Positions 1 through 32,094 of a stretch of DNA of 32,094 bases are shown piece after piece; the first letter of the stretch is position 1, and each line of letters opens with the position of its first letter. Origin of the DNA: a virus; the IMG/VR virus record IMGVR_UViG_3300031787_000528, positions 1 through 32,094 of that record, one strand, 5' to 3'. The notes beneath the pieces were generated by a model. The model ran no database searches. It had not been told where the DNA came from and saw only the letters and a program-made list of their open reading frames with translations. A program made the translations under genes and the position numbers.

Positions 1-16
1 AAGTAAGGACAAAAAA

Positions 17-1771
17 TTGTTATCAACTAAAGAGGTAGTAGCCAAGGTTAATCGCCTACAAACGCGCTACGCTGCACGTGACCAGAGAATGCGTGATGTG
101 CTCTCTGTACGTCAGGGAGACATTAGCAAGGTTTACCCTGCAATGTTTTCAGAGGAATACCCAAAGCCTCTAGTTGCTAACTTTATTGACGTAGCAGCAC
201 GTGACCTTGCAGAAGCAATGGCACCGCTACCATCGTTTAACTGCGCTGCAACCAATATGGTTTCAGACTCAGCACGCAAGGCAGCAGATACTCGTACTCG
301 TATTGTTAATCATTACATCAGTGCATCTGAACTACAAATTCAAATGTATACTGGTGCAGACTGGTTTAATACCTACGGTATGTTGCCAGGTATTGTGGAG
401 ATGGACTACGAGACAAACAACCCTCGTATCCGTTTACTTAATCCTTTTGGTACTTATCCTGAGATTGATCGCTTTGGTCGTACCGTATCGCTTACACAGG
501 TAATGGCATCTGATGCTGAGACACTTGCAATGCAGTACCCAGAGTTCTATGACCAGATTATGCCAAAGAATGTTTATTCTCCTGGCTCACCTTATGTGTC
601 ATTAGTTCGCTACCACGACAAAGACCAAGATCTAATCTTTATCCCAGAGCGTAAGAACCTAGTACTCTCAAACATCCCGAACCCTATTGGCAAGTGTATG
701 GCATATGTTGCTATGCGCTCATCCATTGATGGTGAAGCACGTGGACAGTTTGATGATGTTCTATCAGTACAACTTGCTCGTGCTCGCTTTGCAGTATTGC
801 AGATCCAAGCAGCAGAGAAATCTATCCAAGCACCTATTGCTATTCCACAGGATGTGCAAGAACTTGCACTTGGACCAGATGCGATTATGCGTTCTGCTAA
901 TCCACAAGGTATTCGCCGTGTTCCTTTGGAACTACCACCTGGAGTCTTCACAGAGTCAGGTGTACTAGAGCGTGAACTACGTTTAGGTTCTCGTTACCCA
1001 GAGGTTCGCTCAGGTAACATTGATGCATCTATCGTTACAGGTCGTGGTGTACAAGCGCTACAAGCAGGCTTTGATACACAGATCAAGTCAGCACAAGCAC
1101 AGTTTGCTCGTATGTTTACAGACCTTGCTTCTCTTTGCTTTGAAGTAGATGAGAAGATCTTTGGTTCTATGCAAAAGGAAATCAAGGGCGTAGACGACGG
1201 TACTCCATTCAATATGAAGTACATCCCATCAAAGCAAATTGATGGTAACTACGGCGTAGATGTTCGCTACGGCATTATGTCTGGTATGGATCCTAACCGT
1301 GCCATCATTGCTTTACTACAAATGCGCTCAGACAAACTTGTATCTCGTGATTATGTACGTCGTGAGATTCCAATGGAGTTAAACGTAACGCAGGAGGAAC
1401 AACGTGTTGATATCGAAGAAATGCGCGATTCTTTGCGGGTGGCTGTTGCTCAGTATGCTCAAGCCATTCCAGCCCTTGCAGCGCAAGGTCAGGATCCTTC
1501 GCAGATCATCACCCGTATTGCAGAAGTTATTCAGGGTCGCCAAAAGGGACTTCAACTAGAAACTATTATTGGTAAAGCATTTGCGCCAGAACCTGCGCCA
1601 GAGATGCCAGTAGCACCAGAACTAATACCAGGTGCACCTCAAGTTCCAGCAGCGGGAGCACTCCCTGCCCCTGCCTCGCAGCCAACTCCAGAACAACCAG
1701 GAGGCGCACCCGCTGCTGCTCAACGTCCAGATATAGCAAACCTACTAGCCGCCATTGGCGGGGCAGCATAA
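17..1771 (+). CDS. Portal protein
   Basis: Probably the dodecameric portal through which DNA enters and leaves the head and to which the neck attaches. The 584-residue protein has a helical N-terminus, a mixed alpha/beta middle with segments such as VANFIDVAARDLAEAMAPLP that I associate with phage portals, and a long Pro/Ala-rich, probably disordered tail (about residues 525-575). Size and position ahead of the head genes fit. The start is a TTG with AAGGAC six bases upstream; the frame stays open to the window edge, so an earlier start cannot be excluded. An AAG-TAA at bases 1-6 in another frame may be the end of the preceding gene, plausibly terminase (inference). The call rests on overall resemblance and gene order, without a single diagnostic motif. 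Confidence 0.75.
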   Translation: MLSTKEVVAKVNRLQTRYAARDQRMRDVLSVRQGDISKVYPAMFSEEYPKPLVANFIDVAARDLAEAMAPLPSFNCAATNMVSDSARKAADTRTRIVNHYISASELQIQMYTGADWFNTYGMLPGIVEMDYETNNPRIRLLNPFGTYPEIDRFGRTVSLTQVMASDAETLAMQYPEFYDQIMPKNVYSPGSPYVSLVRYHDKDQDLIFIPERKNLVLSNIPNPIGKCMAYVAMRSSIDGEARGQFDDVLSVQLARARFAVLQIQAAEKSIQAPIAIPQDVQELALGPDAIMRSANPQGIRRVPLELPPGVFTESGVLERELRLGSRYPEVRSGNIDASIVTGRGVQALQAGFDTQIKSAQAQFARMFTDLASLCFEVDEKIFGSMQKEIKGVDDGTPFNMKYIPSKQIDGNYGVDVRYGIMSGMDPNRAIIALLQMRSDKLVSRDYVRREIPMELNVTQEEQRVDIEEMRDSLRVAVAQYAQAIPALAAQGQDPSQIITRIAEVIQGRQKGLQLETIIGKAFAPEPAPEMPVAPELIPGAPQVPAAGALPAPASQPTPEQPGGAPAAAQRPDIANLLAAIGGAA

Positions 1772-1786
1772 AGAGGGGGTGTAAAT

Positions 1787-1927
1787 ATGAACAAAGGATC
1801 ACGTGCAGCAGCACCAATGTCAAAGCCAGTTGAAGGCAAGAAGGATACTTCTAAGCCAGCAGGTGGCAAGGTAGTACCATCAATGATGCCAGCAGGTCGT
1901 CGCGGCAACGCGGTAAAAAAGGGATAA
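1787..1927 (+). CDS. Small basic hypothetical protein (46 aa)
   Basis: A 46-codon ATG gene preceded by a purine-rich AAGAGGGGG ribosome-binding site 15 bases after the portal stop. The product is rich in Lys, Arg, Ala, Pro and Gly (it ends GRRGNAVKKG) and is probably disordered and nucleic-acid or capsid associated, like the tiny basic proteins at 13574-14475. I recognise no family. Spacing and a good ribosome-binding site support it as a real gene in the head operon. Confidence 0.55.
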   Translation: MNKGSRAAAPMSKPVEGKKDTSKPAGGKVVPSMMPAGRRGNAVKKG

Positions 1928-1953
1928 TATAATTCTAATGAAAGGTACTGGGC

Positions 1954-2175
1954 GTGGATAATAATAACGATGTTCCGCGTCCAGTACACTTCGCTGATTT
2001 CTTAGTAACCCTTTCAGGACTTGCACATAACATTGCATCATCTGTGTCTACATTTACAGAAGAGATTATGGAAATAGCAATCTACAACGCTAATAGAAAC
2101 TCTAAAGTCAATAAGGCTTGGGAGCAATTTACAAATGATTTAGAAACGATACAGGAGGAAACCGATGGTAGATAA
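1954..2175 (+). CDS. Hypothetical protein (73 aa)
   Basis: A short helical protein starting at GTG with AAAGG eight bases upstream. It opens with an acidic, Asn-rich stretch (DNNNDVP), continues with a moderately hydrophobic helix (FLVTLSGLAHNIASSVSTF) and ends in charged helix. It overlaps the next gene by 11 bases, so the two are probably translationally coupled. No family recognised; lying between portal and the large ejection-type gene it is likely a minor head or assembly factor (inference). Confidence 0.6.
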   Translation: MDNNNDVPRPVHFADFLVTLSGLAHNIASSVSTFTEEIMEIAIYNANRNSKVNKAWEQFTNDLETIQEETDGR

Positions 2176-2569
2176 CCCAATCAGGGGCGTATCAGGTCCT
2201 GGCAAATTCTCTGTTCGTACAGATTTACCAGCATCACAAAACTACGGTGACCGTAAGGCTATGCAAGAACAAATAGCAGGAGCATCTACCGCTAGAACAG
2301 CAGATGTTCGCGGATTACCTACAGGTGAAATTCAGGCTGCAGCACAGGCTGCACCACAACCACCTATTACAGAATTGTTTGCACCAACACAACGCCCTGA
2401 TGAACCAATTACTTCAGGTGTTGCAGTAGGCCCAGGTCCAGGACCAGAGGTAATGGGTTATGCAGGACAGTCAGAAAAACTATCTGACATTTTATCTCAA
2501 ATGCTTCCATACGATACAGACGGTGAAATCGCAATCCTTTATCAGCAAGCCGTAGCCAGAGGTCTATAA
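2165..2569 (+). CDS. Hypothetical structural-region protein (134 aa)
   Basis: Starts at ATG behind a strong CAGGAGGAAACCG ribosome-binding site that lies inside the end of the previous gene, and ends with TAATG shared with the start of the 1611-aa gene. The protein is Pro/Ala/Gln-rich and low-complexity in the middle (AAAQAAPQPPITELFAPTQRP, then VGPGPGPEV) with a short helical C-terminus (SDILSQMLPYDTDGEIAILYQQ). It may be a flexible internal virion or assembly protein. I recognise no domain. Confidence 0.6.
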   Translation: MVDNPIRGVSGPGKFSVRTDLPASQNYGDRKAMQEQIAGASTARTADVRGLPTGEIQAAAQAAPQPPITELFAPTQRPDEPITSGVAVGPGPGPEVMGYAGQSEKLSDILSQMLPYDTDGEIAILYQQAVARGL

Positions 2570-5500
2570 TGGCAGAAACGCCAAAGAACTCTAACCTTGC
2601 ACAAGCAGCATTTCGTGCAGGTCTTAATCCGTCGCAGACTCGTCAAATTGATGGTCTTGCTTCAGCGCTATCTACACACCAGCGTTTATCGGATTTGCCT
2701 AAGCAGTATGCCTACGATGAGTTTAACAAGTTACCTAACAACAAGAAGCAGTCGCTAGTAGCACTGACTGGTACTAACAAACCAGACTCAGATGAGCCTA
2801 ACCGTTCTTGGTTGGAAACAGGTGCTCACTATGCATTCACTCCTTTTAAGGTAGCAGCAAAGACTTTGTTTGATGCACTCGATTACGCATCAGATACTAT
2901 GACTCGCGTCTACCGTACTGGTGCTATCGCTGCTAATGAGAACATTAACTTCGGTGATGCCTGGGGTAAAGCAGGTCGTGATGGTGAGAACGTATTTATC
3001 CAAGATCGTATTAACACTGCAGTATCTCGCTATGGAACAGCACGTGTAAACGTAGCAAAACGTATTGCTGCAGGTGTTGCTCCAGAGATTATCTTTGCAG
3101 AAGCACAGAACGAAGAAGAAAAGCGCATTGCAGCAGAAGCACAGCAGAGCGAAACAGGCGACATTATGGATCCGCTACTTCGTGATGCTGTAGCAGAAGT
3201 AAACGCTGCTAAGTATTCTCCAGGTCGTCAGATTGCAAACCTATTTTTAACTAAAGACTTAGAAGGTCAAGGTCTACTATATTCTTGGATCTCAGGCTCA
3301 GTAGATGCAACCTACCGTTTATTTATGGATCCAACACTTGCTCTAGGCAAGGCACGCAAGGTTTACCTTGGTGGATCACAGGCTCTTAAGGTTACTGGCA
3401 AGTATGCAGCAACTGCAAAACTTGGCAGTGCTGAGAAGGTATCTAAGTATTTTGATACTACAGATATTTTTGGTACAAAGAATGTACAGAACTTATGGAC
3501 AGATTACACAGATCGTTTTACGAAGTATGTCGCTGCAAAGAACTCAGGTAAGACTGAGGATATCGTTGCAGCACGTACTGCGTTAAATGACCTTGCACCA
3601 GAACTACAAGATGACTTCATTGTTTCTTTCAAGTCTTTTGGCGAGAAAGAATTTGGTGGTAAGTGGGACCTAGATACCGCTAAGGCTTATCTATCAGATG
3701 CCTCAAAGGTTGAGCCTATGCTCTACGGTCAGGCTGGCGCACGTATTAAGTTAGCACCACGTATGTCTCCTGCACGTAAGGCACGAGTACTTGCACTAAC
3801 TACAGGACGACGTGTATTTGATTTAGATAAAGACTCTCGCGCTCTTATCGAAACAATGGAACTAACAGATGACACAGCATTACTTCAGGCTGTTGTAGGT
3901 AGTGAGACACTATCTCCAGTACAAGCAGGTGCAGAGTTTGCAGGCAAGATTATTGAAGGCCGTCAGAACATTAAGCGATTTACTCCAGAGTACTTTGCTA
4001 ATCGTATTGATCGCATCAAGGCAAAGTTCACACCTATTGCATCTCTAGTAGATGATGAAGCCTTTGACCATACATCAAAGACAGCAGCAAAAGATTTTTT
4101 CAATTACTCACGTATGGCGTTAGGTTCATACCACGCTAAAGCATTTACTGAGATCTATTCATCAGCAGATCTAGGTCAACGCAAAGCAATGATGAAGGGT
4201 ATCCAATCAACAGTTGGAAACCTTATCGGACTAGACAAAACTGAGGGTGGACGTAAGTTACTCAACGCTATTCGAGATGACGTATTCTCTGGCGCTACAT
4301 ACTCAGCACGTTCTGCAGATGGATCTATCCCATCAGAGGTTGACGGTATTGACAGTGCACTTTACTTTGCACAGACATCTAATGTGTCTCGTGTTATCGG
4401 TCTACGTGATATGCAGCGCTTTGCAGGACGTGAGTCCTTCCTAAGCCGTGTATTGGGTATGCAGTACAAAGAAGGTGCAGAGCGCACAGTAGATGCTTGG
4501 ACATTTGGAACTATCGCAGGTCCTCGTTTCCCAGTACGTAATGCTATTGAAGATTACACAATGGGTATTCTTAATGGTCAATCTCTTCTTAGAACTGCTC
4601 GTTCTCGTCGCACAGCAACTAAGATTCGCCTAGGCTCTGGACAAGACCTAGGTATGATTAACCGTGTTGCTAAGCGCAAGGATCGTGAGTATTTTAATAC
4701 TCGCCTTGCTGCAGTCAATGGCGAAGTAGGTGCTACTAATGATCTTGTTAAGCGTGGCATTCTTTCTAAAGAAGAAGTTGCTGCCTATCGTGGATTAACA
4801 CCACGTCAAAGATTAGAGCAACGCCGTATTATTATGGCAGAGGCACTACTGGGTTCTAAGATTGATGATGTTGCTAACGCAGATATTGTTGACAAACTGC
4901 CAGGACACATTAAGGATTTTGTTAAGTACGGCAATTTAGAAGCACTACTGCGTGGAGCAGGAGAAGGTGCATCTAATGCAATTAGTGGGTTAAACGCATC
5001 ATCACGTGCTGTAGCAACTGCAGACCGTAATGGAAAGACCGTTGCACTTACATTTAATGGCACACCAATGCGCCCAATAAGTGGCAGTGATTTTGGTCAG
5101 AAGTCTTTAATTGATGACCAAGGTAAACTTGCTTGGGGCTGGAACATTATTATCCGTTCAACCGATGATATCGGTGAACGTGCTATCCAGTTATTTGATG
5201 GCAACATAACACAAGAAAATTTTATTGCTCAGTTGGCACCACACATCAAATCATTTGGCGATGACTTAACAACATTTATGCGCTACACAAAGCCAGGTTA
5301 TACACCTGAGCAGCACGCAGCAGCAGTCTATGATGACCTTAAAAACTTGTTTAGTCGTCAAGATGGCAAGTCTGTTAATATGGATTTGCTAGGTAAAATC
5401 CGTAAGGTAGATGAAAAAGGTAACGCCTTTATTGATTTAGAGGACTTTAACCTAGAAGATCTACCAACAAACATTGAAGATCTACCTGCATCTGTAGCAG

Positions 5501-7404
5501 GACCTACATTTATGCCAGTAATGGAAAGCAAGAACATCCTTACTGACCTATCTAAGCGTGGATGGACCTGGTTAGGTGAGTCAAACGCACGTTTCTCACG
5601 TGAACCATTGGTCGTTAACGCAGCAGTTCGCTACTATGATGACTTAAATGCACCAGGTGGCTATGCAGAAGACCTAATTAACCAGTACACTAAGGGAATT
5701 AAAGACCCTGAAGCGCTACAAGCAGCAACAGATGCAGCAAAAGCACAAGTTGTACGCATATCTGAAGAACTTGCACTGGAATCTACACTTGCATTTGTGG
5801 ATAACCCTGCACTTCGTACACAGTTAGCGTGGTCTGCACGTAACTTTGCTCGTTTCTACCGTGCAACTGAAGACTTCTATCGTCGTTTGTACCGTACTGC
5901 TAAGTATAACCCAGAGGCTATACAAAAAGCAGCGCTAACTTATGAAGGCGTAAGCCATTCTGGCTTTGTACAGAAGGATGACCAGGGAGAAGCATACTTC
6001 GTTTACCCTGGATTGGCTCCAGTGTATGGTGCAATGAAGAAAGCACTAGATGTATTCGGTCTTGGAGATAAGTTCGTAGCACCAATGCCACTAGAGTTTA
6101 GTGCAAAGTTAAAGATGCTTACACCATCCTTTGATCCTGAGTCTTGGATGCCGACATTCTCTGGTCCACTAGCAGCATTACCACTTAATACGATCTATTC
6201 TCTAGTACCAAGCCTTGCTAGGTCAGAGAATGCAATCGTTGCTCGTATCGGTAAAGAACTAGGTACAGTAGAACGTGCAACTCTAGGTCCTATTGGACAA
6301 GATCAGCCGTTTGTTAACGCATTGCTACCAGCACACGTAAATAGATTCCTTGCTGCTATGAATAAAGATGAGCGTGAGTCTCAGTATGCATCAGCATTCC
6401 GTAAGGCTGTTACATACCTAGAAGCAGCAGGTGCAACACCAGGTGCAGATGCATCTCCAGGTGAGATGAAGAAGTATCAAGAGTCATTAGAAACAACTGT
6501 CCAGAGTATTCTTGGTATTCGTTTCGTTGCAGGATTCTTTGCTCCAGCAAGCCCAACTGTATCTCTAAAATCAGATATGGCTGAGTGGGCAAGAGATAAT
6601 GGAACTGTTAACTTCAAGCAGACCTGGAACAAACTGATTAACAAGTACGCTGAGCAGGGATCTGAGGATCCATACGGTGAGGCTATGGCAGATTGGGTGA
6701 AATACTTCCCTAATCAAGTTCCATTTACTGTTAATGAGTCAGATCCACAGGTATTGCCATACTTCCAGTCCAGTAATGCAGCATCAAAGTGGGTAGAAGA
6801 TAACCGTTCTTTGGTTAAGAAGTACCCACAGGGTTCAGCATTCTTGATTCCAAATACTGGTGAGTTTACCTACGATGCATACCAGACATTGATGAATGAA
6901 GGCTATCGCCAGAAGAAGTTAATCGGTGATTACCTTAAGGAAGTATCAGTAGCCAAGGATGAGCAACTCTATTACTCACAAAAGGCTATCCGCGATGAGG
7001 CACTAACAGGTGCCTTTACAGATCGTGAACGTACTATCGTTAATGACAACTGGCAGATGTGGTCAAAGGAATTTCTAGCAGCACGTCCATTACTTCGTAT
7101 GGAGTTTGCTAGTGCAGCAGAAAACACTATTAAGCGTGACGCAGCATTTGCTGATTTACGTGAGATGATTAAAGAACCAAACCTTACTGGTCCTACTATC
7201 AGCCGTTTGCGTGAGATGGTACGTGAGTACGATGACTATGAGATCATCACTACTACTCAGTACAACTCAAGTTCAGACCGCGATATTAGAATCCGTAAAT
7301 CCTACAAAGAATCGTTACGACTACGCTTGCAGGAGATTGCAGCAGGAGATCCTAGTGCAACATCTACATACAGCGTTCTATTTAGCAGATTGATTGGTGA
7401 CTAA
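2569..7404 (+). CDS. Giant internal virion / ejection-type protein (1611 aa)
   Basis: The largest gene in the window (4.8 kb). The product is mostly alpha-helical, without a visible signal peptide, long coiled coil or the repeated hydrophobic pattern of a classical tape measure, and I see no lytic transglycosylase or protease motif. It begins right after the upstream stop (TAATG) and ends by overlapping the next ATG in the same way, so it sits in a coupled cluster of four large genes between portal and scaffold. In short-tailed phages such large helical proteins near the portal are usually injected with the DNA, forming a channel across the envelope; that role is inferred from size, composition and position only. 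Alternatives are a large polyvalent toxin/enzyme-carrying virion protein or a displaced tape measure. Codon use matches the neighbours and the frame is intact. Confidence 0.6.
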   Translation: MAETPKNSNLAQAAFRAGLNPSQTRQIDGLASALSTHQRLSDLPKQYAYDEFNKLPNNKKQSLVALTGTNKPDSDEPNRSWLETGAHYAFTPFKVAAKTLFDALDYASDTMTRVYRTGAIAANENINFGDAWGKAGRDGENVFIQDRINTAVSRYGTARVNVAKRIAAGVAPEIIFAEAQNEEEKRIAAEAQQSETGDIMDPLLRDAVAEVNAAKYSPGRQIANLFLTKDLEGQGLLYSWISGSVDATYRLFMDPTLALGKARKVYLGGSQALKVTGKYAATAKLGSAEKVSKYFDTTDIFGTKNVQNLWTDYTDRFTKYVAAKNSGKTEDIVAARTALNDLAPELQDDFIVSFKSFGEKEFGGKWDLDTAKAYLSDASKVEPMLYGQAGARIKLAPRMSPARKARVLALTTGRRVFDLDKDSRALIETMELTDDTALLQAVVGSETLSPVQAGAEFAGKIIEGRQNIKRFTPEYFANRIDRIKAKFTPIASLVDDEAFDHTSKTAAKDFFNYSRMALGSYHAKAFTEIYSSADLGQRKAMMKGIQSTVGNLIGLDKTEGGRKLLNAIRDDVFSGATYSARSADGSIPSEVDGIDSALYFAQTSNVSRVIGLRDMQRFAGRESFLSRVLGMQYKEGAERTVDAWTFGTIAGPRFPVRNAIEDYTMGILNGQSLLRTARSRRTATKIRLGSGQDLGMINRVAKRKDREYFNTRLAAVNGEVGATNDLVKRGILSKEEVAAYRGLTPRQRLEQRRIIMAEALLGSKIDDVANADIVDKLPGHIKDFVKYGNLEALLRGAGEGASNAISGLNASSRAVATADRNGKTVALTFNGTPMRPISGSDFGQKSLIDDQGKLAWGWNIIIRSTDDIGERAIQLFDGNITQENFIAQLAPHIKSFGDDLTTFMRYTKPGYTPEQHAAAVYDDLKNLFSRQDGKSVNMDLLGKIRKVDEKGNAFIDLEDFNLEDLPTNIEDLPASVAGPTFMPVMESKNILTDLSKRGWTWLGESNARFSREPLVVNAAVRYYDDLNAPGGYAEDLINQYTKGIKDPEALQAATDAAKAQVVRISEELALESTLAFVDNPALRTQLAWSARNFARFYRATEDFYRRLYRTAKYNPEAIQKAALTYEGVSHSGFVQKDDQGEAYFVYPGLAPVYGAMKKALDVFGLGDKFVAPMPLEFSAKLKMLTPSFDPESWMPTFSGPLAALPLNTIYSLVPSLARSENAIVARIGKELGTVERATLGPIGQDQPFVNALLPAHVNRFLAAMNKDERESQYASAFRKAVTYLEAAGATPGADASPGEMKKYQESLETTVQSILGIRFVAGFFAPASPTVSLKSDMAEWARDNGTVNFKQTWNKLINKYAEQGSEDPYGEAMADWVKYFPNQVPFTVNESDPQVLPYFQSSNAASKWVEDNRSLVKKYPQGSAFLIPNTGEFTYDAYQTLMNEGYRQKKLIGDYLKEVSVAKDEQLYYSQKAIRDEALTGAFTDRERTIVNDNWQMWSKEFLAARPLLRMEFASAAENTIKRDAAFADLREMIKEPNLTGPTISRLREMVREYDDYEIITTTQYNSSSDRDIRIRKSYKESLRLRLQEIAAGDPSATSTYSVLFSRLIGD

Positions 7405-8156
7405 TGGCAGAGACGTTTATACCTTTTGACCCAAAGAAGGTACCAGCAACCGTCATTATCACAGGTGGCACAACATCAAAGACTAGAAGATATCAAGGTT
7501 CTACCCTTGTAGAAACTATTGTATCTGAGCCATTAGTTGCAGACCAAAACAAACTGCTCCAGGACTTTGAAGGATTTACTGCTGACTACCGCAAGGCTTT
7601 GTCACAGAAGTTAAAGGCTGCTGGCTACTACAAGGGTGATGTTACTGGTAAGCCAACTATGAGATTACAGGAAGCATACTTTGATGCTTACTCAGATCTT
7701 AATGCTTATACACGTCAAAAATTTACAGGTCTTCCTGGTGAAGCACAACGTACTACACCTGTGGATAACCTTGATACATTCCTATCTAACCAAATAACAG
7801 GTGATGGAAGTGGCGATGGTGGATTTAATGTAATCCAGCAACAGCGTAAGTATAGCCCTGATACTATCGAAGCAAGTATTGACAAGGTATTCCGTGACCT
7901 AACAGGTGCTGGTGCATCTAAGGCACAGATTGATAAGTATACAAAGAACATTCAAAAGCAATTGGCTAATCCAAAGAACCTTGCTCAAACAGAGTACAAG
8001 GATATGGGTGGTGGGGTACAACGCCAGATCGTAACTGAGGCAGCGTTTGATCCAGAGGCATACCTTATCGAAGAGGTATCTAAAGGTGACCCTGCTAAAG
8101 CAAGTAGCATTATGGGATTCTATGAAGTATTCAACAAGTTTATTGGGAGGGGCTAA
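7404..8156 (+). CDS. Putative internal virion protein (250 aa)
   Basis: Starts at the ATG overlapping the previous stop (TAATG). A beta-rich N-terminus (residues 1-45, VPATVIITGGTTSKTRRYQG) precedes a helical body with a segment reminiscent of peptidoglycan-binding or structural helices (KALSQKLKAAGYYKGDVTGK, about residues 65-85) and a C-terminal helical region. KLKAAGYYKGDV resembles the start of a PG_binding_1-like repeat but is too short to call. As second of four adjacent genes before the scaffold, it is likely a minor virion or ejection component (inference). Confidence 0.5.
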   Translation: MAETFIPFDPKKVPATVIITGGTTSKTRRYQGSTLVETIVSEPLVADQNKLLQDFEGFTADYRKALSQKLKAAGYYKGDVTGKPTMRLQEAYFDAYSDLNAYTRQKFTGLPGEAQRTTPVDNLDTFLSNQITGDGSGDGGFNVIQQQRKYSPDTIEASIDKVFRDLTGAGASKAQIDKYTKNIQKQLANPKNLAQTEYKDMGGGVQRQIVTEAAFDPEAYLIEEVSKGDPAKASSIMGFYEVFNKFIGRG

Positions 8157-9751
8157 TGTCTGAACAAGTCCGTGCTAAGTTAAACAGAATTAGTTCCCAG
8201 TACAGTACTAAAGTAAGGCGACTCAGAGAACTCAAAGAAGAAAAGCGTAGACCTTTTGCAACTGATGCTGAAGTCAAGAAGATCAACGAAGAAATCAATA
8301 GACTTGATGCTGAAATCAAATCTGATTTTACTGAACTTACTGAACTAAAGAAGTTAGAGAAGACAGCAAAAGATTACACCAATCTTAACGATGACATTAA
8401 AGAAGTCCAAGCACAGATCACTAAGGCTGAGGCTCGTGGAGAGAGTACAACTGCTCTCAAGGCAAAGAGAGACACCTTAACAGGTAAGTTTAATTCTATT
8501 GCGCCAAAGGTTGAACAGGCATTTCCTGAAATTAGGGTAACTCCTGCAAAGAAAGCAGAGCCAGGTCCACTTGGTAATATCCAAATGTCAACTGGTGGTA
8601 CTGTTGCACAGGCTGCTGAACCTAAAGCAGGCGTAGTAAAAAAGGATGCAGTTACTCCAACAGTTGATGAAAAGTTAAAACCTCCTGTAAAGAAGAAAAC
8701 TCCACCAAAGGCTAAGACTCCACCAGTTACTCCTGAAGGTACTACTGGTACTGAAACTGCTACTGGTGTTGAAGATATCAATGCTATCTATACACTTGCC
8801 AGGTCTAAGTATGGCAACGTAGATTCTATTTTCTTGTACGACCCAGAACTTAAGCAACTTCTTATTGACGCTGTTGGAGATCCAGCAACTGCTAAAGATG
8901 ATATGAATGCTGACGAGTTTGCTCGTCGTCTTGGTGCATCTGACTGGGCTATCCGCAATGCAAGTACATACGCAAAGCGTGATGCAGAACGCAGACAATA
9001 CACAGAGACTCTTGACAAGTATAACCAGCAGTTAGAACTTGCTGATACGCAAGAGAAGAAAGATGTAATTCTTTCTAAGATTGGTCAGTTAAATACCACA
9101 TCTACATATGCTCGTGGTCTTGCATCTGCTAAGGCTTACATTGAATCAGTAGCATCAGGTCTTACTGGAACTATGTCTCCAGAGCGTCTTGATGCTTTTG
9201 TCAAGCGTATGTATGACTCAGCCAATGACAAAGATCCAAACATTATCAATCGTGAATTGTCTGCCCTTATTTCCTATAAGCCTGGTACTCAACTAGGTGG
9301 TGCAATAGGTGCAGATCTAACTACTCTTCGTGCAACAGCACGTGCTAATGGATTTAACTTAGATACACAGTTTGGTTCTAATATCAATGACTGGCTACAG
9401 CGTCTTGCCAAGGGTGAGTCTATTGAGACATTCAAGAATACAATTCGTGGTGCTGCTAAGTTAGGTCTACCAGATAAGGTAGCAAGCCTACTAGACCAAG
9501 GCTTGGACATTAAAGATATCTATGCTCCATACAGAAATGTTATGGCATCTGTCCTTGAGATAGCACCTGACTCTATTAGTCTTGATGATAAGACATTACG
9601 TATGGCTATTGGCCCAGAAAAAGAAATGTCTATATATGATTTCCAGCGCACACTCCGCAAGGATCCACGCTGGCAGTATACAAACAACGCAAGAGAAGAA
9701 GCATCTACTGCAGTACTAGGTGTTCTTCGTGACTTTGGATTCCAGGGGTAA
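8156..9751 (+). CDS. Putative internal virion protein with coiled coil (531 aa)
   Basis: One-base overlap with the upstream gene. Three parts are visible: a Lys/Glu-rich probable coiled coil (about residues 1-115), a disordered Lys/Pro/Thr linker (about 165-205, KPPVKKKTPPKAKTPP), and a helical C-terminal region (about 208-531). The C-terminal region contains the motif ADEFARRLGASDWAIRNAS, which resembles PAEFTIRLRETDAYKKRF in the next gene; the two probably share a helical structural module. No enzyme motif seen. The modular layout and position suit a structural or ejection protein packaged in the head. Confidence 0.55.
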   Translation: MSEQVRAKLNRISSQYSTKVRRLRELKEEKRRPFATDAEVKKINEEINRLDAEIKSDFTELTELKKLEKTAKDYTNLNDDIKEVQAQITKAEARGESTTALKAKRDTLTGKFNSIAPKVEQAFPEIRVTPAKKAEPGPLGNIQMSTGGTVAQAAEPKAGVVKKDAVTPTVDEKLKPPVKKKTPPKAKTPPVTPEGTTGTETATGVEDINAIYTLARSKYGNVDSIFLYDPELKQLLIDAVGDPATAKDDMNADEFARRLGASDWAIRNASTYAKRDAERRQYTETLDKYNQQLELADTQEKKDVILSKIGQLNTTSTYARGLASAKAYIESVASGLTGTMSPERLDAFVKRMYDSANDKDPNIINRELSALISYKPGTQLGGAIGADLTTLRATARANGFNLDTQFGSNINDWLQRLAKGESIETFKNTIRGAAKLGLPDKVASLLDQGLDIKDIYAPYRNVMASVLEIAPDSISLDDKTLRMAIGPEKEMSIYDFQRTLRKDPRWQYTNNAREEASTAVLGVLRDFGFQG

Positions 9752-9754
9752 GCA

Positions 9755-11101
9755 ATGTCAGCAAGAGACGCAGCAAATACTGCACGTTTAGCCGCTGCTA
9801 AACAAGACAAGGCAGCAGAATCACGTGCAGCATCATCAGCAGCAGCAGCATCAGCAGCACGTACTGCTGTTACTAAACTGACATCAGGTCAAACATTAAC
9901 CGCTGCTGAAAAGAAGACACTTGGTTTACCTACAACACCAGCAGGACAAACAGTAAAGAAAGGTCCAACAGGATCAACAGGACCCACAGGTAGATCTACA
10001 GGACCAACAGGAGGTCCTACAGGTAGATCTACAGGACCAACAGGAGGAGCAACAGGTCCGACAGGACCAACAGGACCTGTAGGTAGAACTGTTGTAAATA
10101 CTTATGAAGATCCAGCAACTGGTGATATTTATGCAATCTATAGTGATGGTACTAGAGAATTACTTTCTCAAGGAACAAAACTTTCTGATGCGGCTACAGA
10201 AGAAGCGCGACGTGCATTACTAGCACAACAAGAAGCAGCACTTGCACTTGAAGAGAAAAAGCGTGAGGGGCAGTCTGCGTACTCGCTATTGTTCTCAGAG
10301 TTTGATCGCTATGGATTAGGTGTTCTAGTAGAACCACTTAAGAAGTTTATTGAAGAAGGTTTATCTCCAGCAGAATTTACTATTCGCCTACGTGAGACAG
10401 ATGCCTATAAGAAGCGCTTTGCTGCTAACGCACAGCGTGTGGCTAAAGGTTTACGTGCACTATCTGAGGCTGAGTACATCGGTACTGAAGACCAGTATCA
10501 GGATGTAATGCGTCGTTACGGTATGCCTGAGTCCTATTATGCAAAGGGTGACCTTGGTGTACAAAGTGGATTTGAGAAGTTCCTAGCAGGAGATGTATCT
10601 GCAGTAGAACTAGAAGACCGCATTCAAACAGCACAAAATCGTGTTGTTAACTCTAACCCAGAAGTTGCTAAGGCACTTAAAGAATTTTATCCTGGTATCT
10701 CTAATGGAGATATCTTGGCTTATGTATTAGATCCAGCCAACGCTATTGAACAGATCAAGCGTAAGGTAACTGCTGCTGAAATCGGTGGCGCTGCAATTCA
10801 ATCGGGACTTAGAACTGGTATGACTCGTGCAGAGGAACTTGCTGCTGCTGGTGTCAATAAGGAAATGGCACAAAAGGGTTTCCAGACAGTTGCAGAAGTT
10901 GCACCACGTGGTGGAGTACTAGCAGAAATCTACGGTGAATCACCATACACACAGACAACTGCAGAGCAAGAAGTCTTTGGACTTGCTGGATCAGTGGATG
11001 CTGCAAGGCAGCGTAGGAAACTGACACAACTAGAGACTGCCGCATTTAGCGGTAGTGCTGGAGCAGGAGCGATAGCACGTGATCGTGCTGGTGCCTTCTA
11101 A
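9755..11101 (+). CDS. Putative internal virion protein with collagen-like segment (448 aa)
   Basis: Starts three bases after the previous stop, behind a GGGGTAAGCA context. The Ala-rich helical N-terminus (1-60) leads into a short interrupted collagen-like stretch (about 70-110: [12 protein letters not shown] repeats), then a helical domain with PAEFTIRLRETDAYKKRF (about 205-225), which echoes the 531-aa protein, and a Gly/Ala-rich end. A collagen-like linker inside a gene of the ejection block is unusual; it could act as a flexible spacer or trimerise. The alternative is that this is a surface-exposed head or tail fibre protein encoded out of the usual place. It is the last gene before the structured leader. 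Confidence 0.55.
   Translation: MSARDAANTARLAAAKQDKAAESRAASSAAAASAARTAVTKLTSGQTLTAAEKKTLGLPTTPAGQTVKKGPTGSTGPTGRSTGPTGGPTGRSTGPTGGATGPTGPTGPVGRTVVNTYEDPATGDIYAIYSDGTRELLSQGTKLSDAATEEARRALLAQQEAALALEEKKREGQSAYSLLFSEFDRYGLGVLVEPLKKFIEEGLSPAEFTIRLRETDAYKKRFAANAQRVAKGLRALSEAEYIGTEDQYQDVMRRYGMPESYYAKGDLGVQSGFEKFLAGDVSAVELEDRIQTAQNRVVNSNPEVAKALKEFYPGISNGDILAYVLDPANAIEQIKRKVTAAEIGGAAIQSGLRTGMTRAEELAAAGVNKEMAQKGFQTVAEVAPRGGVLAEIYGESPYTQTTAEQEVFGLAGSVDAARQRRKLTQLETAAFSGSAGAGAIARDRAGAF
9986..10047 (+). repeat. Tandem 33-bp duplication in collagen-like segment
   Basis: An identical 29-base unit occurs at 9986-10014 and 10019-10047 (it begins ACAGGTAGATCTACAGG), so the period is 33 bp, or eleven codons (GRSTGPTGGPT). 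It looks like a recent in-frame tandem duplication in the collagen-like linker of the 448-aa protein. Confidence 0.85.
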
Positions 11102-11105
11102 ATAA

Positions 11106-11198
11106 CAAGCCTGCCAATGGGACGACTGGTCCATTGGAGTGAGATTAAAACCAGTAGCAAGAGCCACACCACTTTCCCCAAGGTGAATGTGAGGCTTG
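11106..11198 (+). ncRNA. Structured leader RNA with H-type pseudoknot upstream of scaffold gene
   Basis: The 128-base gap between the ejection block and the scaffold start has no credible ORF but pairs almost completely. P1: CAAGCCT (11106-11112) with AGGCTTG (11192-11198). S1: CCAATGG (11114-11120) with CCATTGG (11131-11137). S2: ACTGGT in the S1 loop (11125-11130) with ACCAGT (11150-11155), giving a classic pseudoknot with a 4-nt loop (11121-11124), no base between the stems, and a 12-nt A-rich loop (11138-11149). P3: CACA/TGTG (11165-11168 with 11188-11191) plus an inner CACTT/AAGGTG stem with one bulge, abutting P1. No U-run follows, so it is not a simple terminator. It probably acts in the scaffold/capsid mRNA as a leader, riboswitch, RNA-stability or processing element. 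I do not recognise its class. Confidence 0.65.
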
Positions 11199-11229
11199 CG
11201 TCAATCTAACAAGAATGGGAGAAGGACCT

Positions 11230-11697
11230 ATGTCCAACTATGACTACGAGGATGATGACTTCGATACGGACTCATCAGGCAATGACCTTGTAAAACAACT
11301 GCGTAAGGCTACTAAGCAAAAAGACAAGGAACTGTCCGAACTAAAGGCACAGTTTGAAAGTCTTAACAAAGCGCAACGTGACCGAGCAATCAAAGATGCC
11401 CTCGCAAGTCGCGGGGTAAACAGCAAAATTGCTGCATTTATCCCACAGGATATAGACCCAACTGAAGAGTCTGTATCTAAATGGTTAGAAGATTACTCCG
11501 ATGTGTTCGGAATTGAAACTAACCAAACCCAGGCAACACCTAATGTTAATCCAGCCGATGCTGCTGCATATAAGCGTATGACTAATACTGTCGAAACAGG
11601 AGTCTCTCCTGAACACAACGACAACATTATGCAGAAACTTATGAATGCAAATAGCAGAGAAGAACTGGATGAAGTCATTAGATTGTCTGGACTCTAA
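11230..11697 (+). CDS. Capsid scaffolding protein
   Basis: The 155-residue product starts with a very acidic stretch (YDYEDDDFDTDSSG), followed by a Lys/Glu-rich probable coiled coil (about residues 20-60, QLRKATKQKDKELSELKAQF) and a helical C-terminus. This composition and the place directly before the major capsid gene are typical of scaffolding proteins, which shape the procapsid and then leave. I chose the ATG at 11230 because GGAG at 11218-11221 sits eight bases upstream; an in-frame ATG at 11215 would put the ribosome-binding site inside the gene. The structured leader just upstream suggests that its expression, with the capsid gene, is separately controlled. Confidence 0.75.
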   Translation: MSNYDYEDDDFDTDSSGNDLVKQLRKATKQKDKELSELKAQFESLNKAQRDRAIKDALASRGVNSKIAAFIPQDIDPTEESVSKWLEDYSDVFGIETNQTQATPNVNPADAAAYKRMTNTVETGVSPEHNDNIMQKLMNANSREELDEVIRLSGL

Positions 11698-11726
11698 TCC
11701 GATCCTAACGAAAGGCTAGACCAGAA

Positions 11727-12905
11727 ATGGCAACCCCACAAGGTACCCCTACCACCACGTCTAGCATCAGCAACCTCGTACAAGCAGCATACGATCAGTA
11801 TGTAAGAATGGCACTACGTTCCATTCCTGTTATGCGTTCACTTGCAGATGTTAAGCCAGTGCAACAGGCAATGCCAGGATCATCAGTTGTTTTCTCAATC
11901 TATTCAGATTTGGCTCAGGCTACTTCTACATTGACAGAAACATCAGATGTATCAAGCATTGCATTAGGTAACCCATCACAGGTTACAGTAACACTGAACG
12001 AATACGGTTCAGCAGTTACAACAACAAAGAAGTTAAACCTAACTTCATTTAACGATGTTGACTCAGCACTTGCTGACATCATCGCTTACAACGCAGCAGA
12101 TTCTATTGACAACGTTGTAGGTCAGGTCCTCTCAGCAGGAACTAACGTGATCTACTCAAACGGTCCAACAGGAACTACTCCAACTTCATCAGCAGGAGTT
12201 CTACCAGTAGACACAATGACAGTTGCAGACATCCGCAACGCTGTTGTATCACTACGCACAAACAAGGCATTGCCTCGTATGGGCGAACTATATGCTGCAT
12301 ACCTACACCCACGTCAGTCAGCCGATCTTCGCGCTGAAACTGGTACAGGTGGATTCCAGGAACTAACAAAGTACGTTGAGCGTACACCGTTCGTTGCTGG
12401 TGCAGTAGGCGTTATCGAAGGCGCTTTCATCGTTGAGACACCACGTGTCCTAAACGGTCTAAGTCTTGCTACAGGTATTACACCTACAGTTTCCGTAACT
12501 AACAAGGAGTTAACATCTAACGTTGCAACTCTAACAACTGCTGTGGCTCACGGCCTAGGCGTTGGACAGGTTGTAACTGTTTCTGGTGTAGATGCAACAT
12601 TCAATGGTACTTACACAATTACCGTTGTAGGTTCAACAACTACATTCTCTTATGCCAAGACTGCTACTAACGTAACATCAGTAGCAGCAACAGGTACTGT
12701 TACATTTACCAACAACTACCGTGCGATTATCGCAGGTCGTGAAGCATTGGCTGAAGCACAAGCAGCAGATATCTCAACCGTTATCGGTCCAGAGATTGAT
12801 GCGCTACGTCGTTTCCGCACAATCGGTTGGTACTACTTCGGAGGCTTTGCACGCCTACGTGAAGCAGCACTCTTCCGCATTGAGTCTGCAGCAACAAACG
12901 GATAA
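11727..12905 (+). CDS. Major capsid protein, N4-gp56-like, with inserted Ig-like domain
   Basis: Forms the head shell. The 392-aa protein follows the scaffold gene and ends with a segment (IGPEIDALRRFRTIGWYYFGG) characteristic of the N4 gp56-type capsid family as I remember it; the N-terminal part (QYVRMALRSIPVMRSLADVKP, then NEYGSAVTTTKKLNL) also fits a HK97-fold coat protein. At about residues 254-328 (12486-12710) an extra Thr/Val-rich beta domain is inserted just before the conserved C-terminus, with the core HGLGVGQVVTVSGVDATFNG. The same domain occurs in the 735-aa tail protein. Such insertions usually project from the capsid surface as decoration or adhesion domains (inference). A strong hairpin follows the gene. 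Confidence 0.85.
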   Translation: MATPQGTPTTTSSISNLVQAAYDQYVRMALRSIPVMRSLADVKPVQQAMPGSSVVFSIYSDLAQATSTLTETSDVSSIALGNPSQVTVTLNEYGSAVTTTKKLNLTSFNDVDSALADIIAYNAADSIDNVVGQVLSAGTNVIYSNGPTGTTPTSSAGVLPVDTMTVADIRNAVVSLRTNKALPRMGELYAAYLHPRQSADLRAETGTGGFQELTKYVERTPFVAGAVGVIEGAFIVETPRVLNGLSLATGITPTVSVTNKELTSNVATLTTAVAHGLGVGQVVTVSGVDATFNGTYTITVVGSTTTFSYAKTATNVTSVAATGTVTFTNNYRAIIAGREALAEAQAADISTVIGPEIDALRRFRTIGWYYFGGFARLREAALFRIESAATNG

Positions 12906-12920
12906 TTCCGCTAGTGCAAC

Positions 12921-12950
12921 GACAGGGGGAGGGGAAACTCTCCCTCTGTC
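12921..12950 (+). terminator. Hairpin after the capsid gene, possible attenuator or mRNA 3' stabiliser
   Basis: GACAGGGGGAG (12921-12931) pairs with CTCCCTCTGTC (12940-12950), 11 bp including one G-T wobble, with an 8-base loop. No T-run follows, so it is probably not an efficient intrinsic terminator; partial termination or protection of the abundant capsid mRNA is more likely. Confidence 0.5.
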
Positions 12951-12968
12951 ACTTAGGAAAGGTTAGAT

Positions 12969-13295
12969 ATGCCATACACATTAGTAACTCCTTACGAGTG
13001 GCAAACTTGGGGAACGGACTACAACACGTTCACTCCATACTCACGCCTTGCAGGTCGTCGCTTTAATGATGGAACTATTAACGGACCTATTGCAATTAGT
13101 CTTACTGATGTTGCTCGCGGTCAAACATTGATTGTTAATGGAACTCAGGTAACTATTACTTTAACACCTAGCCAAGACGAACTAGCAGCGGCTAGTTATT
13201 ACTTCCTTGGTGGTCACGAGTATGTACTCAGTGATTACCAAGCACAGGTTCTTATTGATGCTGGCTATGGCGAATATGTGACACCAATAGTATGA
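12969..13295 (+). CDS. Putative head-completion or surface protein (108 aa)
   Basis: Starts at ATG with AGGAAAGG upstream and overlaps the next gene by four bases (ATGA). The product is beta-rich with many Tyr and Thr residues and a middle segment (GQTLIVNGTQVTITLTPSQDELAAASYYFLGGHEYVL cut across about residues 53-88) suggesting a small beta-sandwich plus a helix. Position right after the capsid gene fits a head decoration or connector protein, but no family is recognised. Confidence 0.55.
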   Translation: MPYTLVTPYEWQTWGTDYNTFTPYSRLAGRRFNDGTINGPIAISLTDVARGQTLIVNGTQVTITLTPSQDELAAASYYFLGGHEYVLSDYQAQVLIDAGYGEYVTPIV

Positions 13296-13564
13296 GTTTA
13301 CATAGAAGAACTACGCACCTTGAATATGTTGAAGGATGCTTTGGCTGCAAGGTAGGCGAACTAGAGTTGAGCGTAGGTGTGGCAAACCACAGAGGTATAC
13401 CTACTGCTAAGCAACACGATAGGGAATTACAATCCTATTACGATGCAACACGACAGGGTATAGAACCACGTTCAACAAAGAGTAAAGATATAGATGCAGC
13501 AGTACAACTTTCCAACGAGGCTGGTAAAGCCTTCGATGGTATTTCAATGACATTCAAAAACTAA
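13292..13564 (+). CDS. Hypothetical protein with C-x2-C motif (90 aa)
   Basis: Four-base ATGA overlap with the upstream gene. The opening HLEYVEGCFGCKVGEL carries two Cys separated by two residues; the rest is charged, with Lys/Arg/Asp and a C-terminal helix. I recall similar short CFGCK-containing proteins in other actinobacterial phages, always near head genes and without an assigned role. A single C-x2-C pair could bind zinc as a dimer, but that is speculative. Confidence 0.6.
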   Translation: MSLHRRTTHLEYVEGCFGCKVGELELSVGVANHRGIPTAKQHDRELQSYYDATRQGIEPRSTKSKDIDAAVQLSNEAGKAFDGISMTFKN

Positions 13565-13573
13565 GGAGAAACA

Positions 13574-13708
13574 ATGCCAAACGTAAACGGAAAGAAGTTT
13601 CCATACACAGCAAAAGGTAAGATGGATGCAAAGATGGAAGCAAAAAAAGTTGCTAAGAAAATGGTAAAGAAGACTGTTAAGAAAATTGCTAAGAAGATGG
13701 AGAAGTAA
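13574..13708 (+). CDS. Tiny Lys-rich protein (44 aa)
   Basis: ATG gene behind an excellent AAGGAGAAACA ribosome-binding site. About 40 percent of the residues are Lys, in an amphipathic repeat of KK-plus-hydrophobic units (AKKVAKKMVKKTVKKIAKKMEK), probably one long basic helix. Likely a DNA-condensing or virion-packaged protein (inference). First of five tiny adjacent genes. Confidence 0.6.
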   Translation: MPNVNGKKFPYTAKGKMDAKMEAKKVAKKMVKKTVKKIAKKMEK

Positions 13709-13710
13709 TA

Positions 13711-13863
13711 ATGTACAACTCAGAAAACGGCAAGATGGATGATATGGGTATGGAAGAAGATCTAATGCCTTATCCATCAATGGACAAGCAATACCCAGGT
13801 GCAGCAAAGTATTCATCTTATGAATCAATCCAGACAGGTGCTCCAGGCAAGGCTGCTAAGTAA
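13711..13863 (+). CDS. Tiny hypothetical protein (50 aa)
   Basis: Starts two bases after the previous stop (TAATAATG) and ends with TAATG shared with the next start. Unlike its basic neighbours it is Met/Asp/Glu/Pro/Tyr-rich (MDDMGMEEDLMPYPSMDKQ) and only turns basic at the end (GKAAK). Probably disordered. The tight coupling within the train supports translation; function unknown. Confidence 0.5.
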   Translation: MYNSENGKMDDMGMEEDLMPYPSMDKQYPGAAKYSSYESIQTGAPGKAAK

Positions 13864-14036
13864 TGAAGAAGGCAGCACAGAAAGCCAAAGTCGCCAAGGT
13901 GATGAAAGAATTTAAGGCAGGAACTTTGAACTCTGGATCTAGTAGAGGTCCAATTGTTAAGGGCAAGAAGCAAGCAATTGCTATTGCACTATCTCAAGCA
14001 AAGATGTCTAATAAGAAAATGGGCAAGAAGAAGTAA
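13863..14036 (+). CDS. DUF6496-like basic protein (57 aa)
   Basis: One-base overlaps at both ends (TAATG). The pattern KVMKEFKAGTLNSGS...KGKKQAIAIALSQAK is one I recognise as the DUF6496 signature seen in small phage and bacterial proteins: a VMxEFK helix, a Gly/Ser turn and an AIAIALS helix. No biochemical role is known to me. Very basic throughout, so DNA or capsid association is plausible. Confidence 0.65.
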   Translation: MKKAAQKAKVAKVMKEFKAGTLNSGSSRGPIVKGKKQAIAIALSQAKMSNKKMGKKK

Positions 14037-14314
14037 TGGCAAAGTCTCCAGCGTGGCAAAGAGCAGAGGGCAAGAACCCAAAGGGTGGCCTTAACGCAAA
14101 GGGTCGTGCCTCTGCCAAAGCGCAGGGGATGAACCTCAAGCCTCCAGTCAAAAAGGCTGAGGCTGCTAAGTCTCCTAAGTCTGCAGGACGACGCAAGTCT
14201 TTCTGTGGTCGTATGTGTGGGATGAAAGCAAAGAATACTTCTAGTAAGACTGCTAGAGATCCGAACTCAAGAATTAACAAGTCACTTCGTGCTTGGGATT
14301 GTAGTTGCAAATGA
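14036..14314 (+). CDS. DUF6321-like protein (92 aa)
   Basis: Starts in a TAATG overlap and ends in an ATGA overlap. The order WQRAEGKNPKGGLNAKGRASA, then LKPPVK, then RKSFCGRMCGMK and a final RAWDCSCK matches what I remember of DUF6321, a small conserved phage protein often found near head or terminase genes. Four Cys in two pairs (CGRMC and CSC) plus many Lys/Arg suggest a zinc- or nucleic-acid-binding protein, though this is unproven. Confidence 0.65.
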   Translation: MAKSPAWQRAEGKNPKGGLNAKGRASAKAQGMNLKPPVKKAEAAKSPKSAGRRKSFCGRMCGMKAKNTSSKTARDPNSRINKSLRAWDCSCK

Positions 14315-14475
14315 AAAAGAAAACAGCATTCTGGGATAAACCAAATCCTAATAAAACATCAAAAGCATTAACGCCAGAGCAAAAGAAACAAGCAAAGGCA
14401 AGAGCCAAAGCAGCGGGAAGACCATATCCTAATCTAGTAGATAACGCTGCAGTCAAGAGAACTAAGAAGAAGTAG
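14311..14475 (+). CDS. Tiny basic hypothetical protein (54 aa)
   Basis: ATGA overlap with the preceding gene. Sequence FWDKPNPNKTSKALTPEQKKQAKARAKAAGRPYPNLVDN resembles short conserved phage proteins with a PNP-K...LTP-Q-K-AKARAKAAGRPYPN layout, of unknown function. It ends in a Lys-rich tail, and the ribosome-binding site of the next gene overlaps its stop codon (TAGGAGAT). Confidence 0.6.
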   Translation: MKKKTAFWDKPNPNKTSKALTPEQKKQAKARAKAAGRPYPNLVDNAAVKRTKKK

Positions 14476-14484
14476 GAGATATAG

Positions 14485-14765
14485 GTGGCACTAGGACAAT
14501 ACGGCACAACGTTATTAGATGAACTTAATCGTTTGGCTAATGGTGGCACCTATAGAGCACCAGGCGCGATGGTTGATGAAGCCCTTGCTGCTCGCCAATG
14601 GGCAGCACAACGTTCGGTAACAACAAATTACACAGACACAGTGGGAGTATTAAATGCGATTGCGGGTACGTCTAGTTCTAATCGTCTTGATTACAACGGC
14701 GTATGTAATCTCATCGCTGGTACTTTTCAACTACCTGCAGCGCAAGCACTCAGGGCAGTGTCATC

Positions 14766-14769
<4 letters not shown>
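14485..14769 (+). CDS. Hypothetical protein (94 aa), possible fibre/neck factor
   Basis: GTG start with AGGAGAT five bases upstream. A compact helical protein (TTLLDELNRLANGGTYRAP, then DEALAARQWAAQRSV, then NRLDYNGVCNLIAGTF). Its stop overlaps the TTG start of the next gene (TTGA), marking the start of the adsorption block. No family recognised. Confidence 0.55.
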
Positions 14770-17070
<2,301 letters not shown>

Positions 17071-17071
<1 letters not shown>

Positions 17072-17973
17072 TGCCAACACTGAACGAACTGGTGGACGAG
17101 GTAAAGGCTAACCTACAAGGTTACGCTTTACGTCAAGACCGTATTACCTATGTTGCTAACCCTGCTGGTTTAACTACCACTAGCACATCAATTACCGTTG
17201 GCTCTTCTTCTAACCTAGCCAAAGGTATTATCGAAATTGATGATGAACTAATCTGGATTGATTCCTTTGACAAAGCCAATAACGTACTCAACGTTATACC
17301 AGGCTTTGGTCGTGGATACCAAGGAACTACCGCTTCTCCTCACTCACAGTATGCCCCAGTAACTCTATCTCCAACGTTTCCACGCACTTCTATTAAGAAG
17401 GCTATCAACGATACAATCAACAGTTTCTATCCTAAGTTGTGGATCATTAACTCTTACACATTTACTTTTAACGCATCTCAGGTTACATATCCATTGCCAG
17501 ATGATGTTGAAGGTGTCCTATTTATTTCTTGGCAGACAACAGGTTCTAGCCAAGAATGGCTACCAGTAAATCGTTGGCGCTTAGATGGTATGGCTAATGC
17601 TGCTACCTTCAATACAAACAATACAATTAACATCTATGAGAATGTACAACCTGGTCGTACAATTCAGGTTTGGTATACAGCCACGCCAAACACTCTTGAT
17701 GCCAACACAGATGATTTTGCTGACGTGTCTGGTCTACCAGATTCTTGTAAGGATGTCGTTGTCCTCGGCGCATCATACAAACTACTGTCTTATCTTGACG
17801 CTGGACGAATCAATCTCGGTAGTGCTGAAGCCGATCTAAACGATTCCAAATTACCATCATCTGCAGGCGCTGCAGCATCTCGTTATATCTTTGCCCTCTA
17901 TCAACAACGTCTTAATGAAGAAGCGTTGAAGTTGGCAGACAAGTATCCAATCCGTATTCACTACACCCGCTAG
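17071..17973 (+). CDS. Neck / head-tail adaptor protein with inserted beta module (300 aa)
   Basis: The N-terminal helix (TLNELVDEVKANLQGY) and the later helices (RTSIKKAINDTINSFYP, CKDVVVLGASYKLLSYLDAG) resemble podovirus adaptor proteins of the T7 gp11 / P22 gp4 type, which plug the portal and carry the tail. It is longer than those because residues about 28-108 form an inserted beta module ending GRGYQGTTASPHSQYAPV. A similar module opens the next protein (GRAGTSAISHTGGATV). The TAATG overlap with the glycosyltransferase supports the start. Confidence in the adaptor call is moderate; the helical pattern and context carry it. Confidence 0.6.
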
Positions 17974-17986
17974 GTAAGGAAAGCCA

Positions 17987-18793
17987 ATGACTCGTAAGTA
18001 TTCGTCCATCAGCGTTGAAACGACGCTGGCTTCGGGAATCTCTAACACAGCAACTACTATGACAGTTGCTGCTGGTACAGGTTCTGCTCTAATGGGAGGT
18101 GTCACTCTCGCTGCTGGAAACGTAGACCAGTTTACAGTTGCACTCGATGTTGATACACAAAATGAAGAAGTAGTATTTATTACAGCAGTATCCACTGATA
18201 CGTTCACGATTGTTCGTGGTCGTGCTGGAACATCTGCTATTTCACATACTGGTGGCGCTACCGTCAAGCACGTACTAACCTCTGATGATCTAACCTTTTA
18301 CACAACAGGTGTGGCTACAGCAGATGCTGCAGTACCTGAGTCAATAGTAACTGCCAAGGCTGACCTACTCGTAGCCTCAGCATCTGGTGTGGTGGATAAT
18401 CTCGCCGTTGGAACTAACGGACAGGTTTTGACTGCAGATTCTGCAGCAACACTGGGAGTCAAGTGGGCAACACCAACAGATACTAACTTAACCTTTAACG
18501 CACAGACTGGAACTACTTACACTCTAGTAGCAGGTGACCTTAACAAATTGGTCACACTCAGCAATGCCTCAACTATTACATTAACTGTACCTAACGGTGT
18601 CTTTACCGCAGGTCAGCAAATTAACATTCAGCAAATAGGTGCAGGAACAGTACAGATTAGAAACGATGGAACTAGCGTTCTAACCTCTACTGGTGCTACA
18701 TCTACTGCACCAAATCTACGTGCTCAGTACAGCGCAGCAACCATTATATGTACGTCAAGCAATAACTTCACAGTGATTGGGGATCTATCCTAA
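17987..18793 (+). CDS. Tail fibre protein, two beta modules (268 aa)
   Basis: ATG start with GGTAAGGAAAG upstream. The N-terminal module (1-100: TTLASGISNTATTMTV, NEEVVFITAV, IVRGRAGTSAISHTGGATVKH) is a common virion-attachment unit and resembles the insert in the adaptor. A linker (110-165) contains NGQVLTADSAATLGVKW, a motif frequent in phage fibres. The C-terminal module (about 166-268, FNAQTGTTYTLVAGD to FTVIGDLS) is repeated as a separate gene at 19122-19487. Probably a fibre shaft or attachment subunit. Ends in a TAATG overlap with the next gene. Confidence 0.65.
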   Translation: MTRKYSSISVETTLASGISNTATTMTVAAGTGSALMGGVTLAAGNVDQFTVALDVDTQNEEVVFITAVSTDTFTIVRGRAGTSAISHTGGATVKHVLTSDDLTFYTTGVATADAAVPESIVTAKADLLVASASGVVDNLAVGTNGQVLTADSAATLGVKWATPTDTNLTFNAQTGTTYTLVAGDLNKLVTLSNASTITLTVPNGVFTAGQQINIQQIGAGTVQIRNDGTSVLTSTGATSTAPNLRAQYSAATIICTSSNNFTVIGDLS

Positions 18794-19122
18794 TGCCAAC
18801 GGTATATAAAGTACTGGGTCAGTCAGCACCAAGTGCTGCAACAGCAACAACGTTATACACAGCCCCTGCATCAACAAGTACTATTGTTTCAACTGTTAAT
18901 ATAGTAAACTTGAGCACAAACGCAGATACAGTAAGAGTTGCCGTACGTCCAGCAGGAGCAACTCTAGCAAATGAACACTATATTATTTTTGGTTTAGTGT
19001 TGCCAGCAAGAGCACAATATACACTCCAGGCTGGAATAACCTTAGCAACAACAGACGTAATCACTGTATATTCAAACAACGGAACTTCATCCTTTTCTGC
19101 ATTCGGAAGCGAGATATCATAA
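18793..19122 (+). CDS. Small beta-sandwich fibre-associated protein (109 aa)
   Basis: Overlaps both neighbours by one base (TAATG). All-beta and Thr/Ala/Val-rich (ATTLYTAPASTSTIVSTVNIVNLS, then RVAVRPAGA, ending DVITVYSNNGTSSFSAFGSEIS). Proteins of this pattern (VYKVLGQ at the start, TLYT, NxS-x-xDTVRVAV) are common in phage fibre clusters with no specific role assigned. Likely a capping or adaptor subunit of the adsorption apparatus. Confidence 0.55.
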   Translation: MPTVYKVLGQSAPSAATATTLYTAPASTSTIVSTVNIVNLSTNADTVRVAVRPAGATLANEHYIIFGLVLPARAQYTLQAGITLATTDVITVYSNNGTSSFSAFGSEIS

Positions 19123-19487
19123 TGGCACTAAACTTAATTCAAACTAACGCATATGAGATAACACCAGTACTGGCGGTTAATGCCCAGACTGGAACTTCAT
19201 ATACTTTCGCTTTAAGCGATAGCGTTAACACGCTTGTTACTGCAGCCAATGCATCTGCCATTGCCGTAACGATTCCTACAAACGCCACTGTTGCGTTCCC
19301 AGTAGGATCTGTTGTAAATCTTGCTCAAACAGGAGCAGGTCAAGTAACTATATCTGGAGCAGGTGGTGTGACTGTGACATCTGTTGGAGCAACTGCGGCA
19401 ACACCTAAGACTCGTGTTCAATATAGCGGATTATCTGCTGTTCAAACCAGCGCAAATAACTGGTTAGTGTTGGGAGATATTGCCTAA
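19122..19487 (+). CDS. Fibre module protein, paralogue of upstream fibre C-terminus (121 aa)
   Basis: Residues about 18-121 (VNAQTGTSYTFALSD to NNWLVLGDIA) align by eye with residues 166-268 of the fibre protein at 17987-18793, including QTGT-YT, VNLAQTGAGQVTI / INIQQIGAGTVQI, and the ending N-W/F-x-V-x-GD. The gene is thus a free-standing copy of that fibre domain, giving the phage two versions. TAATG overlaps at both ends keep it in the operon. Confidence 0.6.
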   Translation: MALNLIQTNAYEITPVLAVNAQTGTSYTFALSDSVNTLVTAANASAIAVTIPTNATVAFPVGSVVNLAQTGAGQVTISGAGGVTVTSVGATAATPKTRVQYSGLSAVQTSANNWLVLGDIA

Positions 19488-20065
19488 TGCCAATCCTTGG
19501 AATCTTTGCGTCTTCTATTTCAGGTTCTAAAGCAATAAATAATTCCTATGAGTCTATCCAAAGTGTAAGCGTTGGATCAGGTGGAACAGCATCTATTACT
19601 TTTAGTTCTATTCCTAGTACCTATACGCATCTGCAAGTAAGAGGAATTTTACAATCTGCTAGGCCAACTTTCTCTCGTGATGAGTATAAGATTAGAATAA
19701 ACTCTGACACAGGAAACAACTACGCTTGGCATAATATATACGGAAGTGGAACAGGAACAGCATCTGCAGGAAATGAAGTAAGTGTTTCTTATATTTTAGG
19801 TCAAGATGTTGTTGGTTCAAATGGTTGGTGGGGAACTACAGTTGTAGATTTCTTAGAGTACAAAAATACTAATAAAAGTAAAACAGTAAGATTATTAGCA
19901 GGATTAGATACTAATGGTGCTGGAGTTAGTGGTGTTAACGGTGCAATAACATTTGGCTCTGGTTTATGGCAAAATACAAATGCAATTACTTCAATTACTT
20001 TTACAGCAACCAATGGTAACTGGAATCAATATAGCCAACTTGCGCTTTATGGAATTAAGGGGTAA
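19487..20065 (+). CDS. Putative receptor-binding fibre protein, paralogue 1 (192 aa)
   Basis: First of three tandem paralogues. Shared landmarks: an N-terminal SVSVGSGGTASITFSSIPSTYTHLQVRG strand pair, R-I-N-SDTGNNY near the middle, an AITSITFTATNG strand near the end, and the closing LALYGIKG. The fold looks like a lectin-type beta sandwich as used in phage adsorption proteins. The first 20 residues (ILGIFASSISGSKAINN) are a hydrophobic lead not seen in the other two copies. TAATG overlap with the upstream gene. Confidence 0.6.
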   Translation: MPILGIFASSISGSKAINNSYESIQSVSVGSGGTASITFSSIPSTYTHLQVRGILQSARPTFSRDEYKIRINSDTGNNYAWHNIYGSGTGTASAGNEVSVSYILGQDVVGSNGWWGTTVVDFLEYKNTNKSKTVRLLAGLDTNGAGVSGVNGAITFGSGLWQNTNAITSITFTATNGNWNQYSQLALYGIKG

Positions 20066-20068
20066 CAA

Positions 20069-20557
20069 ATGCCAGCAACATACGATCCAATAGCATCACA
20101 GACTCTAGGCTCTACAACTACTACGGTTACCTTTAGTTCTATTCCAAGCACTTATACAGATTTAGTTATTGCCTACGGGTCAATAGGTACAACCGATACT
20201 CAAGTTCGTATGAGATTTAATAATGATACTGGAAGCAACTACTCTTATACAACTGTAGCAGGTAATGGAGCAACTACAGAATCTTTTCGTCAAACCAACG
20301 CCAATAGTATGACAACAGATTACTATTTTTCAGTAACCACTAATGGCGGTGCAACACTTATCAATGTAATGAATTACGCAAACACCACCACATATAAAAC
20401 CGCATTAATGCGAGCCAACAATAGTTCTTATGCAACTATGTTTAATGTTGGTTTATGGCGTGATAATTCGGCAATTAACAGAATTGATTTAGTATGTACA
20501 ACTGGCTCTCTTGCGGCAGGTTCAGTACTTACTCTCTATGGAATTAAGGCGGCATAA
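20069..20557 (+). CDS. Putative receptor-binding fibre protein, paralogue 2 (162 aa)
   Basis: Second copy of the FSSIPSTYTDL...RFNNDTGSNYSY...LTLYGIK architecture, three bases after paralogue 1. It lacks the extra N-terminal lead and the WW-containing insertion of paralogue 1 and is the shortest of the three. Conserved ends and divergent middles are what one expects when the middle loops contact different receptors (inference). Confidence 0.6.
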   Translation: MPATYDPIASQTLGSTTTTVTFSSIPSTYTDLVIAYGSIGTTDTQVRMRFNNDTGSNYSYTTVAGNGATTESFRQTNANSMTTDYYFSVTTNGGATLINVMNYANTTTYKTALMRANNSSYATMFNVGLWRDNSAINRIDLVCTTGSLAAGSVLTLYGIKAA

Positions 20558-20559
20558 TT

Positions 20560-21084
20560 ATGGCTCTGACATACACACTTATAGCATCTAATACTGTTGG
20601 ATCAACTCCAGTTACAAGTGTTACCTTGTCATCAATTCCATCTACTTATACTGATTTACTTGTTAAATTTAGTACAAGGAATAATGACAATGTCAATTCT
20701 TTTGCTCACATAGGTATGAGATTTAATGGCGATACTGGTACTAATTACAATTATGTTATTTTACGAGGAGATGGAAGTGGCGCTATTTCAGCAGCAGGAA
20801 CTATTGCTCAAGTAGCAGGAGGCCTAGGAAACGGCAACGCATCAACTGCAAATACTTTTGGTAGTGGTGAATTTTACATACCTAATTATGCAGGATCAAA
20901 TGTAAAATCCCTCAGCCTTGAAAGTGTCAACGAAACAAATAGCGCAACTGCGTATATGCAGATGACTGCAACAAGGTGGTCTGGTACTGCGGCAATTACA
21001 AGTATAACTTTCTTTGACCCTGTAACTGGTAATCCATTTATTCAATACTCATCATTCTATCTATACGGCATCAAGAACTCATAA
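20560..21084 (+). CDS. Putative receptor-binding fibre protein, paralogue 3 (174 aa)
   Basis: Third copy: LSSIPSTYTDLLVKF near the N-terminus, RFNGDTGTNYNY in the middle, AAITSITFFDPVTGN and FYLYGIKNS at the end. It carries a Gly/Ala/Asn-rich insertion (about residues 72-105, IAQVAGGLGNGNAS) absent from paralogue 2. It starts two bases after the previous stop, and the next gene has its own strong ribosome-binding site, so the triplet forms a sub-block. Confidence 0.6.
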   Translation: MALTYTLIASNTVGSTPVTSVTLSSIPSTYTDLLVKFSTRNNDNVNSFAHIGMRFNGDTGTNYNYVILRGDGSGAISAAGTIAQVAGGLGNGNASTANTFGSGEFYIPNYAGSNVKSLSLESVNETNSATAYMQMTATRWSGTAAITSITFFDPVTGNPFIQYSSFYLYGIKNS

Positions 21085-21094
21085 AGGAGAAACA

Positions 21095-21316
21095 ATGACA
21101 AATCCAACACGCATCGAAGTAAACTGCTCAACAGGTGAAGTTCTTGAGATAGAACTAACTGACGCAGAAGTAGCACAACGTGAAGCAGATGCAGCAGCAT
21201 ATGCTGCAGAAAAACACGAGAAGGAAGTTGCAGCAGCAGAAGCAGCAACTGCTAAGGCTGCACTACTAACTAAATTGGGCATTACAGAAGACGAAGCAAA
21301 ACTTCTACTAGCGTAA
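21095..21316 (+). CDS. Small Ala/Glu-rich helical protein (73 aa)
   Basis: ATG preceded by AAAGGAGAAACA, one of the strongest ribosome-binding sites in the late region, implying high expression. Short beta start (RIEVNCSTGEVLEIELTDAEVAQREAD), a long Ala/Glu/Lys helix with coiled-coil potential, and a C-terminal KLGITEDEAKLLLA. Similar proteins (charged Ala-rich helix ending in a GLTEEE-type motif) occur near fibre genes of many phages; possibly a fibre chaperone or bracket. Function unproven. Confidence 0.55.
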   Translation: MTNPTRIEVNCSTGEVLEIELTDAEVAQREADAAAYAAEKHEKEVAAAEAATAKAALLTKLGITEDEAKLLLA

Positions 21317-21326
21317 GGATATCTCA

Positions 21327-23534
21327 ATGCCTTATGGCGATGACATCACCGAGGGTCTGGTCTATACCCTTTCCAACCCTGCAGGATCTACAAACTATTC
21401 AGCAACTGGCGAAGCCTACGATGTAGCAATCGCTGGCTTGCCGTTCTTTCTGTTGAACTCTGACGATTCACCATATCGTCGCGTAACAGCGCAGTATCGT
21501 AAGCAACAGATTGACCAGAGCCGTGAGCCTGGTGAGCAGACGCTGACTGGTTGGTGGCTACGTAGCCAATCTTCTTTCCACTATGGACAAGGCATCAAGT
21601 TCTTCGAGCCTATCCAGGATGAATCGCTTCGCTTCCAGTACACAGAGTCTAAAGGCATTGATGTCTGGACTAAGGGACAGGCAACGCTACTCAAGTCATC
21701 TGTTGGTCAGCACATCACTACTGGTGGCATCAGAACTAATGGTCGTCCTTGGCAACTAATGCGTTCTATCCAATGGACAAAGAATAGCAATCTTTACAAC
21801 GGCGTTCTTATTACTGATGAGTTTGATGTAGACAAGATCTTCCCAGCAATCACAGTATCTATTAACAACAAGGCTTTAACTTCTAACGTAGCAACGCTGA
21901 CTACAACTGCAGCACACGGTCTATCTACTGGTATGCAGATTACTATTTCAGGTGTGGACGCGACCTTCAATGGCGAGTACCGTATTACTGGAGTACCTAC
22001 AACTACTACCTTTACTTATGCCAAGACAGCAACCAACGTAGCATCTACTGCTGTATCTCCAGTAGGTACAGGCTTTGCCGATGTTATTCACTTTATTGAC
22101 TATACATCAGGTACTGACTATCCAGTACACGCACTCTGCGATGATGGTGTCTATGCCTATTGGGTTACTAACGTAACAGCAAGCGGAACTCCAAGACTAA
22201 GAGTATACAAGAAGTTACTATCGGATGATAGTTCTGTATCGCCTACTCTAATGATTAGCGAAAACTCCATCACTGTAACTAACGCTGTTATGGAATACAC
22301 CAAAGAGCGTATCGTAATGTGCGTCAACGATAAGGTCTATGAGTTCTCTAGTAGTGCAACATCATTACCTGCAGCGGTCTATTCACACAATGACCCAGAC
22401 CATATTTATACAAGTATTACATCTAGTGGTGCTGCTATCTACATCTCAGGCTATTCAGGTATCCAATCCAACATCTACAAGTTTACCTTGTCTACTGCTG
22501 GTGCTATGCCTACGCTAACCAGTGCTATCACTGCAGCAGAACTACCAGTAGGTGAGATTGTATTTAAGATTGCTTACTATCTTGGCAATATGGCTATTGG
22601 AACTAGCCAAGGTATGCGTATGGCAGATGTTAACTCTCTCGATGGTTCTATTACCTACGGTGCTTTGATCTTTGAATCAACTCAACCAGTCTATGACTTT
22701 GGTTTCCGTGACAGATATATATGGGCAGCATCTGGCGTTGATGGTCAGGTTGGTGTGACTCGTGTAGATATGGGTCAACCATTAGGTAACCTTTTGTTCC
22801 CTTATGCCTATGACTTGTATAACCCAGCAGATACATTAGGTCATTACACAACAGCCTGTGCTTTTCTTGGTGATACTAACCGCCTAGCATTTTGTAATGC
22901 TGGCAATGGTTCAGATGGAACTATCTACATCGAATCAGCATCTACATTGTTAGAAGAAGGATTCTTGCGTACAGGCTACGTCCGATACAACACATTAGAA
23001 CTCAAGATCTTTAAGTTAATGCAGGCTCGTGTTGATACTACCAACGGTGGTCTAGGTATTGACTCTATTGATTATGCCGATAACTTCTATCGAATCGGTA
23101 CTTTTGCTCAGGGATCTGATGTTCCAGAAGTTAACATCAACTATCCTCAAGCATCACAGGAATATCTTGGCTTCCAATTCACACTGAATCGCTCATCTAC
23201 TGATGTAACTAAGGGACCACTGTTTACTGGTTACCAGATCAAGGCTTTGCCTGCTATTCCACGTCAGCGTTTAATCCAATATCCACTGTCTTGCTTTGAC
23301 CACGAGTCAGATCACTTTGGCGTTGAGGTTGGATATGAAGGCTCTGCCTACCAGCGTATGAGTCAGTTGGAATCTATTGAAAATGTAGGTGACACCATCC
23401 GTGTTGAAGACTTTAGAACTGGTGAGTCATACATTGGACTTATTGAAGAACTTGATTTTAGAAATGCAACACCTTCAGATAAGCGATTCAGCGGATATGG
23501 TGGAACTCTCTTAGTAACCATTAGGACGGTCTAA
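21327..23534 (+). CDS. Large tail hub/nozzle-type protein with inserted Ig-like domain (735 aa)
   Basis: Starts at ATG with AAGGA eight bases upstream. The repeated beta-strand pattern (for example HALCDDGVYAYWVTNV, GAAIYISGYSGI, YLGNMAIGTSQGMRMAD, DRYIWAASGVDGQVGVTRVD, with about 50-70 residue spacing) suggests a beta-propeller, as in podovirus tail nozzle proteins or tail-tip platforms. At residues about 175-248 (21849-22070) sits an inserted beta domain whose core (LTSNVATLTT, HGL, SGVDATFNG, YAKTATNV) nearly repeats the capsid insert. The C-terminal part (DHFGVEVGYEGSAYQRMSQLESIENVGDTIRVEDF) looks like a siphovirus distal-tail style domain. The nozzle role is inferred from size, position and strand pattern. 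Confidence 0.6.
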   Translation: MPYGDDITEGLVYTLSNPAGSTNYSATGEAYDVAIAGLPFFLLNSDDSPYRRVTAQYRKQQIDQSREPGEQTLTGWWLRSQSSFHYGQGIKFFEPIQDESLRFQYTESKGIDVWTKGQATLLKSSVGQHITTGGIRTNGRPWQLMRSIQWTKNSNLYNGVLITDEFDVDKIFPAITVSINNKALTSNVATLTTTAAHGLSTGMQITISGVDATFNGEYRITGVPTTTTFTYAKTATNVASTAVSPVGTGFADVIHFIDYTSGTDYPVHALCDDGVYAYWVTNVTASGTPRLRVYKKLLSDDSSVSPTLMISENSITVTNAVMEYTKERIVMCVNDKVYEFSSSATSLPAAVYSHNDPDHIYTSITSSGAAIYISGYSGIQSNIYKFTLSTAGAMPTLTSAITAAELPVGEIVFKIAYYLGNMAIGTSQGMRMADVNSLDGSITYGALIFESTQPVYDFGFRDRYIWAASGVDGQVGVTRVDMGQPLGNLLFPYAYDLYNPADTLGHYTTACAFLGDTNRLAFCNAGNGSDGTIYIESASTLLEEGFLRTGYVRYNTLELKIFKLMQARVDTTNGGLGIDSIDYADNFYRIGTFAQGSDVPEVNINYPQASQEYLGFQFTLNRSSTDVTKGPLFTGYQIKALPAIPRQRLIQYPLSCFDHESDHFGVEVGYEGSAYQRMSQLESIENVGDTIRVEDFRTGESYIGLIEELDFRNATPSDKRFSGYGGTLLVTIRTV

Positions 23535-23737
23535 TGCAGGCACAAGACTACGCAACGATTGCTGTTGCAGTATGCACGATCATTGGTGGATTCGTAGCAG
23601 CAGTTAGATGGATGGTTAAACACTATCTCAATGAACTCAAGCCTAATGGTGGCTCAAGTGTTAAGGATTCAGTAGCAAGATTGGAGCGACAGGTTGAAGA
23701 AATTTATCGCATTCTTCTTTCTCGCAGTAACTCTTAG
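23534..23737 (+). CDS. Small membrane protein with C-terminal coiled coil (67 aa), holin-like
   Basis: One TM helix near the N-terminus (YATIAVAVCTIIGGFVAAVRWMV, about residues 6-28), then a linker and an amphipathic helix (SVKDSVARLERQVEEIYRILLS). This layout is common in phage lysis cassettes of actinobacterial phages, where such proteins are called holin-like. It overlaps the upstream stop (TAATG), and its last 44 bases also encode the start of the lipoprotein gene in another frame. Confidence 0.55.
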   Translation: MQAQDYATIAVAVCTIIGGFVAAVRWMVKHYLNELKPNGGSSVKDSVARLERQVEEIYRILLSRSNS

Positions 23738-23885
23738 CGGTTGCGGTTACCAAGGCTGGGTTAGATATCCCTGCCAAGAGTTTGAAAACTGGAAAAAACC
23801 AGAGTGCAATCCCCCTCAATGTTTACCAACTGGTACTTGTACCAAAGACATTTTGCCTGGAGTATTTGATGAACCAAAGAAATAA
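23694..23885 (+). CDS. Small lipoprotein (63 aa)
   Basis: TTG start with GGAG nine bases upstream, within the previous gene and in a different frame. A textbook lipoprotein signal: basic MKKF, hydrophobic IAFFFLAVTL, lipobox LSGC with Cys17. The mature 47 residues are Cys/Pro-rich (GYQGWVRYPCQEFENWKKPECNPPQC) and end charged. Similar YQGWVRYPCQE lipoproteins occur in other aquatic phages as I recall. The nested, out-of-frame arrangement recalls Rz/Rz1 spanins, but a spanin would have little use in a host without an outer membrane, so the role is open. Confidence 0.65.
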   Translation: MKKFIAFFFLAVTLSGCGYQGWVRYPCQEFENWKKPECNPPQCLPTGTCTKDILPGVFDEPKK

Positions 23886-24144
23886 ACTAACACCAGAAGA
23901 GTTACACGCAAGACTGATCGTAACAATTGGAATCATCCTTGCCATTGTATTTGCTGGTTCTGTCTTTGCATTGCTCTATGCATTGCTATTTATCACACAA
24001 CCATTGGGAGAACAGGCACCTAACGATGCTGCATTTATTGATCTTGTTAGTACCTTGTGTGTGTTTCTTACTGGTTCTCTTGCTGGAGTACTTGCAGGAA
24101 ATGGATTGAAGTCTAAACCAAAGGAAAAGAAAGATGGAGAATAA
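23869..24144 (+). CDS. Two-TM membrane protein (91 aa), holin-like
   Basis: I place the start at ATG 23869 (sequence MNQRNKLTPEEL) because GGAG lies six bases upstream; the frame is open further left, but that part is the lipoprotein gene read out of frame. Two TM helices: IVTIGIILAIVFAGSVFALLYALLF (about residues 17-41) and FIDLVSTLCVFLTGSLAGVLAGN (about 57-80), with a basic tail (KSKPKEKKDGE). This topology and the place before the endolysin suggest a holin or lysis regulator. Overlaps the lipoprotein gene by 17 bases and the endolysin by one. Confidence 0.6.
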   Translation: MNQRNKLTPEELHARLIVTIGIILAIVFAGSVFALLYALLFITQPLGEQAPNDAAFIDLVSTLCVFLTGSLAGVLAGNGLKSKPKEKKDGE

Positions 24145-24617
24145 TGAAACCTGTTGTAAAGAAAGCCACTCCTGCCGCTATTGCTGTCCTTCGACAAGCC
24201 ACAGCGATAGCACCATTACGCAAGAAAGCCTCGGATGGCCTACTGCCATCAGCAGCACACATCCATCAGAATCCTAATTCAGATCACAATACTGGATTTG
24301 GCGTAGACCTAACCCACGATAAGTTGGGTGGCATTGATTGCTTTAATTTATTTCAGCAACTCAAAGCAGACAAGCGTGTTAAGTATCTTATTTTCCAGGG
24401 CAAGATCTGGTCAGCAGATCGTGCTAAAGAAGGGGACCGTGAATACACAGGTTCAAATAAACACAACAAACATCTTCACATCTCAATCAAAGAAGGATGT
24501 GGAGACGACACTTCCCCTTGGTTCCCTTGGCTGGGTACACCAAAGATTGTCGCAAAGGTTAAGGCAGCAGTTAAGCCTCTACCAAAAAAGAAAGAACCAA
24601 CAAGTCCAAAGGAGTAA
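24144..24617 (+). CDS. Endolysin, M15-type peptidase
   Basis: Cleaves peptide bonds in peptidoglycan for host lysis. The zinc ligands of the M15 (VanY/D-Ala-D-Ala or L-Ala-D-Glu peptidase) family can be read: H48-x6-D55 in SDHNTGFGVD and H110-x-H112 in KHLHIS. Length 157 aa gives a single catalytic domain plus a Lys/Pro-rich tail (VKPLPKKKEPTSPKE) rather than a defined wall-binding domain. No signal peptide, so export would depend on the holin. Overlaps the upstream membrane protein by one base (TAATG) and is followed by a holin-like gene. Confidence 0.8.
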   Translation: MKPVVKKATPAAIAVLRQATAIAPLRKKASDGLLPSAAHIHQNPNSDHNTGFGVDLTHDKLGGIDCFNLFQQLKADKRVKYLIFQGKIWSADRAKEGDREYTGSNKHNKHLHISIKEGCGDDTSPWFPWLGTPKIVAKVKAAVKPLPKKKEPTSPKE

Positions 24618-24619
24618 CA

Positions 24620-24811
24620 ATGGATAAGAACAAGTTAAAAGCAATAGCAGTAACGTACCTACGTGCTGGTATTGCATCAGTAATCGCTTTGTATCTTGCA
24701 GGCGTAACAGATCCAAAAGCACTAGCATCAGCAGCACTTGCTGCAGTTGCAGGTCCACTGCTTAAGGCACTAGACCCAAATGCTACAGAGTTTGGACGTG
24801 GGTCTAAGTAA
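24620..24811 (+). CDS. Holin-like membrane protein (63 aa)
   Basis: ATG two bases after the endolysin stop with AAAGGAG upstream. Residues 11-30 (VTYLRAGIASVIALYLAGVT) and 35-52 (ALASAALAAVAGPLLKAL) are two hydrophobic segments, the second less so, in a small protein ending DPNATEFGRGSK. The pattern KLKAIAVTYLRAG...ALYLAGVTDPK...LKALDPNATEFGRGSK is familiar from phage holin annotations. Last gene of the late operon; the terminator begins 19 bases downstream. Confidence 0.65.
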   Translation: MDKNKLKAIAVTYLRAGIASVIALYLAGVTDPKALASAALAAVAGPLLKALDPNATEFGRGSK

Positions 24812-24830
24812 CCCACTAACGCGAGGCAGA

Positions 24831-24863
24831 AAGAGGCCCCTCTTCGGAGGGGCTTCTTTTTTT
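24831..24863 (+). terminator. Strong intrinsic terminator of the late operon, partly bidirectional
   Basis: Stem GCCCCTC (24836-24842), loop TTCG, GAGGGGC (24847-24853); AAGAG/TTCTT extend it to 12 bp with one G-T pair, and a seven-base T-run ends at 24863. UUCG is an extra-stable tetraloop. On the minus strand the hairpin is followed by TCTTTCT, so it may also stop transcription from the HNH gene that converges on it. Confidence 0.92.
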
Positions 24864-24874
24864 ATGCCATAAAA

Positions 24875-25225
24875 CTAATTGATACCTGAGTTGCTATCTC
24901 CTGCAAGGTGAGTCTTAAGTCTATGACAGTTAGCACAAAGAGTTCTCAGATTGATAGGGTCATTGTTAAAGCGGTCACCGTCTATGTGGTCTACATCTAA
25001 CTGACTGATGTGTACTGGGATGAAGTTGCAATCCTCGCAGTAGGTCTTGCGGTATGCGTGGTAAGGAGATCGAACTTTCATCTGGTTAATTTTGTATATG
25101 GTATTGCACCTGTATCTACCTGATACTGGCTTTGATTTGTCCCGCATCTTTATCTTGGTGGGACCACAAACTGTGCACAATCCTGTGCGTGTTACTTCAT
25201 CTACCTCAGAGAGTCTGTGTCTCAT
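24875..25225 (-). CDS. HNH endonuclease (116 aa)
   Basis: Metal-dependent DNA nicking or cutting enzyme. The C-terminal half shows the HNH core: CEDC, then LDVDHIDGDRFNNDPINLRTLCANCHRLKT, with the catalytic His in DHIDG, the Asn in the NDPINL turn, the last His in CHRLKT, and two CxxC pairs for structural zinc. An N-terminal CTVCG plus YRC may form another zinc site. It is one of few minus-strand genes, starts inside the end of the CPCG gene (20-base overlap) and converges on the late terminator. It could be a free-standing homing enzyme or a packaging-related HNH; distance from other packaging genes favours the former. Confidence 0.8.
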   Translation of the reverse strand: MRHRLSEVDEVTRTGLCTVCGPTKIKMRDKSKPVSGRYRCNTIYKINQMKVRSPYHAYRKTYCEDCNFIPVHISQLDVDHIDGDRFNNDPINLRTLCANCHRLKTHLAGDSNSGIN

Positions 25226-25502
25226 CTTTATCTACTGGACAAGGGACAGTTACGATGTTGCCACAGTTAACGCAAGTACCATCAAGGAAGTACCAGACTA
25301 TTTCATAGTCTTCAAAGACTGCCATAACATTAAAGACTTGTGAGCCACAAGGACAGACGTGTACTGGACCCAGACCTCGCAGGTCAGTACCAAATTTTTC
25401 TGGTAGTTTAGCCCTAAATTTTGGCAGCCTTGGTAGACGGAACCGCAAAGTCAGTACTGCACCACCGTGCCCCTCTGGGGCACCCTTTTTTATTCGCCTC
25501 AC
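25206..25502 (-). CDS. Zinc-ribbon protein (98 aa), apparently leaderless
   Basis: Cys pairs CPCG (about residues 51-54) and CVNCG (about 77-81) in GPVHVCPCGSQVFNV...FLDGTCVNCGNIVTVPCPVDK form a likely zinc ribbon; I recall similar small proteins in other actinobacterial phages, function unknown. The start is GTG at 25502, seven bases after a minus-strand TACAAT -10 box, which fits a leaderless mRNA. The N-terminal 45 residues are basic (KFRAKLPEKFGTDLRGLG). A TTG at codon 19 is an alternative start, relevant because a plus-strand terminator hairpin lies within the first codons. The gene is first in a two-gene minus operon with the HNH enzyme. Confidence 0.6.
   Translation of the reverse strand: MRRIKKGAPEGHGGAVLTLRFRLPRLPKFRAKLPEKFGTDLRGLGPVHVCPCGSQVFNVMAVFEDYEIVWYFLDGTCVNCGNIVTVPCPVDKDETQTL
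25467..25491 (+). terminator. Intrinsic terminator for plus-strand transcription
   Basis: GTGCCCC (25467-25473), loop TCT, GGGGCAC (25477-25483), then CC and six T residues (25486-25491). Only the plus strand has the T-run. No plus-strand gene ends here: it overlaps the start of the minus-strand zinc-ribbon gene. It probably stops read-through from the late operon before it reaches the divergent promoter region. Confidence 0.75.
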
Positions 25503-25509
25503 GGCTCAT

Positions 25510-25515
25510 ATTGTA
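25510..25515 (-). promoter_or_regulatory. -10 box of leftward promoter (TACAAT)
   Basis: Minus-strand TACAAT, followed by seven bases (ATGAGCC) and the GTG start at 25502, so transcription would begin at or next to the start codon. No clear -35 element; the -35 zone falls in the palindrome at 25527-25546. Confidence 0.5.
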
Positions 25516-25526
25516 GTAACCAGTAG

Positions 25527-25546
25527 GTGTCGCTACGCGACGACAC
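25527..25546. promoter_or_regulatory. Palindromic operator candidate between divergent promoters
   Basis: GTGTCG (25527-25532), eight-base spacer CTACGCGA, CGACAC (25541-25546). Its centre (25536.5) lies exactly midway between the leftward -10 box (25510-25515) and the rightward one (25559-25564), covering both -35 zones. One bound dimer could repress or activate both promoters. An RNA hairpin is less likely, because the site lies upstream of both inferred transcription starts. Confidence 0.55.
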
Positions 25547-25558
25547 GCCGATCTCTAG

Positions 25559-25564
25559 TATGAT
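25559..25564 (+). promoter_or_regulatory. -10 box of rightward early promoter (TATGAT)
   Basis: TATGAT followed by six bases and the ATG at 25571, which has no Shine-Dalgarno sequence. The spacing puts the transcription start on the A of the ATG, giving a leaderless mRNA. This is probably the main promoter of the early operon. Confidence 0.6.
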
Positions 25565-25570
25565 TCCAGT

Positions 25571-26128
25571 ATGACAACAATCGCAGCGCTTGAGGGTATT
25601 GACTATGCAGTACTCGTGGCAGATTCTCAGATCACAGAAGATAATCTCGTCACGTTAGCAACCAGTACACCCAAGATCGTTGAGGTTGGTAAGTATCTCA
25701 TCGCAATCTCAGGTGACACACGACCAGGTGACATACTTTCTTACAACTGGAAACCACCTGCCTATCGTGGTGAAGATCCTGTGCAGTTTATGGGTAAGAG
25801 AGTAATACCTAGTTTGATTAAAGCGTTCAACGATAACAACTACGACTACAACAAGGTGGACAAAGATGGCGGTTTTGATTATCTCTTTGCTTTTAACGGT
25901 AACATCTTTCGTGTTGCTTGTGATCTCTCTTTTTTCCAAGCAAATAACGGAGCGTATGGCATTGGTAGTGGGGGTCAGTTTGCTCTTGGCTACCTTACTT
26001 CAATTATCAAACCTGATATGGAATTAGAATATGCAAAACGACACGCCCGTAAAGCCGTAGAGATTGCTTCGGTCCTTGACGCTAACACTGGTAAGCCTTT
26101 ACAGTTAGTAGTCCAGGAAAGGATATAA
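25571..26128 (+). CDS. Proteasome beta / HslV-like Ntn hydrolase
   Basis: Probable self-compartmentalising threonine protease subunit. The N-terminus MTTIAAL matches HslV/beta subunits, where removal of Met exposes the nucleophilic Thr. Counting that Thr as 1, Asp17 falls in VADSQIT as in the family, Lys34 in TPKIVEV corresponds to the catalytic Lys33 with one inserted residue, and YGIGSGGQFALGYL (about residues 133-146) matches the conserved GSGG helix. ARKAVEIASVLDANTGKPL matches the family C-terminal helix. The 185-aa length fits HslV better than a full beta subunit; no HslU or alpha partner is in the window. First gene after the early promoter and probably leaderless, so expressed soon after infection. 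It may degrade host proteins or work with host ATPases (inference). Confidence 0.8.
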   Translation: MTTIAALEGIDYAVLVADSQITEDNLVTLATSTPKIVEVGKYLIAISGDTRPGDILSYNWKPPAYRGEDPVQFMGKRVIPSLIKAFNDNNYDYNKVDKDGGFDYLFAFNGNIFRVACDLSFFQANNGAYGIGSGGQFALGYLTSIIKPDMELEYAKRHARKAVEIASVLDANTGKPLQLVVQERI

Positions 26129-26130
26129 CA

Positions 26131-26283
26131 ATGGAGTTTAATACACACGAAGAAGTAAAGGCTGAGTTCAAGGGTGTGATTGCAACAGGCGAATACGCAG
26201 CACACTACTGGTTTGAGCAGGGGTGGAAAGCCTGTAGACTTGCTTTCTTATTACACGATCAAGCAGAGAAGGCAAAGCAATGA
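26131..26283 (+). CDS. Small hypothetical protein (50 aa)
   Basis: ATG two bases after the protease stop, with GGAAAGGA upstream, ending in an ATGA overlap with a tiny membrane-protein gene. The product is a charged, aromatic helix pair (HEEVKAEFKGVIATGEYAAHYWFEQGWKACRLAFLLHDQAEK). No motif recognised. Coupling to both neighbours supports translation. Confidence 0.55.
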   Translation: MEFNTHEEVKAEFKGVIATGEYAAHYWFEQGWKACRLAFLLHDQAEKAKQ

Positions 26284-26366
26284 CATCATTTCTATTAGGT
26301 TTAATGATAGGTGTTGTTATCGGTAGAGCATTTGATTTGTGGGTAGATTGGAAGTACAAGAAGTGA
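26280..26366 (+). CDS. Tiny single-TM membrane protein (28 aa)
   Basis: ATGA overlap with the preceding gene and a GTGA overlap with the exonuclease gene, so coupling on both sides argues that it is real despite its size. Residues 3-19 (SFLLGLMIGVVIGRAFD) form a Gly-containing TM helix, followed by DLWVDWKYKK, a basic cytoplasmic tail. Could be a superinfection-exclusion or membrane-anchoring micropeptide; this is a guess from topology. Confidence 0.45.
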   Translation: MTSFLLGLMIGVVIGRAFDLWVDWKYKK

Positions 26367-27304
26367 CTGACCCAAAGGAACTATTACTTACCGCACTACG
26401 TGCAACTGATGCTAAGCGTTCACGATCTACACAGGTACAGATTGGTCCATCAGAATTAGGTGGATGTCGTCGTAAGGTCTGGTACAGATTAAACGATCAA
26501 CCTGAAACCAATGAGAACGAGATGAAGTTAGCAGCAATTATGGGTACTGCTATCCACGCAGAGATTGAGCGAGCACTATCAGATAACCCTGATGTAATGA
26601 TTGAAACTGCAGTTGAATACAATGGTATGAAAGCACACATTGACTGTTTCGTACCAGGTACTGGTGATGTTATTGACTGGAAGACAAGCAAGGTAAAGAA
26701 CCTTTCATACTTCCCATCAACACAACAACGCTGGCAGGTGCAGACATATGGTTATCTACTAGCCAAGAACGGTCACGATGTAAAGCGTGTATCACTAGTT
26801 GCTATTGCACGTGATGGTGATGAGCGAGATGTCAAGGTACATACAGAAGATTATGATGAGACAGTTGCACTACAAGCATTGAACTGGTTAGCAGCAATCA
26901 AGACTGCAACAGAGGCACCAGACCCAGAACGAGATGCCAGTTACTGTAAGTTCTATTGTAAGTTCTACGACGCATCAGGTGAGATGGGATGCGTTGGTAT
27001 AAAAAAAGAACATACAGCAGTCAGTGATCTAATCATTGATGATGCTGATATTGACAAGAACGCACTGTTGTACTTACAGTTAGCAGCACAGATTAAAGAG
27101 TTAGAAAAGCACCAAGATTCTTTGAAGACTTCTTTCGAGGGACTGCTAGGTACTACACCTAGTGGAGTAGAAGTCAGTTGGACAACTGTCAGAGGTCGTG
27201 AAAGTATTGACAGTGAAGAGGTAGAAAAACTACTTGGGTTTGTACCTAAGAAGTTTGGTAGTGAATCACAGCGGTTACAAATCAAACAAACTGGAGGAAA
27301 GTAA
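26363..27304 (+). CDS. PD-(D/E)XK exonuclease, RecB/Cas4-like with possible Fe-S cluster
   Basis: Likely 5'-end-processing recombination exonuclease. Motifs numbered from the GTG at 26363: C35 in ELGGCRRKVWYR, H65 in GTAIHAEIE, D94 in AHIDCF, the D-x-K pair D105/K107 in VIDWKTSK, and the QxxxY helix WQVQTYGYLLA (125-134). Downstream, YCKFYCKFYDASGEMGC supplies three more Cys (C-x3-C-x10-C); with C35 they could hold a 4Fe-4S cluster as in Cas4/AddB enzymes. I chose GTG 26363 because it overlaps the upstream stop as GTGA and GGAAG sits eight bases upstream; an in-frame GTG at 26339 is the alternative. A 12-base direct repeat encodes the CKFY pair. Confidence 0.75.
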   Translation: MTDPKELLLTALRATDAKRSRSTQVQIGPSELGGCRRKVWYRLNDQPETNENEMKLAAIMGTAIHAEIERALSDNPDVMIETAVEYNGMKAHIDCFVPGTGDVIDWKTSKVKNLSYFPSTQQRWQVQTYGYLLAKNGHDVKRVSLVAIARDGDERDVKVHTEDYDETVALQALNWLAAIKTATEAPDPERDASYCKFYCKFYDASGEMGCVGIKKEHTAVSDLIIDDADIDKNALLYLQLAAQIKELEKHQDSLKTSFEGLLGTTPSGVEVSWTTVRGRESIDSEEVEKLLGFVPKKFGSESQRLQIKQTGGK

Positions 27305-27679
27305 ATGGCTGCAAACGAAAACACAAAGTTCCAAATCAACTATAAGTTAAATGATGGAACGCTTATCAATCTTTATGCAACAGATGTAAAAGATTTAGAG
27401 ACAGGTCTATCAGATCTTGGAATGGTGGCATCACTAATCCGTACAACAGGTAGTGACTTACACGGTAGTGCGCCAACAGTTGCATCAGTTGCAGAATCTT
27501 TTAACGCAACACCAGTTGCAGCATCTGCTCCAGTAGTTTCAGAAGGACAGGCACCAACCTGTAAGCACGGCAATATGGCTTTCCGTAATGGAACATCAGC
27601 GCGTGGACCTTGGAAAGCGTGGATGTGTGCTGCACCAAAGGGTGCTGCAGATAAGTGCGACCCTATCTTCTTAAGATAA
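27305..27679 (+). CDS. Hypothetical protein with C-terminal zinc-binding motif (124 aa)
   Basis: ATG immediately after the exonuclease stop, with GGAGGAAAGTAA upstream. The N-terminal half is a charged alpha/beta region (FQINYKLNDGTLINLYATDVKDLETGL), then a Pro/Ala/Val linker, then a compact C-terminal module CKHG...WKAWMCAAPKGAADKC with C-x-H and two further Cys, suggestive of one zinc site. I recall this CKHG...WKA-MC pattern next to exonuclease genes in other actinobacterial phages; a ssDNA-binding partner for the exonuclease is possible but unsupported by motif. Confidence 0.6.
   Translation: MAANENTKFQINYKLNDGTLINLYATDVKDLETGLSDLGMVASLIRTTGSDLHGSAPTVASVAESFNATPVAASAPVVSEGQAPTCKHGNMAFRNGTSARGPWKAWMCAAPKGAADKCDPIFLR
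27672..27677 (+). promoter_or_regulatory. Possible -10 box of leaderless whiB promoter (TAAGAT)
   Basis: TAAGAT ends exactly six bases before the whiB ATG at 27684, the same geometry as TATGAT before the protease gene at 25571, and the whiB ATG has no Shine-Dalgarno sequence. It overlaps the end of the preceding gene. No -35 element is seen. Confidence 0.4.
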
Positions 27680-27683
27680 TTAA

Positions 27684-27950
27684 ATGCGGGAACCTCGTGA
27701 GTACGAGAACCCGTTATGTGCACAGATAGGTGGAGACTTCTGGTTCCCTGACAAAGAGGGAACAGTAAGTTTCGGTGAAAGTCAGTATGCGAAATCAATC
27801 TGTAAGAGTTGTACTCATAAGATCGAATGTGCTGAGTGGGGAATCCACAAAGAACAGTTCGGTATATGGGGTGGTCTAGCACCACGTCAACGTCTTGCAA
27901 TAAGGAGACAACGCAGAATAAATCTTGGAGGGGATGGGGAAGTTGCTTAA
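27684..27950 (+). CDS. WhiB-family transcription regulator
   Basis: Iron-sulfur transcription factor known in Actinobacteria and their phages, acting through the sigma-factor region of RNA polymerase. All hallmarks are present: four cluster ligands C12, C40, C43 and C49 (C-x27-C-x2-C-x5-C, in LCAQ and SICKSCTHKIEC), the turn GIWGGLAPRQR (60-70), and a basic C-terminal tail for DNA contact (RRQRRINLGG). 88 aa is typical. Likely leaderless, with TAAGAT just upstream, so it may be separately expressed early. It probably represses or redirects host transcription; the host WhiB it mimics cannot be told. Its last codons overlap the helicase start. Confidence 0.93.
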   Translation: MREPREYENPLCAQIGGDFWFPDKEGTVSFGESQYAKSICKSCTHKIECAEWGIHKEQFGIWGGLAPRQRLAIRRQRRINLGGDGEVA

Positions 27951-28761
27951 TCTAAAGAGGGCACTGAGCACCAGCACTATCAAGGCTGTGCCATTGCCTG
28001 ATGTATGGACTGGGTTGGCTAGTGAGTCCATTAAATTTAGACGAGGGCAAGTATGTATGGTTGCTGCTGCACCTAATGCTGGCAAGAGTATGTTCTCTCT
28101 TGTCTATGCAATCAAGGCAAAGGTACCAACACTTTTCTTTTCCGCAGATACTGATACTGCTACGGTGCTAATGCGATCTGCAGCGCAGATCTCAGGGCAC
28201 ACACAGTTAACAGTTGAATCCAATATGGAATACAAACCTGACTACTACGCTGAACATCTAAACAAGATGTCACATATACAGTGGGTCTTTGATTCAAGTC
28301 CATCATTAGATGACATTGAATTAGAAATCAAAGCCTACGTTGAACTGTACGGAATAGCACCTGAGTTAATTATCATTGATAACTTAATGAATGTTGCAGC
28401 CGAGACAGACAATGAATGGGCTGGGCTACGTGCAATTATGATGGAGTTGCACGATATGGCACGCAAGACAGAGGCTTGTGTCTTAGTACTTCATCACGTA
28501 TCAGAGCAAAGTGAGTACGGTTCACCAATGATGCCACCACCTAGACGTGCTATCCACGGTAAGGTCAGTCAGTTACCTGCACTGATACTTACATTAGGTT
28601 ATGAACCAGACCAAGGTGGAGGTGTGTTGCGTGTGGCTGCAGTGAAGAATCGCTTTGGTCCACACACAGCAGATGCATCTAAATGGGCTACACTATTTGT
28701 TAACTTCGCATCGTGTCAGATAGGAGATCAAGATGCACAAGGCAGAGCATACTTGCGCTGA
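27934..28761 (+). CDS. DnaB/RecA-like replicative ATPase (helicase)
   Basis: RecA-fold ATPase of about 275 aa, with a Walker A variant AAPNAGKSMF (Lys/Ser near residues 51-52), Walker B LIIIDNL (near 146-150), a conserved LHHVSEQ sensor-like segment, and a KVSQLPALILTLGY/VAAVKNRFGP end as in DnaB C-terminal domains. It lacks the DnaB N-terminal domain, so it is a short helicase core of the kind encoded by many actinobacterial phages next to primase genes. Start uncertain: ATG 27934 is chosen; GGAGG at 27927-27931 is very close to it, and TTG 27943 (spacing 11) or TTG 27925 are alternatives. The start overlaps whiB by 17 bases. Confidence 0.75.
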   Translation: MGKLLNLKRALSTSTIKAVPLPDVWTGLASESIKFRRGQVCMVAAAPNAGKSMFSLVYAIKAKVPTLFFSADTDTATVLMRSAAQISGHTQLTVESNMEYKPDYYAEHLNKMSHIQWVFDSSPSLDDIELEIKAYVELYGIAPELIIIDNLMNVAAETDNEWAGLRAIMMELHDMARKTEACVLVLHHVSEQSEYGSPMMPPPRRAIHGKVSQLPALILTLGYEPDQGGGVLRVAAVKNRFGPHTADASKWATLFVNFASCQIGDQDAQGRAYLR

Positions 28762-28775
28762 TAAGCGGTGCGTTA

Positions 28776-29126
28776 ATGGCTAACAAGAATGGAAGAAAAG
28801 GTTCTCAGTTTGAGACAGATGTTATGAAATGGTTACGCAGCAAAAGCGTAATAGCAGAGCGTCTGACTAAGGCTGGGGCAAAGGATGAGGGAGATATGGT
28901 TGTTATCATATCTGGAGAAACCTACATCCTTGAACTCAAGAACAGGCAGACCCTTTCCCTGCCTGAGTTCTGGAGAGAAGCGCAAGTTGAGGCGCTTAAC
29001 TACGCAAAGGCACGTGGTATTGGGGAAGTACCTTTGTCTTATGTTGTAGTTAAGCGTCGCAACGCACCAATAGATCAGGCTTGGGTAATCCAAGACTTAA
29101 CTCAATGGCTAAAGGAGAAACAATAA
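28776..29126 (+). CDS. Holliday-junction-resolvase-like PD-(D/E)XK nuclease (116 aa)
   Basis: Start at ATG 28776 (MANKNGRKGSQFE); the frame is open further left within the helicase gene, but that part looks unnatural (SDRRSRCTRQSI). The order of motifs fits archaeal Hjc-type or phage resolvases: GSQFETDVMKWLRS (the Glu helix), KAGAKDEGDMVV (Asp), YILELKNRQ (E-x-K), and the helix WREAQVEALNYAK. It probably cleaves branched replication intermediates before packaging. Ends one base into the next ATG (TAATG-type overlap). Confidence 0.7.
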   Translation: MANKNGRKGSQFETDVMKWLRSKSVIAERLTKAGAKDEGDMVVIISGETYILELKNRQTLSLPEFWREAQVEALNYAKARGIGEVPLSYVVVKRRNAPIDQAWVIQDLTQWLKEKQ

Positions 29127-29239
29127 TGCCAGTACCAGGTGGAGAAATAACAACAACAGAAATACTAGTACCAGTAGTAGAAGAAGTGGTTGAAGATTCA
29201 ACTACTGAAGAAGAGGCAGATGATAGTACGCCTGAGTAG
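29126..29239 (+). CDS. Tiny acidic protein (37 aa)
   Basis: ATG behind AAAGGAGAAACAATA, overlapping the previous stop. Of the residues after position 18 about half are Glu or Asp (VEEVVEDSTTEEEADDSTPE), with Thr/Val/Pro before. Probably disordered. Strong ribosome-binding site and coupled overlaps on both sides support it. A highly acidic phage protein of this size could be a DNA mimic or host-protein inhibitor, but no evidence beyond composition supports that. Confidence 0.45.
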   Translation: MPVPGGEITTTEILVPVVEEVVEDSTTEEEADDSTPE

Positions 29240-29705
29240 GGATGAAGTAAGAGTTTGTACGATGCTCGCAACAGAGCGTTGGCTTGCTAAGTATGGGTCA
29301 GTAGATCGCCCTAACTATGCAGAGGGTAAGAAGAACGGCTACTTAGAGCACGAACTTCTTGCCAATGTGCGAGCCAACGTATCTGAGTGGGCAGTTGCAT
29401 CTCTTACTGATACTGCTTGGAATGTACCGTGGTATCCCAATGAACTACATCCTCGTCGGGCTAAGTTGCCTGATGTGGGTGTAAACTTTGAGGTACGTAC
29501 TGTACGCACACGTGATTCAATTCCATTTTGGAGTAAAGATAACGGCAAGATCATAGTAGGAACAAAGATTCTTGATGAAGATTACTACTCACAGGTTGAA
29601 GTCTATGGTTGGTGTAACCCTGAAGAGTATGCAACAGTGCAATACAGAGATGAAGCCATTGGTGGATGGCGAGTACCAGTTACTGAACTGAAGGAGTTCA
29701 AATGA
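29220..29705 (+). CDS. Hypothetical protein (161 aa), possible nuclease-like fold
   Basis: Start at ATG 29220 (MIVRLSRDEVRV) with GAAGAGG just upstream, within the end of the acidic gene. Conserved-looking segments: ELLANVRANVSEWAVA, NELHPRRAKLPDVGVNFEVRTVRTRDSIPFW, GKIIVGTKIL, VYGWCNPEEY. The run E...DVG-x-x-FEVRT...KIIVG resembles the Glu, Asp and E-x-[KR] spacing of restriction-like nucleases, but the match is loose. The four-base ATGA overlap at its end couples it to a small Cys-rich gene. No family recognised. Confidence 0.6.
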   Translation: MIVRLSRDEVRVCTMLATERWLAKYGSVDRPNYAEGKKNGYLEHELLANVRANVSEWAVASLTDTAWNVPWYPNELHPRRAKLPDVGVNFEVRTVRTRDSIPFWSKDNGKIIVGTKILDEDYYSQVEVYGWCNPEEYATVQYRDEAIGGWRVPVTELKEFK

Positions 29706-29881
29706 TTTGTTCTAACTGTATGAAAGCGGGAGAAGAGAACACTCTTTCCCATTACAAGCGTGCCTCTAACTGGCACGACAAGTGCGACTACAAGGGGTGT
29801 GTATGTCAACACAAGACTGGTCCAGGGTACGTAAGACGGGGAAATTCAAAGGTCCCGTTGATGCAAACACAATCCCCATAG
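29702..29881 (+). CDS. Small Cys-rich protein (59 aa)
   Basis: ATGA overlap with the preceding gene. ICSNC near the start and DKCDYKGCVC (about residues 26-35) give five Cys, consistent with one zinc finger/ribbon. The last 25 codons overlap the start of the primase zinc-domain gene in another frame. The initial part looks natural; the tail (GYVRRGNSKVPLMQTQSP) may be a by-product of the overlap. Confidence 0.5.
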   Translation: MICSNCMKAGEENTLSHYKRASNWHDKCDYKGCVCQHKTGPGYVRRGNSKVPLMQTQSP

Positions 29882-30180
29882 GAGCAATCGTTCTCCATTA
29901 CGGAGGAGAAGTAAGAGAGGGTAGGTCAGCATCTGTTAGGTGCTGCATCCATCCAGACAAAAGGCGTAGTGCTGTCATCAATACATATGACAACCTATTC
30001 TTTTGTCACACCTGTGGAAAGGGTGGCAACGCAGTAAATGTTGTCAGTATCATAGAGAATTTGGAGTTTAAGGATGCACTCAAAAGAGCAATCGAAATCA
30101 CTGCTGGAAGCGGTCACACATTACAGCAAAAGTCTGGACGAAAAGGCTCTGGAGTATCTCGAAGGACGTGGGATATCTGA
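29803..30180 (+). CDS. Primase zinc-binding domain protein (CHC2 type, 125 aa)
   Basis: Start at ATG 29803 with AAGGGG five bases upstream. The CHC2 signature of DnaG/T7-type primases is clear: C47-C48-x-H50 with HPDKRRSA, then FFCHTCGKGG (C68, C71), followed by the helix NAVNVVSIIENLEFKDALKRAIEI. It recognises the template trinucleotide during primer synthesis. The protein ends soon after this domain, in a tail (SGRKGSGVSRRTWDI) lying in the overlap with the TOPRIM gene. Primer synthesis therefore needs that partner, either as a separate chain or through a frameshift. Confidence 0.8.
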   Translation: MSTQDWSRVRKTGKFKGPVDANTIPIGAIVLHYGGEVREGRSASVRCCIHPDKRRSAVINTYDNLFFCHTCGKGGNAVNVVSIIENLEFKDALKRAIEITAGSGHTLQQKSGRKGSGVSRRTWDI

Positions 30181-30715
30181 GGAGGTTGCATTACAGTATT
30201 CATTAGGTATGGTCACTGACCCTATCAATGGGCACGAACACCATACTGGTTGGCTATCTATCCCATACCTGACTGCACTTGGTATGTGTGTTGGCGTTAA
30301 GTTTCGTAGGCTAGATGATGGCAAGCCTAAGTACGGTGCACCTACAGGACAGAAGGGTCACCTGTTTAATGTTGTTGATGTAACTATTGATTCACCTAGT
30401 ATCGTTGTATGTGAAGGTGAGTTAGATGCAGTAGTTGTATCAGGTTTGATTGGGATACCTGCTGTCGGTGTGCCAGGAGTGCAGGCTTGGAAGCCACACT
30501 TTGTTAAGTTATTTACTGGCTACGATACCGTCTATGTTGTAGGTGATAACGACATCAAAGACGATGGTACTAACCCAGGTGCTGAGTTCTCCCGCCGTGT
30601 GTCACAAGAGGTAATGAACTCACGCATAGTATCATTGCCAGCATCAATGGACATCAATGATTACTACCTTACATACGGTAAGGATGAGGCATTGAAATTA
30701 TTTGGAGGCGTTTGA
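30074..30715 (+). CDS. Primase catalytic (TOPRIM) protein (213 aa)
   Basis: ATG 30074 lies inside the zinc-domain gene, +1 relative to its frame, with GGAG at 30063-30066. Residues 20-100 (DEKALEYLEGRGISEEVALQYSLGM, WLSIPYLTALGMCVGVKFRR, KPKYGAPTGQKGHLFN) match the N-terminal catalytic part of DnaG-type primases. TOPRIM follows: IVVCEGELDAVVV with the conserved Glu, then YVVGDNDIKDDGT with the Asp pair, then SLPASMDINDYYL. Together with the upstream gene it makes one primase. The 107-base overlap is much longer than others here. The ATG start may be genuine or the real product may be a frameshift fusion. Confidence 0.8.
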   Translation: MHSKEQSKSLLEAVTHYSKSLDEKALEYLEGRGISEEVALQYSLGMVTDPINGHEHHTGWLSIPYLTALGMCVGVKFRRLDDGKPKYGAPTGQKGHLFNVVDVTIDSPSIVVCEGELDAVVVSGLIGIPAVGVPGVQAWKPHFVKLFTGYDTVYVVGDNDIKDDGTNPGAEFSRRVSQEVMNSRIVSLPASMDINDYYLTYGKDEALKLFGGV

Positions 30716-31110
30716 TGTATGACGATGACCGAAAGAGACTGGGCCACGATGGTACAAACTTTGCAGCATTTGGGCTTTCAGATCCTTTCCGTGGATATGC
30801 AAAGCGAAGTACTAACAATACGCCCGATACCAATACGTTCATAACAGATGTGTGGAAGGTGCTAGATGATGCAGGTAACCTGCTCATCAAGAAGCATAAG
30901 GACTACGGTCCAACTAACATTAGTCTGTCCCCTGGTGGACCACTCAATGGTCTGCGTGTGCGTATGCACGATAAGACTGCACGCATCAACCACTTGATTG
31001 ATAGCGGTGCAACACCTGAGAACGAGTCGTTGCGTGATTCCTTTATTGATCTACTTAACTACAGTGCCATTGCACTGATGGTATTAGATGGAACTTGGCC
31101 TCGTGACTGA
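30715..31110 (+). CDS. Nmad1 / DUF1599-like protein (131 aa)
   Basis: ATG 30715 overlaps the primase stop by one base (TGATG) with GGAGG six bases upstream. LLIKKHKDYGPTNISL, GLRVRMHDKTARINHLI and ESLRDSFIDLLNYSAIALMVLDG reproduce the pattern I know from DUF1599, called nucleotide modification associated domain 1: KHKDYG, a DK-x-R-x-x-L motif and D-x-x-DLxNYA. Related to MazG-like all-alpha nucleotide pyrophosphatases by helix pattern. It may alter the nucleotide pool or support modified-base synthesis; no modification enzyme is otherwise visible in the window. Confidence 0.7.
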   Translation: MYDDDRKRLGHDGTNFAAFGLSDPFRGYAKRSTNNTPDTNTFITDVWKVLDDAGNLLIKKHKDYGPTNISLSPGGPLNGLRVRMHDKTARINHLIDSGATPENESLRDSFIDLLNYSAIALMVLDGTWPRD

Positions 31111-31735
31111 TCCACACCCAATACTTAACGATCTTGTACCTAGTGTGGTGACTATTGTTCACCGTCGCTATCGTAAGTATGTAGATCGTGCTGACCTAAC
31201 GCAAGAAGCATACGCTTGGTTGATGACACGTGTGTCTTACTTCAATGGGTTGCTAAATGAAGAGGATGAGACTAAGCGTCTTATCAATCAGAAGCGTATT
31301 GCATTTCAGATGCGACGTGGCATTGAACGCTATGCCCGTAAGGAGAAGGCTACTAGATCAGGGTATCAAACCAATGATGAGTCCTTCTATGATGTGACTA
31401 CCATTGCACAACTATTGCCGTATGTAATTGCAAGCGTGGTCAATGATACTGCCATTGAACAGGCGCAGAACCTAGTCAATGATGGCACACCACGCAAGCC
31501 TGCAGCACCCGCAGAAGGTGGCAACCTATTAGCCACACTCATTGACATCAAGAAGTCTTATGAACTATTAGATGAGGATGAGAAGAACATCCTACGCCTT
31601 AGATACCACGAGAACTACACGTTGCAACAGTTAAGCGAAGCAACAGAGTGTGCTATCTCTACTGCTGATCGTAGATGTGGCAATGCATTACGTAAGATAC
31701 TTAACTTTATGGGAGGGGAATCGCCTTACCAATGA
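31088..31735 (+). CDS. Sigma-70-like RNA polymerase factor (215 aa)
   Basis: Probably directs host polymerase to phage promoters. An N-terminal region (RRYRKYVDRADLTQEAYAWL) resembles sigma region 2 helices, and the C-terminal region LLDEDEKNILRLRYHENYTLQQLSEATECAISTADRRCGNALRKI is a typical region-4 helix-turn-helix for -35 recognition. The middle is a Pro/Ala/Gly linker (NDGTPRKPAAPAEGG). ATG 31088 is used; GTG 31103 is a reasonable alternative and would remove most of the 23-base overlap with the upstream gene. Ends in a four-base ATGA overlap with the FmdB-type gene. Confidence 0.75.
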   Translation: MELGLVTDPHPILNDLVPSVVTIVHRRYRKYVDRADLTQEAYAWLMTRVSYFNGLLNEEDETKRLINQKRIAFQMRRGIERYARKEKATRSGYQTNDESFYDVTTIAQLLPYVIASVVNDTAIEQAQNLVNDGTPRKPAAPAEGGNLLATLIDIKKSYELLDEDEKNILRLRYHENYTLQQLSEATECAISTADRRCGNALRKILNFMGGESPYQ

Positions 31736-31905
31736 TGTATGACTACAACTGTCCTGATTGCAAGGCAGAACTTACTATTGAACGTAGCATCCACGAAGAA
31801 CCACGTGAACCATCTTGCTTTGTGTGCCACATAAGTATGGTACGTAAGTGGGATGCTCCATCCATTACCTTTAAGGGCAAAGGCTTCTACTCCACAGGTG
31901 GATAG
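31732..31905 (+). CDS. FmdB-type zinc-ribbon protein (57 aa)
   Basis: Starts at ATG in an ATGA overlap (a second in-frame ATG follows at 31735). MYDYNCPDCKAELTIERSIHEEPREPSC..C with CPDC and CFVC makes a small zinc ribbon of the FmdB/regulatory-protein type; GKGFYSTGG is the usual ending of the phage versions. Function in phages unknown; perhaps a transcription or assembly accessory protein. Last gene of the early block, followed by a hairpin after its TAG. Confidence 0.75.
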   Translation: MMYDYNCPDCKAELTIERSIHEEPREPSCFVCHISMVRKWDAPSITFKGKGFYSTGG

Positions 31906-31907
31906 CA

Positions 31908-31945
31908 AAGAACCCCACCGCAGGAAGGGTAGCGGTGAGGTTCTT
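31908..31945. terminator. Likely bidirectional terminator between convergent genes
   Basis: AAGAACC-C-CACCGC (31908-31921) pairs with GCGGTG-A-GGTTCTT (31932-31945), 13 bp with one mismatch around a ten-base loop. T-rich sequence follows on both strands (TTCTTGTTAT on plus, TTCTTTGCTAT on minus). It sits between the FmdB-type gene and a minus-strand gene. Confidence 0.65.
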
Positions 31946-31967
31946 GTTATCCGAAAGGAGGATGCAC

Positions 31968-32094
31968 TCAAAGTGTATCAGTACCATCCTCTTCTGTCGC
32001 TATGTTTGAGAGCGCGACACGCAGATTTTCCGTAGCGATGATCAAGGTATCGTAGACCGTGAAGGATTTGAAATTCAGGTTGTCTACTACGCTC
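31968..32094 (-). CDS. Hypothetical protein, partial (at least 41 aa, C-terminal end)
   Basis: The minus strand is open from the right edge to a TGA at 31968-31970. It reads SVVDNLNFKSFTVYDTLIIA, then TENLRVALSNIATEEDGTDTL, a natural-looking helix with an acidic end. The plus strand here gives only short broken frames (a 17-codon one and one lacking a start). The bidirectional terminator at 31908-31945 also fits a convergent gene. Its start and function lie outside the window. Against it: a 12-base segment at 32015-32026 resembles the operator region at 25542-25553, so part of this stretch may be regulatory. Confidence 0.5.
   Translation of the reverse strand, partial: SVVDNLNFKSFTVYDTLIIATENLRVALSNIATEEDGTDTL

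Follow-up and report, generated by a model that had tools for sequence, protein, structure and literature searches.

Control of the ratio of scaffold to capsid protein in tailed phages is, to our knowledge, known for few systems. In phage P22, the scaffold protein gp8 is autoregulated, with its synthesis controlled post-transcriptionally relative to that of coat protein; we know of no defined structured leader RNA for the P22 scaffold, whereas at the locus described here the RNA is defined and its regulator is proposed. In the single-stranded RNA phages, the coat-binding hairpin of MS2 is the operator of the replicase gene, and at a head-scaffold gene we know of no other RNA operator of the kind proposed below. 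The gene 32 operator of T4, T2 and RB69 resembles our locus in that a small H-type pseudoknot lies in a phage 5' leader upstream of the ribosome-binding site, one cistron of a longer transcript is controlled at translation (as we propose for the scaffold leader), and RNA is processed just upstream of the pseudoknot (as inferred here for the tRNA-bearing lineages described below) (PMC3014915). That operator has a feature of its own, an A+U-rich repeat without structure that spans the ribosome-binding site and serves the cooperative binding of gp32. PreQ1-I-type riboswitches are likewise compact pseudoknot RNAs, and their output is the masking of the Shine-Dalgarno (SD) sequence, as is proposed here.

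The window (the whole stretch of viral DNA that was analysed, 32,094 nucleotides) contains a leader RNA element of about 95 bases that is a member of an RNA family, carried by a large group of actinobacterial viruses and absent from Rfam 15, and that, judging from sequence comparison, probably controls how much scaffold the virus makes. Our main reading, to which we give a probability of about 0.62, is that this RNA acts in cis as a translational operator of the scaffold cistron that would mask the scaffold SD sequence. The T4 gene 32 pseudoknot operator is the nearest functional analogue, but the scaffold leader is not a member of that family, because the A+U-rich repeat is lacking: no UUAA(A) repeats were found between the pseudoknot and the ribosome-binding site, a stretch made up of the P3 hairpin and a short linker. 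The scaffold leader differs further in its second hairpin with an AGC/WGG internal loop, its SD-complementary C-rich loop and its hairpin at the AUG, in the gene that it precedes, in the phylum of its hosts and in matching no Rfam model. If our reading is true, it would add a second phage case, widespread and unrelated to the first. The parts of the locus, with the evidence for each in brackets, are as follows.

9755 to 11101, + strand: gene directly upstream of the leader (phrog_8424, E 7e-95, unknown function)
11107 to 11200, + strand: whole leader RNA (match to covariance model R1, 99.9 bits, the sequence being within the R1 training set)
11114 to 11120, + strand: 5' arm of P1, CCAATGG (5 of 7 pairs changed on both sides in 60 relatives)
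11125 to 11129, + strand: 5' strand of the pseudoknot helix, ACTGG, inside the P1 loop (covarying pairs)
11131 to 11137, + strand: 3' arm of P1, CCATTGG (covariation in 60 relatives)
11138 to 11150, + strand: A-rich third loop of the H-type pseudoknot, AGTGAGATTAAAA (sequence; several A and G positions nearly invariant)
11151 to 11155, + strand: 3' strand of the pseudoknot helix, CCAGT (covarying pairs)
11157 to 11161, + strand: 5' arm of P3, GCAAG, the true outer helix of the third hairpin (100% paired; 4 of 5 pairs changed on both sides)
11162 to 11164, + strand: 5' side of the internal loop, AGC (invariant in 60 relatives)
11165 to 11168, + strand: 5' arm of P3b, CACA (99.6% paired; 2 of 4 pairs changed on both sides)
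11176 to 11179, + strand: C-rich apical loop, CCCC, complementary to the SD sequence (CCC in the apical loops of relatives; type switches with SD type)
11188 to 11191, + strand: 3' arm of P3b, TGTG (covariation in 60 relatives)
11192 to 11194, + strand: 3' side of the internal loop, AGG, mostly WGG in relatives (comparison of relatives)
11195 to 11199, + strand: 3' arm of P3, CTTGC (covariation in 60 relatives)
11217 to 11221, + strand: scaffold SD sequence, GGGAG (invariant in 72 freshwater leaders)
11224 to 11227, + strand: 5' arm of the start-codon hairpin, GGAC (invariant in 72 freshwater leaders)
11230 to 11697, + strand: scaffold protein gene, likely start ATG 11230 (phrog_7813, E 1e-48)
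11232 to 11235, + strand: 3' arm of the start-codon hairpin, GTCC, formed by the G of ATG and the Ser codon TCC (invariant in 72 freshwater leaders)
11727 to 12905, + strand: major capsid protein gene (phrog_1357 major head protein, E 6e-72)

The stop codon of the upstream gene ends 12 bases 5' of P1. The gene at the scaffold position, before the capsid gene, is annotated as scaffolding protein in the phages Dennebes and JPandJE, and the window's scaffold protein is 34% identical to its counterpart in phage E7 (LanE43AprE7). A pattern search of the + strand at the leader found neither a promoter nor a terminator, the latter in keeping with the first-pass annotation of this DNA, which had described a compact pseudoknotted leader RNA of no known class, without a terminator, ahead of the scaffold and capsid genes. 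That description held: a comparison with Rfam, which the annotation had recommended, matched no family at either the gathering or the relaxed threshold, the best matches by E-value being unrelated fragments, and in relatives only tRNAs matched. Neither ARAGORN nor RF00005 detected a tRNA in the window; the tRNAs of relatives adjoin the element and do not lie inside it. DNA similarity in phage records was limited to chance matches, and our literature searches found nothing on this RNA. An apparent second copy at window positions 28769 to 28797 was rejected as chance: over 27 bases it partly matches the SD region, but it lies where a different gene begins and lacks the structure.

Folding energy alone was insufficient to establish the element, because the single-sequence value was unremarkable (z = -1.3, with 18 of 200 shuffles as stable); covariation does establish it. 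In 60 diverse leaders (freshwater plus E7) aligned by sequence alone, the 21 pairs of P1, the pseudoknot helix, P3 and P3b were 96.9% paired and 14 of them were changed on both sides, giving a covariation score of 0.466 compared with 0.204 in shuffles (0 of 500 as high) and at most 0.107 in slid controls. A separate alignment of the Beephvirinae, phages of Streptomyces, recovered the same architecture with entirely different helices (98.8% paired, 18 double-changed pairs, score reached by 0 of 500 shuffles), and another of the soil group gave 93.8% pairing and 11 double-changed pairs (again 0 of 500), with the pseudoknot helix itself invariant there. A further 100 matches aligned to R1 were 96.6% paired with a score of 0.554, a value that weighs less since that alignment was fitted to the model. 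The pseudoknot helix reads ACUGG/CCAGU in the window, GCCAG/CUGGC in Stella, GCUGG/CCAGC in Dennebes, GUCAG/CUGAC in Immanuel3 and ACCAG/CUGGU in E7, and is flipped to CCAG/CTGG in L022 and L281. G-U pairs were frequent (UG 26 of 60 in P3, GU 16 of 21 in P1, for example), which argues for an RNA of the + strand rather than a DNA element. Within the P3 internal loop, the AGC side and the GG of the opposite side were invariant in 100 freshwater and E7-type leaders, and the loop appeared as AGC/UGG in nearly all leaders of Streptomyces phages and the soil group. These alignments indicate that the secondary structure, pseudoknot included, is conserved through compensatory changes.

All pairings named in the first-pass annotation are present letter for letter in 11106 to 11198, and most of them survived comparison. 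The 7-bp stem of 11114-11120 with 11131-11137 (P1) was borne out by comparison with relatives, as were the third hairpin and the pseudoknot loop lengths, at about 4, 0-1 and 12-13. Of the six pairs proposed for the loop helix, the five of 11125-11129 with 11151-11155 covary, and the sixth, a U-A pair, could form in the window's own member. The proposed closing stem, CAAGCCT/AGGCTTG, was not kept: its outer pairs formed in only 36 to 42 of 60 relatives, its covariation score (0.101) was below that of its own shuffles (0.129), and what remains of it in relatives is an invariant CC/GG core that is uninformative. Bases assigned to it belong elsewhere, since GCAAG/CTTGC (11157-11161 with 11195-11199) is paired in 60 of 60 relatives; the closing stem is, on this comparison, a local coincidence, and the global architecture in which it encloses everything is wrong, the covarying outer helix at that place being P3. 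In the window's member the stem (11106-11112 with 11192-11198) competes with P3 and could be a local alternative fold, one that relatives do not keep.

The family was delimited by several searches. A capsid search of viral contigs gave 80 loci. Wherever both flanking genes were present (74 loci), 117 to 140 bases separated the scaffold gene from its upstream neighbour, and this gap held a visibly conserved element. A scaffold-protein scan, an RNA-pattern scan and capsid scans with two distant relatives brought the collection to 405 loci with 277 different leaders. Carriers comprise freshwater contigs, the named relative Planktophila phage LanE43AprE7 (OX376640; PMC10202952), soil contigs, Streptomyces Beephvirinae (Stella, Abafar, Dennebes, Manuel, JXY1, Immanuel3, FlowerPower and others) and two Streptomyces assemblies. 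The latter two are phage-like contigs of 38 and 46 kb (L455 and L456, from Streptomyces sp. t39 and S. hoynatensis) that carry the RNA with scaffold and capsid genes, have no obvious tRNA, and have AGC/AGG internal loops, as in freshwater phages.

Two covariance models were used, R1, built from freshwater leaders plus one E7-type sequence, and R2, built from 15 soil leaders only, as R1 alone was too narrow for the Beephvirinae. With no freshwater sequence in its training set, R2 located the window element at 11108-11201 (E 5e-4) and found E7 (7e-6), Stella (1e-8) and both Streptomyces contigs. The first-pass annotation had held that relatives with the same gene order but without the RNA would count against it. 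None was found among close relatives, every one examined having the RNA directly upstream of its head-scaffold gene, and each model gave exactly one match per locus, always the scaffold leader (R1 in 100 of 100 loci, R2 in 58 of 58). When hits to the RNA pattern were chosen regardless of genes, 105 of 118 lay directly before a scaffold gene and ten were too near a contig end. The three remaining hits (L136, L157 and L197) were set aside; the structure is missing from them and they look like chance. Two distant capsid relatives, about 29% identical, Streptomyces phage BRock (which has a short leader) and Bacillus phage Pony, were both negative with R1 and thus mark the edge of the family. The window has all of the family's features: P1 with a loop pseudoknot, P3 with AGC/WGG, a C-rich loop and a position before the scaffold SD sequence.

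The tip of P3 is C-rich everywhere, and its sequence follows that of the SD element. All 29 leaders with the SD sequence UAGGA have a CCUA loop, in which case UAGGAG replaces GGGAG; leaders with GGGAG have a CCCC loop and none has CCUA, and those with AAGGG also have CCCC, in two cases as part of a longer CCCCUA run. (The automated loop finder misplaced about 18 loops, which were read by eye.) SD type changes at least 5 times on well-supported branches of the capsid tree and loop type follows in 5 of 5, for which a sign test on five independent switches can give p no lower than 0.0625. Complementarity between loop and SD sequence was greater for a leader's own pair than for swapped pairs, both overall (11.30 vs 10.98, sd 0.09, 0 of 500) and in the soil/Streptomyces group (12.49 vs 11.59, sd 0.21, 0 of 1000), by a statistic that ignores relatedness. 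Counting against this reading, C-rich loops and G-rich SD sequences are complementary by nature; the CCC core and the SD sequence are both invariant in the freshwater clade, which is hence uninformative, and in the E7 clade the contact could comprise no more than 3 bp, CCC/GGG. GGGAG preceded only 4 of the 31 window starts looked at, the scaffold start included. The family contains one mark of an SD-sequestering regulator, a leader segment that is complementary to the SD sequence and preserved by concerted change. A new conserved RNA family is demonstrated on comparative grounds, as are its pseudoknotted fold, its fixed position and its concerted change with the SD sequence.

Most members also have a small hairpin around the AUG, with arms that vary by clade and are still complementary: GGAC/GUCC in freshwater phages, GUUGCU/AGCAAC around a bare AUG in the E7 type, and GGUC/GACC, GAGUCA/UGACUC, GUCAC/GUGAC and others in soil phages. 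In the window this hairpin is weak (4 bp, with an energy at about the shuffled level), so that its support is comparative. It recalls the MS2 replicase operator in being small, in lying at a phage gene's start codon and in being a candidate repressor site for a virion protein, but its arms vary by clade and it is absent from most Streptomyces Beephvirinae.

The leader folds as an H-type pseudoknot (P1 plus the loop helix) with the long P3 hairpin and its conserved AGC/WGG internal loop close behind; we propose that the C-rich tip of P3 would pair with the scaffold SD sequence as a second, long-range loop contact. With the SD sequence masked and the AUG held in the small hairpin of most members, the 30S subunit could not bind. 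A trans-acting factor would bind the domain formed by the pseudoknot and the internal loop, stabilising or releasing the closed state; our best guess is a head protein, which would provide autogenous control of the scaffold:capsid ratio, although a host protein or a small ligand is possible. The autoregulation of the P22 scaffold makes a head protein the first candidate. We infer that the contact between loop and SD sequence forms in the cell, lowers scaffold translation and is switched by some factor. A point against masking is that scaffold is needed in quantity, so that a repressor must be relieved by something. The first-pass annotation had listed a ligand sensor, an RNA-stability element, a processing signal and a translation regulator for capsid assembly as possible functions, and it is the last that the covariation of loop and SD sequence and the start-codon hairpin specifically support.

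The strongest competitor, which we nevertheless think unlikely, is that the pseudoknot is a 5' stabiliser or processing boundary, forming a new 5' end after an upstream cut and shielding the scaffold-capsid message from RNases that depend on the 5' end (RNase J or E), so that head genes would be expressed above upstream genes. By ARAGORN, 60 of 80 soil/Streptomyces loci have a tRNA whose end lies 110 to 126 bases upstream of the scaffold start codon, and P1 follows the tRNA 3' end by 0 to 5 bases in the leaders read. The identity of this tRNA varies among nine (Val, Met, Asn, Pro, Ile, Tyr, Asp, Phe and Leu), and in Beephvirinae an array of up to about 20 tRNAs ends with it. This adjacency suggests that tRNA processing generates the 5' end of the leader in tRNA-bearing lineages, and in T4 RNase E cleaves the gene 32 mRNA at -71, a position just 5' of the pseudoknot operator (PMC3014915). 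However, in freshwater phages the stop codon of the upstream gene takes the place of the tRNA, the two Streptomyces contigs also lack one, and protection of the message would leave both the concerted change of apical loop and SD sequence and the AUG hairpin unexplained. A stabilising role and translational control could coexist. In Stella (L282:1592-3365), Abafar (L283:2109-3354) and Dennebes (L284:1317-3364), about 14 to 21 tRNA genes lie exactly between the upstream gene and the leader RNA, and tRNAs seem to insert preferentially at the leader boundary.

Another reading is a riboswitch, with the scaffold SD sequence gated by a small molecule or an ion that the pseudoknot and the AGC/WGG internal loop would bind. 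It would suit the compactness and high conservation of the fold, its invariant unpaired bases and an expression platform that possibly masks the SD sequence, an arrangement seen in translational riboswitches (of the preQ1-I type, PMC10622847). We consider it improbable: Rfam gave no match, clades differ at many unpaired positions other than those of the internal loop, and our scans found no copy before metabolic genes. Unlike in preQ1-I-type riboswitches, moreover, the SD sequence would be contacted here by a hairpin loop rather than by a ligand pocket.

It is very doubtful that the RNA acts in trans, for example as a packaging RNA that merely happens to lie before the scaffold gene. Phage phi29, a podovirus, has such a structured RNA in its pRNA, which makes loop-loop contacts. 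The sole carrier of the present family with a described morphology, Abafar, is also a podovirus (PMC11536984). The strict linkage to the scaffold gene and the covariation of the loop with that gene's SD sequence point to action in cis, however, and the pattern search identified no separate promoter or terminator. That these are ordinary stable hairpins without function, or a DNA-level element, would fit the weak energy z-score but is refuted by the counts (three clades show compensatory changes, G-U pairs occur, and each of the 158 loci has exactly one match), and we give it practically no weight.

Returning to translational control of the scaffold cistron, we tentatively extend it, as a possibility we would not bet on, to an undescribed and widespread class of phage RNA operators in which a virion assembly protein would bind the leader, a switchable contact between loop and SD sequence would set the scaffold:capsid ratio, and in some lineages the 5' end would come from processing of the abutting tRNA, coupling tRNA maturation to head-gene expression. 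A defined RNA for which two contacts are predicted and natural variants are compensated makes control of the scaffold:capsid ratio directly testable, and cultivated carriers exist in LanE43AprE7 and several Streptomyces phages. The host of LanE43AprE7 belongs to one of the most abundant freshwater bacterial orders (PMC10202952). The RNA and its covariance models also provide a single-copy marker for annotating actinophage genomes.

Several other features of the window and its relatives were observed. An open reading frame of 1611 aa upstream of the head genes (2569-7404) had no PHROG match, and a collagen-like GATGPTGP repeat protein of about 300 aa is encoded at 15104-16003, with a shorter GPTG repeat in the gene at 9755-11101. 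In JXY1 (L286), the annotation divides the major capsid gene at 1525-2393 into two neighbouring 'major head protein' genes, which may reflect a sequencing frameshift or misannotation. Residues of about 254 to 334 of the window's capsid protein (12490-12730) form an extra segment with ~60% identity to a portion of a Microbacterium phage protein that bears the annotation major tail protein; many relatives' capsids are shorter by about the length of this segment, which may be a swapped surface domain.
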